Assembly: GCF_026016465.1 (NCBI RefSeq)
Contig: NZ_CP100390.1
Location: 3,020,501-3,084,500 of the forward strand
Direction: 5' to 3'
Length of the DNA: 64,000 nucleotides
Source of the DNA: Alkalimarinus alittae
GTDB taxonomy: Bacteria > Pseudomonadota > Gammaproteobacteria > Pseudomonadales > Oleiphilaceae
Positions 1 through 64,000 of the stretch are shown one piece after another. The stretch's first letter is position 1. Each line of letters begins with the position of its first letter. Position numbers and translations under genes: made by a program. The notes beneath the pieces are model-generated. The model made no database searches, had not been told where the DNA came from, and saw only the letters and a list, made by a program, of their open reading frames with translations.

Positions 1-1821
1 TTCTAATATGGCGCGCACCTTATCACAGTCAAATACGTGGCATGCTCGATCTAGCCGCCCTAGAATCTCTTCAACTTCTGCCCATTTAAGTGAAATTTCA
101 CGTGCTTTCATAATGCGTGGGTGATCAGTACCCTGCGGATCATCACCAATTAGCAACTCCTCATAAAGCTTTTCGCCTGGACGTAAGCCGGTATAAGCAA
201 TTTCAATATTACCTTCTGGATTTTTGTCATCCTTAACCTCAAGACCCATTAGGTGAACCATCTTACGAGCTAAGTCAGCAATTTTAACTTGCTCACCCAT
301 GTCTAAGACGAAGACGTCGCCCCCCTGCCCCATATTACCGGCTTGCAAAACAAGCTGTGCCGCCTCAGGGATAGTCATAAAGTAACGAATAATATCAGGG
401 TGCGTGACGGTGAGCGGGCCACCTTTTTTAATTTGTTCCCTAAACAACGGAACAACCGAACCAGAAGAGCCCAATACATTACCAAAACGCACCATGCAAA
501 ACCGAGTATCGGTCTGCCGCTCAGCCAACCCTTGCAGCACAAGCTCAGCCATACGCTTACTCGCGCCCATAACATTAGTGGGCCTTACCGCTTTATCTGT
601 TGAGATAAGCACAAACGTCTCAACGTTAGCCTTAATCGCCGCTTCTGCAGCATACCAAGTACCAAAGACATTATTTCTAACGCCTTCAACCACATTATGC
701 TCTACCAGCGGCACATGTTTATAGGCTGCAGCATGATAAACCGTTTGTACCCCAAATGACTTCATAATCACTTCAAGGCGGTGCTCTCTCTGAACCGAGC
801 CCATGACGGGTTTAATATCAACGTTCAGCCTGCACTCCTTCACTAAAGTCATAAGTTCTTTATGAGTTGCATAAAGGTTAAATTCAGATAATTCAAACAA
901 TACAAGTGATTTTGGCTGATGATTAAGAATTTGTCTGCATAGCTCCGAGCCTATAGAGCCACCCGCCCCTGTAACCATAACGACTTTATTTCTTATGTAA
1001 TTATCCAACAGTTTATTATTGGGATTAATAGGGTCTCGCCCTAATAAGTCTTCAATTTCTATATCTTTAATTTCTTCAATTTTTGCCCGACCACTAATCA
1101 CATCAGCCATGTTAGGAATAGTCTGGACCTGTATTGGTAAAGGCTCTAAATATCTTAATATCAACGAACGTTGAGAGTGAGGTGCGCTTCCTATTGCTAA
1201 TAAAAGCTTATTAACTCCATACTTTTCTATCAACCTAGGCAAATCGGCAGGACTGTATACACGTAACCCTTGAAAAATATTACCTTGACGAGCCTTATTG
1301 TCGTCAACATACGCGACAGGTTGAAACTCCTCCCCCTGAAACAAGGCATTGGCAAGTTGAATTCCTGAGATTCCTGCACCGTATATTACAACTTTTTCTT
1401 TAAGAATTCGTTTTGCGCGATGTACATAGGATCGGACAAGCATTCTAGAACCACCTACGAACAAAAGGGCTAGTCCCCAATAAATAAATGGGGCTGATCG
1501 TGGAACAGGCGCTTTTAGTAAGAAGCTAGATGCCGAAAAGATTAACGCCGAAACAGAAACACCAGAAACAACCGCAATAAGAGCATGGTTAGATAGATAC
1601 CGAATGACTGCTCGATATAGGCCTAAACGGATGAATACGGTAATAGTAATGATTAATGTTATAGCAAAAGAGAACAGTACTAAATAATTATCAGGTATGT
1701 ATAACTTCTCTAAACGAATACAAATAGACAACCAAAGTGCTAGAGGAACACACATCGCATCAACTAAAACTGAAAATATTCGTTTTTGATAGCGAGGAAG
1801 ATTTAAAAAATAATCGAACAA
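1..1821 (-). CDS. wbpM: UDP-GlcNAc 4,6-dehydratase, WbpM/PglF/CapD type (3' end cut by window edge)
   Basis: Translation gives 607 residues without a stop, and the C-terminus lies beyond base 1. Four hydrophobic segments fall at about residues 14-34, 44-63, 77-98 and 107-126, followed by a CoA-binding-like region and an SDR domain with the nucleotide motif GAGGSIGSE near residue 285. The active site reads STDKA...MGASK, with Met in place of the usual SDR Tyr, as in retaining 4,6-dehydratases of the WbpM/PglF group. Known role: UDP-GlcNAc to UDP-4-keto-6-deoxy-GlcNAc at the inner membrane. The start is a TTG at 1821, because an in-frame TAA lies just upstream and AGGTG sits about 10 bases before it; the first ATG would remove the first membrane helix. 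It is the last visible gene of the O-antigen operon, behind a sugar-1-phosphate transferase and a 4-reductase, which suggests it makes UDP-QuiNAc or UDP-D-FucNAc precursor. Confidence 0.93.
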   Translation of the reverse strand, partial: MFDYFLNLPRYQKRIFSVLVDAMCVPLALWLSICIRLEKLYIPDNYLVLFSFAITLIITITVFIRLGLYRAVIRYLSNHALIAVVSGVSVSALIFSASSFLLKAPVPRSAPFIYWGLALLFVGGSRMLVRSYVHRAKRILKEKVVIYGAGISGIQLANALFQGEEFQPVAYVDDNKARQGNIFQGLRVYSPADLPRLIEKYGVNKLLLAIGSAPHSQRSLILRYLEPLPIQVQTIPNMADVISGRAKIEEIKDIEIEDLLGRDPINPNNKLLDNYIRNKVVMVTGAGGSIGSELCRQILNHQPKSLVLFELSEFNLYATHKELMTLVKECRLNVDIKPVMGSVQREHRLEVIMKSFGVQTVYHAAAYKHVPLVEHNVVEGVRNNVFGTWYAAEAAIKANVETFVLISTDKAVRPTNVMGASKRMAELVLQGLAERQTDTRFCMVRFGNVLGSSGSVVPLFREQIKKGGPLTVTHPDIIRYFMTIPEAAQLVLQAGNMGQGGDVFVLDMGEQVKIADLARKMVHLMGLEVKDDKNPEGNIEIAYTGLRPGEKLYEELLIGDDPQGTDHPRIMKAREISLKWAEVEEILGRLDRACHVFDCDKVRAILE

Positions 1822-1955
1822 ATTGTGTACACCTAAAATGCAAAAGAGATTTTAAGTAAAAGGTCTACTTAACCGGTCTAGAAGTGATTGAGTATTCTAA
1901 TGCCTATCAGAGGGTAAAGCAAAAATTCAGGTCTTTAGCTTCTCTAAAAGCCATA

Positions 1956-2516
1956 TTAAGATACTCTATCACCAGAGCCTTTGCCAGTTGCAGTCATCAA
2001 AATATAGCGAAAATAAGCACCTAAAGAAAATGACTTAATCATCTTTACATCCCACTCAGCTAGAAGTTCAGGCGTAGACATATCAATTTCATTCACTTGA
2101 GCAAGTCCGGTAATCCCGGGCAAAACATCAAACACACCACGAAACTCTCGTGCCTCGATTAACTCTTCTTGATTATATAGACAAGGTCTTGGCCCAACTA
2201 AGCTCATTTCGCCTCTTAATACATTAATTAGCTGTGGCAGCTCATCAATCTTCGTTTTACGAAGAAAACCACCCATTTTTGTAACCGAAGCGGTACTCGT
2301 TAAATGGCTGGCAACCGACTGAGTTCCAACGCTCATAGTCCGAAATTTAATCAAAGTAAATGGTTTCTTATTTTTACCTACTCGCTGCTGCATGAATATA
2401 GGAGACCCTGTGTCAAAGTAGCCTAAAATGACAACAATCAATAGCATAGGTGCAGTCAGAAATAAACCGAAAAATGCAGCAGTAAAATCTAATAGTCTAA
2501 ATAATAACGAATTCAT
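1956..2516 (-). CDS. Small monotopic phosphoglycosyl transferase (PglC/WbpL-like initiating sugar-1-P transferase)
   Basis: The 186-residue protein has the bacterial sugar transferase fold: one hydrophobic re-entrant segment (about 10-34), the QQRVGKN and LIKFRTM motifs, and the catalytic Asp-Glu pair in KIDELPQ (D91, E92) followed by SLVGPRP. Enzymes of this family move a sugar-1-phosphate from a UDP-sugar to undecaprenyl phosphate and start each repeat unit. The short form without extra membrane helices is typical of PglC-like enzymes, which use 6-deoxy-HexNAc sugars. The neighbours fit this: a 4-reductase upstream and the WbpM-type dehydratase downstream. The exact sugar cannot be read from sequence. 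Confidence 0.93.
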   Translation of the reverse strand: MNSLLFRLLDFTAAFFGLFLTAPMLLIVVILGYFDTGSPIFMQQRVGKNKKPFTLIKFRTMSVGTQSVASHLTSTASVTKMGGFLRKTKIDELPQLINVLRGEMSLVGPRPCLYNQEELIEAREFRGVFDVLPGITGLAQVNEIDMSTPELLAEWDVKMIKSFSLGAYFRYILMTATGKGSGDRVS

Positions 2517-2549
2517 AATAATTACTTTATGTTAAGCAACTTGGTAATG

Positions 2550-3494
2550 TTAGTAAATGCAACTTTTCTTATGATTTAAAAAATAACGTGCTGTTTTGTT
2601 CAAACTTTCATTAACTGTATGTGGAGGCGACCACTTTAAAAGTGATTTGGTTTTTGAAATATCTACTTGTAGCGAACTCAATAAACGCTGTGCGATATCC
2701 TTTTTACCTAACAAGTATGCACAAGTATTTAACATAGGGGTAGGTACGGGAAAAAGCCTCTTAGGAGCACCCAATCCTCCCACAAGCTTTGATAACAACT
2801 GTGTCGTTGATAGGTCGTTATCATCTGAAACCAAAAATGTTTCATTAGCTGCTTGGGGGTGTTCAATACAAACCTTAATAAGGTCGACCAAGTTATCTAA
2901 TGATACTAAACTTCGCAGGTTGTTAATCGCACCAAGCGGAAGTGGAACGCCATTTTCTAGCCAACGCATCATGCTAGTAAAATTACCTTTTACGCCTGGA
3001 CCATACACTAAGGGTGGACGAATGATAACGACTTCCATCCCTGTTTTTTGAGATAATTCCCGCAAGCCTATTTCAGCTTCATACTTACTCAGCGCATATG
3101 GATCGTCGGGCACATTTTCATCATCTGGTTTAAAAGGGTTTCCAGCTAAAGTCTGTTCGCCATTTACTTTAATGGAACTAATAAAAATGAAGCGTTTAAC
3201 GCCAACTTTAGCGGCTTGTTCGGCTAAATTAAGAGTGCCCTCTGTATTTACGGCTCTAAATATAGATAAAGGGTCAGTTGCTGAGTCATCCATTACATGG
3301 ACTCTAGCGGCACAATGAATCACACACTCTACCCCATTAAGCGCCGCACTATAATCTTCACCCTCTACAAATGAAGCATGATAATGTTCGGCCCCCTTAA
3401 TAGGAGCTCTACCCAGTAATACCGTGTGTTTTGGAAGCTCTTCCCTAAGTTGTGAGCCCAGAAAGCCTGTATATCCAGTTAAAAGAAAACTCAT
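2550..3494 (-). CDS. NAD-dependent epimerase/reductase, probable UDP-4-keto-6-deoxy-HexNAc 4-reductase (WbpV-like)
   Basis: This is a 314-residue extended SDR protein with an N-terminal Rossmann motif (GYTGFLGSQL, residues 7-16), an SS-x-K segment (ISSIKVNG) and a YALSKYEAE active site with the YxxxK pair. Family members next to a WbpM-type dehydratase and a small PGT reduce UDP-4-keto-6-deoxy-GlcNAc to UDP-QuiNAc or UDP-D-FucNAc. Its start overlaps the preceding glycosyltransferase stop by 4 bases (ATGA), so translation is probably coupled. A UDP-hexose 4-epimerase role is the main alternative. Confidence 0.85.
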   Translation of the reverse strand: MSFLLTGYTGFLGSQLREELPKHTVLLGRAPIKGAEHYHASFVEGEDYSAALNGVECVIHCAARVHVMDDSATDPLSIFRAVNTEGTLNLAEQAAKVGVKRFIFISSIKVNGEQTLAGNPFKPDDENVPDDPYALSKYEAEIGLRELSQKTGMEVVIIRPPLVYGPGVKGNFTSMMRWLENGVPLPLGAINNLRSLVSLDNLVDLIKVCIEHPQAANETFLVSDDNDLSTTQLLSKLVGGLGAPKRLFPVPTPMLNTCAYLLGKKDIAQRLLSSLQVDISKTKSLLKWSPPHTVNESLNKTARYFLNHKKSCIY

Positions 3495-4711
3495 TCTATT
3501 TTACCCATCCCTTTTACTGACTTTATAATTTGTGCTGCTGCAGACTCAACAGAGAAATACTCAGCTAACACTCGAAAGGCATTTTTCCCTTGTCTACTTC
3601 GTAACTCTTCAGCATTAAGTAGTTCTAACGCAGCCCCAAGGAGCGCTTCATCTTCACCATTAATAAATGCAAAGCCAGCCTGCTGATTATTTATAAACTC
3701 AACCAAGTCGTTGCCTGGGTTTAAACTTCCTAGAATGGGTAAAGACTCCAACATATAACCAAGAAGCTTTCCCGGGAAGTTATGGGCTTTATGGCTTTTA
3801 GCTAACGAGAAAAGCCCTATATCAACCTGCTTCAAAAGCTGCTTATACGAACCTTGGTCGACTGAAGGCAAAATAGTGACATTTTGAAGTTTCCAGTCAG
3901 CTTTTAAACGGTGAACTAGGTCTATTTCATCTCCCTGCCCTACCAGTAAGAAATGGGCATTAGGGAATTTAAGTAGACTTCTAGCTAACCGCATAATATT
4001 AGCCATGTCTTGAGCATGACCAATATTACCACCATAAAAAAAAACCACCTTGCCATGAAGATCACAAGAAGAGCGAACATCTAACGCATTTGAATCAACT
4101 GAAATCGGCTCAACCTGAGACCAGTTTCGCAATACCTCTAACGGTCTAAACTGAGGATGCATTGAATTAAAGTATTTTTCGTTTGCCTCAGACATCAACC
4201 CGATAACATCCGAACTTCGGTAGTTATACTCCTCAAAAAACCTGAAGTAACGGGCTATTAGTGACCCCTCCGAAATCATACCTTCATCAATAACCCATTG
4301 CGGAAACATATCTCGTAAAATTAAATAAGAGAGGCTTTTGGGATTAACCTTCTTTATTCTATTTACCAATGGCCCAAAAAAAATAGTAGGCGCATAATTC
4401 ACAACCAAATCAAAAGGGTTTAATTTAACGCTGTCTCGCACAGCTAACCAAGCATTTAAAGATAATAAGCTTTCGTTAATGGCTCGTTTTACCTTACCGA
4501 CTCCTCGTGTTTTTCCTGTTCTAAATCGCCAGATTTCGATCTCATCGATCTTATCAATAACCAACCTCTTCGATTGAGAGGCTGATCCAGGCGTAATAAT
4601 GATAGGTTCATGGCCAAGTCGTTTAAACTCTAAGGCTAACTCATGAAACATCTTAGCATGCACTAAAGTGCTATCTGGTAGATAGTCGTCAGGCAATAAT
4701 GCAATTCTCAT
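3491..4711 (-). CDS. wbuB: Glycosyltransferase family 4, WbuB-like (probable L-FucNAc transferase)
   Basis: It is a GT-B glycosyltransferase of about 406 residues. The N-terminal acceptor domain starts MRIALLPDDYLPDS, and the C-terminal donor-binding half contains FFYGGNIGHAQDM, LLVGQGDE and HNFPGKLLGYMLES. Directly upstream are fnlA, fnlB and fnlC, which make UDP-L-FucNAc, and WbuB proteins are the L-fucosaminyl transferases known to travel with that trio; the substrate is inferred from this context. I take the ATG at 4711, which overlaps the fnlC stop as TAATG; a GTG 15 bases earlier is possible. It has no signal peptide or membrane helix and acts on lipid-linked sugar at the inner face of the membrane. 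Confidence 0.88.
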   Translation of the reverse strand: MRIALLPDDYLPDSTLVHAKMFHELALEFKRLGHEPIIITPGSASQSKRLVIDKIDEIEIWRFRTGKTRGVGKVKRAINESLLSLNAWLAVRDSVKLNPFDLVVNYAPTIFFGPLVNRIKKVNPKSLSYLILRDMFPQWVIDEGMISEGSLIARYFRFFEEYNYRSSDVIGLMSEANEKYFNSMHPQFRPLEVLRNWSQVEPISVDSNALDVRSSCDLHGKVVFFYGGNIGHAQDMANIMRLARSLLKFPNAHFLLVGQGDEIDLVHRLKADWKLQNVTILPSVDQGSYKQLLKQVDIGLFSLAKSHKAHNFPGKLLGYMLESLPILGSLNPGNDLVEFINNQQAGFAFINGEDEALLGAALELLNAEELRSRQGKNAFRVLAEYFSVESAAAQIIKSVKGMGKIE

Positions 4712-5841
4712 TAATGCTTTTTCCACACAACTCGATTTACATAATCTGTGTAGCTGATAATTGTACGTACCACTTTTTCAGATACATTCGGTGCAATATA
4801 GTTTTGTACTACGTTAATCAAGCGTTGATCACCCGTTGACTGGCATTCTAGAATACTTACCGCTTGTAATATTCGCTCAACACTCATACCAGTAAACATG
4901 ACAGCCCCTTCTTCAAAACCCTCAGGTCTTTCTTGGGCGTCTCTAATATTTATGGCTGCAAAATTTAAAATTGAAGACTCTTCTGTGATGGTTCCGCTAT
5001 CGCTTAAAACCAACTTAGAGTCCATCTGTAACCGTACATAATCGCTAAACCCTAGTGGTTTCATTAAGCGCACCAAAGGGTGGAATTTTAGATTAAGGGA
5101 GTCGATCTTCTTACGTGTACGAGGGTGGGTAGACACGATAACCGGCAACCCATACTTATCAGCTAACGTACTTAACACATCAACATAGCTGTGTATATTT
5201 TTTTCAGAGTCAACATTCTCTTCACGATGCACACTAACAACAAAGTACTGACCTTTTTTAAGCTCAAGTGTATTCAGTACAGTAGATGAATCTATTTTTT
5301 CTTTATAAAAAGACAATACCTCATCCATCGGGCTACCGGTTTTTACAATAAGATCAGGCTTAACACCTTCGCTTAACAAGTATTCCCGAGCAATATCACT
5401 GTAAGGCATATTTACGTCAGATATATGATCGACAATTTTGCGGTTTATCTCCTCAGGTACACGTAAATCAAAGCATCGATTCCCAGCTTCCATGTGGAAA
5501 ATAGGGATCTTTCTTCTCTTTGCAGATATCGCAGAAAGCGCACTATTGGTATCACCTAATATAAGTAATGCCTCAGGGGATATATCAGCAAACATCTTAT
5601 CTGACTTGCTAATGACTTGCGCCATGGTGTCTGCGGGCGTTTCACCCGCACACTCAAGAAAAATATCTGGAGCACGAATCCCCATATCTTCAAAAAAGAT
5701 CTGATTTAGTTCATAGTCATAATTTTGCCCTGTATGCACTAAAATATGCTCACAGTACTGATCTAGTTTGGCTATAGTTCTAGAAAGACGAATAATCTCG
5801 GGCCTAGTACCTACCACAGTAACGACTTTTAGTTTTTTCAC
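4711..5841 (-). CDS. fnlC: UDP-N-acetyl-hexosamine 2-epimerase FnlC/WbjD (UDP-L-FucNAc synthesis)
   Basis: The 376-residue protein has the WecB/NeuC epimerase fold: VVGTRPEIIRLSR at the N-terminus, HTGQNYD, ILGDTNS, HMEAGNRCFD, VPEEINR, and SDSGTITEES near the C-terminus. These are the UDP and catalytic segments of non-hydrolysing 2-epimerases. The Asn-Arg-Cys-Phe variant after HMEAG is what I would expect of the FnlC/WbjD branch rather than WecB. Role: the last step, UDP-L-PneNAc to UDP-L-FucNAc. It overlaps fnlB by 4 bases (ATGA) and the next gene by 1 base, so the fnl genes and the transferase form one transcription unit. Confidence 0.93.
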   Translation of the reverse strand: MKKLKVVTVVGTRPEIIRLSRTIAKLDQYCEHILVHTGQNYDYELNQIFFEDMGIRAPDIFLECAGETPADTMAQVISKSDKMFADISPEALLILGDTNSALSAISAKRRKIPIFHMEAGNRCFDLRVPEEINRKIVDHISDVNMPYSDIAREYLLSEGVKPDLIVKTGSPMDEVLSFYKEKIDSSTVLNTLELKKGQYFVVSVHREENVDSEKNIHSYVDVLSTLADKYGLPVIVSTHPRTRKKIDSLNLKFHPLVRLMKPLGFSDYVRLQMDSKLVLSDSGTITEESSILNFAAINIRDAQERPEGFEEGAVMFTGMSVERILQAVSILECQSTGDQRLINVVQNYIAPNVSEKVVRTIISYTDYVNRVVWKKH

Positions 5842-6710
5842 TGCTGATACCTTTTGTTGAAATCTTTATGCATAAAGTTAATTAATTCAGGCCATGATGG
5901 TAAGGGTAGCGTTAATTGCTCTTTAAGTCGCTGAGAGTTTAATGAGCGGTCAATCACCAACTCTAAAGATTCATTAATAACGATTCGTTTACCGTAGATT
6001 TCGGCAACTTGCGTTAATAAGGTATATTTATCGATAGGTGTCACAGACAAATGATACAACCCTGTAAGATCCGGCGCTTTGAGGACAGACTCAGCCAACA
6101 ACTTTGCGATATAGCAGGTTGGCAACCCAGAAAATATCGCCTTTGAGAACCCTTTTACTTCTCCTGCCTGAGATAAAAACCAGTCAATCAAGCTTACCGA
6201 GGAATTTAGCTCATGCCCGATAATAGATGTTCTCAGGGTTAAATGGGGCGGATAAACTACCTCTCCTAGGCACTTAGATCGCCCATATAAATCGATAGCA
6301 TCAGGTAAACTTTCTTCACTGTAGCCACCTGTTTTACCGGAAAACACACAATCTGTTGAAAAATGAATTAATTTTGCCCCATTTTGGCTGCATGCTCTAG
6401 CGATCTGATGCGGTAGAAGTGCATTAATTTCAATCGCATTAACATGCTGCTTAGATACATCATGCTGCTTTATTAGCCCAATACAATTGATAACCACCGC
6501 TGGATTGATTGACTGAATAGCATGTTCTAACTGAGTAACGTCAGTGACATCAACACCAAACACTAATGAGGAAAGTGAGTTATCAAAAAAAGCTTCTTTG
6601 CCTTTGATATTTCTAACCGTACCAAACACTTCAAATTCAGGATAATCACGTAAATTTGAAAACAGGCTATAGCCTAGCATGCCAGTGGCGCCTAAAATTA
6701 AAATGCGCAT
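5838..6710 (-). CDS. fnlB: RmlD-like reductase FnlB/WbjC (UDP-L-FucNAc synthesis)
   Basis: The 290-residue SDR protein of the RmlD family begins MRILILGATGMLGYSLF and carries STDCVFSGKTGGYSEE and the YGRSKCLGE active site (YxxxK). In the fnl pathway this enzyme carries out 3-epimerisation and C4 reduction of the FnlA product to UDP-L-PneNAc. It sits exactly between fnlA (stop 1 base before its start) and fnlC (4-base overlap). True RmlD of this genome is at 40067-40951, so a second rhamnose reductase function here is unlikely. Confidence 0.92.
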   Translation of the reverse strand: MRILILGATGMLGYSLFSNLRDYPEFEVFGTVRNIKGKEAFFDNSLSSLVFGVDVTDVTQLEHAIQSINPAVVINCIGLIKQHDVSKQHVNAIEINALLPHQIARACSQNGAKLIHFSTDCVFSGKTGGYSEESLPDAIDLYGRSKCLGEVVYPPHLTLRTSIIGHELNSSVSLIDWFLSQAGEVKGFSKAIFSGLPTCYIAKLLAESVLKAPDLTGLYHLSVTPIDKYTLLTQVAEIYGKRIVINESLELVIDRSLNSQRLKEQLTLPLPSWPELINFMHKDFNKRYQQ

Positions 6711-7748
6711 TTAAACACCCTCTGGTACAAAAACATTTCCACTTTCTATTTCTCGAATAAAATCGAGTTTCCTCAACAGCGTCTTCATCCCTTCAATATC
6801 TAACCGCTCAGTGTTGTGAGAGTTATAATCTTCGACTACAGATAAGTCAGACTCTCCATCCTCGAAAAACTTCGAATAATTTAGATCTCGTTTATCTGCA
6901 GGAATACGATAATACTCACCCTGCTCCTGAGCTACAAACATTTCCTCTCTACTACATAGGGCTTCGAATAACTTTTCGCCATGCCGAGTACCAATAACAT
7001 TAACCGAGTGACCCTTTTCATCTAATATTTCAAGTAATGATTTTACCAGTACATCGATTGTCGCTGCGGGCGCCTTTTGTACAAAAATGTCACCATTTTC
7101 TCCATGCTCAAACGCATGTAGCACTAGATCCACCGCATCATCTAATGTCATCATAAATCGAGTCATCAATGGGTCAGTAATCGTAATGGGGTCTCCATTT
7201 ACAACCTGTCTGATAAACAACGGAATAACCGACCCTCGTGATGCCATTACATTACCGTAACGAGTACAGCAAATAGTAGTATTTGTACTTTGCAAATTAC
7301 GGCTTTTTGCGACAATAACTTTTTCCATCATTGCTTTCGAAATACCCATTGCATTGATTGGGTAAACCGCCTTATCGGTACTTAAGCAAACAACACGTTT
7401 AACACCATGAGATATTGACGCTTCAAGAACGTTTTCTGTACCGATTACATTTGTTTTCACCGCTTCCAAGGGATAAAACTCACATGAAGGAACCTGCTTC
7501 AACGCTGCAGCATGGTAAACATAGTCAACCCCACGCATTGCATTTGAGACACTTTGAAAGTCCCGAACATCACCGATATAAAATTTGAGCTTTGGATGAT
7601 TATACTGTTTACGCATATCATCTTGTTTCTTTTCATCACGGCTGAAGATACGAATTTCAGCAATATCTGTATTTAAAAATCGCCTCAAAACGGCATTACC
7701 GAATGACCCTGTACCACCGGTGATTAACAATACTTTATTATCAAACAT
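6711..7748 (-). CDS. fnlA: UDP-GlcNAc 4,6-dehydratase/5-epimerase FnlA/WbjB (CapE type)
   Basis: The protein has about 345 residues. It has the nucleotide motif LLITGGTGSFGNAV at the N-terminus, YHAAALKQVPSCE, and a Met-type active site STDKAVYPINAMGISKAM (Met then Lys), the hallmark of inverting or retaining 4,6-dehydratases of the polysaccharide SDR family. The known reaction is UDP-GlcNAc to the 4-keto-6-deoxy L-arabino sugar, the first step to UDP-L-FucNAc. I chose the ATG at 7748 because family proteins start MF-x-x-K-x-LLITGG; a GTG three codons earlier is possible. An intergenic gap of about 125 bases separates it from the preceding glycosyltransferase, room for an internal promoter, though I see no clear one. 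Confidence 0.94.
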   Translation of the reverse strand: MFDNKVLLITGGTGSFGNAVLRRFLNTDIAEIRIFSRDEKKQDDMRKQYNHPKLKFYIGDVRDFQSVSNAMRGVDYVYHAAALKQVPSCEFYPLEAVKTNVIGTENVLEASISHGVKRVVCLSTDKAVYPINAMGISKAMMEKVIVAKSRNLQSTNTTICCTRYGNVMASRGSVIPLFIRQVVNGDPITITDPLMTRFMMTLDDAVDLVLHAFEHGENGDIFVQKAPAATIDVLVKSLLEILDEKGHSVNVIGTRHGEKLFEALCSREEMFVAQEQGEYYRIPADKRDLNYSKFFEDGESDLSVVEDYNSHNTERLDIEGMKTLLRKLDFIREIESGNVFVPEGV

Positions 7749-7874
7749 AACACTCACTACCCAAACAAAAACAATGTTTTGTGCATATTAATAAAAAATC
7801 ACAAAGCTATAAAATCACATAAATCATTTTACAGCAATTAGCTACCCTGCCTATTAAGTTCGCCCTACTTATTT

Positions 7875-9095
7875 TTAAGACTTATTATCAAACCTATTTT
7901 TTAAAGCACTTGGGCCAAAGCGTATAATTGATATGAAAAATGAAAACATCGCTTTCCAGCGATTAAATGAAAAATTAAAATCAGGGCTTTCATTCGATAA
8001 CTCTATAAAATCTAAAGATGTATTTTTTAAATCGAACTCAGCCGATTTCTTACGGTGAGCGTTAGATAGGTTGTCGTAGGCACAATCTGTAAGCCCATTA
8101 AGCCACTCAAGGGCCGTAGAAAATGAAATACGGTTTGTAGTAGCAGATGCTTCGTTGTATGAGTAGCCAACCACTTCTGAGAAAAAGCCACATGTATCTG
8201 GCGTTTCTATTGACTCTATTCCCACAATAGAGGGAATTCCTGCTGCTGATGCTTCAATAATGGTCGTCCCTGAACCAATAAAGCAAAATGCGCCATTCAG
8301 TACCTGAGGAAGATCGTCATAATCCACCTGCCCCATAAAGTGTACATATTTGGATACACCACTATCATTTGCAAGTTTCTTCAAAGCCTCCTTCTCAGGC
8401 CCCTCGCCATAAATATAATATTCAAAATCACCAAACTCCCGCACAGCCGCCAACTGTCGTATCATGTGCTGATTGTAAACTTTAAAATCAACCAAACGAC
8501 CAACAGATACAATTCGCTTTGACTCTTTCAGGGGTGAGCTGCCGGAGTATTTAGATAAACTAACACCTAAAGGAAGTAATTTTAGTTTCTCGGTGGTCAC
8601 GCCCGCTAACTGGCTTGCACACTCAGCAGTGCTTTCGTTTGGAAATAAGGTCAAGTGGATATTTCGATCATACAGTTCGATAAGTTTGCGCCGAAAGTAA
8701 ACATTTCTATCTCGCCACCAACTGAGTTCCAATGAATGATAAATTCCAATACTGAGAGCCTTAAAATGAATGCAGTCTCTATTTAAAAAAACAAAACCTA
8801 ACATTAATAGATCTACAACATGTACAACATCATACTCAGTATCAGCCACTCTCGACTTTACTGGGAGAAAAGCATTAACCCAGCTAGATGCCCCAAGAAA
8901 TGAAGCCTTTTCAAATATCGAGACATCCGCCTTTTCTGAGAGCTCCGACATAAGCCTCTCGTTATAGTTATTAGATAGGAGGTAGACATCGACTCGGCAA
9001 CCTTTTTTCACTAATGCGTCAGCCAATCGGACTATATAGGTTTCAACCCCCCCCATAGCAAGACCACCCAGTACGAAAAGAACTCTTTTATCCAT
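7875..9095 (-). CDS. Glycosyltransferase family 4
   Basis: A GT-B enzyme of about 406 residues. The start LFVLGGLAMGGVETYIVRL is the classic N-terminal glycine-rich loop of GT4 proteins, and the C-terminal half carries IVSVGRLVDFK, YIYGEGPEKEALK and the donor-site Glu region IEASAAGIPSIVG. It should add one sugar of the repeat unit on undecaprenyl pyrophosphate; the sugar cannot be predicted. It lies directly behind the polymerase gene (gap of 16 bases). A TTG one codon upstream of the chosen ATG could also start translation. Confidence 0.9.
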   Translation of the reverse strand: MDKRVLFVLGGLAMGGVETYIVRLADALVKKGCRVDVYLLSNNYNERLMSELSEKADVSIFEKASFLGASSWVNAFLPVKSRVADTEYDVVHVVDLLMLGFVFLNRDCIHFKALSIGIYHSLELSWWRDRNVYFRRKLIELYDRNIHLTLFPNESTAECASQLAGVTTEKLKLLPLGVSLSKYSGSSPLKESKRIVSVGRLVDFKVYNQHMIRQLAAVREFGDFEYYIYGEGPEKEALKKLANDSGVSKYVHFMGQVDYDDLPQVLNGAFCFIGSGTTIIEASAAGIPSIVGIESIETPDTCGFFSEVVGYSYNEASATTNRISFSTALEWLNGLTDCAYDNLSNAHRKKSAEFDLKNTSLDFIELSNESPDFNFSFNRWKAMFSFFISIIRFGPSALKNRFDNKS

Positions 9096-9111
9096 CAATT
9101 TTCTCTAGATT

Positions 9112-10218
9112 TTATAAAATGTCATGAAGATAGCCAATACCACCACTCCAGCCCGTATTGATAGAAAGGTTGAGGCTCAAAGTCAGTAATGCATAAATAA
9201 ACACAACTAAATAACCAGGCCAACGCCCAACAAAGTAAACAGCAAGCATTGGTATCAATATGTATTCAAACATAGAAATAACTGCATATCCACGGCCAGC
9301 AAGAATAGCAAAATCTCCAAATAGAATCCTAAAAAACGTAGCACAAAAAAAGAAATAAAAGGCGATTTTGAAATACTTATTAGCAGAACAAAGGGGTGCC
9401 CAAAATAGCAAACACAACAAAACAATTATGAGGTTTCTGACATTAACAACATTAAGCAGGGGTATCGAGTAGTTGTACATCTGAGAATTAAGATAAAGTT
9501 CTATCTTTTGCTCAAGAAAACTAAAATACTTAAAAAATACAATCAGCTGAGAAAGGTCAAAAACAACACTAAATAAGACCATGATGACGCTTAAAGCAGC
9601 TAAAATTTGACGTCCAGGGGAGATTGTATAGAGTAAAAAAGGGATAAGCGCTAGAGCAGACGTTACATGTATTGATACAGCAAGTAGCATAATCAACCAA
9701 AAAAAGGTGAACATTTTTCTAGTGAAAAAAGTGGCTGCGTAAAAAATAAGGGCCGTAGCAAGACCCATACGAATTGCATTTAGCTCTTTAGCCAGAAAAA
9801 AATGACTGAAGTAAATCAAGATACCGGCGCTAAAATAAGGAGAAAAATACTTAATTGATTTCAGGTTCAAGTAAATGGACAGTAGACCCGTTATACCAAA
9901 AAGAATAATAGCGTTGCTTCCTAGCATACCCATAATGGAAAGCAGGAAATAAAAACCATACTCAATATTTATTTTTGAGTAATCATATCCACAAAGAATG
10001 CCTTCACACTCTGTAAGTGGCGGTACTTTGGAAAAAATCTCGATATAAGCACGGTCGTCACTACCTACTCCAGCACTCCTAAATGCAACCAACGCAACCA
10101 ATACAATTAGAATAGGCCAAAAGTACAGGCTTTTTCGAATAGATAATTGTGATGAGTTCTCTACACAGCCAATAACGAAGATAAAAGCAATAACCAAGTA
10201 GAAGATAGCGTAGTCCAT
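9112..10218 (-). CDS. wzy: O-antigen polymerase Wzy (EpsG-like)
   Basis: This is a highly hydrophobic protein of about 368 residues with roughly ten membrane segments and a long polar loop near the N-terminus (SAGVGSDDRAYIEIF), as in EpsG/Wzy polymerases; the motif FRSAGVGSDDRAY resembles the family's conserved Arg-x-x-x-x-Gly-x-D-x-x-x-Y. Wzy joins lipid-linked repeat units in the periplasm. It follows wzx. I prefer the ATG at 10218, which overlaps the wzx stop as TGATG and has GGAGG immediately before it; a start 30 bases upstream would add ten residues. Confidence 0.87.
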   Translation of the reverse strand: MDYAIFYLVIAFIFVIGCVENSSQLSIRKSLYFWPILIVLVALVAFRSAGVGSDDRAYIEIFSKVPPLTECEGILCGYDYSKINIEYGFYFLLSIMGMLGSNAIILFGITGLLSIYLNLKSIKYFSPYFSAGILIYFSHFFLAKELNAIRMGLATALIFYAATFFTRKMFTFFWLIMLLAVSIHVTSALALIPFLLYTISPGRQILAALSVIMVLFSVVFDLSQLIVFFKYFSFLEQKIELYLNSQMYNYSIPLLNVVNVRNLIIVLLCLLFWAPLCSANKYFKIAFYFFFCATFFRILFGDFAILAGRGYAVISMFEYILIPMLAVYFVGRWPGYLVVFIYALLTLSLNLSINTGWSGGIGYLHDIL

Positions 10219-11465
10219 CACCTCCGCCCCCACCACATAAAACCGCACACAGCTATCAAAAAATAGAGTATGTAAGTCAACATGTACCCAACAAAAACCC
10301 CTTCAAGCGGAAGATAATATTTACTCAGGAATAAAGCTAAACTGAAGAAGCAAACACTTTGAAAAAGCTCGGCGAAGATATAAATTTTTGTTGCGGCCTT
10401 TGCGACCCCAACAAAACCGATTACATAGGCAGAAATTCTAAAAAAATCACCAATCAACTGAAAAATAATATAGTTTTGCAGGACAACAAAATCATTTGAT
10501 AACAAAAGAGGAATAAAGAAGCCTCTAAACCCGTAGAGAGTTCCTGCCCCAATAAGAAACAAGCCCATAATTAAAGCCGAGAAACGTACTACATACTGAG
10601 TAATATCACTTTTATTCTCTGTTGCTGAAATAAGCGGCATAAAATAGTAGGCAAGAAATACTCCAAAAAAGCCAAGATAAGCGCTTGATAACTTAATTGC
10701 TCCCTGCCATAAACCTGCTTCTTTATATCCAGAGGCATCAATTAAATACTCCCTAATAAATATTTCTACAACTGGAAAAGCAACGGCACTAGAGACAAGC
10801 ATTGCAGTAAATAAAGATAGCTTTTTATAATTAATAGCGGCAGGTTTATATTTAAATACTCTCCCATAAAAAGGAGACTTATAGAAATAGTAAAAAGCTG
10901 GAATGCTGTACGCCACGTAAATAGCCACTATTCCAAATGCAGCGCCTGTGAATCCGTAGTTTATTATAAATAAATATGCTAATGGCAAGCTTATTAGGTT
11001 ACCAATAATCTGTAATTTGGCGTATATTTTAGTTTCTCTGAGACCATTGATCACTCCGATGACTAAGTTGGAAAAAGCAAAACCGACCTGAGCTAGCGCC
11101 AGACATACAATAACCAAATAAAAATCAGGTGACCCGAAAATAAACGTTGATATGAAGCCCGAAAAAACAGTACCGATCAAAAGTACCGAAAAGGAAAACA
11201 CTAACGAGTACTTTGTCGATGCTGTGATAAAAATCATCATTTTACGAGGTGTAGACTTAAACTCGGAGACATACTTAATAACGCCGTTAACCACCCCCCC
11301 ACCGGCAAGCATTGACAGTATTGCCACTAAACTCATAAAGTGCCCTAGAGCACCCAAGCCTTCAGCCCCTAGATAGTAAGCAATAAGTTTAAGGAGAATA
11401 AACCCAGATAGCACCTTCGAAAGGTGTGCAACACCTGTAAGCAATGCGCTATATAATCCGTTCAC
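10218..11465 (-). CDS. wzx: O-antigen flippase Wzx
   Basis: The 415-residue integral membrane protein has about twelve to fourteen predicted helices along its length and the N-terminal pattern of MOP/MATE-like polysaccharide exporters (LSKVLSGFILLKLIAYYLGAEG). This kind of protein flips undecaprenyl-linked repeat units across the inner membrane. The match to WzxE-like proteins of clusters with a WecE aminotransferase is plausible, since wecE is the gene just upstream (28-base gap). It is followed by the polymerase with a 1-base overlap, so export and polymerisation are coexpressed. Confidence 0.9.
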   Translation of the reverse strand: MNGLYSALLTGVAHLSKVLSGFILLKLIAYYLGAEGLGALGHFMSLVAILSMLAGGGVVNGVIKYVSEFKSTPRKMMIFITASTKYSLVFSFSVLLIGTVFSGFISTFIFGSPDFYLVIVCLALAQVGFAFSNLVIGVINGLRETKIYAKLQIIGNLISLPLAYLFIINYGFTGAAFGIVAIYVAYSIPAFYYFYKSPFYGRVFKYKPAAINYKKLSLFTAMLVSSAVAFPVVEIFIREYLIDASGYKEAGLWQGAIKLSSAYLGFFGVFLAYYFMPLISATENKSDITQYVVRFSALIMGLFLIGAGTLYGFRGFFIPLLLSNDFVVLQNYIIFQLIGDFFRISAYVIGFVGVAKAATKIYIFAELFQSVCFFSLALFLSKYYLPLEGVFVGYMLTYILYFLIAVCGFMWWGRR

Positions 11466-11493
11466 TTAACGTACACGTCCGCAAAAGACACCA

Positions 11494-12633
11494 TCACAAA
11501 ACATGCGTTATTACTGAGCGTACTACCTGAACAACCTGTTCTTGCTCTTGAGAGGTTATTCCGTACCACAAAGGAAGTCGAATCAATCGCTCGCTTTCCC
11601 TTGTGGTATAGCTGTCGCTGCCATTAAAGCGGCCCAGTTGATAACCTGCTGAGGAACTATGCAAAGGGACGTAGTGAAACACACCCATTACACCACCTTC
11701 GTTCAACATTCGAATTACTTCGCCTCGCTGTTCAACATTCTTAACTTTTAAATAAAACATATGCCCGTTGTGAGCACACCCATCAGGGATTTGAGGGAAA
11801 TCAATATCACCCAGTAATTTCAAGTCACTAAGTTGTTGAGCATAAAAGTTCCAAGTTTTTAGGCGTGCGGTATTTATTTCAGCAACGTTTTGAAGCTGTC
11901 CGTATAAATATGCTGCTTGTAATTCAGAAGGTAGGTAACTACTGCCTATATCTACCCATGAATACTTATCGACCATCCCCCTAAAAAACTGACTTCGGTT
12001 AGTTCCTTTCTCTCTAATTATTTCAGCGCGAGCCACGAAGTTCTCATCGTTTATAAGTAGCAACCCTCCCTCGCCACCACTAGTGTAGTTTTTAGTTTCA
12101 TGAAAACTGTAGGTGCCCATGTGGCCAATACTGCCAAGCGGGCGCCCTTTATATGTTGACATCATACCTTGAGCGGCATCCTCAATTACAAACAAGCCGT
12201 AGCGAGAGGCAATATCCATTATGATATCCATTTCGCAAGCAACACCTGCATAATGGACAGGAACAATGGCCTTGGTCTTTTCATTAATCGCAGCTTCTAT
12301 GAGTTTTTCATCTATATTCATTGTATCTGGTCGAATATCCACAAAAACAATTTTCGCACCTCGAAGTACGAATGCATTGGCAGTGCTAACGAACGTGTAA
12401 CTAGGCATGATAATCTCGTCACCTGGCTGCACATTAATTAGCAGTGCGCCCATCTCAAGCGCATGTGTACAAGATGGTGTCAACAGTGCTTTTTTGCACC
12501 CGACTTTTTCTTCAAACCATTGTTGGCAACGCATGCCGTACTCGCCATCACCAGATATTTTCGAACTCCGCATAGCCGTCAAGACATGCTGTTCCTCATC
12601 TCCGGTGTAAGGTGGTTTATTAAATGGAATCAA
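11494..12633 (-). CDS. wecE: dTDP-4-amino-4,6-dideoxygalactose transaminase WecE
   Basis: It is a PLP enzyme of the DegT/DnrJ/EryC1 family, very close along its whole length to enterobacterial WecE/RffA from memory: LTPSCT, MPSYTFVSTANAFVLRGAK, VPVHYAGVACEMD, VIEDAAQG and SFHETKNYTSGGEGG, where the Lys is the PLP Schiff base (residue 181 from the start used here). Reaction: dTDP-4-keto-6-deoxyglucose plus Glu to dTDP-Fuc4N. I choose the TTG at 12633 because AGGAG lies 7 bases upstream and the protein then starts IPFNKPP like E. coli WecE. The substrate would come from RmlA/RmlB encoded near 42 kb. It overlaps the preceding acyltransferase gene by about 14 bases. Confidence 0.93.
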   Translation of the reverse strand: MIPFNKPPYTGDEEQHVLTAMRSSKISGDGEYGMRCQQWFEEKVGCKKALLTPSCTHALEMGALLINVQPGDEIIMPSYTFVSTANAFVLRGAKIVFVDIRPDTMNIDEKLIEAAINEKTKAIVPVHYAGVACEMDIIMDIASRYGLFVIEDAAQGMMSTYKGRPLGSIGHMGTYSFHETKNYTSGGEGGLLLINDENFVARAEIIREKGTNRSQFFRGMVDKYSWVDIGSSYLPSELQAAYLYGQLQNVAEINTARLKTWNFYAQQLSDLKLLGDIDFPQIPDGCAHNGHMFYLKVKNVEQRGEVIRMLNEGGVMGVFHYVPLHSSSAGYQLGRFNGSDSYTTRESERLIRLPLWYGITSQEQEQVVQVVRSVITHVL

Positions 12634-13192
12634 CGTCAAGCTCCTTCAGAAATTCCTTCTCGAGCGCAAGCAAATCTTTTTTTCGTTCTTTTACTCGCTT
12701 GGCTGGATTGCCTGCATAAATCCCCCAAGGCTCTGTGCTGCGACTCACCACTGTCATAGCCCCTACAGAACAGCCATCGGCAAGATCTACCCCAGGAAAA
12801 ACCACTGAATTTGTTCCAACTATTACATGCCGTCCAAGGCGAATACTCGACAGCGTCTCGCTTTTATACTTTTTGCTCACAGTCGGGTTAGTTAGTGTTT
12901 TACCACTATAGTCATCTGACTGAGCAAATAGCTTTACCCCATATGCAAGACCACTAAAATCTTCGAAATAAATTCCGGGGTCACCGCCTGCAACTAAGCT
13001 CATCGTTGCTATATGCACAAACCTCCCTATCTTGACCTTTCCGGAAACCACACAAAAATCATCAATACGGGAGTTATCTCCAATTTCTATTTGATCCGCA
13101 TTATATATGCTCGCCTTATCGCTTATTTTAACGTTACTTCCAAGCTTCTTGAACTTCATGAGTTCAAGTTCATATCTAGATAAGTAAGCCAT
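12620..13192 (-). CDS. Left-handed beta-helix (hexapeptide) acyltransferase
   Basis: The 190-residue protein is made largely of hexapeptide repeats (ISDKASIYNADQIEIGDNSRIDD, then IRLGRHVIVGTNSVVFPG), with the C-terminal GIYAGNPAKRVKER typical of WbbJ/LacA-like acetyltransferases that use acetyl-CoA. It precedes wecE and overlaps it, so a likely role is N-acetylation of the 4-amino group made by WecE, replacing the unrelated GNAT enzyme WecD used in enterobacterial common antigen; O-acetylation of the glycan is the alternative. It is cytoplasmic, with no membrane segment. Confidence 0.87.
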   Translation of the reverse strand: MAYLSRYELELMKFKKLGSNVKISDKASIYNADQIEIGDNSRIDDFCVVSGKVKIGRFVHIATMSLVAGGDPGIYFEDFSGLAYGVKLFAQSDDYSGKTLTNPTVSKKYKSETLSSIRLGRHVIVGTNSVVFPGVDLADGCSVGAMTVVSRSTEPWGIYAGNPAKRVKERKKDLLALEKEFLKELDVDSI

Positions 13193-13273
13193 AAAATAAG
13201 CTCCTTAGTTCATTTTTAATCATACTATGAAGGATTCAAATCGAGAGGGTTTACGCAGAGTAGATCAATAAAA

Positions 13274-13957
13274 TTAAGTAGAAGAATACTTTTTACGGTA
13301 GTCTAGAACGACCTTACAAAAACCAGCGTAAAGCAGTGACGCAAATATCCCAACAATCAAACTTAAAAATGCTGTTTTAAACAACACCTTTATTTCGAAT
13401 TTTGGCTCATCGACTTCTAGCGGCTCAATTAGTTGATACCTTACAATGCGGGTCGTGCCAATCACAGAGTATGCCTTGTTCGCATTCTCTCCTGCTGCTT
13501 GCTCTTTCAGCCGAGCATCAGCAACTATCGCTTCAGCCGTATTTTTAACAAGCGTCTCAGCATCAATACTACTATCGTTTTCTGCCGAAACCCAAAGACT
13601 ATTAGATGGATTACCCCCTACCCCTACATCATAAACGGACAACATAACCTGATCACTTTTATAAATTCCGATCAATAGGTTAGGCGCCATGATAGGTCTT
13701 GCCTCACCCCCATGCAAAAGAATCTGAGCAAGCTCAATCAACGCCATCGCTTTATAAGGGGTATTTTGGTCAGCAGCATCACTCGCTACTTCAGATTCAT
13801 TTACTAATACATTTTGTGCGATAACCTTCTTGACTATAACTCCACAAAAAAAAAGGATAGACACCGCAACCATTACAACTAACAGCCGCGCGCCCCTTTC
13901 CACAAAAAAATGAATAATATCGACTAATTGAACCTCTATTTCAAATTCAGGCTGCAT
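13274..13957 (-). CDS. Wzz-like chain-length determinant family protein (short, divergent)
   Basis: The 227-residue protein has one membrane helix near the N-terminus (about 22-45), a periplasmic middle and a second helix near the C-terminus (about 198-220) with a short basic cytoplasmic tail (DYRKKYSST). This two-helix topology and the EPPLEVDEP-like segment before the second helix (IEPLEVDEPKFEI) fit polysaccharide co-polymerases (Wzz). It is shorter than usual Wzz (about 320 or more residues), so the assignment rests on topology and on its place in a wzx/wzy cluster. It would set O-antigen chain length together with Wzy. Confidence 0.6.
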   Translation of the reverse strand: MQPEFEIEVQLVDIIHFFVERGARLLVVMVAVSILFFCGVIVKKVIAQNVLVNESEVASDAADQNTPYKAMALIELAQILLHGGEARPIMAPNLLIGIYKSDQVMLSVYDVGVGGNPSNSLWVSAENDSSIDAETLVKNTAEAIVADARLKEQAAGENANKAYSVIGTTRIVRYQLIEPLEVDEPKFEIKVLFKTAFLSLIVGIFASLLYAGFCKVVLDYRKKYSST

Positions 13958-14004
13958 TATCTTCCTACCTTATTTTTTATTTGAAGGGATAAAAGAAACT
14001 TAAT

Positions 14005-14814
14005 CTAAAACCAGCGCCAGCCGTACTGATCGAAGAATAATTTAGCTGAGCGCATAAATAAATGGAAGTGCTCCCTCCCCTTACGCCCCGCACCGCCTCC
14101 ATGATGCATTATCCGTACACCAGGGTGACATACAATTTTACCTAACTGACCTGTTCTAATCGATAAGTCAAAGTCTTCAAAATATAAAAAATAGCGTTCA
14201 TCAAACCCACCCAAGCGCTTAAGCACATCAGTTCGATATAGCATAAAACAACCACTTACGATCTCTGCATCAAATAGCTCGTTAGCCATTATGCACTGCC
14301 GTTCTTCATAACGAGCAAGAATAGTTCTGAATAAATTATTAAGCACGGTATTATCAATAAAGCGCAATGCTAACACCGCAATACTGGGGAACTTCTTACA
14401 TAAATACTGTAACTGTCCTGTCTGAGGATCAGTTGAAAAAGGAGAGAGTAAAGCAACATCAGGATTATCATCCATGTACTGAATAGCGTTTAACAAAGAA
14501 TCTTCATGCAGAATAACATCAGGGTTAATCACGAGGTGATACTTAGACTCGACTTCTTTAATCGCAATATTATGACCTGCTCCATAACCCACATTTCCAT
14601 GTTTAGAGCGCGCCACTACACGGCAGTTTGAAAGCTGCTTGAAATCATAATAATCACTAAATTCAGTATCTGCGTTGTTTATCATATATAGAGGGGGAAG
14701 GAGATGCCCCGCATTATCGGTATTTAAGACACGCACCGCCGCGTCGAGTGAATCTAACGTTTGTGCCAACATCTTCTTGTCAGGGTTATATAACACGCAG
14801 GAAGCGGTCAACAT
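14005..14814 (-). CDS. Glycosyltransferase family 2 (rhamnosyltransferase-like)
   Basis: It is a GT-A enzyme of about 269 residues. Visible features are MLTASCVLYNPDKK at the start, NVGYGAGHNIAI, the metal-binding-type segment YHLVINPDVIL, and FDAEIVSGCFMLYR with FDERYFLYFEDFDLS, the WbbL-like signature of dTDP-rhamnosyl and related transferases. Donor choice is inferred only by family. It is the promoter-proximal gene of the O-antigen operon. The start is the ATG at 14814; a TTG at 14841 also lies in frame. The intergenic region upstream ends at the ISAs1 insertion. Confidence 0.9.
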   Translation of the reverse strand: MLTASCVLYNPDKKMLAQTLDSLDAAVRVLNTDNAGHLLPPLYMINNADTEFSDYYDFKQLSNCRVVARSKHGNVGYGAGHNIAIKEVESKYHLVINPDVILHEDSLLNAIQYMDDNPDVALLSPFSTDPQTGQLQYLCKKFPSIAVLALRFIDNTVLNNLFRTILARYEERQCIMANELFDAEIVSGCFMLYRTDVLKRLGGFDERYFLYFEDFDLSIRTGQLGKIVCHPGVRIMHHGGGAGRKGREHFHLFMRSAKLFFDQYGWRWF

Positions 14815-14904
14815 ATTTTTTTTATCCGTGATAAACAACACCCACCATCAGTACTTCCAAAACCAACCTCTAGACCGTTATTAAAACAGCTAATAAAAAT
14901 GTAG

Positions 14905-14934
14905 ATTGTACAGAAAAGGCAGGGGAAAGTTTAA
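14905..14934 (-). promoter_or_regulatory. Possible sigma-70 promoter of the O-antigen operon
   Basis: On the minus strand TTAAAC (14934-14929) and TACAAT (14910-14905) are separated by 18 bases, a fair -35/-10 pair. It lies between the first gene of the leftward operon and the insertion sequence, so transcription need not cross the IS. This is a visual match only. Confidence 0.3.
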
Positions 14935-14962
14935 GGTTTTTTAAGATATATCTGTTCTAGCG

Positions 14963-16178
14963 CAGGGCCTCCTATCAATAATTGATCAATTTCATTAGTA
15001 ATACTCAAACAATTCTATAGCGTATCTCGCTTTGACATGACATCAAGAGCGAGAATGTTTTGGATATTGAAGCTTGTAGCCTCCACATCACGGATCCACG
15101 AAACCCTAAAAATCAAAAATATTTATTATCGAACTTAATACTCATCACTTTCTCGTCGGTTATCAGTGGCTATGACACTCCCGATAGCATGGTTGAATTT
15201 GCGAAGCTTAAATTGAGCTGATTACGTCAGCACGTTGAATTAAAAACAGTGCCTTGCGCCGAAACCTTGAGGTTTTTCATCGCATGCATCAAGCCTAACG
15301 AATTAATAAAAGGCTTCGAAGCGTTCGTAAATCCCCTTAACTCTGCGGCTGAAGGCGATGTTATTGCAATCGATGGAAAAACCATGAGAGGTACACGTCA
15401 TGGGGTATTTGATGCACTTCATGTGGTTAGTGCCTGGTCAAAAAATCAAGGTATCACCCTGGCTGCACTTGAATCGAAAGGCAAGTCTAATGAGATAAAA
15501 ACAGTGCCAGAATTACTGGAACTTATTGATGTGAAAGGTGCCACAATCACCACGGATGCGATGGGTTGCCAGCGTGCGATAGTGGCCAAAATTCGTGACG
15601 GTCAAGACGACTATGTTTTACAGCTAAAAAACAATCAAGAGAATTTACTCAAAGAAATTAAAGCTTACCATCACAAACTTGAGCGCGAGGGGTATGCGAA
15701 TACAAAATATGAGCAATTTGAGGAGATCGATAAAGGGCATGGTCGCCTAGAAATTCGGGGGTATCAACACTTTGAACTCAGTGACTGGGTGTCTTGTAAA
15801 GACGCATGGAGCGGTGCGCAATCAGTTGTGCGGGTTGAACGAAGCCGCAGCACAGCCAAAGGAGAATCAACAGAAGTTGCCTGGTATTTAAAAGTTCACT
15901 AAATATAAATGCTAAGCATGCAGCCCTTGCAGTACGAGGACATTGGGAAGTCGAAAATATGCTTCATTGGCGTTTGGATGTGATTTTTAAAGAAGACGAG
16001 TGCCAGCTTCAATCTGGAGCGATGACAATGGCCATTATTAAGCGCTTTTGCATGAATTTATTGACAGTGAAGGACACGAGTAAGCGACGCATGAAACATA
16101 AGGTAATGGCAGCCGGTATTGATGATGACTACGGGACTCAAATATTGTTTTCTGGTTAATTATTGTTAGGTGGCCCTG
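14963..16178 (+). mobile_element. ISAs1-family insertion sequence (1216 bp, inactivated), with TIRs and 10-bp target duplication
   Basis: The element has terminal inverted repeats at 14963-14983 and 16158-16178 that match at 19 of 21 positions and begin CAGGGCC. It is flanked by a perfect 10-bp direct repeat, TGTTCTAGCG, at 14953-14962 and 16179-16188, the size expected for this family's target duplication. Length (about 1.2 kb) and the transposase family agree. The ends and duplication are undamaged, but the transposase is broken in two places. It inserted between gtrA and the first gene of the Wzx/Wzy cluster without disrupting a visible gene. Confidence 0.93.
15060..16159 (+). pseudogene. 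ISAs1-family transposase, disrupted by a nonsense codon and a frameshift
   Basis: From a likely TTG start at 15060, one frame reads through the ISAs1 N-terminal region (DPRNPKNQK, SSVISGYDTPDSMVEFAKLK), hits TGA at 15219-15221 where family members usually have Trp (LS-x-LRQ), and resumes in the same frame to 15902 with AIDGKTMRG and TTDAMGCQ of the DDE domain. There the frame is lost. Adding one A to the A4 run at 15890-15893 restores it through NAKHAALAVRGHWEVEN, containing the catalytic Glu, to the stop at 16159. The two separate lesions argue against a single sequencing error. The product is not expected to be functional. Confidence 0.9.
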
Positions 16179-16214
16179 TGTTCTAGCGTATTCAGCACAA
16201 ATCTAAATTGACCA

Positions 16215-16595
16215 TCACCGATAAACAAAGAATTTTTGCAGACCAAAGCTGAGCGTAACAAGCACCATTTCTACGAAAACCTTAATGACTACAGAGTAGA
16301 CCCAGCCGCCTGAAAAGGCGGACATAATTCCTTTTATGGCCAATGTACTTATTAAGGTCATGAAACACCAGACCAGAATAAAACGCAGCAAGCTAGAAAA
16401 CGCTATATTCGCCCCCCCCCCCCGCTTAAAGGTAAAAGCGCCATTCAACACATATCCTGCGCATGCGCCCAACATTCTCGACAGGATATTGGAAACTTCG
16501 GTCGTTAAAAATAAAATAAATAACGAAAACGCAGTAACATCCAATAAATACTGGGTACCGCCAACCATTAAAAAAATGATAAATTGGTTTTTCAT
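16215..16595 (-). CDS. gtrA: GtrA-like membrane protein with a poly-G tract
   Basis: The 126-residue protein has four hydrophobic helices with the GtrA signature (FLMVGGTQYLLDVTAFSLF near the start, then a GYVLNGAFTFKR segment). GtrA proteins are thought to flip undecaprenyl-phosphate-glucose made by GtrB for periplasmic side-chain glucosylation. A GtrB-like enzyme is at 24289-25329 and a multi-helix GT-C candidate follows it at 22664, so the three parts of a gtr system exist but are not adjacent. The codons after FKR contain twelve consecutive G (C run at 16412-16423 on the plus strand), encoding Gly-Gly-Gly; a length change would frameshift the last half of the protein. Confidence 0.85.
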   Translation of the reverse strand: MKNQFIIFLMVGGTQYLLDVTAFSLFILFLTTEVSNILSRMLGACAGYVLNGAFTFKRGGGANIAFSSLLRFILVWCFMTLISTLAIKGIMSAFSGGWVYSVVIKVFVEMVLVTLSFGLQKFFVYR

Positions 16596-17026
16596 TTTAT
16601 GTGAAGCTTAGTGCGTAACGTCTCACTTGGAGGATTACCTATACCACAACTAAAAAAGACAACAGCACGACACTGGGAAATATCGCTATCGGAAAATATA
16701 AGCAACAAGAGAACTAGCCTACAGCATCACTTTTCCTACAAGTTAACATACTAACCTCGAACAATTTGAAGATCAAATGATTAAGAAGCCCTGTACGGGT
16801 AATTGTCATTGATAAATTAACGTCATTTAAACCATTAATATGCTGCGATATATTAAGCACGGCAGCCCCCTAAAAGCGACTTGAAGGCCAGCTAACTAAT
16901 GGCGAAACTTTGAAAGCCCTTACTGGGCATTATGATTCAGTTGCTTAAATTCTTATTAGGCCTTAAATTAGACTGATCTTTCTTGTGCTATTTTCTTGCG
17001 ATAATTTTTAAAAAATGGAGTTTTTC
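16596..17026. other. Intergenic region between divergent gtrA and lipoprotein genes
   Basis: This stretch of about 430 bases between divergent genes is AT-rich. I see no reading frame with coding character, no terminator-like hairpin with a T tract and no convincing -35/-10 pair. It must hold the promoters of both flanking genes. Confidence 0.5.
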
Positions 17027-18922
17027 GTGTTAATAAAAGAACTAAAGCTGTTACTGATAACGCTTATAGTGCTGGCCTTAACTGCTTGTGCTGAAAATAA
17101 AAATTCAAGCGTAGAGCAGGTAAAAAAAACAGATTTTGAAAACAGATCGCCGACACTTAACCGCATAAATGAACCACTGCTAATAGCACCCATGATTGAG
17201 GGCATTCACTATTGTGACGCCCCCCAACATCTAGTGGGTGTAAACAAAGAAACCCCACATTATAAATATTGTGCTAACAACGAGTTTAGCATGATCAAAC
17301 AACTTAAAGATCTTTTAAACAGCCTAGAGCCAAATGGCCCCGAAGGTAAGGTTCAAGTAGGATACACCTACGGTATTGCTGTACTAGGTTTGTATGACAA
17401 AACGCCAGATGGTTGGACACTAAACAAAGACAAAATAACGCGAATTTTTAATAATATACAGCTGGTCGGCCGGCCTACCGTCGTTTATTTTCTGATGAAC
17501 CATTTTGATACTGCTAGCGAGTTAAGCAAAGAGCTCAGTAACGATAAACAAAACTTAATGCAGCTGGCTAACGGTGAACCGCCGATAGAGGTTTATTTTC
17601 AAGCACCCATCATCCCTTATACTTTATCTGTCGATGAAACAATTCCTGTTAATAAGTATAGGTTTGAGGCGCTTCGTGCATTAATAAGTCACTACTCAAC
17701 CCTACCTGAAGAGCAACAAAAGTTAATACATAGTTTTACACTGGCCGGCGAAATACACCACATGTTTGAAGACTTTCAGGGGGGAATGGGCAAGTTTGAT
17801 GACATCAAACTGACTGATTATAGCAAGCATAGCAAACAAGAGTTTCGATATTGGTTAGCAGAAAAGTATGCGACGCTAGATCATCTAAATAGCGAATTAC
17901 TCACAGCATTCCCTTCTTGGGAAGCCGTAGAACCTCCTAGTAAAAACATTAGAACAGAAGCATTAGACGGGTTTTATCAACATGTTGATAGCTACTCTCA
18001 CGGTATGCTTCCAATTTTTGGCTGGTTATGGGATAAAAACTCAAACAATGTAAGAAACATCAAAATTTACCTTAATGGCGAATATCTAGGCAATGCAGAT
18101 CAGAATTTAAACAGATTAGATGTTTACCAAGCTATTAGTGATCTGGATACGCCTAATGTAGGGTTTCGATATGAACTAGACTTTAGTGCACTTGAGCCAG
18201 GTATTCATGACATTCAAGTAGTGGCAGATACTACCGAAGGCGAGTATGAAATGGCTCGTCAAAAATTTGCATATATAAACAGAGAGCAAGATCAACCTAA
18301 AAAAATCAAGCCTGTTAATAAGATCAAATCGCTAGCACCAGCAAGCTCACTAGACTCAGTCAGATATTACGTTGACCACCCTAAGCCATTGATAGACGTA
18401 TATTATAATCCACTAGCTAAGCAGTGGCATCTTTACCGTGAGTCGCAAGTTGAACGTTTTATAACGTACACCTGGAAAGAAGCATTAGCACTTGGAGCTG
18501 AGCAAGAAAAGCTCTATTCACATCAAATCCCCACATATTTAAACTCATCGTGGAATACCGTTTTATTTGCAACAGGTCAGTCAATGAGAACTGAGTCTAA
18601 ATACCTTCCAGGCATTACCTTATATGGTGGAGGCGCTGACGGCGATATAACAAAGCAGATATACCCCGCCATGAAGAGCAGAAAATACGGCGTTCCTGAA
18701 TATCACTCTCAACAATACAAGTCATACGAGCCATCATACAACGCACTCATGACTCACTATTATGGAAATGCCGATTTTGTTTCACCTTACTATATGTCAG
18801 TCGTTCCTGATGACATACACCAAGGAGATGAAGCCCATAAAAAGTTTTTAATTAAAGAAGGGAATGCAAACTATGGCTCTGAGTATCTATATAAAGCAAT
18901 ACAAGAAATCGCTCGCGATTAA
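17027..18922 (+). CDS. Lipoprotein with glycoside hydrolase-like region, function unknown
   Basis: The product has about 631 residues. A signal peptide ends in LALTAC (lipobox Cys near residue 21), so it should be a lipoprotein. The segment around residues 280-310 (EFRYWLAEKYATLDHLNSELL...FPSWEAVEPP) matches the pattern F-x-x-WL-x-x-KY-x-x-x-x-x-LN seen in GH42-type TIM-barrel enzymes. It is followed by a beta-rich domain (GMLPIFGWLWDK, VYQAISDL, DFSALEPGIHDIQVVAD) of the kind appended to surface carbohydrate proteins. I do not recognise the family with confidence. The start is the GTG at 17027, which has TGGAG 6 bases upstream; the ATG at 17015 overlaps that Shine-Dalgarno and has none of its own. 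It may trim or remodel the polysaccharide made by the surrounding genes. Confidence 0.85.
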   Translation: MLIKELKLLLITLIVLALTACAENKNSSVEQVKKTDFENRSPTLNRINEPLLIAPMIEGIHYCDAPQHLVGVNKETPHYKYCANNEFSMIKQLKDLLNSLEPNGPEGKVQVGYTYGIAVLGLYDKTPDGWTLNKDKITRIFNNIQLVGRPTVVYFLMNHFDTASELSKELSNDKQNLMQLANGEPPIEVYFQAPIIPYTLSVDETIPVNKYRFEALRALISHYSTLPEEQQKLIHSFTLAGEIHHMFEDFQGGMGKFDDIKLTDYSKHSKQEFRYWLAEKYATLDHLNSELLTAFPSWEAVEPPSKNIRTEALDGFYQHVDSYSHGMLPIFGWLWDKNSNNVRNIKIYLNGEYLGNADQNLNRLDVYQAISDLDTPNVGFRYELDFSALEPGIHDIQVVADTTEGEYEMARQKFAYINREQDQPKKIKPVNKIKSLAPASSLDSVRYYVDHPKPLIDVYYNPLAKQWHLYRESQVERFITYTWKEALALGAEQEKLYSHQIPTYLNSSWNTVLFATGQSMRTESKYLPGITLYGGGADGDITKQIYPAMKSRKYGVPEYHSQQYKSYEPSYNALMTHYYGNADFVSPYYMSVVPDDIHQGDEAHKKFLIKEGNANYGSEYLYKAIQEIARD

Positions 18923-18987
18923 CAGTCTAACAGCATCGTAAATTAAAAGCCTGGGGCGGGTTGGCAAAAGTAAGTACCTTACAAAAC

Positions 18988-19026
18988 CCGACCAAACTTA
19001 AAAATTTAAAGTGCAGGTCGGTTTTT
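18988..19026 (+). terminator. Probable rho-independent terminator after the lipoprotein gene
   Basis: CCGACC (18988-18993) pairs with GGTCGG (19016-19021), followed by five T. The 22-base loop is long. The GGTCGG arm can instead pair with CCGACCT a little downstream, so alternative folds exist in this convergent intergenic region (18923-19082). Confidence 0.45.
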
Positions 19027-19082
19027 CTAATAAGTCCCGACCTTCGAAAGCTGCCTAACTTTCAGCTTTATATAAAAATACT

Positions 19083-21251
19083 TTATTTAAGAATTTCATG
19101 AATAGGTTTTTGAGATAACTTACGCTTAATATAGCGCTGCATTTTAAAGGGAATAAGGGCAGAAAATTTACCAAAAATAGAATGTTCTCTAATTTTCCAT
19201 AACCGCTTCAGCACCCGCTCTCTTCTGCAAAGGTTATTGCTTGTAACAACATCAAGCCAAAGGCATAACGTCTCAATTGAAACCGTCTCATCACTTTTTC
19301 TTGACCAGTTACCCTTAATGTACCGATCATCATAAAATAAACAACTGCATCCCTCAGCCTGAAGATTACTAGTTTCTATAGCACCTTCAGCAGCCACATT
19401 TAACCAAAAGCTTTTCCACCCATTCACAGACATATCCCAGTTTTTAACGGCACTAAAAGCACGACCCGCCACCCTCTCTGAGAATGCGCCAATGTTAGGC
19501 ACGACCACAGGAAAACCTTTCTCTAACGCGGTACTAAGGGTATAACTATAGGTTTCTGGCCACTGAGCAGGAAACCACATAACATCAGGGTTAATAGCCG
19601 CAATTTTAGCGTCCAACTCATCTAACAAGTATGGCCCATGAGTCGTCACATTACTTGACAAAGGTCGATAAGCATAGCCTAGCAAATGAAATTCTACAGA
19701 ACGTCCATTGAGGCTATCTGCCACCTGCTCTAAAACATCAGCCCCTTTTTCGCGACTAATTGCACCCAAAACCAAAACACGCAGCTTTCTTTTTGACTGG
19801 CTACCAAACCCAAACAAAGGCGCAGGATGCTGAGTCGAATTCTTAGAATCCGGATGCCATGCCACAACCGTATTATCTAAAGCAAAATCCCTTAAAAACC
19901 GATTACGCGTATCGTAAGATGGAAAAATAACGCGACTTGCCCCCACCAACAAACCAACCTGATTACCTCGCCATGTTTCAGCAGAAACAGGGATGGGGTA
20001 ATGCTCAATACAACGTTCATCTCGTGAAGCACGATCTTCACAATACACACCATGCTTATCTGTTAGTGTAGGGTTTCCATTTATAAAGTAATAATCATGA
20101 ACAGTAACATCATATTCACAGTCCAAATCTGCAGCAATCGCCCATAAACGTGTAGGCAGCCCCATAACATGATGAAAATGTACAAACCCCACCCCAAGAT
20201 ACCTGCACAACAGTAACAAGTCGTCATATTGGCTGGCAATGTTAAACTCTAGTGAATCCTTAATGTGCTCAGTCAACGAAAAAGACAGTTTTACAACACC
20301 CTCACTACAAGGGTAAAGCCGTAATGTAATTGCCCTCGACTCAACATGCGCTGCCAGCTCTTCAACATGCTGCACCACGCCGCCGCCCAAGCCGTGATCA
20401 ATTGAAAGTATTTTAGGCCGTTGATCATTCGCCAGTAGCGACAATAAAAACTTCAGTCTATAGGGTTTAGCTGGATCCTTATTGATGAAAGCATGAACAT
20501 CACCTTGGTAATTAGGGTGAAGACCATTGAGTAATTCAAGCGCTCGATCTTTACGAGGGTCTTGTTCGTCAGCAAAACTAACCCCTCCTTTGTGGTAAAC
20601 AAACACATTCATTAAATGAACATTCCGCCAACCTGCTTTAATAGCCCGCTGACACCAATCATTTTCTTCACCGTAACCCTTGCCAAATGTATCCACATCA
20701 AAAAGGCCTACCTTATTCAGGCAATCGCGCCTTATAAACATACAAAAGCCAACGCCTGTCGGAATATCAACAACACTTCCTTCAGGGTTAGATGAAGCGC
20801 AAATAGCATCAAGCTTTTTCACGCTTAAACCGTTAAACAACGCATTATCTTCACAAAAGTTAGGAAAACTACAAATAGTCGCATTATTAGAAAAAGGTGT
20901 CACAGAACCAATATTAGGTTCACTATAAGCAGCCACTGCAATACGTTCTAACCAGTCGTTTTCAACTTCAACATCACTGTTCAATAACAACACATCATGC
21001 AAAGGGTTTAATGACATCCCCTTATTGACCGTAGCCACAAAGCCCAAATTTTCTGCATTTTCTAACAACTGAAAGCCGCCTGTTTTAGCGCGCGCTCTCA
21101 GATACTCCGTCACTTCTATTTCTGGCGAGCAATCATTAATAACCACTAACTGCGAAGCTCCAGAAGGTAACGTCCTAAGCGCAGACTCTATGCATTCTTT
21201 TGTCTCTTCCAAGCCCCGATATACCGGCACAATTACATCTATCATATTCAT
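19083..21251 (-). CDS. Two-domain glycosyltransferase (GT2 N-terminal, GT-B C-terminal)
   Basis: The product has about 722 residues. Residues 1-230 are a GT2 domain (MIDVIVPVYRGLEETKECIES, NLGFVATVNKGM, DVLLLNSDVEVENDW, FGKGYGEENDWCQRA). From about 275 on there is a GT4-type GT-B domain starting at RPKILSIDHGLGGGVVQH, with LRVLVLGAISREKGADVL, EFHLLGYAYRP and the donor segment TALEKGFPVVVP. Bifunctional proteins of this layout are common in ABC-transporter O-antigen loci, where one polypeptide extends the chain with two linkages. I use the ATG at 21251 (GAG 7 bases upstream); a TTG lies 12 bases earlier. It is the last of four leftward genes starting at 25329. Confidence 0.9.
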   Translation of the reverse strand: MNMIDVIVPVYRGLEETKECIESALRTLPSGASQLVVINDCSPEIEVTEYLRARAKTGGFQLLENAENLGFVATVNKGMSLNPLHDVLLLNSDVEVENDWLERIAVAAYSEPNIGSVTPFSNNATICSFPNFCEDNALFNGLSVKKLDAICASSNPEGSVVDIPTGVGFCMFIRRDCLNKVGLFDVDTFGKGYGEENDWCQRAIKAGWRNVHLMNVFVYHKGGVSFADEQDPRKDRALELLNGLHPNYQGDVHAFINKDPAKPYRLKFLLSLLANDQRPKILSIDHGLGGGVVQHVEELAAHVESRAITLRLYPCSEGVVKLSFSLTEHIKDSLEFNIASQYDDLLLLCRYLGVGFVHFHHVMGLPTRLWAIAADLDCEYDVTVHDYYFINGNPTLTDKHGVYCEDRASRDERCIEHYPIPVSAETWRGNQVGLLVGASRVIFPSYDTRNRFLRDFALDNTVVAWHPDSKNSTQHPAPLFGFGSQSKRKLRVLVLGAISREKGADVLEQVADSLNGRSVEFHLLGYAYRPLSSNVTTHGPYLLDELDAKIAAINPDVMWFPAQWPETYSYTLSTALEKGFPVVVPNIGAFSERVAGRAFSAVKNWDMSVNGWKSFWLNVAAEGAIETSNLQAEGCSCLFYDDRYIKGNWSRKSDETVSIETLCLWLDVVTSNNLCRRERVLKRLWKIREHSIFGKFSALIPFKMQRYIKRKLSQKPIHEILK

Positions 21252-21268
21252 AAACTTACTCAATGCCT

Positions 21269-22534
21269 TTATCGACCCAATACACGCTTAACACGACCAA
21301 CCAAAGAAGTATTCCTTAACCTCTCTAACACACTAATTCTGTCAGCCAAAGCAGCGTTTTCCTGCTCAAGAAAAGTGATTGTTTCACTCTTTTTCTGTAA
21401 ATCTAAGGCTAACTGTTTGATAACTAAATCCTTCTCTTTAATGACCTCAATAGCATGCTCGTACTCTCGAACTAGCCCTTCGGAGGCCTGGTCTTTTTCC
21501 TGAATCACAGAAACAGCGTGCTCATACTCCTTTGACACCCGCTTAACGTCTTCTTCTTTTTCAGTAACCACGCTCAGCGCATAAGAATGAGCCTCTTCTA
21601 GAGCCATAATATTGGCATCTTTTGCTTTAATAGTCTCAACCGCATGTGTGTGCTGCTCACCAATGACGTTCAGTTTTTCTTGATTAACACGCTGCAATTC
21701 GTCAGTTGTCTGGTCACGCCATTGGTGGGTTTTTCTAAGTAGCTCATAAAAATCAACTGAGGAATAATGACTCAGCCACTTATTATAAATAGCCAAGTAA
21801 GCACCCTCAACCTGCACTGCATCATGCACGCCCGATGCATTATCGTGCAAACGATAAACGCTAGTCACATCAGAAGTCGCTATAAAAGGAATCTTCTCAC
21901 TGACCTGCAACCAAAAATCCCAATCTTCAAAAAGATCAAGAGCAGTATCAAAGCGAACCCCGGCATCGACCACAGCTCGGCTAAAAAGCACACTCATGAT
22001 AGGTAAATAGTTACTATAAAACAGATGATTCCTATCAAAGGCAGTATTATATACTTTTATTTCCTGCTCAATCTCTGCACCTTCACTGTTTTCGCCAACA
22101 CCCACCAAAACCGCTTTTGTGGCAGAGTAAACTGCACACTCAGGATACCCTGTATCAACCCTCTCCAGATCCGAAGCACACAAATGTGAAACCAACGATG
22201 AAAGATGAGTAGGTAGCCAATAATCATCATCATCCAGAAAACAAATATAATCGCCCTTCGCGCCTTCTAACCCTTGGTTGGCCGCCGCTGTGCGCCCTAC
22301 ATTTGTCTCTAGTTGAAGCAGCTCAAGCACCAGATTATCCTTTACCTCTGCGCTGTTTTTGCTATCATCTAAACTGCTAACAACATCACTAACATCTACG
22401 CCGCCATCATTCACAATCACGACATGAACAGGTCGATAATCTTGTAAAATAATAGACTCAAGGCAAACCCTTAATGTCTCCGGCCTGTCTTTAGTTCTAA
22501 CGATAACGCTTACCAGAGGCCGTAGCACAGGCAT
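21269..22534 (-). CDS. Glycosyltransferase family 2 with C-terminal coiled coil
   Basis: The 421-residue protein has an N-terminal GT-A domain (RPLVSVIVRTKDRPETLRVC, NVGRTAAANQGL, DYICFLDDDDYW) followed from about residue 270 to 405 by a long heptad-rich region containing repeated units of the form EHAVSVIQEKD / EHAIEVIKEKD, ending in NTSLVGRVKRVLGR. Coiled-coil extensions with such repeats occur in O-antigen transferases of ABC-dependent systems and may measure chain length or mediate complex formation. The DDDD run is the metal/UDP site. The next gene starts 18 bases after its stop. Confidence 0.9.
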   Translation of the reverse strand: MPVLRPLVSVIVRTKDRPETLRVCLESIILQDYRPVHVVIVNDGGVDVSDVVSSLDDSKNSAEVKDNLVLELLQLETNVGRTAAANQGLEGAKGDYICFLDDDDYWLPTHLSSLVSHLCASDLERVDTGYPECAVYSATKAVLVGVGENSEGAEIEQEIKVYNTAFDRNHLFYSNYLPIMSVLFSRAVVDAGVRFDTALDLFEDWDFWLQVSEKIPFIATSDVTSVYRLHDNASGVHDAVQVEGAYLAIYNKWLSHYSSVDFYELLRKTHQWRDQTTDELQRVNQEKLNVIGEQHTHAVETIKAKDANIMALEEAHSYALSVVTEKEEDVKRVSKEYEHAVSVIQEKDQASEGLVREYEHAIEVIKEKDLVIKQLALDLQKKSETITFLEQENAALADRISVLERLRNTSLVGRVKRVLGR

Positions 22535-22663
22535 TTATTTACTCCCGAGAATAATAGTTTAAACACCTAAACAAAAAACCGCACAGTTTACAATACTCCC
22601 CAACCCCATACAATAACGAGCCTGAGCCAACAGTACAGTTCAACACATAATGGCGATAGGACA

Positions 22664-24274
22664 TCACTCTGAATTGATCAAAACCTCCAGTGTTTCTGAA
22701 AACCACCAATGAGTGCCGTCGGTGGCATATACTTGATACTTTTCATTATCTCGAGGCCTAACAAATCGTTCTGAAAACTGGGTTGTCGCCACCGAAAAAG
22801 CACGCTCCACAAAAAGTATGCCTGCGCTATACGAAGGCGACACATTAACATCCCACTCCAATACCCCGCGGTTAAACTGAACAGGTTTATGTAAAGTCAA
22901 CGAGGCATTCATAGCCTTACAGCGAGCTTTTAGCGTACTCAGCTCTATTCTATTACCTTCAGAGTCAAATAATACATACGTAGAAGCCGAATTCAGTGCT
23001 TGCAGGCAATTTAGGGTGAAGAATACAGGACGTTCGCCCATTAAATTAATGACATTCATCAATGCGCCCTGCTTAAAATTAAGGGGCAACAGCAACGATA
23101 ATAAAGAAGAACCCTCACCTAACTCAGATAAAACAAATTGCGTAATAATATAATCTACTTTCTTAGTTTCGATAGCCTTAAGCTTTTGGGCCGCTTGATA
23201 TTGCAGAAAAAGAGAAACAAAGAAAGCACAGACAATAACACCCACCTTAACGTGCTCAGAAGCCTTATTAAAAAGCACTACACATATAGCCACAATTAAA
23301 GCACAGTCAAAAGCGAAGAATATTCTATCCGCATGCTGGTCAGAATATATAATTCCATGAACAGCCCCCAATGCAGGCAGCGAAAATAACAGCGCCACAG
23401 CAAAAAAACTCAAGAATTTTTTAGGGTCTAGTACCATTGCAATCACAGCAAAGACTATGATTAAAAACTTTGCATTAAGATACCAAAGAAAAAACGCCCC
23501 CCATTGAGCCCCGTTCACGCCAAGAATCTCAACTGCATAACCATCACCAGAACGCCCGTCTTGAGAAAGGCCGATAACATGCCAACGTAAAGCAATATGC
23601 AGCGCCACCGTCAACACAAAAGCGCCGAGTGCGTAAAGGTCACGCTTCTTCAAAGCATACAGCATCAGTACCAAGGCAGAGATAATGTAAACCTCTTTTG
23701 ACTGCAAAGATAAGAACAGCGCAATAGCAACAAATAACAACCTAACCCACTGAGTCTCCCTCTCCCTTTCCCACTCCCACTCCCACTCCCCAAAATACAG
23801 CAAAAAAGCAATGAGACTAAATATACCCCCCACCAGATAATGTGTGGTATAAAAACGCGAGATCAAAGTGAGTATTGCCTCACTTGAAAACATTAAAACA
23901 ACCACAAAAATAGACGCCCAATAGTCCTTTGTGATTTTAAAACACAGCTGGGCACACAGCGCAGACACAACCCCAAAACATAACAACTGAAAAACCAAAA
24001 AACTACTGGGGTTTAGCCCTGTAAAGATCCATAAAAACTTATAAATGCTCAACGCGACAGGCGTATAATGAGCCGCAGAGAGTTGCTGATAAATTTCAGG
24101 CTTGTAATAAACCTCAAACCAGCCATACCTGGCAGCCACTTCTAAGATGTGAGCATCATCTTCAGAAAAAGACGACCACCCCAGCAACAAGTACAAACCG
24201 CCCAGCAGAGCAAAGCTAATAACTACAAAATGGATCAGCGGGTAATTTAAAAACCTAAAGGGCTTTAATAGCAT
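22664..24274 (-). CDS. Multi-helix membrane protein, probable GT-C glycosyltransferase
   Basis: The 536-residue protein has about ten to twelve hydrophobic helices in the first 370 residues and a soluble C-terminal domain. The first loop contains SFSEDDAHILEVAARYGWFE; an acidic pair shortly after the first helix is typical of polyprenyl-phosphate-sugar-dependent GT-C enzymes (ArnT/PMT, Gtr). It follows a GtrB-like gene by 14 bases, so it probably uses that enzyme's polyprenyl-phospho-sugar in the periplasm. An unusual low-complexity stretch EWEWEWERERE is encoded by a hexamer repeat (see findings). Confidence 0.8.
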   Translation of the reverse strand: MLLKPFRFLNYPLIHFVVISFALLGGLYLLLGWSSFSEDDAHILEVAARYGWFEVYYKPEIYQQLSAAHYTPVALSIYKFLWIFTGLNPSSFLVFQLLCFGVVSALCAQLCFKITKDYWASIFVVVLMFSSEAILTLISRFYTTHYLVGGIFSLIAFLLYFGEWEWEWERERETQWVRLLFVAIALFLSLQSKEVYIISALVLMLYALKKRDLYALGAFVLTVALHIALRWHVIGLSQDGRSGDGYAVEILGVNGAQWGAFFLWYLNAKFLIIVFAVIAMVLDPKKFLSFFAVALLFSLPALGAVHGIIYSDQHADRIFFAFDCALIVAICVVLFNKASEHVKVGVIVCAFFVSLFLQYQAAQKLKAIETKKVDYIITQFVLSELGEGSSLLSLLLPLNFKQGALMNVINLMGERPVFFTLNCLQALNSASTYVLFDSEGNRIELSTLKARCKAMNASLTLHKPVQFNRGVLEWDVNVSPSYSAGILFVERAFSVATTQFSERFVRPRDNEKYQVYATDGTHWWFSETLEVLINSE

Positions 24275-24288
24275 GTATTTATAGACTC

Positions 24289-25329
24289 TTAGCGGGTATT
24301 TTTGTTTCTAGCGGGGGAATGGTCACTTGCTGCATGAGCAGGTATTTCATGAGCAGGTATTTCATGAGCAGGGCCACTTTTAACACAGGTATGATGGTTT
24401 CTAACAATATAGATAGGCCTTTGCTTGCTTTCGCTATAAATTCTTCCAATATATGCGCCTAGCACCCCAATCCCCATCAATTGAACACCGCCCAAAAAGA
24501 GTACCGCGACCAAAATAGAGGCATACCCAGGTACATCAACACCAAACGCCAGCGTTTTAACAATAATCCAACTACCGCTAACCAATGCGACCAAAGAAAT
24601 AACGACACCCGCATAAACCCAAACAGAGAGGGGCACAGCACTAAAGCTGGTTATACCTTCAATCGCCAGCCCCCAAAGTTTTTTAGTATTAAAAGATGAA
24701 ACACCTGAATGACGCGACTCAACCTCAAACTCAACAACCGTTTGGCGAAAGCCCACCCATGCAAAAAGCCCTTTCATAAAGCGCCTTCTTTCAGGCAGCG
24801 CTTTAAGCGCGTCAACAACGCATCGATCCATTAAACGAAAATCACCCACATCCCTCGGGATTTCGCAATCTGATATGCGGTTATGTAAAAGGTAAAACCA
24901 ACCCGTCACCAGTCGCTGCAACGAATGGTCGGTATCTCTCGATAAACGCCGAGCTAAAACAACATCGCTACCTGCCTCCCAATGGCTGAGCATCTCATCA
25001 ATCAATTCAGGGGGGTGTTGAAGATCTGCATCCATAGGGATAACAGCATGCCCTTTAGCCGCATCAATGCCGGCGGTTAAAGCCGCTTCTTTTCCAAAAT
25101 TCCTAGACAACTCAATCACTGAAATACAAGGGTTACGCTCTGCATGGCAAAGCAGCTTTGTTAACGTATCATCCTGGCTTCCGTCATCAATACAAAGTAT
25201 TTCGTAATCATACTCAGTAAGGGCATTTAGGGTTGTTTCTAATCTAAAGAAAAACGCATCAAGGCTGCCCCCTTCATTAAAACAAGGAACCACCAAAGAA
25301 ATACACCGTTTTGAACCCGTAAGCGCCAT
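24289..25329 (-). CDS. Polyprenyl-phosphate glycosyltransferase, GtrB/DPM1-like
   Basis: The product has about 346 residues: a GT2 domain (ISLVVPCFNEGGSLDAFF, DDGSQDDTL, RNFGKEAALTAGIDAA, PMDADLQHPPELI) followed by two membrane helices near residues 215-270 and a basic tail, the layout of GtrB and YfdH-type bactoprenol glucosyltransferases. Reaction: NDP-sugar plus undecaprenyl phosphate to undecaprenyl-phosphate-sugar. I use the ATG at 25329 because the family starts just before the LVVPCFNE strand; an upstream start would add 25 residues with no family match. The C-terminus carries a threefold 15-base repeat encoding (A)HEIP units. It pairs with the GT-C gene downstream and perhaps gtrA at 16.2 kb. 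Confidence 0.88.
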   Translation of the reverse strand: MALTGSKRCISLVVPCFNEGGSLDAFFFRLETTLNALTEYDYEILCIDDGSQDDTLTKLLCHAERNPCISVIELSRNFGKEAALTAGIDAAKGHAVIPMDADLQHPPELIDEMLSHWEAGSDVVLARRLSRDTDHSLQRLVTGWFYLLHNRISDCEIPRDVGDFRLMDRCVVDALKALPERRRFMKGLFAWVGFRQTVVEFEVESRHSGVSSFNTKKLWGLAIEGITSFSAVPLSVWVYAGVVISLVALVSGSWIIVKTLAFGVDVPGYASILVAVLFLGGVQLMGIGVLGAYIGRIYSESKQRPIYIVRNHHTCVKSGPAHEIPAHEIPAHAASDHSPARNKNTR

Positions 25330-25688
25330 TATATAATCCAACGTGAAAAACCAAACCAATATAACCCTAAAAGCACCTTTATCATGGCAAGTAATGAATG
25401 CCAAAAAGCTATAAAAACTACAGTAAACCTGCTTACGTTTGTTACACGCACAGATCCAGTCAGAGGGTATATATCTGTAACAGGTTATTTTACTGTATAA
25501 ACTGCCTTATATAAACAATTAGAGCCAATCTAACCTGGCTTACACGCTCTCTCACCACCCCCCTTTAATTAAAAAACCACCCCCAACCTTAAAGCAACCG
25601 TCAAACTGACCCATTAATGCACATTGCGTGAAAAAAGCCTTAATGGTATGGTGAGCCCGATTTATTTACTGCAAATTAAGGGAGCTGC
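25330..25688. other. Divergent promoter region between the glycosyltransferase operon and wzm
   Basis: This region of about 360 bases sits between divergently read genes and must contain both promoters. It is AT-rich with TATA-like stretches around 25468-25500, but I cannot pick a -35/-10 pair with normal spacing. GGGAG lies before the wzm ATG. Confidence 0.5.
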
Positions 25689-26504
25689 ATGGTTAGCATC
25701 AAATGGCTAAAAGGTTATTTTTTTCCCTCTCAACAAAAAGGGTTGCTCTACCAACTTGTAAAACGTGAGATCAAACAAAAATTCCAAGGCTCTTGGTTAG
25801 GTCTAGGGTGGGCAATACTCACCCCAATAGCCATGCTCGGTGTTTACACCTTTGTCTTCCGCTCAGTACTCAAGGCGAAGTGGCCCGGCAGCGCAACCGA
25901 CTCTGATGCAGAGTTTGCCCTACAGCTATTCTCGGGCCTATTAGTGTTTACACTGTTCAGCGAGGTCATTGGCAGAGCTCCAACGCTTATTTCTGATCAA
26001 CCCAATATGGTCAAAAAAGTAATCTTCCCCCTACCCATCCTCCCCTGGGTCAGTGTGAGTGCATCCGCTTTTTTTGCACTACTCAGCTTACTGGTATTAA
26101 TAGCCGCCTCATGGATCACGCGTGGTGAACTCACCATCCACCTAGCTGCCTTACCACTTATTGTTATAGCTTTTGCCCCTATTTTGCTCGGTCTTAGCTG
26201 GTTGTTATCATCCCTGGGGGTTTACCTGCGAGACTTAGGCCACATAGTCGGCTTAATTCTGACGCCTTTAATGTTTTTATCCCCTATATTTTACCCCATC
26301 ACTGCCCTGCCCGATTTAGTACAAGAGCTTATGATATGGAACCCCTTAGCCCTCATTATCGATTCAGTTAGGCTGGTCGTACTCCATGCAGAATGGCCAA
26401 ATTTTTATGCACTAGGGCTTTATTTAATGTTTTCTATCACCATAGCCGTAATGGGTGCTGCATGCTTCCACAAAACACGCAAAGGGTTTGCCGATGTCCT
26501 CTGA
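25689..26504 (+). CDS. wzm: ABC-2 type polysaccharide exporter permease Wzm
   Basis: The 271-residue protein has six hydrophobic helices and the Wzm/KpsM signature near the N-terminus (LVKREIKQKFQGSWLGLGWAILTP). It forms the membrane channel through which a complete undecaprenyl-linked O-polysaccharide or capsule is moved to the periplasm. The next gene, wzt, overlaps its end by 11 bases. The presence of Wzm/Wzt next to several transferases defines an ABC-dependent pathway separate from the Wzx/Wzy cluster at 1-15 kb. Confidence 0.94.
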   Translation: MVSIKWLKGYFFPSQQKGLLYQLVKREIKQKFQGSWLGLGWAILTPIAMLGVYTFVFRSVLKAKWPGSATDSDAEFALQLFSGLLVFTLFSEVIGRAPTLISDQPNMVKKVIFPLPILPWVSVSASAFFALLSLLVLIAASWITRGELTIHLAALPLIVIAFAPILLGLSWLLSSLGVYLRDLGHIVGLILTPLMFLSPIFYPITALPDLVQELMIWNPLALIIDSVRLVVLHAEWPNFYALGLYLMFSITIAVMGAACFHKTRKGFADVL

Positions 26505-28875
26505 AAACAACGCTCACACCGATTATGCAATAGAGGCAAGCGAACTCAGCAAGGTGTACCATTTATACAACGCACCGTCAGACCGGCTAAAACAACTACT
26601 ATTTGGCCGAAAACGCACCTACTTTAAAGAGTACTCAGCCCTTAACAACGTCAGCTTTCAACTCCCAAAAGGAGAAGTACTCGGCGTTGTAGGTCGCAAT
26701 GGCGCGGGTAAATCGACCCTGCTACAACTGCTTTGCAGCACACTCACACCTACATCGGGCAAGCTAACCATTAATGGCCGTATCGCCGCACTGTTAGAGC
26801 TAGGCGCAGGGTTTAACCCACAATTTACCGGGCGAGAAAACATTTATCTTTCCGCCACCGTGATGGGTATTAGCAAAAAAGATATCGACAAGAAAATAGA
26901 AGACATTATTGATTTTTCAGGCGTTCGCCCCTTTATAGATCAACCCGTCACCACCTACTCCAGTGGCATGTACGTCCGCCTGGCATTCTCGGTTGCCACC
27001 AGTGTCGAGCCCGATATTTTAATCATAGACGAAGCCCTCTCAGTCGGCGACGGTGACTTCGCCAGACGCTCATTTGAGCGCATCATGACCATGAAAGAAG
27101 CAGGAAAAACCATCCTCTTCTGCTCTCACTCCCTGTATCAGGTAGAAGCCTTGTGCACTCAGGCCTTATGGTTAGAAAAAGGGCAAATTAAAGCAACAGG
27201 CAAGCCCAGCACGGTCATTCCCGTCTACCAGAGTTTTTTAGATCAGCTTGACAACCGATCACCTCAGCCGGATGCACCTCAAGACAGCACAACACAAACT
27301 AACACGCCCCCCCCAGGCGATGCTGGACAAACTGACACAGCAAACGACAGCGCTACCACTGACGCCACCCCAACCGACACCCCCACAACCACCGAGCTCA
27401 CTCAAGCAAACTCACACACTGGCGCCCGCTTAACACGCATAACCGCCACCGCAGATGGCGTAACCAGCAACACCCTACACTTAATAAGCCGAAGCAGTAA
27501 CCTGCATTTAGACATTGAGTTTCATAGCACACTAAAAGATGAAACACCCCAGGTCGCCATCGCCATTCACAGCGCAGGCGGCCAGCTAATCACCAGTTGC
27601 GGCAGCTGGGTAGACAACATAAGCCCAGAAATAGACGCAGAAGGTAACGGCCGTATTCAGTTAATACACCCTCAACTGCCTCTACTTAAAGGCACCTACT
27701 ATTTAGGGGTACTACTATTTTGCCGGCGCGGTATTTTCTTGCATGACGAAGCAGACCCCGCCATTACATTGCACATAAGCCAGCCCAATCAAGAACGAGG
27801 CCTCGTTTACCTGCCTCATAAATGGCAGCTAGCCTCGCAATCTAACCCTGAGCAACCCAATCCAGAGCAACCCAATCCAGAGGCGCCCAAAAAAGCCATC
27901 GCCACACAACGCTGGCAGGCCATCAATGCAAATGACGTTTCTCAAACCTCCTTACTGGCGCTATTTGAGCAAGTATTCGGGCACACACTCGACCCTCAAG
28001 TTTGGCGCTGGAAATACCGCTTTGCAGACACGCCCGGCTCAGTAGTGCTAGAAAACAAACAAATCGTCGCATTCACTGGCGGTATCCCCCGTAAAGGGCT
28101 GGTCTTTGGTCAGCCAGAAAGCATGATTCAAATGGGGGATGTCATGGTAACCAAAGGCGTGCGCGGCATACTTGGCAAAAAAGGCCCTTTTTATCTAGCC
28201 TCACAACACTACCTAAGCCCTCGAGTAGGCCCGGGGTTACAATACTCATTAGCATTTGGCTTCCCCAACGAACGCGCAGGTAAAGTAGGCGTTATACGCG
28301 GCATCTACAACATCGTCGATAAAATAGTCGAGCCTCATTGGCCCCCTCTAACAGAAGCCAACCACACAAACACCCAAATACAAATGATTGACCCACACCA
28401 AAACAACCAATGGGAACAACAAGTTGATACACTCTGGCAAGCCATGCAACAAGACACTAACGATGTCGCCATCGGCTGCCGAGACAGCCAGTGGGTTAAA
28501 CACCGCTACATCAACAAACCAGGTGCCGACTACTTACTTGCAATGGTCGCCAATAGCGAACAGCCCAACCAGCCGCTGGGCCTATTAGTATTAAACCACC
28601 ATATAAACGGCACCATGGAGCTACTCGATATCGTCGGCTCACGCGACTCAGCCTTAACCTTAATAGAAGCCGCCAGACAAATCACCGCCCACTATAAAGC
28701 ATCCCATCTATTTGCGTGGGCCACACCCAGCGCACTAAGCTGGTTTAAAGGCAGTGATTACCAAAGTCATAAAACCGAAGTCGTTATACCGGGCTGCAAC
28801 ATAAACAGCCCTCAACACGCGCTTCGCGTAAAAGATCGATGGTGGCTATTAGGAGGCGACAGCGACTTTCGATGA
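26494..28875 (+). CDS. wzt: Wzt ATPase fused to a glycan-binding domain and a GNAT-like domain
   Basis: The product has about 793 residues in three parts. Residues 1-240 are an ABC ATPase (Walker A GRNGAGKSTLL; TYSSGMYVRLAFSVA signature; ILIIDEALSVGD; H-loop CSHS). A Thr/Pro-rich linker of about 60 residues leads to a beta-sandwich Wzt C-terminal domain (about 305-435) that in known proteins binds the export signal of the finished chain. After a second linker made of NPEQP repeats comes a region of about 325 residues resembling GNAT-type acyltransferases (VFGHTLDPQVWRWKYRF, QMGDVMVTKGVRG, FGFPNERAGKVG). The family is usually about 400-450 residues, so the third part is an added enzyme. The start is the ATG at 26494, since the added upstream residues would only duplicate the wzm end. 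Confidence 0.9.
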   Translation: MSSENNAHTDYAIEASELSKVYHLYNAPSDRLKQLLFGRKRTYFKEYSALNNVSFQLPKGEVLGVVGRNGAGKSTLLQLLCSTLTPTSGKLTINGRIAALLELGAGFNPQFTGRENIYLSATVMGISKKDIDKKIEDIIDFSGVRPFIDQPVTTYSSGMYVRLAFSVATSVEPDILIIDEALSVGDGDFARRSFERIMTMKEAGKTILFCSHSLYQVEALCTQALWLEKGQIKATGKPSTVIPVYQSFLDQLDNRSPQPDAPQDSTTQTNTPPPGDAGQTDTANDSATTDATPTDTPTTTELTQANSHTGARLTRITATADGVTSNTLHLISRSSNLHLDIEFHSTLKDETPQVAIAIHSAGGQLITSCGSWVDNISPEIDAEGNGRIQLIHPQLPLLKGTYYLGVLLFCRRGIFLHDEADPAITLHISQPNQERGLVYLPHKWQLASQSNPEQPNPEQPNPEAPKKAIATQRWQAINANDVSQTSLLALFEQVFGHTLDPQVWRWKYRFADTPGSVVLENKQIVAFTGGIPRKGLVFGQPESMIQMGDVMVTKGVRGILGKKGPFYLASQHYLSPRVGPGLQYSLAFGFPNERAGKVGVIRGIYNIVDKIVEPHWPPLTEANHTNTQIQMIDPHQNNQWEQQVDTLWQAMQQDTNDVAIGCRDSQWVKHRYINKPGADYLLAMVANSEQPNQPLGLLVLNHHINGTMELLDIVGSRDSALTLIEAARQITAHYKASHLFAWATPSALSWFKGSDYQSHKTEVVIPGCNINSPQHALRVKDRWWLLGGDSDFR

Positions 28876-29861
28876 ACTTTGAACAACTCATAACCCCCTA
28901 TAACAGTCACCATACCCTACCCGGCAAAAAAGTAGTCGTTTTGGCCCCCCACCCAGACGACGAAGTCTTTGGCTGTGGTGGCACGCTTAACCAAATGGCC
29001 AACGCAGGCGCAGACATTACCGTACTCATCGTTACCGACGGCGTGCTCCGCAGTGAACACACCCATCAAAACACACCAGCCGCCATAGCCGAATTTAAAG
29101 CACAAGCAAAAAAGCGCCATGACGAGTCAATAAAAGCGGCTAAAACACTTAATTACCCAGCGCCTATTTTTTTAGGGCTGCAAGATGGCGAACTATTACA
29201 AAACGGTAATCTCGCAAACGACATCAAAAAACACCTGGCAAACACCCCTTACGACCTACTATTAGCCCCATCAATATGGGAGATGCACCGCGACCACCGG
29301 GCCGTAGCACAAGCCGCCCTCACCCTTATAAAAGAAGCCCCCCATAACTGCCAGCTTGCATTTTACGAAGTTGGTGTTCCCCTCCTCCCCAATTACATGG
29401 TCGATATAAGTAACAGCCAACCTCAAAAAAATGAGGCCATGCAGCACTTTCAGTCACAGCTAACCACACAGGCATATGCCGATCAAATACGCGGACTAAA
29501 CCGGTTTCGCAGCTACACCCTAGGGCCAGACGTAACCACTGCTGAAGCGTTTCACTTAGTTTCTAATAGCCACACCACACTATTTGCAACCCTGCACGCA
29601 CCCAGCCAATGCACACTCGCCTTAATAGAAGCAGAGCAAACAATACAAAACCTCAAAGCCCGACCCGCTGAAGTGTCGAGCATGACTAGGCAACCCAAAA
29701 AACACAAAGAAGATAAAACAGAAATAGAGGCGCTACGAAAAGCACTAATTCAAGCACAACAGCACACAACTGCATTACAAAACACACTAAGTTGGCGCAT
29801 CACCGCCCCCCTGCGCGCATTAAAAATACTTTATCGCCACCTAAATTATAGCGAAAAATAA
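28872..29861 (+). CDS. PIG-L family deacetylase
   Basis: The 329-residue protein has the zinc site of LmbE/PIG-L N-deacetylases (LAPHPDDEVFGCGGTL, with the second His in WEMHRDHRAVAQAA). These enzymes remove N-acetyl groups from GlcNAc-type sugars. The last 60 residues form a coiled coil ending in LSWRITAPLRALKILY, a tail often found at the ends of O-antigen transferases and methyltransferases, so it is probably tethered to that machinery. It starts with an ATGA overlap on the wzt stop and is thus coupled to the acetyltransferase-like domain of Wzt: removal and replacement of N-acyl groups on the exported glycan is a reasonable inference. Confidence 0.9.
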   Translation: MNFEQLITPYNSHHTLPGKKVVVLAPHPDDEVFGCGGTLNQMANAGADITVLIVTDGVLRSEHTHQNTPAAIAEFKAQAKKRHDESIKAAKTLNYPAPIFLGLQDGELLQNGNLANDIKKHLANTPYDLLLAPSIWEMHRDHRAVAQAALTLIKEAPHNCQLAFYEVGVPLLPNYMVDISNSQPQKNEAMQHFQSQLTTQAYADQIRGLNRFRSYTLGPDVTTAEAFHLVSNSHTTLFATLHAPSQCTLALIEAEQTIQNLKARPAEVSSMTRQPKKHKEDKTEIEALRKALIQAQQHTTALQNTLSWRITAPLRALKILYRHLNYSEK

Positions 29862-30313
29862 AATGTCAACCCACAGACTTGAAATTATTACACTTATTTT
29901 ACAAAAAATAACCTTATTATATACAAAAAGATGTATACTAAGCTGGCAGATAGAGGCTAGTATGCCTCCAACAAAGTCACTCACTACTAAAACGTTAATT
30001 AAAACCATTATAAAATTAACAAGGATGTAAACAATCAATGTAAATATCATATCCAACTAAACAAAGCACACAGGCCCTTATTTCACAGAAATTAACTATT
30101 GACGATACTTAAATCACCAATTATCATCTATTTGACGATAGGGCATGTTTTGCATCTGTGTATGTAACCAAATCGTAATATTTCACAGCTACTATAAAAC
30201 GCAGCAATAAAAACAGAGCGAATAGAGCGTGAAAAGAACACCAAAATTTTTTAGTTCACATTAGTGAGTTAATAAATACTTAAGAAGATAACCTTTGATC
30301 AAGGAGTTTTTAA
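29862..30313. other. Intergenic region upstream of the S-layer-type gene
   Basis: This region of about 450 bases is AT-rich and carries no convincing gene. It contains a candidate promoter (30099-30127) and two copies of TTGACGATA 33 bases apart, then a strong Shine-Dalgarno AAGGAG 8 bases before the ATG at 30314. The long leader (about 180 bases from the candidate start) suits a stable, highly expressed surface-protein mRNA. Confidence 0.5.
30099..30127 (+). promoter_or_regulatory. Candidate sigma-70 promoter of the S-layer-type gene
   Basis: TTGACG at 30099-30104 and TATCAT at 30122-30127 are separated by exactly 17 bases. A second TTGACG lies at 30132-30137 but lacks a good -10. Visual match only. 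Confidence 0.45.
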
Positions 30314-33300
30314 ATGGCTATAACAGCTATCCAACGCACAGAACTTGTCTCATTACTTGTAGGCATGTTCGATGCAGCACCCTCTGCAGAAATCTTAACT
30401 GAATTTGTTGCATACTTCGAAGCGGGCGATTCAATTACAGATATCGCTAACAACTTGGATGACACTGAAGTTTTTCAGTCAATGTATCCAACTTGGTTCA
30501 CAAACGAAGATTTTGCCAGCAAGTTCACTAAAACTATCATGGACGGCAATACCGACGCAGCAGGCCTAGCAGTAGCCACTAGCGAAGTACTTGCTCTACT
30601 AAACGCAGGTTATTCTCAAGGCGAAACAGCAAAAATTGCAACTGACTTCCTAATGGCTGTCGATGCAACTGACGTTGTTTTCGGTCAAGCAGGTCTTGCA
30701 TTACAAAACAAAACTGAAGTTGCAACGTATCACGCAACTCAACTACTTAACGCCGACTCTTCACTAGCAAGCCTACAAGCGGTTCTTGCAAGCGTAAACG
30801 CAACTCAACAATCAGTTGACGACGTTAAAGCACTAATCGACTTAGGTGTAACAAGCACTGCAGATTTCGATCAGATGCTAACAACTGGTCAAGATAACCT
30901 TACTGGCACCGCTGGTAATGACTCTTTTGCAGCGTGGATATTCAACAACTCAAACTCTGCACAATCTGGCGACATGATCAATGGCGGCGAAGGTACAGAT
31001 ACATTAGTAGCTGAACTTGGCAACTCTGCAGGTTTCGCTATCGCACTTAAGACTTACTCTGTAGAAGTCGCTCACTTCCGTGCACAAGCATCAAATAATG
31101 TTGACGCAAACGGCGATAACGACAACAGCGCTGGCGGTATCGACAAGTTCGCACAGGTTGACGCTCAAGACATGAACGGAACAACTCAGTTCTGGTCTAC
31201 TGAAAGCCGTGCAAACCTTCACATCGAAGACGTTCGCAACAACAGCCACGAGACAACTCTAGGCTGGAGAAGTGCAGACGCCGGTAATGTAAACTACGAA
31301 GTTTACTTCGACACTCAGCACATCACTAAGCCTGGTGCAACAACAGCTAACTCTCAGCTTTTCTTAGAAGTGTTAGACTTGGCAGGCATGAAAAACTATG
31401 ACGAACCATTACGAGACAACCCTTACACGGGTGTTTCTTTTAAGATGAAAGCAGCTGACGGTACAGAAACTGTCATCACTGTTTCTGCAGAGAATCCCGT
31501 GAGTGGCCCAAGTGCAACTTACCAAGAACTTGCAGACGGCATCAACGCTCTACTTATCGAACAAGGTTACACAGCAATAACTGCTGCTTTGGGTAGCGAC
31601 TTTGGCGCTATCAACTCTACTGACGGTGTCACATACGAAGGAACAACCATCGTATTAACCAACAGCGGCCCAGAAGTTCTTGAAGGCATTGGCTGGACCA
31701 CAAACGGCACCGTACCAGCTTCAAGCAACGTACACACCGATATCGATGACACTGCACCATTAACATCAACTACATTAACCCAGGTTGATGTAATTCTTGA
31801 TAACGTAGGTCGTGGCTCTAAGTCTGCAGACTTTGTTGCGGGTAACATCTCTCAGAATGCAAGCGTTGGATTAGAATCTAACTCAAGAGGCATTCAGCAG
31901 TTCAACATCGATGTTGACCGTAACAGCTGGGTGAACGAGATTCGTTCAACTAACAACACGTTAGAAGAAGTGTACGTTGAAAGCATTGGTGCAGAAGGCA
32001 GCATCCGCATCGACGCACTTCAAGATGTACGTGTGTTCGACGCAACAGGAATGAAGAATAGCGTAGCTGTAACTGCAGATTTATCTGATAATGTTATTAC
32101 TAAGTACTTCAACCTAAAAGACGTAGCTAGCAACGTAGCATCTGACAACATTGTGTTTGAATACACTACCGCGGCATCTGATGACACTATAAACCTTACA
32201 GTTTCAGAAAAAGCTGCAGCTCACGAAGACTTTAAACTATTGGTAAATACAGGTGCAGGTAATGACCAGGTTACTATCAATGTAGACGCGGCAACATCAG
32301 AAATGTTAGCTGACCAAGCAGCCTTAAACAATATTGTTATTTCTACAGGTGCAGGTGACGATACTGTAAGAACTATAGGTAATGGTGTAGCAACTATCAC
32401 TACAGGCACTGGTAACGATACTGTTTATTCAGATAACTCTGGTGATAAAGCTATCTGGTTATTTAATGCAGACAACACAGATGAAACGAATATCCAAGGT
32501 AGCGGTGCAGGTGCACCACAATTGCTATACAAAGCTCAGCTGACTGTAACTTACTCTGCTGGTTCTGTTGGTTTAGGTGGTGGTGTCACGACTGCCGCTG
32601 CAGCAGCTGGTTTAAACGGTTTTGAGTCAACTGTAACCATCCCAACCACAAACTACGTGGGTAACGATGCTTCAATCAACCAAGCCATTAAAGATGCAAT
32701 TAACAATGACTCAGTGTTGAGCAAGTTCTTGTTAGCTGAAGATGGACCGAATCACTCTTTAGTTATCAAATCTCTTGTTGATGGTGTGTACGCATCAACT
32801 GACGTAGATGTAAGCATAACCGCTGCAAGTTTCGCAGATTTATCTGCCTCTGAGCAAGCTGGAGTTATATCTGCCGGAAGAACATTAGCTGCTGACTCTA
32901 CAGCAGTTATCGATCAAACTACTCTTGACAATTCAGTAATTGCTGCAAATGCTGCAGTTGATGTTACTATATCAGCAGGTGAAGTTGGTACAGATAGCAA
33001 TCAAGGTCAAAACGACAACATTATTAATGTTGGCTCTGGCGATGACGTAATTGCTTTGTCTACTGTTGCTCTCTCTGTAGAAACAATTGTATTTACAGAA
33101 ACAAACATCGGCAGCAATACCATCGCTAACTTCACTACTGGTGCACTTAACGGCGACATCCTAGACTTTACTGCATACCTTGATAACCTAGAAAGCGTAA
33201 CAGGTAGCAGCGAGTCACAGGTAGCTATTACAGGTACGTTTGGAATAGAAAGTGTAGCTGGCGGCGCAGTACTTGACGGAAACTCAATTACTGTTATTAA

Positions 33301-33619
33301 TGATTTTGCTCAGTCTGGTACCAAGACGTTTGCAAACTTAACTGCTTCTGCACTTAAAGATGCAATTAAGACAACTGGTACCGTTGCTCACGCTAACATC
33401 GTAGACGCTACACTAAATACAACTGGGGCTAACGCAGACTTAGTTGGAAGCACTCGTGACCACATAGTGATGATTGAGAATGACCTGAACGCTGGCGAAT
33501 ACAAAGTATTCCACCTAACTGATGATAACACTGGCGCGGAATTCGCTACTGTTTCATTACTAGGCACCATCGATCTAGGCTCTGATGCAACAGCACTTGT
33601 TGGAACAAACTTCGCTTAA
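30314..33619 (+). CDS. S-layer/RTX-like secreted surface protein (type I secretion substrate)
   Basis: The 1101-residue acidic protein contains no cysteine and has no cleavable signal peptide. The first 190 residues are helical; the rest is beta-rich, with scattered RTX-type calcium motifs: NLTGTAGNDSF and INGGEGTDTL near residue 200-225, then NTGAGNDQVTI, STGAGDDTVRT, TTGTGNDTVYSDN around 645-700, and NVGSGDDVIAL near 905. The C-terminus (YKVFHLTDDNTGAEFATVSLLGTIDLG) resembles the uncleaved secretion end of other such S-layer proteins. A SapC-like gene and a complete ABC/HlyD/TolC system follow on the same strand, strong evidence that it is exported by them to form a calcium-dependent surface layer. 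It ends in a strong terminator, so it is transcribed apart from the exporter. Confidence 0.88.
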   Translation: MAITAIQRTELVSLLVGMFDAAPSAEILTEFVAYFEAGDSITDIANNLDDTEVFQSMYPTWFTNEDFASKFTKTIMDGNTDAAGLAVATSEVLALLNAGYSQGETAKIATDFLMAVDATDVVFGQAGLALQNKTEVATYHATQLLNADSSLASLQAVLASVNATQQSVDDVKALIDLGVTSTADFDQMLTTGQDNLTGTAGNDSFAAWIFNNSNSAQSGDMINGGEGTDTLVAELGNSAGFAIALKTYSVEVAHFRAQASNNVDANGDNDNSAGGIDKFAQVDAQDMNGTTQFWSTESRANLHIEDVRNNSHETTLGWRSADAGNVNYEVYFDTQHITKPGATTANSQLFLEVLDLAGMKNYDEPLRDNPYTGVSFKMKAADGTETVITVSAENPVSGPSATYQELADGINALLIEQGYTAITAALGSDFGAINSTDGVTYEGTTIVLTNSGPEVLEGIGWTTNGTVPASSNVHTDIDDTAPLTSTTLTQVDVILDNVGRGSKSADFVAGNISQNASVGLESNSRGIQQFNIDVDRNSWVNEIRSTNNTLEEVYVESIGAEGSIRIDALQDVRVFDATGMKNSVAVTADLSDNVITKYFNLKDVASNVASDNIVFEYTTAASDDTINLTVSEKAAAHEDFKLLVNTGAGNDQVTINVDAATSEMLADQAALNNIVISTGAGDDTVRTIGNGVATITTGTGNDTVYSDNSGDKAIWLFNADNTDETNIQGSGAGAPQLLYKAQLTVTYSAGSVGLGGGVTTAAAAAGLNGFESTVTIPTTNYVGNDASINQAIKDAINNDSVLSKFLLAEDGPNHSLVIKSLVDGVYASTDVDVSITAASFADLSASEQAGVISAGRTLAADSTAVIDQTTLDNSVIAANAAVDVTISAGEVGTDSNQGQNDNIINVGSGDDVIALSTVALSVETIVFTETNIGSNTIANFTTGALNGDILDFTAYLDNLESVTGSSESQVAITGTFGIESVAGGAVLDGNSITVINDFAQSGTKTFANLTASALKDAIKTTGTVAHANIVDATLNTTGANADLVGSTRDHIVMIENDLNAGEYKVFHLTDDNTGAEFATVSLLGTIDLGSDATALVGTNFA

Positions 33620-33633
33620 GCTAACTGGCTTAT

Positions 33634-33657
33634 AACTGATAAGCCCGCTTATCAGTT
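33634..33657 (+). other. Inverted repeat in the 3' UTR of the S-layer-type gene
   Basis: AACTGATAAG and its perfect complement CTTATCAGTT are separated by 4 bases; no T tract follows. Placed just before the terminator, it may protect the mRNA from 3' decay. Confidence 0.5.
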
Positions 33658-33664
33658 AAGTTTT

Positions 33665-33697
33665 AAAAACCCCACTACCTTGGTAGTGGGGTTTTTT
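33665..33697 (+). terminator. Strong rho-independent terminator
   Basis: CCCCACTACC (33670-33679) pairs perfectly with GGTAGTGGGG (33682-33691) across a 2-base loop (TT), followed by six T and preceded by A residues. It terminates the S-layer-type gene and isolates it from the exporter genes. Confidence 0.93.
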
Positions 33698-33781
33698 AGT
33701 TTTACACCTAACTACAAAAAACCTATAATTTACGCTAAAATCAACACTCAAAACGTAATATGCACACCCATTGGAGAAATA

Positions 33782-34063
33782 ATGGCCAAGCTAACTATCG
33801 ACGACAAACAATACGAGATTGACAAGCTACCCCCAGAGGCTAAAGCTAAATTAGATTCCGCACGTTTTTGCGAGCAAAAAATCGAACAACTAGAAGCAGA
33901 AATTGCAATAGCCCGCACTGCGCGCGCAGCCTATCTACAATCACTACCCTCACTACTGACTGATGACGCACTTTCATCAAGCTCCGCAAACAAGACTAAT
34001 AAAAAACCTGCATCTATGCCTAAAAAGGCAGCAATTCGCAAGTCTAAAACCACCATTAATTAA
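33782..34063 (+). CDS. Small DUF6447-like protein
   Basis: The 93-residue cytoplasmic protein begins MAKLTIDDKQYEIDKLPPEA and continues with a helical segment (EQKIEQLEAEIAIARTARAAYLQSLPSLL) and a basic tail (KKPASMPKKAAIRKSK). It matches the DUF6447 pattern from memory, a family of unknown function found beside type I secretion and SapC genes. I start at the ATG at 33782 because TTGGAG lies 8 bases upstream; the longer frame would run back into the terminator. It is the first gene after the S-layer-type gene and could be an export chaperone, but that is inference. Confidence 0.8.
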   Translation: MAKLTIDDKQYEIDKLPPEAKAKLDSARFCEQKIEQLEAEIAIARTARAAYLQSLPSLLTDDALSSSSANKTNKKPASMPKKAAIRKSKTTIN

Positions 34064-34257
34064 GCATTAAACTGAAAAAACTCACCCTATTCATAACATC
34101 AACCAATGACTAGGGTGCACTAAAATCCCCACAAAACACACCAAACCAACACCCACACTCTACAAATAGATACTATAAATATCACTGAAAACCAACCTCA
34201 AAATTAGCTTTTCATGCTATAATGCCCTCCATTTTAAAGTCGTACTGGAGATAAATA

Positions 34258-35079
34258 ATGACAAACTACGTAGCGATTCAACGCTCACTACATCGAGCTG
34301 CAGGCTTCACACCATCATCCAACTACAGCTTCGCCACCTCGATTGCAACCGTACCGCTACTACAAGCCGAAATACCCAATGCAATAGCACAAATGCCCAT
34401 TGCCTTCCAAATAACACCTCAAGGCTCAAGTGAAACATTTAATCTTGTGGGTTTACAGTCGCTATCACCTGGAAAAAACGCATTTCTTATGCCAGATGGA
34501 CTCTGGGTAGGCGGTTACATGCCTGCATTTTATCGCGCGTATCCATTTGCCTTATTACCCAATAGCGAAAAACAACAATTGCAGCTCAGCATTCACAGTA
34601 GTGCAATCAATGACACCCCGACCGAGCAAGACACTCGCTTTTTTGAAAGTGACCAATCTTTAACGCCACGCTTACAAGAAATATCCAATTTTTTGGCAGA
34701 GTCCATGAAAAACAGGCAAGCAACACTAGCCATGTGTAAAGCCCTCAATGAAGCCAACTTAATCGTGCCTTGGGATATTCACTTCAACATTGCAGTTGAA
34801 AACGGCCAACCTCAAGAAAAAGTACTTCAAGGGCTTTATCATATCGATCTTGAAGCACTTAAAAACCTACCTCCAGAACAGCTAGCTGAACTTAACAGTA
34901 GTGGTGCCCTTGGTATGGCCTACGGGCAACTTCACTCTGAGTCGCGATTAAAAGCACTCACTGAAATTGAAACAGCCCAACAAACACTAGCGAACCAAAT
35001 GGCAGAAACCAATGATCAAACAGAACCCGACCTAGATGACTTATTTGGCGATAAGGACGACCTATTCTCTTTTGACTAA
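34258..35079 (+). CDS. sapC: SapC family protein
   Basis: The 273-residue protein has the SapC pattern (FTPSSNYSFATSIATVPLLQAE, VGLQSLSPGKNAFLMPDGLWVGGYMPAFYRAYPFAL). SapC is encoded with S-layer genes in Campylobacter fetus and many marine bacteria; its molecular role is not established. The acidic C-terminus (EPDLDDLFGDKDDLFSFD) is typical. It stands between the S-layer-type gene and its type I exporter, which supports the S-layer reading of that protein. TGGAG precedes the ATG at normal distance. Confidence 0.92.
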   Translation: MTNYVAIQRSLHRAAGFTPSSNYSFATSIATVPLLQAEIPNAIAQMPIAFQITPQGSSETFNLVGLQSLSPGKNAFLMPDGLWVGGYMPAFYRAYPFALLPNSEKQQLQLSIHSSAINDTPTEQDTRFFESDQSLTPRLQEISNFLAESMKNRQATLAMCKALNEANLIVPWDIHFNIAVENGQPQEKVLQGLYHIDLEALKNLPPEQLAELNSSGALGMAYGQLHSESRLKALTEIETAQQTLANQMAETNDQTEPDLDDLFGDKDDLFSFD

Positions 35080-35250
35080 ACAAACCATAAAGCCAAATTA
35101 ATCTTAACAAGACGCTTGTTTTTCACAATTAAAACCCCATTTAACCAGCAACCTAAATTTTTACCTTAGAGTTAAGTCAGCCAACTGAGCTCATTAGAGC
35201 AATACACTGCAAACCTTTGGCTGCTTTTCTTTAGACTTAATGAGACAACC

Positions 35251-36972
35251 ATGAGCACAGTCCACACCACCGACGATATAAAAGCAGCGCTTAAGTACAG
35301 CAAAAAAGGTTTTTTTGCTGCGGGTTTTTTCAGCATGTTTATCAACTTGCTAATGCTAACCGGCCCACTCTACATGCTTCAGGTTTACGACCGGGTGGTA
35401 GCCTCTAGAAGTCTCGAAACCCTTCTATTCTTAACACTCATTATGATATTTATGTTTGGCGTTGTCGGGGTGCTTGAATGGGTCAGGTCACGCATCTTAG
35501 TGCGCATTGGCAACCAGTTAGACCAGCGCCTTAGCCAGCGGGTATATTCAGCGATGTTTGAGCTTGGTATTCGTTCACCCAATCAGCGTACCTCGCAACC
35601 CCTAAGCGACCTCACCAGCATACGCCAGTTTATGACAGGCAATGGTTTGTTTGCCTTTTTCGACGTACCCTGGATGCCTATCTATATCGGTTTATTGTTT
35701 GTCTTCCACCCTGCTTTTGGTTGGTTTGCGACGGCCGCAGCTGTGATCTTATTCTGCGTTGCTGTGCTCAATGAGCGCAGCACCAAAAAACTACTTTCCG
35801 AAGCGAATGGCGAGAACATTAAAGCCCAAAACCTAGCAACCAGTAACTTACGCAACGCCGAAGTCTTACACGCGATGGGCATGTTACCCAGCATCATGGG
35901 GCGTTGGTTTAAACAGCACCAAACCTTTTTAGAGAAACAAACTCAAGCCAGTGACAAAGCAGGTATTTATTCAAATTTAAGTAAAGTATTACGCATGATT
36001 TTCCAGTCGCTAATACTCGGCTTAGGTGCTTATTATGTAGTTCTTAATGAAATGTCACCCGGTATGATGATCGCAGGTTCAATCCTAATGGGTCGTGCAC
36101 TCGCCCCACTCGACCTGCTCATTAACAGCTGGTCTGGCTTCAACAACGCTCGCGCAGCAAGAGGCCGCTTAACCGAGGTGTTAACTGCCATCCCCGCAGA
36201 CGAAAGAAACATGCAATTACCTGCACCTACCGGGCAGGTCAATATAGAAAACTTGGTAGTGGTCCCCCCTGGGTCTAAAACTCCCGCCCTCAGCGGTATT
36301 AATATTAATGTGCTGCCTGGTCAGCATGTCGGCATTGTAGGCCCCAGTGCTGCAGGTAAATCAACTCTGGCCCGAGCCATGCTGGGTATTTGGCCCTCCT
36401 ATGCTGGTGCGGTTCGCATTGATGGCGCTGAAATACAGCACTATAACGCAGACGAGCTAGGCCCTCATATTGGTTACTTACCTCAAGACATAGAGCTATT
36501 TAACGGCACCGTCAGTGAAAACATCGCCCGCTTTGGTGAAATCGATCCAGGAAAAGTAGTCGCTGCTGCTAAAAAAGCCGGCGTACATGAATTAATCCTA
36601 CGCTTACCAGAAGCTTATGACACCCCGATTGGCGCAGACATAGGCTCACTATCGGGCGGTCAACGCCAGCGCATTGGCTTAGCGCGAGCATTGTATGATT
36701 CACCAAAAATTGTGGTGCTCGATGAACCCAACTCAAACCTTGATGAACAAGGCGAGCAAGCGTTAACCCATACCATGGATATCTTAAAACAAGAAGGTGC
36801 CACGGTATTTGTGATTAGCCATCGCACCTCTATTTTGCGACATATTGATAAATTACTGGTCATGAAAGACGGTAAGGTGCAGCACTTTGGCCCTCGCGAT
36901 GAAGTCATGAAACAGTTAGCCGCCGTCAAAGCCGAGCTTGCCAAAATAGCGAACGCGAGCGCGAGCGCTTAA
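35251..36972 (+). CDS. Type I secretion ABC transporter (PrtD/HlyB family, no peptidase domain)
   Basis: The 573-residue half-transporter has membrane helices in residues 20-310 (GFFAAGFFSMFINLLMLTGPLYMLQVYDRVV at the start), then an ATPase with Walker A GPSAAGKSTLARAML, signature LSGGQRQRIGLARAL, Walker B IVVLDEPNSNLDE and H-loop ISHRTS. There is no N-terminal C39-type domain, as expected for the PrtD/AprD class that exports RTX proteins with C-terminal signals. It forms an operon with the HlyD and TolC genes and most likely exports the protein at 30314-33619. Confidence 0.95.
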   Translation: MSTVHTTDDIKAALKYSKKGFFAAGFFSMFINLLMLTGPLYMLQVYDRVVASRSLETLLFLTLIMIFMFGVVGVLEWVRSRILVRIGNQLDQRLSQRVYSAMFELGIRSPNQRTSQPLSDLTSIRQFMTGNGLFAFFDVPWMPIYIGLLFVFHPAFGWFATAAAVILFCVAVLNERSTKKLLSEANGENIKAQNLATSNLRNAEVLHAMGMLPSIMGRWFKQHQTFLEKQTQASDKAGIYSNLSKVLRMIFQSLILGLGAYYVVLNEMSPGMMIAGSILMGRALAPLDLLINSWSGFNNARAARGRLTEVLTAIPADERNMQLPAPTGQVNIENLVVVPPGSKTPALSGININVLPGQHVGIVGPSAAGKSTLARAMLGIWPSYAGAVRIDGAEIQHYNADELGPHIGYLPQDIELFNGTVSENIARFGEIDPGKVVAAAKKAGVHELILRLPEAYDTPIGADIGSLSGGQRQRIGLARALYDSPKIVVLDEPNSNLDEQGEQALTHTMDILKQEGATVFVISHRTSILRHIDKLLVMKDGKVQHFGPRDEVMKQLAAVKAELAKIANASASA

Positions 36973-37072
36973 ACAAGCGAGCCACCCTAAACACGTTAAA
37001 CCGTTAACTTTTTAATTCGTTTACCCCTAAGATGCTACGCAACACTGCATCTTAGGGAAGTTGAGATAAATA

Positions 37073-38623
37073 ATGAGCATAGATAAAGATACCCAAGGCG
37101 CTCTAGATGAAAGCCCTAAATTAAACAACCCTGAAGAACTAACCTCTGCAGAACACAACACCGCAGAAGACCCGGTAGAGACTTCTAACACTGAAGTAGA
37201 AACAGGCACCTCTACAGACACAGAAGAAGGCGTAACAGAAGAAACAGCAGATGAAAATGAACCAGCATCTGACTCCGCCCAGGCACTCGAAGACATCCCT
37301 TCACCTGTACCTGCGCCTCTCCAGTCAACCGTATCGACAGACGATGGCCGCTATGTGCGCTTTGGGTTTATATTCCTGCTGATCACCTTAGGCGGCTTTT
37401 CTTTCTGGGCGTTTTTTGCGCCATTAAGCAGTGCGGTGATTTCGTCGGGTGAAGTGATGGTAGACAGCTATCGTAAGTCTATTCAGCACTTCGAAGGTGG
37501 TGTCGTTAAAGATATATTTGTTAAAAATGGCGATAAAGTCTCTAAAGGCGACCCTCTCATACAGCTAGACACAGTACAATTTGAAGCCAAAAGAATCAGC
37601 AACAAAAAACGACTATTAACGGCTCAGGCTGAATTAGAACGCCTGCTTACCGAACAAAATTTCGAAGAAGCACTCATCTTCAGCGATAATTTAATTGCAG
37701 AAGCTGCACAAGATATCGACATACAAAACGCACTCGATAGACAGCTTCAACTGCATAGCGCAAGACTAAAAGCCTTTTTTCAGGAGCGCGATGCGTTAAA
37801 ATCACGCATTCAACAAATCAATCAACAAATCACGGGGCTTAATAAGCAGATTGATATAATCAAAAAACAAATATCATCACTGCAAAATGAACAGCTCGCC
37901 TTCTCAACTTTATTTAAAGAAGGCCTAGGCGATGGCCAAAGAGCAAGAGAGCTTGATCGATCTATTTATTCCACTCAAAATGAAAGCGCTCGTTTAGAAT
38001 CTGAAGTGTCGCGTTTAAAAATTCAAATTACTGAAACCGACCTTCAAATTGCCACTCGCAAACAAGACTACCTACAAGAAGTGGGTGAGCGAATACGCAA
38101 AACGCAAAACGATTACTACGACTATCAAGAAATTCTACAAATAGCCACTGACCGCATTGACCGCTCAACCATTCGTTCCCCCGAAGCGGGTGTCGTAGTC
38201 GATCTACAAATTCACACAATTGGCAGCGTAGCTCCTTCTGGGCAAACCCTGCTTGACCTCGTGCCTGAACATGACACCTTTGTGATCGAAAGCAAGTTAA
38301 TGACACAAGACATTAACGAAGTATCGATAGGGCAAAAAGTCGATATTCGCTTTTCGGCCTTTAATTCTCACATCACCAAAGTCATTGAAGGTGAGGTGAT
38401 TAATATTTCTGCCGACCGACTACTCAATAAACGCGATGACACCCCCTATTACCTGGCTCGCATTCGAATAACAGAGCAAGGCGCAAAAGATATGACAGGC
38501 GATATGGAGCTTAAGCCTGGTATGCCCGCAGAAGTCATGATCCTCCGTGGTGAACGAACCTTGTTCAGTTACCTGCTTAAACCCATTGCAGATAGCTTTG
38601 CACGCAGTCTACAGGAGAAATAA
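37073..38623 (+). CDS. Type I secretion membrane-fusion protein (HlyD/PrtE family) with acidic N-terminal extension
   Basis: The 516-residue protein has a cytoplasmic N-terminus of about 95 residues rich in Glu, Thr and Asp. It is followed by one membrane helix (about 98-120, FGFIFLLITLGGFSFWAFF), a barrel-sandwich half-motif (SSGEVMVDSYRKSIQHFEGGVVKDIFVKNGD), a long coiled-coil hairpin (about 170-350) and the second half-motif (IRSPEAGVVVDLQIHTIGSVAPSGQTLLDLVPE). It links the ABC transporter to TolC. The acidic N-terminus is much longer than in PrtE (about 20-30 residues) and may help recruit substrate. It is 100 bases behind the ABC gene and directly abuts tolC. Confidence 0.95.
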   Translation: MSIDKDTQGALDESPKLNNPEELTSAEHNTAEDPVETSNTEVETGTSTDTEEGVTEETADENEPASDSAQALEDIPSPVPAPLQSTVSTDDGRYVRFGFIFLLITLGGFSFWAFFAPLSSAVISSGEVMVDSYRKSIQHFEGGVVKDIFVKNGDKVSKGDPLIQLDTVQFEAKRISNKKRLLTAQAELERLLTEQNFEEALIFSDNLIAEAAQDIDIQNALDRQLQLHSARLKAFFQERDALKSRIQQINQQITGLNKQIDIIKKQISSLQNEQLAFSTLFKEGLGDGQRARELDRSIYSTQNESARLESEVSRLKIQITETDLQIATRKQDYLQEVGERIRKTQNDYYDYQEILQIATDRIDRSTIRSPEAGVVVDLQIHTIGSVAPSGQTLLDLVPEHDTFVIESKLMTQDINEVSIGQKVDIRFSAFNSHITKVIEGEVINISADRLLNKRDDTPYYLARIRITEQGAKDMTGDMELKPGMPAEVMILRGERTLFSYLLKPIADSFARSLQEK

Positions 38624-40021
38624 ATGACCCCTAATATTTACACGCTAACAAGCCTGATTTTTTGCCTCACTCTGGGGCTACATTCAGCTCAGGCTAATGA
38701 CGACACGGTAATACAAGACAAAGAGTTGGGCTTCGCCGACACACTCGAAGCCGCTTTCGCCTTTGACCCACAATTAAAAAGGGCGTACTGGAGCTATCAA
38801 GCCGAAAAAGAAGAAGAGAATATCGCTTTTGGCAATTTACTCCCTAATATTCGCTTAAACGCGGGGCACCAATATGAAGACTCAGATAACGTTTACACCG
38901 ACGACGGTAGCGGCTTCTATGACCCCTCGCAAAAACGCTCTACAGGTGAACTGACCGATACATACTGGCGGGCCAGTTTAAGACAGCCACTCATTAACTA
39001 CGCCTCTTACCAAAACTATCAAAGAGGCAAGTCGGTCGCTCAAACGGCTGAATATCGTTATCAGCGCGCTGAACAAGAACTTATTTATCGAGTCACTGAG
39101 CGATACGTCACGGTATTATTGTCGGCTCAGCGAGTGTTTTTGACTCAACAAAAACTAGACGCGTTAAACCTTAAAAAAACCCAAGTCGAAAGAGCACTTG
39201 AGCTTGGCATAGGTGACAAAATTGAGACGCTTTACGTTAAGTCTGAACGAGACCTCGCAAACGTCGACTTATTGCAAGCTAAAAGTGATTTAGCAGACGC
39301 TAGAACCTTATTAAGCAACCTAACAGGCTTTGATGTTCAGTTTCCTGAGCGCTGGATTGGTAGCAGTAGAACAATCACCCCCAACCTACTCACTGGCACT
39401 CAAGCCGATTGGCTCAACAGTGTTAACAGCAACTATGCCGTTAGGGTAGCACGATCACAAATTAAGCAAGAGCAACACGGCTTGTCTGCCAGTAAAGCAG
39501 AGCACTACCCTGTTCTCGACTTAAACTTACATTATCTTGACCGCGATTCGGACGATGACTTCCGCACACGCAAAGATACCGTAGCAGCCCTTGAGTTAAG
39601 CATTCCGCTCTATACCGGCGGTCAAACTCAGTCTAAGACCCGTAGAGCACGCGCCAAGGTACAGGCAAGTCAGGCCGAGCTAGAATATACCATTACCGAA
39701 AAAAAGCAGCAGATAAAGCTTAACTACAACCGTATGCTGTCTTATAGAGAGCGTCTGATTGCATTGGCTGAGTCAAGAGAGTCTGGCAAGGTTTATTTAG
39801 AAGCAGCAGAACGTCAGGTAGCCCTTAACCTAAGTGATCAGGTCAATGTACTGGATGCCCAAACGGCACTGGTCGATACCCTGCTTAAAATCACTGAAAC
39901 CCTAAAAGAGTACTTGCTGTCAGACCTGCTACTCAGACTTGAAGCAGGTCAACTCGATAAAGACTATTTAAGACACTACGATAATTTATTCAACGCTGCC
40001 ATAGAAAGCCGTTCTAATTAA
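38624..40021 (+). CDS. tolC: TolC-family outer membrane protein (type I secretion)
   Basis: The 465-residue protein has a signal peptide (about 1-25, ending SAQA) and the outer-membrane efflux repeats: LEAAFAFDPQLKRAYW...AFGNLLPNIRLNAG in the first half and VARSQIKQEQHGLSASKAEHYPVLDL in the second, with helical hairpins between. Two channel strands and long coiled-coil barrels are predicted by homology. It starts at the base after the HlyD stop, so it is translationally coupled. It forms the exit duct of the exporter. Confidence 0.95.
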   Translation: MTPNIYTLTSLIFCLTLGLHSAQANDDTVIQDKELGFADTLEAAFAFDPQLKRAYWSYQAEKEEENIAFGNLLPNIRLNAGHQYEDSDNVYTDDGSGFYDPSQKRSTGELTDTYWRASLRQPLINYASYQNYQRGKSVAQTAEYRYQRAEQELIYRVTERYVTVLLSAQRVFLTQQKLDALNLKKTQVERALELGIGDKIETLYVKSERDLANVDLLQAKSDLADARTLLSNLTGFDVQFPERWIGSSRTITPNLLTGTQADWLNSVNSNYAVRVARSQIKQEQHGLSASKAEHYPVLDLNLHYLDRDSDDDFRTRKDTVAALELSIPLYTGGQTQSKTRRARAKVQASQAELEYTITEKKQQIKLNYNRMLSYRERLIALAESRESGKVYLEAAERQVALNLSDQVNVLDAQTALVDTLLKITETLKEYLLSDLLLRLEAGQLDKDYLRHYDNLFNAAIESRSN

Positions 40022-40035
40022 TAGCGATGTTCAAC

Positions 40036-40055
40036 GCCCCCTTAACAAAGGGGGC
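40036..40055. terminator. Candidate bidirectional terminator hairpin between tolC and rmlD
   Basis: GCCCCCTT pairs perfectly with AAGGGGGC across 4 bases, and the stem can extend with CGATG/CATCG outside. It sits between convergent genes. There is no T tract on either side, so termination by this hairpin alone is uncertain. Confidence 0.4.
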
Positions 40056-40066
40056 TGCATCGACTT

Positions 40067-40951
40067 TCAAATAGCCTTAAGCATTTCTGATAACTGACGC
40101 TTCCAGTCACCTGCCTGTATACCAAAGACCTGTTTAAGTTGCTCACCATCAAGCTTAGAGTTTTCAGGGCGCGCCACTGGCGTCGGAAATTGCTCAGAAG
40201 TAATAGGCGCTACACTCATTTGTTTGCTCAATTTACCCAAAGCATTTGCCTGCAAAAATATTTCATTAGCAAAGTCATACCAAGTTACACCAGGCTCACT
40301 TTGATAATGATAAAGCCCCCAAGGATAGTCAGCCTCACCAAACCCCTCACACTCAACAAGACTCAACAAACAGCTTGCAATCGACTTAGCCGCAGTAGGC
40401 GCGCCATATTGGTCGTTTACCACACTTAATGCGTCTCGACTTTCGGCCAGCCTTAGCATGGTTTTAACAAAATTATGGCCATGAGCTCCAAACACCCAGC
40501 TAACACGTAGAATAATATGCTTATGCCATTTATTCTTCAATACTTGTTCACCCGCTAATTTAGAGGCACCATAAACCCCTATTGCATTGGGCTCATCACT
40601 TTCTAAATAAGGCGTGCTTTTTTTACCATCAAACACGTAATCCGTTGAAATATGAAGCAAAGGAACATCAAATCGCTTACAAGCATCGGCTAGGTAACTC
40701 ACCCCATCGGCATTTACAGCAAAGGCTATATCACGCTCTTGTTCTGCCTTATCAACAGCAGTATAAGCCGCCGCATTGATCACTACTTGCGGCTGAAGCG
40801 TCTCAAGTGCCTTAAACACTTGCTTGGCGTCTGTAATATCAAGATCAGAAGAGTCATAGCCCACTGCATCATACCCACGAGCAGCAGCTTCAAGCATCAA
40901 CTCCACACCCACCTGACCTTTAGCGCCAGTTATTAGTACCTTTTTCATCAT
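40067..40951 (-). CDS. rmlD: dTDP-4-dehydrorhamnose reductase RmlD
   Basis: The 294-residue SDR protein has KVLITGAKGQVGVELM, AAAYTAVDKAEQE, STDYVFDGKKSTPYLESDEPNAIGVYGASKLAGEQ (Tyr and Lys of the active site) and RVSWVFGAHGHNFVKTML, the standard RmlD set. It makes dTDP-L-rhamnose, the last step of the pathway. It is last in the leftward operon wbpP-rmlB-rmlA-rmlC-rmlD. A second Met immediately after the first is equally usable. Confidence 0.96.
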   Translation of the reverse strand: MMKKVLITGAKGQVGVELMLEAAARGYDAVGYDSSDLDITDAKQVFKALETLQPQVVINAAAYTAVDKAEQERDIAFAVNADGVSYLADACKRFDVPLLHISTDYVFDGKKSTPYLESDEPNAIGVYGASKLAGEQVLKNKWHKHIILRVSWVFGAHGHNFVKTMLRLAESRDALSVVNDQYGAPTAAKSIASCLLSLVECEGFGEADYPWGLYHYQSEPGVTWYDFANEIFLQANALGKLSKQMSVAPITSEQFPTPVARPENSKLDGEQLKQVFGIQAGDWKRQLSEMLKAI

Positions 40952-40974
40952 CGATTACGCCAGCCTTGTTGCAG

Positions 40975-41508
40975 TTAGTCGTTTAGTGCACGTAATGTGG
41001 GCAGCTGTCGATCTTTATCCGATAATAAAGGCGACACAAAAGGCCAGCTTATTCCAACATCTGGATCATTCCAGATAATGCCACCTTCATCAGCCGGGTC
41101 ATAGTAATCAGTACACTTATATAGGAAGTCAGCGGCTTCACTAATAACTACAAATCCATGAGCAAAACCGGGGGGGACATAAAACTGAATATGGTTATTT
41201 TCAGACAGCGTAACCCCTTCCCACTGACCATACGTTGGCGAGCCTGGCCTTAAATCAACAGCCACGTCAAATACTTCGCCTGCTGAACAACTCACGAGTT
41301 TGCCTTGCGGTTTGGTTTTCTGAAAATGTAAACCCCTCAAAACCCCTCGTGTTGAGCGTGAGTAATTATCTTGCACAAAAGGGAGTGTCAACCCTGCCTC
41401 TTTATAGCGCTCGGCTTGAAAAGTCTCTTTAAAAAAACCTCTCTCATCTCCAAACACTTTAGGCTCAATAATCACGCAACCGTCTAATTTTGTTTGTATA
41501 ACCTTCAT
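40975..41508 (-). CDS. rmlC: dTDP-4-dehydrorhamnose 3,5-epimerase RmlC
   Basis: The cupin enzyme has about 177 residues: MKVIQTKLDGCVIIEPKVFGDERGFFKETF at the N-terminus, QDNYSRSTRGVLRGLHFQ (His of the active site) and QFYVPPGFAHGFVV. It converts dTDP-4-keto-6-deoxyglucose to the L-lyxo isomer. I start at the ATG at 41508, one base after the rmlA stop region, because family proteins begin M-x-V-I-x-T; the longer frame would start at a GTG inside rmlA. Confidence 0.96.
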   Translation of the reverse strand: MKVIQTKLDGCVIIEPKVFGDERGFFKETFQAERYKEAGLTLPFVQDNYSRSTRGVLRGLHFQKTKPQGKLVSCSAGEVFDVAVDLRPGSPTYGQWEGVTLSENNHIQFYVPPGFAHGFVVISEAADFLYKCTDYYDPADEGGIIWNDPDVGISWPFVSPLLSDKDRQLPTLRALND

Positions 41509-41509
41509 C

Positions 41510-42382
41510 TTACTTGACACCCTTTACAAGACTGAGCAAATATTGCCCATAGCCCGTTTTAGACAGTGACTCAGCTTGCTGTAACAACTGTTCTTTAGAT
41601 AGCCATCCATTGTGAAAACCTATCTCTTCAAGACACGCCACTTTAAGCCCTTGCCGCGCTTCGATGGTCTGAACAAAATGTGCAGCCTCCAGTAAGCTGT
41701 CATGTGTACCTGTATCAAGCCATGCAAATCCTCTCCCTAGCTGCATCACACTTAAATCACCCCGCTCTAAATAAGCATTATTGACCGAAGTAATTTCTAA
41801 CTCGCCACGCTCAGAGGGCTTCACATTTTTAGCAATCTCAATCACGTCGTTATCATAAAAATACAGACCTGTAACAGCATAATGAGATTTAGGCTGCTCA
41901 GGTTTTTCTTCAATCGAAATGGCTTTTCCATCTTTATCAAACTCAACCACACCAAACCTTTCAGGGTCACTGACTCTATAACCAAATACCGTCGCCCCAG
42001 GCCCTTTCTCAACCGCTACTTTCAACTTCTGTGAAAAGTGCTCACCATAAAAAATGTTATCACCCAGCACTAAACACACACTATCATCGGCAATAAACGA
42101 CTCACCAATAATAAACGCCTGTGCCAATCCATCTGGCTGTGGCTGCTCAGCATAGCTGAACTTAACACCAAAATTACCACCATCACCGAGCATCTTTTCA
42201 AAGAATGGCAAGTCATCAGGCGTTGATATAATTAAAATTTCACGAATACCCGCCAACATTAGCACTGAAATCGGGTAATAGATCATTGGTTTGTCGTAAA
42301 TCGGCAGAAGTTGCTTGGATACGCCTCTCGTAATGGGGTGCAGGCGCGTGCCTGATCCACCGGCTAGTATTATACCTTTCAT
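41510..42382 (-). CDS. rmlA: Glucose-1-phosphate thymidylyltransferase RmlA
   Basis: The 290-residue nucleotidyltransferase starts [20 protein letters not shown] with the phosphate-binding loop, followed by [24 protein letters not shown] and [20 protein letters not shown]. It makes dTDP-glucose, feeding both the rhamnose branch and, after RmlB, the WecE branch at 12 kb. The chosen ATG at 42382 is the family start; the upstream extension would only overlap the end of rmlB. It is separated from rmlB by two bases. Confidence 0.97.
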
Positions 42383-42384
42383 TC

Positions 42385-43461
42385 TTATTCCCCCAATCCT
42401 AAACGCTCGCCTTGGTACGAGCCGTCTAAAACATTCTCCCACCAGTCTTTATTGTCTAAGTACCATTGTACTGTTTTACGCATGCCGGTTTCAAACGTCT
42501 CTTCGGGCGCCCAGCCTAGCTCTCTTTCTATTTTCGAGGCATCAATGGCATAACGGACGTCATGGCCCGGACGATCAGCTACGTAGGTGATTAGGCTTTC
42601 AAACCCTTTTGGATTCCCGCCTGCGCGGGAATGACAGTTGGTGGGGGCTAGCTCTTCAAGCAAGCTGCAAAGTGTTTTCACGACTTCTACATTCTGCTTT
42701 TCGTTATGACCTCCAATATTATATGTTTCGCCTAAAACGCCTTCGGTGACGACTTTCACTAATGCTTGCGCATGGTCTTCTACATATAGCCAGTCACGTA
42801 CTTGGTCACCTTTACCATATATAGGTAAAGGTTTGCCTGCTAACGCATTAAGGATAACCAATGGAATCAACTTTTCTGGGAAATGGTAGGGGCCGTAGTT
42901 GTTGGAACAGTTCGTAATAACGGTGGGCAACCCATAGGTTTCTCTCCATGCTCTTACTAAATGATCTGATGAGGCTTTAGAGGCTGAATAAGGAGAATTC
43001 GGTTCGTAGCGGTTTTCTTCTGTAAATAACCCTACTGGACCTAAGGTACCGTACACTTCGTCAGTAGATATATGGTGAAATCTAAACTGTGCTTTCTTTT
43101 CGCCTTCAAGGGCATTCCAGTATGCGCGGGCCACTTCCAGTAATGCGTAGGTTCCTACGATATTAGTTTCAATAAATGCTGCAGGGCCATCAATGGAACG
43201 GTCAACGTGGGATTCAGCCGCTAGATGCATTATAAAATCCGGCTGATGCTTTTCAAAAATGGCGGTCATCAATTGGCTATTGCAGATATCGGCTTGCTCG
43301 AAGGTGTAACGATCGGACTGATCGACTTCTTTTAAGCTTTCTAAGTTCCCTGCGTAAGTAAGTTTATCGATATTTACGACTTCATGGTCGGTTTTGTTGA
43401 TTAAATGCCTAATCACGGCTGAGCCAATAAACCCTGCGCCGCCTGTTACCAAAAACTTCAT
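42385..43461 (-). CDS. rmlB: dTDP-glucose 4,6-dehydratase RmlB, with an in-frame repeat insertion
   Basis: The SDR dehydratase has about 358 residues: [45 protein letters not shown]-type loop and [15 protein letters not shown] (Tyr, Lys). It makes dTDP-4-keto-6-deoxyglucose. Between ELAPTN and [14 protein letters not shown] there is an extra [12 protein letters not shown], encoded by a palindromic repeat unit (42611-42640), which widens a surface loop before the conserved [11 protein letters not shown]; nothing catalytic is lost. The ATG at 43461 has GTGAG 7 bases upstream and the family N-terminus. Confidence 0.95.
42611..42640. repeat. Palindromic interspersed repeat unit inside rmlB
   Basis: ATTCCCGC (42613-42620) and GCGGGAAT (42625-42632) form a perfect 8-bp stem around CTGC, within the wider unit GGATTCCCGCCTGCGCGGGA. 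This core is a widespread bacterial repeat normally found between genes. In this frame it encodes CHSRAGGNP. Confidence 0.8.
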
Positions 43462-43505
43462 TCTAATACTCACTTTATGAAAACATTTAATAATTTAAGA
43501 AACTT

Positions 43506-44531
43506 TTAGCGCCCTATAAACCCTATATACCAAGGCATCGCTTTTTTTATGCCTTCTAGTATTCTGTATTCTGGGACATATCCTAATAGATTTACTGACT
43601 TGCTAATATCCGCTTGCGAGTGACGTACGTCGCCTGCTCGAAAATCTCGGTAAGTCGGTTCCATACCAACTGGTACGTCGTTTTCAGTAAGCGCTGTTTT
43701 GATGGCACCGAACAACGTGTTTAATGTGGTTCGATCACCTACGGCTACATTGTAGACATTATTCTTTGCTTCATCTGATGCAGTGGCCGCTAGAATATTA
43801 ATTTGAACAGTGTTTTCGATAAAGCAGAAGTCTCTACTGGTCTCTCCATCACCATTGATAAAAATCTCTTCATTTTTAATGGCTGATGCGGTCCATTTGG
43901 GGATAACAGCGGCGTATGCGCCATCGGGGTCTTGTCGTTTTCCGAATACATTGAAATATCGTAGGCCTATTGCTTTGAAACCATAGGTTCGTGCGAATAC
44001 ATCGGCGTATAGTTCATTGACGTATTTGGTGACTGCGTATGGAGATAGCGGATTGCCAATATTTTCTTCTACCTTGGGTAACGCGGGGTGGTCGCCATAG
44101 GTAGAGCTTGATGCCGCATAGGTAAAGCTTGCCACCCCTTCATCACGTGCGGCTACGAGCATGTTTAAATAACCGCTAATGTTGGTGGCATTGGTTGTTG
44201 CAGGGTCATTAATGGAGCGAGGCACTGAGCCCAGAGCGGCTTGATGCAGCACATAATCGACACCTGAGACGGCTTCTTTACAGGCATTTGTATCTCGAAT
44301 ATCGCCTTCGATGAACGCAAAGTTATTCCATTGGGCTTCAGATACCAGTCCTTTCACTTCGTCTAGGTTGTGCTGATGGCCTGTGGCGAAGTTGTCTAAA
44401 CCGACTACTTTTTGATTTAATTGTAAGAGTGTTTCTAGCAGGTTGGAGCCTATGAATCCTGCTACACCGGTGATTAACCATGTTTTGGGGTTAGCTTGTA
44501 ATGTTTGTTTTACTTTTTCGTAGCGGGTCAC
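43506..44531 (-). CDS. wbpP: UDP-N-acetylglucosamine 4-epimerase WbpP/TviC-like
   Basis: The 341-residue epimerase is close to WbpP of Pseudomonas from memory along its full length: [84 protein letters not shown] and [23 protein letters not shown]. It interconverts UDP-GlcNAc with UDP-GalNAc (or the uronic forms). It starts at a GTG and heads the leftward rml operon. The intergenic region upstream holds a small inverted-repeat element. Confidence 0.95.
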
Positions 44532-44576
44532 TTTATATCCAGTTATTTAGATGCTCAGAGTTTATTGGAAATGCTC

Positions 44577-44690
44577 TTTGTAGGTCGGGTTTTAACCCGA
44601 CATTGGTAGATAGCAACACCATAGTCAGTTTTAAACCTAGCCAGCGTTAGGTGTCAGCTCCGTTTGTCGGATTAAAACCCGACCTACAAA
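44577..44690. repeat. MITE-like element with 26-bp terminal inverted repeats
   Basis: The left end (44577-44602) and right end (44665-44690) are complementary at 25 of 26 positions and read TGTAGGTCGGGTTTTAACCC outward to inward. The 114-bp unit has no coding capacity. Each arm also contains GGGTTTTAACCC, which folds on itself. It lies between wbpP and an MBL nuclease gene. No target duplication is obvious by eye. Confidence 0.75.
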
Positions 44691-44774
44691 AAATATTCAT
44701 TTTCTAATTAGCGCAAAATTCTCGACTAACGGGATTGTAGTGGTTTGAGTTTTTTTTTGCATATGCTTTATACT

Positions 44775-46184
44775 TTAATCCGCCGATGGGATCTTAATAT
44801 TTACCTCTTCGCCTAACAACGTTCTGTATTTTGCTTTGAGTGCGCTTTTGGCGTCGTTGTCACCGTGTATGATTCTGATTTCTTGTGGCTTTTTCTTCAT
44901 GCGTTTTACGAAGTCGGTTAGGTTTTTTTGGTCGGCGTGAGCTGAATAGCCTGAGATGGTGTGTATCTGAGCGTTTATCGGGTACTTTTCGCCTTCAATC
45001 ATCACGTATCCCCCTTTTGATCCGTATTGTTGGATATCGTGCCCGGGTGTTCCCTTTGCTTGATAGCCTACAAATAAAACATCGGTTCGTTGATCTGCTA
45101 ATAGTGCTTTTAGATAGTTAAGAATTCTTCCGCCTGCGCACATTCCACTCGCTGCAATGACAATGGTGGGTCTTGCGGTTTTTTTGAGGTATTCGACGGT
45201 TTTGATATGGGTATCGTGATCATCGATGGTGGTTAGTTGATCAAATGAGAGCGGATGCCTGCCTGAAACGACTCTTTTACGCGCTTCTTTATCCCAATAA
45301 GGTTCTAACGTTCGATAAACTTCGGTGAATTTTGCGGCGAGGGGCGAGTCTATGACAATTTCAATATCATCCCATGCTAAACGCTCTGTTAGATATTTTT
45401 TACGATGTTCATCTCGGCTATTTTGGTAGATCAGGCTTTCTAGTTCATAAAGCAACTCTTGCGTTCGACCGATGCTAAACGCGGGGATCAGTATGACGCC
45501 TCGGTCTTTTACTGCCTTTTCTATAACCGCCTGCAACTGTTGTTTACGCTCTTTTCGGTTAGTATGCTCTTTATCGCCATAGGTGCTTTCAATAACTAAA
45601 ACATCACAGCCATAAGGCGCTTTGGGTGCCGTTAACAATGGTGAGTATGGCGCCCCTAGATCGCCTGAAAAGATCACTTTTTTAGCCTTTTGGGTCGTCT
45701 TAACCCTGCATACAACATACGCAGATCCTAAAATATGACCTGCAGGTTTGAGCTTTACATCTAAGCCAGAAATGACGGAGTGCCATTCGCCGAAAGGTAA
45801 TGCGATTATTTTTTGCTTTATCTCTTTTATAAATCGAGTTATTAGTTGTTTATTGCGGGTAAACCCTACTTTAAGGGCGTCTTCTAACACTAAGGGTAAT
45901 AACGCTGCAGTCGGCTCTGAGCAGATGATGGGGCCGTTGAAACCCGCAGCTAGTAGATAGGGAATGCGACCTAAGTGATCGATGTGTACATGGGTGACGA
46001 CAAGCGCTTTTATGTGTTCTATTGGGAAGTCAATTTCGAGGCTGTTTTCAGTAGCGCCCTTACCTGAGGTTTCGGCACCTTGGAATAAACCGCAATCAAT
46101 TAAGATACCGGCGTTGTCGTTTAGTTTCAGTTCATGACAGGAGCCTGTTACGCCATTCACCGCTCCGTGGTGTAGTATTTCCAT
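44775..46184 (-). CDS. MBL-fold/beta-CASP RNA exonuclease-like protein
   Basis: The 469-residue protein has a metallo-beta-lactamase core with zinc ligands THVHIDHLGRIPYL, SGDLGAPYSPLL and VIESTYGDKEH, a beta-CASP insert and the C-terminal motifs VIAASGMCAGGRILNYL and ISGYSAHADQKNL. This set defines the CPSF73/Ysh1-like RNA nucleases and their bacterial relatives. A second member of about 30-40 percent apparent similarity lies at 46984-48339. Role: RNA processing or decay, substrate unknown. Confidence 0.92.
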   Translation of the reverse strand: MEILHHGAVNGVTGSCHELKLNDNAGILIDCGLFQGAETSGKGATENSLEIDFPIEHIKALVVTHVHIDHLGRIPYLLAAGFNGPIICSEPTAALLPLVLEDALKVGFTRNKQLITRFIKEIKQKIIALPFGEWHSVISGLDVKLKPAGHILGSAYVVCRVKTTQKAKKVIFSGDLGAPYSPLLTAPKAPYGCDVLVIESTYGDKEHTNRKERKQQLQAVIEKAVKDRGVILIPAFSIGRTQELLYELESLIYQNSRDEHRKKYLTERLAWDDIEIVIDSPLAAKFTEVYRTLEPYWDKEARKRVVSGRHPLSFDQLTTIDDHDTHIKTVEYLKKTARPTIVIAASGMCAGGRILNYLKALLADQRTDVLFVGYQAKGTPGHDIQQYGSKGGYVMIEGEKYPINAQIHTISGYSAHADQKNLTDFVKRMKKKPQEIRIIHGDNDAKSALKAKYRTLLGEEVNIKIPSAD

Positions 46185-46282
46185 GATAATTCCTGTTAAT
46201 TGGTTGTTATTTCAAGCTCAATGCGACTCATTAGAATGAAGAGTTGGCATTTTAACACTGAAAAATTAGTCCCCCCTACCCT

Positions 46283-46323
46283 TGTGCGATATCTCTCACA
46301 ATAGAAATGGGTAATGTCCTACA
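46283..46323 (+). promoter_or_regulatory. GacA-like upstream boxes of sRNA 1
   Basis: TGTGCGATATCTCTCACA (46283-46300) is the reverse-strand form of a TGT-A/G-AG-N6-C-N-N-ACA type site. A weaker second element, ending TCCTACA, is at 46317-46323. The 18-bp box starts 61 bases before the -10 TATAAT at 46344-46349. The same arrangement occurs at 51229 before sRNA 2. Confidence 0.65.
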
Positions 46324-46343
46324 TCCATAAATTATATCTTAAG

Positions 46344-46349
46344 TATAAT
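46344..46349 (+). promoter_or_regulatory. -10 element (TATAAT) of sRNA 1
   Basis: A perfect TATAAT lies before the start of the GGA-rich hairpin region, with start of transcription expected near 46356. No good -35 lies 17 bases upstream, as expected of an activator-dependent promoter. Confidence 0.6.
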
Positions 46350-46355
46350 GCGCCG

Positions 46356-46480
46356 CTGCAAGGATGCAAAAACTGCCCGCAAGGGTGTGGTACATGGAAG
46401 TTAAACACTGAATGGATTCAGTGAGGCGTTAAGCCAAGGATGGAGCATAGGGATTGTGCGCCGACTTAACGCTTGTTTCA
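46356..46480 (+). ncRNA. Candidate CsrB/RsmZ-type sRNA 1 (CsrA/RsmA-binding)
   Basis: The non-coding stretch of about 125 bases has GGA motifs shown in hairpin loops: TGCA-AGGA-TGCA (46357-46368), CACTGAA-TGGA-TTCAGTG (46406-46423) and GCATA-GGGAT-TGTGC (46445-46459). Further GGA copies lie at 46396, 46438 and 46442. An outer stem pairs GCGTTAAG (46426-46433) with CTTAACGC (46465-46472), followed by a T-rich stretch. This is the layout of CsrB/RsmY/RsmZ RNAs, which titrate the translational regulator CsrA/RsmA. The 3' end is less certain because the T tract is interrupted. Confidence 0.72.
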
Positions 46481-46585
46481 CTTCTGTTTTATCCCCCTCG
46501 GTCAAGCATTCTGCCTATTGGCCTCCGTACTGAATAATCACTTCGAACGTGGCTCATCTTTTAATCGCTTTAAATGGAATTTCAA

Positions 46586-46906
46586 ATGCGAATCAAAAAT
46601 TTTTTATCATTACTTGCTCTAGTTGTTACTTTTAGCCTTTCTTTTTTACCGGCCCAAAATGCTTTTGCCGCTAAAGTCGAAGCGACCCATGCGGTATCTG
46701 TCGAAACAGGGAAGATTAATATTAACAGCGCCGATGCACACACATTGGCATCATCGATTAAAGGCATCGGCTTAAAGAAAGCTCAAGCTATTGTAGACTT
46801 TAGAGAAAGCAACGGCCCATTCGTTAACATTCAGGATCTAGTGAGTGTTAAAGGTATTGGCGAGAAGACTGTTGCTAAAAATGCGTCTCTGCTGACGGTT
46901 AAGTAA
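46586..46906 (+). CDS. ComEA-like helix-hairpin-helix protein
   Basis: The 106-residue exported protein has a signal peptide (1-28, ending NAFA) and a ComEA-type helix-hairpin-helix domain (INSADAHTLASSIKGIGLKKAQAIVDFR, LVSVKGIGEKTVAKNASLLTV). Such proteins bind DNA in the periplasm during uptake or belong to the YbaV/ComEA family of unclear role. The start is the ATG at 46586, with GGAATTTC upstream giving a Shine-Dalgarno; an ATG at 46574 is also in frame. It stands alone between two nuclease genes read the other way, downstream of candidate sRNA 1. Confidence 0.88.
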   Translation: MRIKNFLSLLALVVTFSLSFLPAQNAFAAKVEATHAVSVETGKININSADAHTLASSIKGIGLKKAQAIVDFRESNGPFVNIQDLVSVKGIGEKTVAKNASLLTVK

Positions 46907-46983
46907 GGTACAAGAATTATGACTTGGCGGTTGGTTATTGTGGAGACCGACTGCCAAGTTATTTTCGCTTTTTAGGCTATTAG

Positions 46984-48339
46984 TTAAAGATTGAATTCTT
47001 CGCCATAATCAGGCACTTCTACTTTCCAACCGAACTTTTCTTCTAGTTTTAATCGCATGCTATCTGATGCGACGGGCTCTCCATGAGTGACGAACACTTG
47101 CTTGGGGTTGATGTTAGATTGATCTAGCCAATCTAGAATTTCTACATAGTCTCCGTGAGCTGATAGACTATCTATTTGGCTGACTTCTGCGCGTACGGGG
47201 TGGTAGGCTCCGTGTATTTTTACCTGTTCTGCCCCGTTTACCATTGCATCTCCTCTTGTTCCGGGAGCTTGAAAACCAACAAACACAACGCTATTTCTAT
47301 GATTGGGTAGTAGCGCTTTGAGGTGATGTAGCACCCACCCACCACTAGCCATTCCGCTAGCTGAGATAATAATAGATGGGTATTTTCGATTGTTCAGTTC
47401 TATAGATTCTTCTGGAGTTCTTACAAAGTGCGTGTCTTTGTCGATTTTTTCACATTCTTCTGCGGTTAGGCGGTGTTCTTTATGGTGGTTACAATAGATT
47501 TCAGTGGCAGTAATTGCCATGGGGCTGTTTAAATAAACTGGCACATCGGGGATTTCATTGCGCTCTTTTAGTAACTGAATAATATAAAGTATCGTTTGCG
47601 CGCGACCTACTGCAAATGAGGGTAATAATACGATCCCTCCTCTTTCCATTGTTTTGTTAATAATGTTTTTAAAGAACTCAAACGGATCTGTTTCGTCATG
47701 CCTTCGATTGCCATAGGTAGACTCAACCACAAGGTAGTCTGTCTCGCTCAATGGCTCAGGCGGACGCATCACTAAATCCTCTGTTCGTCCTACATCACCA
47801 CTAAAGGTAATCGTTTTTCCGCCGGCACTGATCTGCACAGCCGCTGACCCCAATATATGTCCGACGGGTGTAAACGTTGCGGTTATCTGATTAGCGACGT
47901 CTAGGGGCTTATGATATTGAACGGGTTTGAATAGTTTTAGCGACTCAATGGCATCTTTTTCGGTATACAGTGGCAACGCGGGACTATGACGAGAAAATTT
48001 CTTCTTATTTGCATAGCGTGCGTCTTCTTCTTGCAAATAGCCCGAGTCGGGCAATAAGATTTTGCACAAGTCGTAAGTCCCCTTAGTGCAATAGACAGGC
48101 CCTTTAAAGCCATTTTTTCTCAGCGCGGGAACATAACCACTGTGGTCAATGTGAGCATGAGTTAATATCACCGCATTGATTGTTTTGGGGTCGATAGGAA
48201 AGCCCCCTCTATTTCGTAATCGTAGTTTTTTAACCCCTTGATATAACCCGCAGTCTACTAATACCCGCTGATTTTCATGAGTAATTAAATACTTTGACCC
48301 CGTAACCGTGCCAGCACCACCCAAAAACTTAATATTCAT
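46984..48339 (-). CDS. MBL-fold/beta-CASP RNA exonuclease-like protein (second copy)
   Basis: The 451-residue protein has motifs FLGGAGTVTGSKYLI, THAHIDHSGYVPAL, PVGHILGSAAV, SGDVGRTEDLV, VESTYGNRRHDE, IIISASGMASGGWVLHHL and SLSAHGDYVEILDWL. Together they give the MBL plus beta-CASP nuclease architecture. It differs from the first copy in length and in the C-terminal Asp-Tyr-Gly tail, so it is an old paralogue rather than a recent duplicate. It is divergent from the phosphorylase gene, with the promoters of both in about 145 bases. Confidence 0.92.
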   Translation of the reverse strand: MNIKFLGGAGTVTGSKYLITHENQRVLVDCGLYQGVKKLRLRNRGGFPIDPKTINAVILTHAHIDHSGYVPALRKNGFKGPVYCTKGTYDLCKILLPDSGYLQEEDARYANKKKFSRHSPALPLYTEKDAIESLKLFKPVQYHKPLDVANQITATFTPVGHILGSAAVQISAGGKTITFSGDVGRTEDLVMRPPEPLSETDYLVVESTYGNRRHDETDPFEFFKNIINKTMERGGIVLLPSFAVGRAQTILYIIQLLKERNEIPDVPVYLNSPMAITATEIYCNHHKEHRLTAEECEKIDKDTHFVRTPEESIELNNRKYPSIIISASGMASGGWVLHHLKALLPNHRNSVVFVGFQAPGTRGDAMVNGAEQVKIHGAYHPVRAEVSQIDSLSAHGDYVEILDWLDQSNINPKQVFVTHGEPVASDSMRLKLEEKFGWKVEVPDYGEEFNL

Positions 48340-48486
48340 CCGCTTGCTTCCTTGTCACTTGTCACTTTCATCTTAGTATAAAGTGACATTTAAGGCAGAT
48401 GGATATGTTGACCTGACGCAAGACAGTTTTCATTAATTGGCATAGTATTAATTTGACTATTATGATTAACATTTTGAATGGAATTT

Positions 48487-50016
48487 ATGAGCAACCCAGA
48501 AGAGTCGCAACACGTAAACTTTCTTAATCTACGCAGAATGGGTATCGACACTCATCAGGAGCCGGTCATTTACATGCGGCAGGACTGTTATGTTTGCCGG
48601 GCAGAAGGATTTGAAGCGCACTCACGCATTAATGTTTGCACGGGGTCTCATAGCATTATTGCCACCGTTAATATGGTGACAACGGATATCCTCTCCCATC
48701 AAGAAGTGGGATTATCAGAGTCGGCTTGGCGGCTACTCGAGGCGTCAGAAGGTGAAAAAGCAACCTTTTCTCATGCAAAACCTGCCGAGTCAATGACTTA
48801 TGTACGCGGTAAAATCTACGGCACGCCCCTTTCTCCTCGAAGCGCGACGGATATTATTAACGATATCGCCAATGGCAATTATTCAGATATTCAACTCGCC
48901 TCATTTGTTACATCTTGCGCAGGCAACCGGCTCAACACCAATGAAATAATTAGCCTTACAAAAGCGATGGTCGCTTGCGGCAGCCAGTTAGACTGGGGGC
49001 GCGAGCAGGTAATGGATAAGCATTGCGTGGGCGGCTTACCCGGCAATCGAACAACCCCCATCGTTGTGGCTATTGTTGCAGCATCAGGCCTGATTATGCC
49101 TAAGACCTCATCACGCGCGATCACCTCCCCCGCGGGTACCGCAGACACCATGGAAACCTTAACACCGGTTAATCTTAGTTTAGAGACCATGCGATCAGTT
49201 GTTGAAAAAGAAGGCGGCTGTATTGCATGGGGCGGCTCAGTCAGTTTGAGCCCTGCCGATGATATTTTGATACGTATTGAAAAAGCATTAGACTTAGATA
49301 GCGAAGGCCAACTCGTCGCGTCTGTCATATCAAAAAAGATTGCCGCCGGCTCTACAGACGTATTGATTGACATCCCCATTGGGGCAACCGCCAAAGTAAG
49401 AAGCATGAACTATGGCCGAAAACTCGCCAAGCAATTGGTAAAAACCGGTGAAGCATTAGGCATAAGGGTCAACATTCTTTTTTCGGATGGATCACAACCT
49501 GTCGGTCATGGTATTGGCCCTGCACTCGAGGCGAGAGATATCATTCATGTGTTGAAAAACCATCACCACGGCCCGCAAGATTTAAGAGATAGAGCCACAA
49601 CCATCGCAGGCGAGATTTTAGAAATGGGCCATGCAGCCCCCAAAGGTGAAGGAAAGCGATTAGCAGAGCATAAAATAACCTCTGGTGAGGCTTGGACTAA
49701 ATTCCAAGCAATCTGTGAAGCTCAAGGCGGTTTAAAAGAGCCCCCGAGAGCAGCGCATACACATTGCATAAGGGCCGGGCGCGCAGGCATTATTTGTTAT
49801 ATTAATAACCGCGTTATTGCAAAACTAGCGAAACTGGCAGGCGCCCCCGCAGCACCGGCAGCAGGGCTAGACTTTCACGTAAAACTGGGCGATAAGGTAG
49901 ATCCTGAAACCCCTTTATTCACCATCCACTCAGACGCACCCGGCGAACTACAATACGCCATTAACTTTTTAGAAGACCACCCCAACGCCGTCAGCATAGA
50001 GGAGGAATGCATTTGA
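48487..50016 (+). CDS. AMP phosphorylase/thymidine phosphorylase-like protein (type 2)
   Basis: The product has about 509 residues. An N-terminal domain of about 85 residues leads into the phosphorylase core: DKHCVGGLPGNRTTPIVVAI (phosphate and nucleoside site), KTSSRAITSPAGTADTMETLTPV and SPADDILIRIEKALDLD. The C-terminal domain includes GRAGIICYINN. The archaeal enzyme of this family splits AMP (and other NMPs) to ribose 1,5-bisphosphate and base, and bacterial relatives are annotated as putative thymidine phosphorylase; sequence alone does not separate the two. The ATG at 48487 has TGGAATTT upstream. The PRPP synthetase-like gene overlaps its end. Confidence 0.9.
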   Translation: MSNPEESQHVNFLNLRRMGIDTHQEPVIYMRQDCYVCRAEGFEAHSRINVCTGSHSIIATVNMVTTDILSHQEVGLSESAWRLLEASEGEKATFSHAKPAESMTYVRGKIYGTPLSPRSATDIINDIANGNYSDIQLASFVTSCAGNRLNTNEIISLTKAMVACGSQLDWGREQVMDKHCVGGLPGNRTTPIVVAIVAASGLIMPKTSSRAITSPAGTADTMETLTPVNLSLETMRSVVEKEGGCIAWGGSVSLSPADDILIRIEKALDLDSEGQLVASVISKKIAAGSTDVLIDIPIGATAKVRSMNYGRKLAKQLVKTGEALGIRVNILFSDGSQPVGHGIGPALEARDIIHVLKNHHHGPQDLRDRATTIAGEILEMGHAAPKGEGKRLAEHKITSGEAWTKFQAICEAQGGLKEPPRAAHTHCIRAGRAGIICYINNRVIAKLAKLAGAPAAPAAGLDFHVKLGDKVDPETPLFTIHSDAPGELQYAINFLEDHPNAVSIEEECI

Positions 50017-50903
50017 AACCGATACTATTTACCCTGTTTAGTGATGAAAGCTCGCTTTGTGCAGAACTATTGAATAGCGACCACTTTGAATTGGGCGAAG
50101 CAGATATTCGTCGCTTCCCTGACGGTGAAAGTTACGTAAGAGTAACTAGCCAAATTAAAGACCGTAACATTATCATTTTGGCAAACCTTCACCATCCCGA
50201 TGATAAACTCTTACCAGTGTTATTTCTTTGTCAGTCATTAAGAGATCAGTCAGCCAAACACATCACGCTCATCGCGCCTTACTTACCCTACATGCGACAA
50301 GATAAGCGGTTTCATAGTGGAGAGTGCATCACCTCTGCCGTGTTTGCTAACATATTAAGCACAGCTATAGACGAGCTAGTCACCATAGACCCACATCTGC
50401 ATCGTTACCATGCACTTTCAGAAATATATAGCACTAAAACGCAGACACTAAAAGCAGACAATACGATTGCCAACTGGATAAAGCGCAACATCCAAAACCC
50501 GCTCATCATCGGCCCAGATAGCGAAAGTGAACAATGGGCGGCAGCAACGGCAGAGATGATTGACTGCCCTCACCTTGTGCTCACAAAAGAACGGTTTGGC
50601 GACCGAGACGTCAGCATTTCATACCCCAATGCAGCAACGTTAGCAGACCGCACCCCAGTATTAGTGGACGATATTATTTCTACCGGAAGAACCATGATAG
50701 AAACCGCAGGCGTACTAACATCAGAAGGCTTTAAAGCCCCTGTTTGTATAGGTGTACATGCTGTATTTTCAGAAAATGATTATCAAGCATTGGCCAACAG
50801 CGATGTTGAGAAGGTTGTTACCTGCAATACCATTCAGCATCACAGCAATGGAATCGACTTATCTGAGGTCATCATTAATGCATTAAGGTCTCAACGTGTT
50901 TAA
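50013..50903 (+). CDS. Ribose-phosphate pyrophosphokinase-like protein (PRPP synthetase family)
   Basis: The product has about 296 residues: RFPDGESYVRV, IAPYLPYMRQDKRFHSGE (ATP loop), TIDPHLHRY, IIGPDSESEQWA and the PRPP loop VLVDDIISTGRTMIETA. It lacks the fuller C-terminus of housekeeping Prs (about 315 residues) and is closest in layout to archaeal-type or class III enzymes. The genome presumably has its own standard prs elsewhere, so this is probably specialised. A TTG at 50013 overlaps the phosphorylase stop (TTGA) with GGAGG 7 bases upstream; the ATG at 50007 is too near that Shine-Dalgarno. Translational coupling to the phosphorylase implies a shared pathway. Confidence 0.88.
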   Translation: MKPILFTLFSDESSLCAELLNSDHFELGEADIRRFPDGESYVRVTSQIKDRNIIILANLHHPDDKLLPVLFLCQSLRDQSAKHITLIAPYLPYMRQDKRFHSGECITSAVFANILSTAIDELVTIDPHLHRYHALSEIYSTKTQTLKADNTIANWIKRNIQNPLIIGPDSESEQWAAATAEMIDCPHLVLTKERFGDRDVSISYPNAATLADRTPVLVDDIISTGRTMIETAGVLTSEGFKAPVCIGVHAVFSENDYQALANSDVEKVVTCNTIQHHSNGIDLSEVIINALRSQRV

Positions 50904-50915
50904 GCCGAGACCTTA
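50884..50915 (+). terminator. Hairpin at the end of the PRPP synthetase-like gene
   Basis: TAAGGTCTC (50884-50892) and GAGACCTTA (50907-50915) are perfect complements across 14 bases and span the stop codon. No T tract follows, so it may only stabilise the mRNA. Confidence 0.3.
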
Positions 50916-50942
50916 GATGCCTAGCTGACTTGGCGACATTCA

Positions 50943-51113
50943 CTAAGCCACCTCTTGCTGAGTCTCACTTCTAAACACCGCAATTGGATCATCATACAGG
51001 TTGTGCGGATCCTGATCGTGAGCCACTGACCAAATCAAGTAATCAATAAAAGCCTGCTCTCTCGCTTGGTTTTCTTGAATTGATTCTGCTTGATTGTTTA
51101 TTTGCCTATCCAT
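50943..51113 (-). CDS. Small protein of 56 residues, unknown
   Basis: The frame reads MDRQINNQAESIQENQAREQ and ends ETQQEVA. It is acidic, with a helical Gln/Glu-rich start and a SVAHDQDPHNLYDDPIAVF segment. GGGGTGAT lies about 6 bases before the ATG. It is convergent with the PRPP synthetase gene and diverges from sRNA 2 and its boxes. It is too short for most ORF calling and I recognise no family; composition and the Shine-Dalgarno favour a real gene. Confidence 0.55.
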   Translation of the reverse strand: MDRQINNQAESIQENQAREQAFIDYLIWSVAHDQDPHNLYDDPIAVFRSETQQEVA

Positions 51114-51228
51114 AAATCACCCCATAATTTGTTGTTATATATAGTGTGGATTAAATCCGTCAAAAATCCGTAAGTAAATGTGCTTATGGGCGTTATAGCA
51201 AAGGGTGTGCCATTCATGTTAAGTACGC

Positions 51229-51268
51229 TGTAAGAGATATCGCACAACAATTTAGGCGATATCCTACA
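51229..51268 (+). promoter_or_regulatory. GacA-like upstream boxes of sRNA 2
   Basis: TGTAAGAGATATCGCACA (51229-51246) fits the TGTAAG-N6-CTTACA type UvrY/GacA site at 10 of 12 defined positions. A second element, TTTAGGCGATATCCTACA (51251-51268), follows. The first box starts exactly 61 bases before the TAATAT -10 at 51290-51295, the same distance as in sRNA 1. Confidence 0.68.
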
Positions 51269-51301
51269 GACACCACCCAACCACTTCCGTAATATACACA
51301 T

Positions 51302-51452
51302 TGTCAGGACGACATGCGGTTTTCTTTAACGGAAAACAGTAGTTAACGTATGGATGCGGACAGGGAAGTAAACATGGATGGCCGGTTACCTAAGGAATGG
51401 TAAGGGAAGCATCGAACTGACGAGGCGCTGCAAGGATTGCAGCGCCTTTTTT
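51302..51452 (+). ncRNA. Candidate CsrB/RsmZ-type sRNA 2 with terminator
   Basis: The non-coding RNA of about 150 bases has GGA motifs in loops: TGTC-AGGAC-GACA (51302-51314), TTACC-TAAGGAAT-GGTAA (51386-51403) and the terminator stem AGGCGCTGCAA-GGA-TTGCAGCGCCT (51423-51447), which itself carries GGA in its loop and is followed by T6. At least six more GGA copies lie between. The TAATAT -10 at 51290 puts the start near 51302. Structure, upstream boxes and perfect terminator make a CsrA/RsmA-titrating RNA the best reading. An antisense open frame here is spurious. Confidence 0.8.
51423..51452 (+). terminator. Rho-independent terminator of sRNA 2
   Basis: A perfect 11-bp stem (51423-51433 with 51437-51447) closes a GGA loop and is followed by T residues to 51452. 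Confidence 0.93.
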
Positions 51453-51687
51453 GTGTTTGTTAATTACCACCAAACACCTATTATTTAATACAAACAAAAC
51501 ATCGCCGTCTTGAGCGATTGTACGCCTTACATTTTTCACTCACGCAAATAAAGTCAGTTCCCTCTGCGGAGTTGTGTGATAAGCAAGGAATATTTCACCT
51601 ATTGAATCAACAATGTATTTTGGTCTGTTCTTTTATTCTATGCTATTGTCTTATCAGTAAATAATAACTTTAGTAAAGGTAATCCCT

Positions 51688-52638
51688 TTGAAGAAATTTG
51701 CCTTAATTGGTGCTGCTGGATATGTCGCATCAAGACATATGAGAGCCATTAAAGAAACCAACAATGAACTTACAGCTGCATTGGATATATCTGACTCTGT
51801 TGGAGTGATTGACTCTTACTTTCCAAACGCTCGATTTTTCACCGAGTTTGAACGTTTTGATCGCCATATAGATAAAGTTAGAAGAAAGTCTCAAGATGAC
51901 GCATTAGACTTTATTTCAATTTGTTCACCTAATTACCTTCATGATGCACACGCTCGATTTGCTTTTCGTTCTGGTGCCGACGCAATATGCGAAAAACCAT
52001 TAGTCCTCAACCCTTGGAATTTAGATGGTCTTCAGGAAATTGAACAAGCAACTGGCAGAAAAGTATTTAACATTCTACAACTCAGACTACATCCATCTTT
52101 AAAAAAAATAAAAAAACAAATTATTCAAGAAAATAAAAAATCAAAGTATGAAGTAGACCTTACTTACATAACCTCTAGAGGGCGCTGGTATATGATGTCA
52201 TGGAAGGGTGTCGAATCTAAATCTGGAGGTATAGCCACAAACATAGGCGTCCATTTTTTTGATATGCTCTCTTGGCTATTCGGAGACCTTCAACAAAATG
52301 AAGTTCATTTATATACACCAAAAAAATCCAGCGGCTACCTAGAATATGAAAAAGCAAGAGTCCGCTGGTTCTTATCAATTGATGAGAATGACCTTCCTGA
52401 CCAATGTAAAAAAGAAGGCCAACGGACCTACCGTTCGATTACTATTGATGAAAATGAAATTGAATTCTCTGGCGGGTTTACTGACCTTCATACAATGAGC
52501 TACCAACATATCCTCGATGGTCAAGGGTTTGGTATCAATGATGCTAGAACAGCCATCGAGACGGTCCATAATATAAGAAATAGCAAACTTAGAGAAAACC
52601 CAGCCATAAAACACCCTTTTGCAAATAAGAACTCATGA
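51688..52638 (+). CDS. wbpB: UDP-GlcNAc(A) 3-dehydrogenase WbpB/WlbA-like (Gfo/Idh/MocA)
   Basis: The 316-residue Gfo/Idh/MocA oxidoreductase has [20 protein letters not shown] at the start, [29 protein letters not shown] (Lys of the active site) and [21 protein letters not shown]. In the ManNAc3NAcA pathway it oxidises C3 of UDP-GlcNAc uronic acid. The start is a TTG at 51688 with AAAGG upstream at normal distance; no ATG precedes it in frame. It overlaps wbpD by 4 bases and opens the third polysaccharide cluster, whose AT content is higher than that of its left neighbours. Confidence 0.92.
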
Positions 52639-53216
52639 TCCCTTACTTTAAACACAACTCCGCCATTGTCGATGATGGCGCATCAATCGGTGAAGGCACA
52701 AAAATATGGCACTGGACACACGTCAGTTCTGAAGCGGTAATCGGCCAACATTGCTCATTAGGTCAAAATGTGTTTATTGGCAATAAAGTAAAGATCGGTA
52801 ATAACGTAAAGATACAGAATAACGTATCTGTATATGATAATGTTTACCTTGAAGATGATGTTTTTTGTGGTCCTAGTGTTGTTTTTACAAATGTATATAA
52901 CCCTCGCTCTGCGATATCAAGAAAGAATGAGTATAGGAACACAATTGTAAAACAAGGTGCCACTTTAGGTGCTAACTGCACTATTATTTGCGGCGTTACT
53001 CTTGGTCTATTTTCATTCGTGGCAGCAGGGGCTGTGGTAACTAAAGACGTGAAAGACTTTGCTTTAATGGCTGGAGTGCCAGCTAAACAAATTGGCTGGA
53101 TGAGTGAGTATGGGGAGCAATTGAGCATCCCTCTAACAGGGGAAAGAACGGCCACTTGCCCCCACACACAGACAATCTATCATTTGAAAGATGGCCACCT
53201 TTCTAAAATAGAATAA
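52635..53216 (+). CDS. wbpD: UDP-3-amino-sugar N-acetyltransferase WbpD-like
   Basis: The 193-residue left-handed beta-helix protein consists of hexapeptide repeats ([39 protein letters not shown]) with the loop [29 protein letters not shown] and the end [18 protein letters not shown], diagnostic of WbpD/WlbB. It acetylates the 3-amino group of UDP-GlcNAc3NA. ATGA overlap with wbpB. Confidence 0.94.
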
Positions 53217-53251
53217 ACCAAGTCAACTTAATTAGGTTTCAAGCCACAATT

Positions 53252-54346
53252 ATGCAGTTTATCGATTTAAAATACCAACAGTCATTAGTTCGAGAGACAA
53301 TTAACCAGAACATAAAAAAGGTCTTAGACCATGGACAGTATATCCTTGGCCCAGAAGTAAATGAATTAGAACAAAGCTTGGCTGCTTTTGTTGGCTCAAA
53401 GCACTGTATCGGCGTTGGTAGTGGGACTGATGCTTTACAAATTGCTTTGATGGCTATTGGTGTAAAACCTGGAGATGAAGTTATTGTTCCGGCATTTAGC
53501 TTTATCGCTACCGCCGAAGTTGTTTCATTACTTGGAGCCAAGCCTGTTTTTGTAGATGTTGAAGAATCATCATACTGCATGGATTCAACCTGTCTTGACG
53601 CAGCAGTTACTGCAAAAACAAAAGCTATTATCCCTGTTAGCCTATATGGGCAATGTGCCAACATGGAAGAGATAAACGCGTTCGCTTTAAAAAACAGTCT
53701 AGTTGTAATTGAGGATGCAGCACAAAGCTTGGGAGCAAAATATAAAGGAAAACAATCATGTAATCTATCAACTATTGGGTGCACCAGTTTTTTCCCGTCT
53801 AAACCTTTAGGTGCCTACGGTGACGGCGGTGCCTGTTTCACCAATGATAAGGACATTGCAAAAGCGATTACACAAATAAGGGTTCACGGCCAAGGCAAAC
53901 GCTACCACCACGCCCAAATTGGCATTAACGGCAGACTAGATACATTGCAAGCCGCAATATTACTTGCCAAGCTAGACTTATTTGAAGACGAAATCATCAA
54001 ACGATCTCACATAGCAAATAATTATACTGAGGTTTTAAAAGATGTGAGTGGCATCAACCCACCACTGCTTAACAATAACGCCACACATGTTTTTGCTCAG
54101 TATACTATAAGGCTAAGTGATAGAAACGCTCTCTCTACCCACTTAGAGAAACAAGGTATTCCAACGGCTATTCATTATCCGATACCTCTTCACAAACAAC
54201 CTGCTTTTGAAGGGTTATCTGACTCAAATTTGCCAATTTCTTGTCGACTAGCAGAGGAAGTTTTAAGCCTCCCAATGCACCCTTATTTAACCAAAGCTGA
54301 CCAAGATAAAGTTTTAGATAGCATCATTGAGTGGGCTGAACAGTAA
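53252..54346 (+). CDS. wbpE: UDP-3-keto-GlcNAcA aminotransferase WbpE-like
   Basis: The 364-residue PLP aminotransferase of the DegT family starts MQFIDLKYQQSLVRETINQN, and continues with GVGSGTDALQIAL, PAFSFIATAEVVSLLGAKPVFVD, EDAAQSLGAKYKGK and the Schiff-base Lys in SFFPSKPLGAYGDGGA (K184). It places the 3-amino group on the WbpB product, which WbpD then acetylates. Gene order wbpB-wbpD-wbpE-wbpI follows the family pattern. Confidence 0.94.
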   Translation: MQFIDLKYQQSLVRETINQNIKKVLDHGQYILGPEVNELEQSLAAFVGSKHCIGVGSGTDALQIALMAIGVKPGDEVIVPAFSFIATAEVVSLLGAKPVFVDVEESSYCMDSTCLDAAVTAKTKAIIPVSLYGQCANMEEINAFALKNSLVVIEDAAQSLGAKYKGKQSCNLSTIGCTSFFPSKPLGAYGDGGACFTNDKDIAKAITQIRVHGQGKRYHHAQIGINGRLDTLQAAILLAKLDLFEDEIIKRSHIANNYTEVLKDVSGINPPLLNNNATHVFAQYTIRLSDRNALSTHLEKQGIPTAIHYPIPLHKQPAFEGLSDSNLPISCRLAEEVLSLPMHPYLTKADQDKVLDSIIEWAEQ

Positions 54347-54363
54347 GCTATTCAGGAATAGAT

Positions 54364-55461
54364 ATGTCATTAAAGATTCTTACCGTAATTGGTGCGCGGC
54401 CACAATTTATTAAAGCCGCAACTATCTCTAGAAAAGTTGCTCTCACACGTAATATTTCAGAGCATATTATCCATACAGGACAACACTATGATGAAAATAT
54501 GTCCGGTATATTTTTTGACGAACTTGATATACCCACACCCGATGTAAATTTAAATATAGGTTCTGGTTTACACGGAGAGCAAACAGCCAAAATGCTAATA
54601 GGCATTGAGCAAGAGATCATCAAACAAAAACCTTCTTGCGTGCTTGTGTATGGAGACACAAATTCGACTTTAGCCGGCACATTGGCCGCGACTAAGCTCA
54701 ATACTCCCGTTTGTCATGTAGAGGCTGGCTTACGCTCATTTAATCGTAATATGCCCGAAGAAATGAATAGAATATTAACCGATCATGCATCAGACACATT
54801 GTTTGCACCGACAAAAAATGCGGTTAATCAACTACGAAAGGAAGGTGTGCTATCAAATAACATAATCCTGTCAGGGGATGTCATGTTTGATGCCGCATTG
54901 TATTACAGTTCTAAAGCAGAGGCTTCAAGCACAATAATGGAGTCAAATCACCTAACAAAGAATAACTATATTCTAGCCACTGTTCACAGAGCAGAAAATA
55001 CAGACAACCTAGAAAGGTTAACTAGAATAATGAGCGAACTCAAAGCACTAGCTCAGCATATAAAAGTCGTCATGCCTATTCACCCTAGAACGCTAAAATT
55101 TCTTTCAGATTGTAATATCTCAGCACAGAATATTTTGTTGCTAGAGCCTACGGGGTATCTGGATATGATAAAACTGGAAAGAAATTCAAAATTGATAATT
55201 ACCGACTCTGGTGGCGTTCAAAAAGAAGCCTTCTTCCATAAAAAACCATGCATAACCCTTAGAACTGAAACTGAATGGGTAGAGTTAGTCGAGGCTGGCC
55301 ACAATGTACTATTCCCCCCCATTTCAGATAATACTGGCTCCCTAACTGAGTCTGTACAAAGTCTTACCTCAAACTCTCAACACTCCTTTTCAAATTCGTT
55401 ATATGGAGACGGCCACTCCGCCCAGTTAATTCTTTCGGAAATTAACCAACGCTATGGTTAA
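54364..55461 (+). CDS. wbpI: UDP-GlcNAc3NAcA 2-epimerase WbpI-like
   Basis: The 365-residue non-hydrolysing 2-epimerase has TVIGARPQFIKAATIS, HTGQHYDENMSGIFFDEL, VYGDTNSTLAGTLAA, HVEAGLRSFNRNMPEEMNRILTDH and ITDSGGVQKEAFF. Placed directly behind wbpBDE it is best read as WbpI, making UDP-ManNAc3NAcA rather than UDP-ManNAc. It is the classic GlcNAc-type epimerase sequence, in contrast to the FnlC paralogue at 4711-5841. Confidence 0.93.
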   Translation: MSLKILTVIGARPQFIKAATISRKVALTRNISEHIIHTGQHYDENMSGIFFDELDIPTPDVNLNIGSGLHGEQTAKMLIGIEQEIIKQKPSCVLVYGDTNSTLAGTLAATKLNTPVCHVEAGLRSFNRNMPEEMNRILTDHASDTLFAPTKNAVNQLRKEGVLSNNIILSGDVMFDAALYYSSKAEASSTIMESNHLTKNNYILATVHRAENTDNLERLTRIMSELKALAQHIKVVMPIHPRTLKFLSDCNISAQNILLLEPTGYLDMIKLERNSKLIITDSGGVQKEAFFHKKPCITLRTETEWVELVEAGHNVLFPPISDNTGSLTESVQSLTSNSQHSFSNSLYGDGHSAQLILSEINQRYG

Positions 55462-55512
55462 TTTACTTAATTTGTATAAAAGAACCATTACCCAAGAATA
55501 TTGGAGTATGCA

Positions 55513-56835
55513 TTGCGTCAAAGCTTCAAGCAACAAATAATAACGCTGTCATCAGCAACAGGCTTAGCTCAGGCCATCACACTCTTATTCAGCCCAATAC
55601 TGACGCACCTTTACACGCCGGAAGATTTCGGCGTTTTCTCCATTTTCACAACCACTTCCGCCTTTTTAGCGCTGCTGTGGACAATGAGGTATGAGCTTGC
55701 AATCCCTCTTCAGAAAAAACGAGTTCACTCTCTTGCATTGATTGCAAGTACACTTGGGTTAGCGATAACATTCAGCTTACTGTTATTCCTGCTACTTACT
55801 TTATTCTCATTAAGCGCTGCATCAGAGAAACTGGGAATTGCCCCCCTCTTTCTATTTTTACTGCCACTGTCAGCTTTTCTTTACTCCATAGTACAGTTAT
55901 TTGAACGTCTAGCCTCTCGAGACCACAACATAAAACTCATTGCAAAAAGTAAATTAAGCAGATCTGCTACAACAGCTTTGTTATCAATACTGTTTGCATG
56001 GTTAGGTGGACTTGGGCTCATAGCGGCAGCTATATGTGGCCTTCTACTTTCTAGTTCAATATTGGCCAGCAATGAACTTAAAAATGTATTGAAAGCCGCA
56101 AAATTAACAACTCGACGAAGAGCAACTGTCTTGTTTAAGCGATACAAGCAATTCCCGCAATATGATCTTCCCTCATCTGTTCTTTATTTCTTTAGTTCTC
56201 AGGGTTTTATACTGCTACTTGTTTTTTGCTTTGACCCAATTGTCGCGGGCTACTATGCACTTGCAGAACGATTAGTCGCATCCCCTATATCCATTTTTAC
56301 AAACTCTTATGCAACGATTTTTTATGTTCGGCTTACCGAAAAATACAAGAACATAAAAACATCAATTAACGATGACGTAAAACAGAATACGATATTATTT
56401 TTAAGCTACTCCATCCTCCCTTTTTTGCTAGCGCTCTATGCGTTGGAGTACATTCTTGGATACATATTTGGTCCAACATGGAGCGAGCTTTATCTTTATA
56501 TATTGGCTTTATCACCTGCATTATTTGTAACGGTTGTCGCTGCTCCCAGCTCACCTGTTCTTAGAATAATTGGCCGGCAAGATATTTCTTTCAAACTGCA
56601 TTTAATTCACCTGACAATCAAAGTTGGTGTACTAGCAATCACCGCATTATATTTACAAGTTTCACCATTGCTCTGCCTTGTATGGGTCAGTCTGGCGTCC
56701 TTTTTAGTTATCTCAGTTAACATACTAATTATTTTTAAGTTAATAGGGATATCGAGCTATAAGGTGTTTTTTTTAATGATTTTTTTTATTGTTGCCGTTA
56801 TTGTGATGCAATTCAGTCACGGCATCATCATTTAG
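55513..56835 (+). CDS. wzx: Wzx-type polysaccharide flippase (second in window)
   Basis: The protein has about 440 residues and about fourteen hydrophobic helices (ITLLFSPILTHLYTPEDFGVFSIF near the start is the common exporter N-terminus). It belongs to the MOP/Wzx superfamily and should flip the lipid-linked unit of the third cluster. I start at the TTG at 55513, which has GGAG 6 bases upstream (TGGAGTATGCA); a TTG at 55501 overlaps that sequence. No polymerase gene follows inside the window. Confidence 0.9.
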   Translation: MRQSFKQQIITLSSATGLAQAITLLFSPILTHLYTPEDFGVFSIFTTTSAFLALLWTMRYELAIPLQKKRVHSLALIASTLGLAITFSLLLFLLLTLFSLSAASEKLGIAPLFLFLLPLSAFLYSIVQLFERLASRDHNIKLIAKSKLSRSATTALLSILFAWLGGLGLIAAAICGLLLSSSILASNELKNVLKAAKLTTRRRATVLFKRYKQFPQYDLPSSVLYFFSSQGFILLLVFCFDPIVAGYYALAERLVASPISIFTNSYATIFYVRLTEKYKNIKTSINDDVKQNTILFLSYSILPFLLALYALEYILGYIFGPTWSELYLYILALSPALFVTVVAAPSSPVLRIIGRQDISFKLHLIHLTIKVGVLAITALYLQVSPLLCLVWVSLASFLVISVNILIIFKLIGISSYKVFFLMIFFIVAVIVMQFSHGIII

Positions 56836-56844
56836 GCCTCGAAT

Positions 56845-57768
56845 ATGAGAAATGAAGAACCCACTATCGAGCTAGAACTTGTCCCTTGCGATTTTTGTAA
56901 AAGCACGGATTTCAAGGTTCAATATTCGAAGCCAGATTTATATACTTGGTTTAGTTCATATGAGTTTAACGTGGTTAAGTGCGATAACTGCCAGTTAGTA
57001 TATGTTAACCCCCGGCCAACTATGAAGTCGATGACATCATACTACCCACCGAAGTATTTTTCTAAACGAGATACTGACATCGCAAACAAACGCTATATGC
57101 AGCAACTAAAATACTTGCCTTCACTAAACAATGAAAAAATACTCGACATAGGTTGCGCAAAGGGTGATTTTTTAGCCTTTTTAGGCAAGCGCTTTCCTAA
57201 TCTTAACTTGCATGGATGTGATGCATTTAATGATAAAGTTGCACACCCCAACATAGAGTTTTGTAATGCCGAATTAAGTAACGCGGGCTATCCAGCTAGT
57301 TGTTTTGATCTGGTAACAGCTTGGGCTGTTTTTGAACATCTCCACTTTCCTTCAAAATACTTCGAAGAACTGGGTCGTATATTAAAGCCTAAAGGAAAGT
57401 TCATATTTCTTGTTCCCAACGCAAATAGTTTATATGGAAAAAAGTCATACAGAGAAGACCTTCCTCGTCACTTACATCATTTTTCTCGTAATACTGTTGA
57501 GAAATATGCCAACCGGTACGGTCTCTCTTTAACTAACATCCATTACACCAATGATGTTTTTAATGGTAAAGGAAAAGGGCTTTTCTACTATTCACTTGCA
57601 AGGCTAGCCAATATATCGTGGAAACAAATTAGAAACAAAGACCTAAGCTTATTTGAAAAAATCATACTCAAGATTGGTCGAGCGCTCGACTATGTTACCT
57701 TTCTTACAGACTGGGAAGCTAAATTAAAAAGAAGTGGCGTAATGATAATTGAACTCCAAAAGCAGTAG
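56845..57768 (+). CDS. SAM methyltransferase with N-terminal zinc-ribbon
   Basis: The 307-residue protein has four Cys (15, 18, 46, 49; CDFC and CDNC) forming a zinc ribbon, a short link (YVNPRP), then a class I methyltransferase fold with LDIGCAKGDFLAFLGKRF, FDLVTAWAVFEHLHFP and RILKPKGKFIFLVPN. Such proteins methylate sugars or related metabolites in polysaccharide clusters. Substrate unknown. It lies 9 bases after the flippase. Confidence 0.88.
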   Translation: MRNEEPTIELELVPCDFCKSTDFKVQYSKPDLYTWFSSYEFNVVKCDNCQLVYVNPRPTMKSMTSYYPPKYFSKRDTDIANKRYMQQLKYLPSLNNEKILDIGCAKGDFLAFLGKRFPNLNLHGCDAFNDKVAHPNIEFCNAELSNAGYPASCFDLVTAWAVFEHLHFPSKYFEELGRILKPKGKFIFLVPNANSLYGKKSYREDLPRHLHHFSRNTVEKYANRYGLSLTNIHYTNDVFNGKGKGLFYYSLARLANISWKQIRNKDLSLFEKIILKIGRALDYVTFLTDWEAKLKRSGVMIIELQKQ

Positions 57769-57810
57769 CTTATATCAGCCAACTTAACCAAGATATTAGA
57801 GATCTAAATA

Positions 57811-58533
57811 ATGAGTGGAACAGTCATAAACCTTATTAATCGAGTCGCCGGATATATAAAACCCGTTTTTCGGGGAAACCATACAGGATGGTATGCTTCT
57901 GCATCTCTCGGAAAGCACATTGACCCGCTTGCCCGTTTTTTTGAGTACTTGTTAGGGGTATCCATCCCACGACAAAAAATCAACCGTATAAAACCGCAAG
58001 TCATATCTGATCTAAGGGGTGACATCATCGAAATTGGGGGGTTCGACAACCACTTTCGGTCTCGCTATAACTCAGGTGAATTTCGCAACCTCGATGTAGC
58101 CCCTGGAAAATACGTTGATATTGTCGCAAATGCTGAATGCATACCCGAAGTCAAGTCCAATTCACTCGGTGGTATTATCTGCATATCCGTTATAGAGCAT
58201 ACAACATCCCCCCACAAAATAATCGAAGAAGCTCACAGGTGCTTGAAACCCGGTGGGGTGTTGCTGCTATCTAGCCCCTGGATTTTTGAAACACATATGG
58301 AGCCCAATGATTTTTTAAGATTTTCAAAACACCAGCTAGAAAATTGGTGCGACCAATTCGAAACTATTGAGGTTGATTATACTAATTCATATGTAGGTGT
58401 TATCGCACACTTTCTCCAACGTAATGTTGTATTACGATTTATTTTAGGATCATTTTTTTGTTTAGCTGACCTCACCATGCCAAACAACTCAAAATGGGCA
58501 ACCCAAATAACTCTAATATTAAAGAAACGATAG
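57811..58533 (+). CDS. Class I SAM-dependent methyltransferase-like protein
   Basis: The 240-residue protein has a degenerate SAM loop (IIEIGGFDNHF), FRNLDVAPGKYVDIV and CISVIEHTTSPHKIIEEAHRCLKPGG (post-I and motif III-like). N-terminal residues 1-70 are basic and include a hydrophobic patch. The glycine-rich loop is poorer than usual, so activity is not certain. It belongs to the operon with two more methyltransferase genes. Confidence 0.82.
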   Translation: MSGTVINLINRVAGYIKPVFRGNHTGWYASASLGKHIDPLARFFEYLLGVSIPRQKINRIKPQVISDLRGDIIEIGGFDNHFRSRYNSGEFRNLDVAPGKYVDIVANAECIPEVKSNSLGGIICISVIEHTTSPHKIIEEAHRCLKPGGVLLLSSPWIFETHMEPNDFLRFSKHQLENWCDQFETIEVDYTNSYVGVIAHFLQRNVVLRFILGSFFCLADLTMPNNSKWATQITLILKKR

Positions 58534-58564
58534 CTGATCATCCAGCTGAGGATATAACGAGATC

Positions 58565-59626
58565 GTGAAGACAATTGGCATATTTACGCCCTACTCACTC
58601 ACCCCCTATCATCCAAGGTTAGAGTCCATAATTACTGCGCTAGACAAGGCTGATTATGAAGTTAGCCTTCACCAATCTCCAATAAAAGCATCAATTCTAA
58701 AAAAACTATTAAACTTACTGGTTCTTAATTTTGTCGATTTATACTCAGTATTAAATCTCGCTAAAAAGACTAAGCAGGTGGATGTAGTGTTTATTCAAAG
58801 TTTCCGCTATTTACCGTTAGCGATCTTTGCTAGATACTATAAGAAAAAAGTTATTTATGAAACTTTGGATAATAATATTCACCTTTGGTTTTATTACTTA
58901 GTCAAACAGTTTCCATTTTTACAAAAACTACCACTGGCGATTAACACCTTTGAAAATTTCGAGAAAAAGCTCGTATTCCGTTTCACGGACAAAGTTATTG
59001 TCAATAGCGCTGCGTTAATGAACTATTTTGGACACCGTGCTAGCTTAATATACTACACTTCACCTCTCGAAAACATTTGTCAAAAGATATCTACTGAGCG
59101 CCCAACTTGTCTTATCTATATTGGCTGGTTCTGCGAAATGAAAGGTGCTTACACGATGATTAAACTAGCTAAACAACTGAAACTACGATTAATAGTTTAT
59201 GGCAGAATTACCGAAGAAAAGGTGAAAGGTGCTGCAAGTAGTGAACCATTAGTAACTGTTTATGGTCACTTATCAAGTACGGATCTAAAAAAAGAACTAC
59301 CATTACTATTTAGTAAATACAATGCGGTTGGCTTATCGCTTACCAACAGTGTTAACCACAGTAATGCGACACAGGAAATTAACAAAGACATAGATTATAT
59401 GGCTCTTGGGATACCTATTATTGGTAATTCAAGAGGCCCTACAGCAGAGAAAATAAACAATGGATGCGGTTTGTTTTATGAAGACTTGCTTGAATCACAT
59501 ACGTTGATAGAAGATACTGATCGACTTTCAAAGATATCAAAGCAAGAAATAAAGCTCTATAATCAGCGGTATTCAACCGAACAATTTGAAGATCAAATCA
59601 ATAGGGTAATCTTAGAAATACTATGA
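58565..59626 (+). CDS. Glycosyltransferase, GT-B fold
   Basis: The 353-residue protein has the opening TIGIFTPYSLTPYHPRLESI, an FARYYKKKVIYETLD segment and a C-terminal half with LIYIGWFCEMKGAYTM, LRLIVYGRI and the donor loop DYMALGIPIIGNSRGPTAEKINNGCG. It is related to GT4/GT1 enzymes. The GTG start at 58565 is used because no ATG lies close. It overlaps the next gene by 4 bases (ATGA). Donor and acceptor are unknown. Confidence 0.85.
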   Translation: MKTIGIFTPYSLTPYHPRLESIITALDKADYEVSLHQSPIKASILKKLLNLLVLNFVDLYSVLNLAKKTKQVDVVFIQSFRYLPLAIFARYYKKKVIYETLDNNIHLWFYYLVKQFPFLQKLPLAINTFENFEKKLVFRFTDKVIVNSAALMNYFGHRASLIYYTSPLENICQKISTERPTCLIYIGWFCEMKGAYTMIKLAKQLKLRLIVYGRITEEKVKGAASSEPLVTVYGHLSSTDLKKELPLLFSKYNAVGLSLTNSVNHSNATQEINKDIDYMALGIPIIGNSRGPTAEKINNGCGLFYEDLLESHTLIEDTDRLSKISKQEIKLYNQRYSTEQFEDQINRVILEIL

Positions 59627-60360
59627 AATTGAGTGAAATTGCCCGCATCTATAAAAAGAAGCTGCCACCCGTATCGAATAACTGCAGCATCTATGAAAGC
59701 GCTCAGCCATATCGCACGCTGAGACAATTCATCCCAAGCAATTTAGATTCAAATATTCTCGATGCTGGGTGCGGAAATGGAATAGTAGCCAAACACCTAA
59801 ATAATCGAAGCTATACAAATATATTCACGTGTGATTTGTTTGATAACATATCGAATACTTCGGGCATCAAGCACTGTATTTCAAGTTTAGATGCCTTACC
59901 ATTTCAAGATAATAGCTTTGAGTTTGTTTATTCACTATCTGTTATTTATTATCTAAAATCCCCACAAGTAGGGATAAATGAGATTATTAGAGTTTTAAAA
60001 CCAGGAGGGAGAGCGATCATCACAGCTCACACCAAATACTCACTACCAACAGTCTGGAGAATACTTAAACGAATACTGGATATCAAAAACGTTGAACACC
60101 TTAAAGGTGTAACTTTTTATAGTGCCAGTCAACTTGAAAAAATGGTGATAACCAATGACGCCAGAGTAATAAAGAAGAGCGGTTATTCAGCTAACAACTT
60201 AGCGTTCCAACTATACAAAAAATTAGTAAAGCTAATCAATCGGTATTCAAAAAAACAATTTAAGACGCGTTTTTTCATCTTACCAGAGACAAACAGCCTC
60301 AATAAAATAATGTCAATTTTTGCCTATCACTCAATTATTATTATTCAAAAAAATGTCTAG
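59623..60360 (+). CDS. Class I SAM-dependent methyltransferase
   Basis: The 245-residue protein has motif I LDAGCGNGIVAKHL, a motif II region SLDALPFQDNSFEFVYSLSVIYYLKSP and RVLKPGGRAIITAHTKYSLPTVW, a canonical type-11 methyltransferase. It is coupled to its neighbours at both ends (ATGA with the transferase; its TAG overlaps the next ATG). Probably methylates a sugar of the third cluster. Confidence 0.9.
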   Translation: MKLSEIARIYKKKLPPVSNNCSIYESAQPYRTLRQFIPSNLDSNILDAGCGNGIVAKHLNNRSYTNIFTCDLFDNISNTSGIKHCISSLDALPFQDNSFEFVYSLSVIYYLKSPQVGINEIIRVLKPGGRAIITAHTKYSLPTVWRILKRILDIKNVEHLKGVTFYSASQLEKMVITNDARVIKKSGYSANNLAFQLYKKLVKLINRYSKKQFKTRFFILPETNSLNKIMSIFAYHSIIIIQKNV

Positions 60361-61792
60361 TAATACAGCCCTAACCGTACTAATCCCTCCCGGTGAACAG
60401 AGAGAGTATAGGTATATCATCAATATACTACTTGATGAAATACTAGGTATTCCTTTCAACATTACTACCACTCCTACCTGCTCGGACTCAATGGATAGCA
60501 AGTCAGCTAATAAGAGCGTTATATCAATTATTGGGGAAGGGAAAAGGCTATCAGTTAATGATACTTTTTTATCCCACGTCAAGAATAATTGGCTGGACGC
60601 CACCCTAACTATCACAACGCCTCTGAAAAGGTGGAATGTAAAACAACACATAACATTAACAAATTTATGTGATGGATCACTTCCTGTTCTTTTTGGGAGT
60701 AACGCTATTGAGGACGAATATTTACAGCGAGATCAAAATAATATTTATCTTGAATTAGACATATTTGGCTCCGCATTTTTTATGCTTACTCGGTATGAAG
60801 AGGCACTATGTAAAACAAAAGACAGCCATTCTAGATTTCCATCTGACCAGGCTATTAGCATCAAAGAGAATATCATTCACAGGCCTATTATTAACGAATA
60901 CATAGAAGTCCTGTGGGCATGTATCAATGAGCTTTGGCCACTCCTTGATCGGCGGGAACGAACATTCTCCATACAACCAACACATGATGTTGATGCACCT
61001 TACGAAAGAAGATTATTAACATTGAGCGGTACCTTGAAGCGTTCGATCAAAGACATAACGATTCGCAAAAGTTACGCATTGGCGATAAAAACACTTCTTA
61101 ATAGTGTTTGGGCTAGATACAAAGATCTCTCAGTGGATCCATACTTCACATTTGACGCCATTATGGGCCTCAGTGAGAAGCTAGGACTTACAAGCCATTT
61201 TTACTTTATCACTAACAGATCCTCAGGGTTGTTAGATGGCGACTATGATATTGATGATAGCGAGATCAAAGCGCTCATCAATACAATTAATAAAAGAGGA
61301 CACTATGTTGGTCTGCACCCTAGCTATCACTCATTAGCTAATCGAGAACAGCTGCAATTTGAATTTGAAAGGCTTCGCCAAGCCTGCACTCATTTAAATC
61401 AGAAAGAATTTGGAGGGCGCCAACATTACTTACGCTGGGATGCAAAAAATACTTTTTCTGATTGGGACAACGTAGGATTAAGTTATGACTCATCCCTTTC
61501 ATATCCAGAAGTAGCAGGTTTCAGAGCGGGTATTTGTTATGAATACTCTACATATGACCTTTTAAATAGAACAAAGCTCAACCTCAAGGAAATACCACTT
61601 ATTGTCATGGAGTCATCCGTAATTGACAAACAATATATGGGGCTTGGCACAGGGGAACCAGCACTCGAGTATATACTACTACTAAAGAAAACCTGCCAAA
61701 AGTTTAATGGGAACTTCTGTATTCTTTGGCATAATCATAGATTGATTAAGAAAAATGAGCTTACCCTGTACACTAAAGTATTATCGCAATAA
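60353..61792 (+). CDS. Polysaccharide deacetylase-like protein (NodB-type, N-terminal extension)
   Basis: The product has about 479 residues. The N-terminal 200 residues match the DUF7033 style (ALTVLIPPGEQREYRYIINILLDEILGIPFN). The C-terminal half has the NodB-like opening QPTHDVDAPYER, FYFITNRSSG, GHYVGLHPSYHS (metal His) and GLSYDSSLSYPEVAGFRAG. Such proteins deacetylate glycans or act as non-catalytic partners. The start is the ATG at 60353, which overlaps the preceding stop; the longer frame would include part of that gene. No signal peptide, so cytoplasmic. Confidence 0.85.
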   Translation: MSSNTALTVLIPPGEQREYRYIINILLDEILGIPFNITTTPTCSDSMDSKSANKSVISIIGEGKRLSVNDTFLSHVKNNWLDATLTITTPLKRWNVKQHITLTNLCDGSLPVLFGSNAIEDEYLQRDQNNIYLELDIFGSAFFMLTRYEEALCKTKDSHSRFPSDQAISIKENIIHRPIINEYIEVLWACINELWPLLDRRERTFSIQPTHDVDAPYERRLLTLSGTLKRSIKDITIRKSYALAIKTLLNSVWARYKDLSVDPYFTFDAIMGLSEKLGLTSHFYFITNRSSGLLDGDYDIDDSEIKALINTINKRGHYVGLHPSYHSLANREQLQFEFERLRQACTHLNQKEFGGRQHYLRWDAKNTFSDWDNVGLSYDSSLSYPEVAGFRAGICYEYSTYDLLNRTKLNLKEIPLIVMESSVIDKQYMGLGTGEPALEYILLLKKTCQKFNGNFCILWHNHRLIKKNELTLYTKVLSQ

Positions 61793-61807
61793 TAGGCCCG
61801 ATCACTT

Positions 61808-62914
61808 ATGAAAAAAAACCTAAAGATACTACATTTTGGTCTATTAAAAACAATTAACCCTGGCATTAAGCAGCAGTTGATATGTGAGCAGAAAGCACCA
61901 ACCTCCCTTAACTGGCATGTTACCTTTTTTAGCCATGACCCAGTTAACGAAGGTTTCATGCGCCAGCCAGCTTACCCCATTTCTATCTTCAAGACATCCA
62001 GGCTACTTAAGTATCTTACCCTTCGTATTAGCGCTTATTATTGGTTGGTCAAACACGCAGATGAATTTGACATCATCATTTTGCGTTACCCATTAGGTGA
62101 CCCAATAATTCCATTGTTTTTTTTAAGAATTAACAATTACCTAACGATACACCACACCAAAGAACTGCATGAAATCAATCCGCGAACATCATTAGTTTCA
62201 AGGCTTCAGTTTATAATAGAATCCTATGCAGGTAAGCTCATATTAAAAAAAGCAAAAGGTGTAATAGGTCTTACAAAAGAAATTTTGGAGTATGAGCTCG
62301 ACAGGATAAAAGGCATTGAAAAACCTGGAGTAGTCAGCGCAAATGGTGTTGATACTGACCTCTTTCCTCCTTGCAAAGACTGTCGATCAGGAGTTATTAA
62401 GTTAGTTATTCTTTGCTCGAGAGCTTATCCTTGGCATGGAATTGACATTATTAAACGGGAGCTAAAAATAAATAACCGAGCCGATGTCGAAATCCATGTT
62501 ATTGGAAATTTAGAAAGAACAGCTCTAGGCAAGGATAAAAGGGTAATTTATCATGGCTCTGTAAAGCCCAATGATCTTGCTAATATACTATGTCAGTTTG
62601 ATATGGGAATAGGCTCTCTTGCACTTCAAAGAAATAATATGAAAGAAGCATGCATCCTAAAAACAAGAGACTATCTGGCTGCAGGATTACCTGTTTACGC
62701 GACATACTCAGATTCAGGTCTACCTACTGAGTTTCCTTATTTTATAAACCAGTTATTTAGTTTAAATAAAGCAATTGAACTCGCTAAAAACTTTCGAAAA
62801 ACAAGTAGGAATTTAATTATCAAGACTTCTAGACCATACATTGACAAACAAGCGCAAATCAAAAAACTTACCGAATGGATTAATCAACAACCAAGCTTCA
62901 CTTTTAAGAGTTAA
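61808..62914 (+). CDS. Glycosyltransferase family 4-like
   Basis: The 368-residue GT-B protein has KKNLKILHFGLLKTINPGIKQQL at the start, HHTKELHEINPRTSLVSRLQF, SANGVDTDLFPP (typical VxNGVD) and KLVILCSRAYPWHGIDI with ILKTRDYLAAGLPVYATYSDSG in the donor half. The last gene of the rightward operon visible here; its end overlaps the convergent gene by 11 bases. Confidence 0.9.
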   Translation: MKKNLKILHFGLLKTINPGIKQQLICEQKAPTSLNWHVTFFSHDPVNEGFMRQPAYPISIFKTSRLLKYLTLRISAYYWLVKHADEFDIIILRYPLGDPIIPLFFLRINNYLTIHHTKELHEINPRTSLVSRLQFIIESYAGKLILKKAKGVIGLTKEILEYELDRIKGIEKPGVVSANGVDTDLFPPCKDCRSGVIKLVILCSRAYPWHGIDIIKRELKINNRADVEIHVIGNLERTALGKDKRVIYHGSVKPNDLANILCQFDMGIGSLALQRNNMKEACILKTRDYLAAGLPVYATYSDSGLPTEFPYFINQLFSLNKAIELAKNFRKTSRNLIIKTSRPYIDKQAQIKKLTEWINQQPSFTFKS

Positions 62915-63974
62915 CTAGGGCCATACTTAGCGCATAGGACCAATTATTAGCCTGTTCCTCCCTCCCCCACTTACGTAAATAGTCATTTCTAAATAATAGC
63001 GACTGTTTCTCCATAAAGAATAGAAGTTCAGAATTTGAAAGAACTTCATCAATTGTTTTAGCAAATGCTTCAGGAGTAATAGCTGTTACAATTTTGCAGC
63101 ATTTGTAATCACTAAACACCTCTGAAATCTCACCCACATCGCTGCTTATAGAAGGCGTTCCGCAAAACGCTGATTCAAGCAAAATAGCTGGTAACCCCTC
63201 ACTTTTTGATGAAAGGGCAATCAGCCGTGAGTGATGAATTATATCTCTTACATCCCCCCTAGCACCTAAAAATGTTACAAGGTTAGATATGCCTAACTCA
63301 GATGACATTGCTTCAAGCTCAACTCTTAAAGGTCCGTCACCCACAATAAGTGCACGATAAGACTTACCCTTTCGATAATTGATTGCCACAGATTTCAATA
63401 TAACTTCAACATTTTTAACGCCAACTAAATTACCAACGAAGACAACATCCCAATATTTTACTCCCGATAATTCATAACTAAAAATTTCAGGATCTATATA
63501 ACTTTGCATCTCATAAATTTTATCCTGCGGGATATCACTTAGATAGGACCGCATCTTACTTCCCATAACGAATATAACGTCACACATATAAAGGGTACGA
63601 GAAAAAAACCATTTAAGTACTTTCTTTTGCCCATGAAGCATCACGTCACTACCAATAAGCCATACGATAGCTTTTTTTCTGAAAAGCTTAGCCACAACAA
63701 CAGCCACGAAACCGTGCAAAAAAAACTGAATACCTATAACAATTTTAATTTCTTTTTTAGACATAAGACTAAGTAACTGAGTTAACCTCCAAATTTCAAA
63801 TAGAAGTCTGTTTTTTGCTATATAAGCAGAAGGGTTAACGTTTATTACTTTAGCGAAATTTAAAGGATATGGTCGTATCAAGTATATCTTTTGTATTTCT
63901 TGGTTAGCCTGCAAACCAATTAATTTAGTTTTTAACTTCTCGTCACCCAATTTAGCTGTCACGATGATTTTCAT
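62904..63974 (-). CDS. Glycosyltransferase family 4
   Basis: The 356-residue GT-B protein has VNPSAYIAKNRLLFEIWRL, IVWLIGSDVMLHG, VVFVGNLVGVKNVEVILKSV, ALIVGDGPLRVELEAMSS, VTFLGARGDVRDII and the donor Glu region LLESAFCGTPSISSDVGEIS. It is read towards the cluster, 11 bases overlapping the previous gene tail to tail, and starts 26 bases from the right edge, so its operon lies mostly outside the window. Confidence 0.92.
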   Translation of the reverse strand: MKIIVTAKLGDEKLKTKLIGLQANQEIQKIYLIRPYPLNFAKVINVNPSAYIAKNRLLFEIWRLTQLLSLMSKKEIKIVIGIQFFLHGFVAVVVAKLFRKKAIVWLIGSDVMLHGQKKVLKWFFSRTLYMCDVIFVMGSKMRSYLSDIPQDKIYEMQSYIDPEIFSYELSGVKYWDVVFVGNLVGVKNVEVILKSVAINYRKGKSYRALIVGDGPLRVELEAMSSELGISNLVTFLGARGDVRDIIHHSRLIALSSKSEGLPAILLESAFCGTPSISSDVGEISEVFSDYKCCKIVTAITPEAFAKTIDEVLSNSELLFFMEKQSLLFRNDYLRKWGREEQANNWSYALSMALVNS

Positions 63975-64000
63975 TATTAATTTGATTCCAATACTTGAAT

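Follow-up and report, generated by a model that had tools for sequence, protein, structure and literature searches.

Putative GacA boxes at a fixed distance from the -10 element of GGA-rich, Csr/Rsm-type RNA loci in Alkalimarinus alittae

Two GGA-rich regions of the Alkalimarinus alittae chromosome, here termed RNA1 and RNA2, are each preceded by nearly the same 18-bp sequence. Does a single response regulator switch on both? A first-pass annotation of the window (the whole stretch of DNA that was analysed, 64,000 nucleotides) had proposed exactly this, with GacA as the candidate. The features on which the question turns are the following.

46283-46300, plus strand (direction of transcription), putative GacA/UvrY box 1 of RNA1, TGTGCGATATCTCTCACA
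46344-46349, plus strand, -10 element of RNA1 (TATAAT), preceded at 61 bp by the first base of box 1 and lacking a good -35
46356-46472, plus strand, RNA1, GGA-rich with six ANGGA; start deduced from the -10, end set at the end of the 3' stem
51229-51246, plus strand, putative GacA/UvrY box 1 of RNA2, TGTAAGAGATATCGCACA
51290-51295, plus strand, -10 element of RNA2 (TAATAT), preceded at 61 bp by the first base of box 1 and lacking a good -35
51302-51454, plus strand, RNA2, Rsm/Csr-type, about 150 nt with nine GGA (seven of them ANGGA); predicted start
51422-51454, plus strand, intrinsic terminator of RNA2, a stem of 12 pairs carrying AAGGA at its loop, followed by a T run

The sequence TGTRAGAGATATCGCACA is present at 46283-46300 on the minus strand and at 51229-51246 on the plus strand. 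The two copies agree in 17 of 18 positions, as originally described. Both are 18-bp palindromes of the TGTAAG-N6-CTTACA type in which the half-sites of one side are imperfect (CGCACA). Box 1 of RNA1 occupies the same place in all five genomes of the genus, including that of A. alittae. The opposite orientation of box 1 in the two copies had been considered noteworthy. We have dropped it as a feature because orientation differs between RNA1 orthologues: in one of the five, that of genome G004, the stronger half-site points in the opposite direction. A near-palindrome to which a dimer binds would be expected to behave in this way.

With up to three mismatches the 18-mer is matched three times in the window, compared with 0.12 matches expected from 100 shuffles; the third match, at 58392 and with three mismatches, lies inside an open frame and is put down to chance. 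A genome-wide search for the 18-mer, as suggested by the first-pass annotation, was run on the host genome, a single contig of 4,254,924 bases (C1). Up to two mismatches return four sites, i.e., the two of the window plus C1:514853 and C1:3726059, and all four adjoin GGA-rich RNA regions, the 260 bp to one side of each site holding 6 to 9 GGA. Numerous matches unrelated to small RNAs, which had been named as the outcome that would count against the idea, are thus absent among the close matches. Allowing three mismatches raises the number of distinct sites to 15 (16 matches), against four matches of a reversed-pattern control. Of the 11 sites added at this level only C1:2750911 precedes a GGA-rich RNA, and nine are located inside open frames of at least 80 aa; C1:3955605 is an intergenic box pair with a -10 at 60, without a GGA-rich RNA. 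A looser palindrome identifies 12 distinct places on the chromosome, six of which are already among the sites with up to three mismatches. On its own this pattern is unspecific because the reversed control yields seven matches versus 15.

The two small RNAs postulated initially are both enriched in ANGGA, yet they are not the only ones: at least five such RNAs are present in the genome. RNA2, RNA3 (core at C1:514943) and RNA4 (core at C1:2750705) are paralogues of about 120-155 nt which have core and terminator in common. RNA1 is a separate RNA whose resemblance to these three is confined to the promoter. RNA5 (C1:3726242-3726772) is CsrB-like, about 530 nt long with 24 GGA, and its box is distal. 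ANGGA counts for RNA1 through RNA5 are 6, 7, 5, 7, and 19. In 2000 dinucleotide shuffles the counts of RNA1, RNA2, RNA4, and RNA5 were never reached, and that of RNA3 was reached in 0.3%. The plain GGA count, set against mononucleotide shuffles, gives a weaker result, with p 0.008 for RNA2 and only a marginal p 0.049 for RNA1. Several ANGGA of RNA1 and RNA2 fall into predicted hairpin loops. E. coli CsrB has a length of 369 nt; taking this value, RNA1 and RNA2 are well under half as long.

These RNAs are not filed as RsmY, RsmZ, CsrB or CsrC, and the Rfam gathering score is not reached. Searching 45800-52000 against Rfam, at the gathering score and with E up to 10, returned no Csr/Rsm family; across 20 loci from A. 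alittae and related genomes only a tRNA matched, and the RsmY model (RF00195) had no match in genome G000. A model of the RNA2 core finds 17 of 58 genomes (A. alittae included), among them all five of the genus with at least three copies each at E < 1e-20. RNA5 was found in 11 of the 58, including the five of the genus (in pieces in G002 and G004), and its 5' part has short matches in five genomes of other genera. A 23-base match of RNA5 in G037 was taken as chance. The RNA2 promoter follows a gene resembling PRPP synthetase in all five genomes of the genus.

The distance between box and promoter is fixed to a single base. The first base of box 1 and the first base of the -10 are 61 bp apart in RNA1 as well as in RNA2, confirming the identity of spacing noticed at the outset. 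In the family the box core TGTRNGANATNTCNYACA occurs at 141 sites in 52 of 61 genomes, the reversed pattern at two. A spacing histogram was drawn from 93 of the 141 sites; these are from 31 genomes and include 21 of the 23 sites of genome G065 and four of the six of G027, while the box of RNA4, which misfits the stricter core pattern, is outside this set. Disregarding RNAs altogether, 43 of the 93 boxes (17 genomes) have TANNAT positioned exactly at +61, versus a mean of 0.58 boxes (sd 0.80) at other offsets from 25 to 199, with +62 as runner-up (four boxes); in this count related boxes are uncollapsed. The promoters are kin by descent, which makes the counts non-independent. The fixed spacing, found without selecting for RNAs, is a new detail.

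For a closer view of the linker, 50 distinct promoters of this 61-type from 21 genomes were assembled, chosen by a -10 at 61 plus a GGA-rich or model-matched RNA. Of the 46 RNA-model matches, those lacking a box with its -10 at 61 were left out of this set, and one of the 50, from G065, has no clear Csr RNA. Within the usual spacer range the best match to a -35 element is 2 or 3 of 6 positions in 48 of the 50 promoters and 4 of 6 in two.

A second element had been noted downstream of each box 1. TCCTACA is indeed there, starting 27 bp (RNA1) and 28 bp (RNA2) before the -10; the element is better described by its resemblance to a degenerate second box.

46306-46323, plus strand, degenerate second box of RNA1, AATGGGTAATGTCCTACA, +23 from box 1
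51251-51268, plus strand, degenerate second box of RNA2, TTTAGGCGATATCCTACA, offset +22 relative to box 1 and centred at about -42.5

The element is located 1 bp further down in RNA1 and its orthologues, and CCTACA is kept in all five of them. When the 50 promoters are aligned by position, linker positions 27, 28, 30, and 31 are conserved, and these match the GANAT core of box 1 shifted by 22 bp. GANAT is found at +27 in 30 of the 50 promoters and is absent there in 20; in 2000 permutations the maximum at any offset was 4. A single linker cluster comprises 27 of the 50 promoters. When similar linkers are merged at a threshold of 60% identity, 12 clusters remain, and five of them have GANAT (permutation maximum 3). 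The mean box-matrix score at +22 is -8.9, compared with a mean of -37.7 (sd 5.1) at offsets 40-89. If transcription starts 7 nt past the -10, as assumed here, box 1 is centred near -64.5 and box 2 near -42.5, the latter being the place of a class II activator. Pattern and position suggest that this element is a degenerate GacA box, a second one placed 22-23 bp past the first, near -42, where a good -35 is absent.

Activation may instead require this element as a binding site for another factor, or as a linker that bends the DNA, and of all alternatives this one has to be taken most seriously, even though we consider it more doubtful than not. Humair is said to have proposed in 2010 just such a site or linker for the essential linker of Pseudomonas rsmY and rsmZ. 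Such a role would suit the weakness of the element and its 1-bp shift in RNA1. It would also suit the known RsmY promoters. An RsmY search of the order gave 34 of 145 genomes at E <= 0.001, and the four matches above cut-off were used for comparison: by eye, their -10 is about 61-63 from the box and no second GANAT box is apparent. The agreement of the four conserved offsets with the box 1 core moved by 22 bp argues against it, and so does a box-matrix mean at +22 well above that of offsets 40-89.

The nature of RNA1 requires separate consideration. In all five genomes of the genus it is flanked by a beta-CASP nuclease-like gene and by the following gene, for which comEA is our own label (Pfam gives HHH_3).

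46574-46906, plus strand, comEA-like helix-hairpin-helix protein (Pfam HHH_3), about 100 bp past RNA1

RNA1 was found in five of 58 genomes, precisely the five of the genus. It could be a free small RNA or the leader of the comEA-like gene, and its promoter could serve this gene too. Taken strictly, the latter possibility says that RNA1 is a CsrA-binding 5' leader of a comEA-like mRNA with a GacA promoter, and that only RNA2 is a true small RNA. We regard this as rather unlikely. It would account for the gene about 100 bp downstream in five of five genomes, for the conserved stretch directly ahead of the comEA start in the genus, and for the 3' end of RNA1, where a scan of the plus strand found no terminator and where conservation of a T-run after the 3' stem was not found among the five genomes. 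It fits less well with the poor conservation of the sequence that separates the 3' stem from the comEA start region, with the richness of RNA1 in ANGGA, and with hairpins that are kept across the five genomes. The predicted hairpins place AGGA or TGGA in loops; both-sided changes in two of 32 predicted pairs among the five orthologues lend them weak support.

Which regulator might bind the boxes? The genome encodes a GacA orthologue (308.7 bits, curated cut-off 280); the next frame is presumably UvrC, judging from its sequence. At 884.2 bits a full-length BarA/GacS-type kinase falls slightly short of its curated cut-off (890); its domains are sCache-HAMP-HisKA-HATPase-REC-Hpt. Two CsrA-like genes match with 90.9 and 48.5 bits (cut-off 27). 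In E. coli the UvrY site of csrB, TGTGAGAGATCTCTTACA, has been mapped by ChIP-exo and footprint, and TGTAGGAGA is located 5 bp downstream (PMC4682653). By eye, box 1 of RNA1 matches this site in 15 and box 1 of RNA2 in 14 of 18 positions. Likeness to a mapped UvrY site and the presence of gacA, kinase and csrA genes make one response regulator for both RNAs, as first proposed, the best-supported reading.

A different regulator of the LuxR/NarL type is improbable. The 66 response-regulator matches in the genome leave room for one, and G065 has 23 boxes, 13 of the 21 read being without both a -10 at 61-62 and a GGA-rich RNA. Outside of G065, 39 of 72 boxes are of the 61-type and followed by at least four GGA, another 24 have their GGA-rich sequence further down, one is of the 61-type without a GGA-rich RNA, and eight belong to neither class. 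Control positions from the same loci (n = 982) gave none by the 61-type criterion and 82 by the further-down criterion; control positions from the window (n = 4507) gave two and one, respectively. About six of the 24 further-down boxes may therefore be due to chance. GGA-rich sequence beside 63 of the 72 boxes, with about six expected by chance, and the match to the mapped UvrY site both speak against another regulator. Least probable of all is that the boxes are mere copies of a duplicated promoter, with spacing and sequence due to ancestry alone: RNA2-4 are paralogues and the largest linker cluster is extensive, yet RNA1 differs from RNA2-4 outside the promoter and the 12 linker clusters, more than 40% different, share one geometry, although, because 61 was a criterion in choosing the 50 promoters, the unselected test of spacing is the 93-box count.

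RNA1 and RNA2 very probably are members of a Csr/Rsm set which titrates CsrA and is switched on by phosphorylated GacA. A dimer of phosphorylated GacA would bind the palindromic box centred near -64.5. A second dimer would occupy the weaker site 22-23 bp downstream, near -42.5, where it probably replaces the missing -35 and contacts RNA polymerase; this second dimer is the least certain step of the GacA model. The exact distance of 61 bp would keep box and -10 at a constant helical phase to each other. An active GacS/BarA-like kinase should turn on the whole set of promoters together, and the RNAs would expose ANGGA in hairpin loops, bind CsrA and thereby relieve the CsrA targets. From promoter and RNA sequences we infer transcription and its start sites, and likewise binding by GacA and CsrA as well as the second dimer.

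The two sites, near -64.5 and -42.5, are separated by about two turns of the helix and tied to the -10 by the 61-bp distance. Tentatively, and with the balance slightly against it, the GacA of this family might be a combined class I/class II activator, with tandem dimers replacing the -35 at the promoters of short Csr RNAs. The classical GacA box in Pseudomonas is reported to be necessary, not sufficient. If true, the tandem arrangement would explain this.

The data from E. coli cut both ways with respect to a second dimer. UvrY crosslinks near the -35 of csrB and csrC in vivo, whereas the purified protein leaves a footprint at the upstream site only and not near the -35 (PMC4682653). The box sequence of csrB/csrC, controlled by BarA/UvrY, is similar to that seen here. 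TGTAGGAGA of csrB parallels the second box and comes closest to TGTAGGATATCTCCC at +22 in RNA5, whose box is likewise distal. The csrB repeat is centred near -182, whereas the boxes of RNA1 and RNA2 are proximal.

Pseudomonas rsmX, rsmY, and rsmZ, regulated by GacS/GacA, are likewise short GGA-rich RNAs in several copies with an 18-bp palindromic UAS. They differ in that the RNAs described here do not attain the Rfam gathering score and have the box core GA-N-AT-N-TC. In P. aeruginosa the GacA UAS of rsmY is proximal, at -75, and that of rsmZ distal, at -196 (PMC4950607), so the proximal and distal designs seen here are both already known. The same source names a UAS1 and a UAS2 for GacA but gives no positions for them, so promoters with two GacA sites may already be on record. 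Among the literature matches listed, the phrase 'second GacA' is absent, and a query for Hahella, CsrA and small RNA had no match; these searches covered mainly literature outside of subscription papers, and we do not claim priority. Multiple copies are familiar, with up to seven Rsm RNAs reported in P. syringae (PMC7911923), three Csr RNAs in V. cholerae, and two, csrB1 and csrB2 of about 420 bp, in Shewanella (PMC3171408). The Shewanella genes similarly have a UvrY/GacA-type box upstream of multi-GGA RNAs. Those RNAs are long, as far as described, whereas here short and long types occur together in one genome.

We read these loci as Gac/Rsm (Csr) promoters, i.e., a known kind with new members and a rigid geometry, in which the apparent weak copy of the box is a useful new detail. 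The Gac/Rsm circuit would be extended to a genus in which one genome has five or more Csr-type RNAs, both short and long, and Rfam matched none of these here. With fixed spacing and a second box in register, activation by GacA without a -35 becomes a simple question of spacing and mutation, and the box pattern may serve as a practical finder of Csr RNAs with diverged sequences.

Two minor observations concern the surroundings of RNA2. In G002 the RNA is interrupted. Between RNA1 and RNA2 there is a phosphorylase gene, for which a search of genome contigs returned 18 loci from other lineages; these were left aside.

A search with the core pattern (GA-N-AT-N-TC) of the 18-bp sites predicted for GacA/UvrY returned 23 boxes in the genome G065 versus 5-6 in each of six congeneric genomes. 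When 21 of the 23 were read (loci L171-L191, L216), 13 were found without either a -10 at 61-62 or a GGA-rich RNA, and open frames begin shortly downstream of some boxes. Judged from sequence, the surplus possibly represents an enlarged direct GacA regulon, or sites of a different regulator. A box pair also occurs in A. alittae where a GGA-rich RNA was looked for beside it and not found:

L016:1501-1567 (C1:3955605), box pair with TATAGT at 60, intergenic, preceded by an rpoD-like gene and by a tRNA

Tandem pairs of promoters with the -10 at 61, spaced 317 bp and serving GGA-rich RNAs, were seen in three genomes of genus g5:

L104 (G032), tandem promoters
L106 (G022), tandem promoters
L107 (G027), tandem promoters

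The RNA2 gene of the congener G002 (L213, C1:714192-715680) seems to be broken up by an insertion, because its promoter and the RNA2 core stand about 1.3 kb farther apart there than in the four remaining members of the genus. The promoter of the CsrB-like RNA5 carries a candidate site resembling the CRP/Vfr consensus:

L006:1637-1652, TGTGATAACCGTCACA, centre near -41.5 relative to the inferred start

Judged by eye, three of the four relatives within the genus have a sequence like it; in G004 the right half alone is present.

RNA1 and the adjoining comEA-like gene are flanked by two beta-CASP/RMMBL metallo-beta-lactamase RNase-like proteins, the second absent from the 9-kb stretch read in G004:

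window 44775-46184, first protein, on one side
window 46984-48339, second protein, on the other side

A divergent second CsrA-like protein adjoins a frame which we take to be transposase-like:

L002:1474-1674, 66 aa, 48.5 bits
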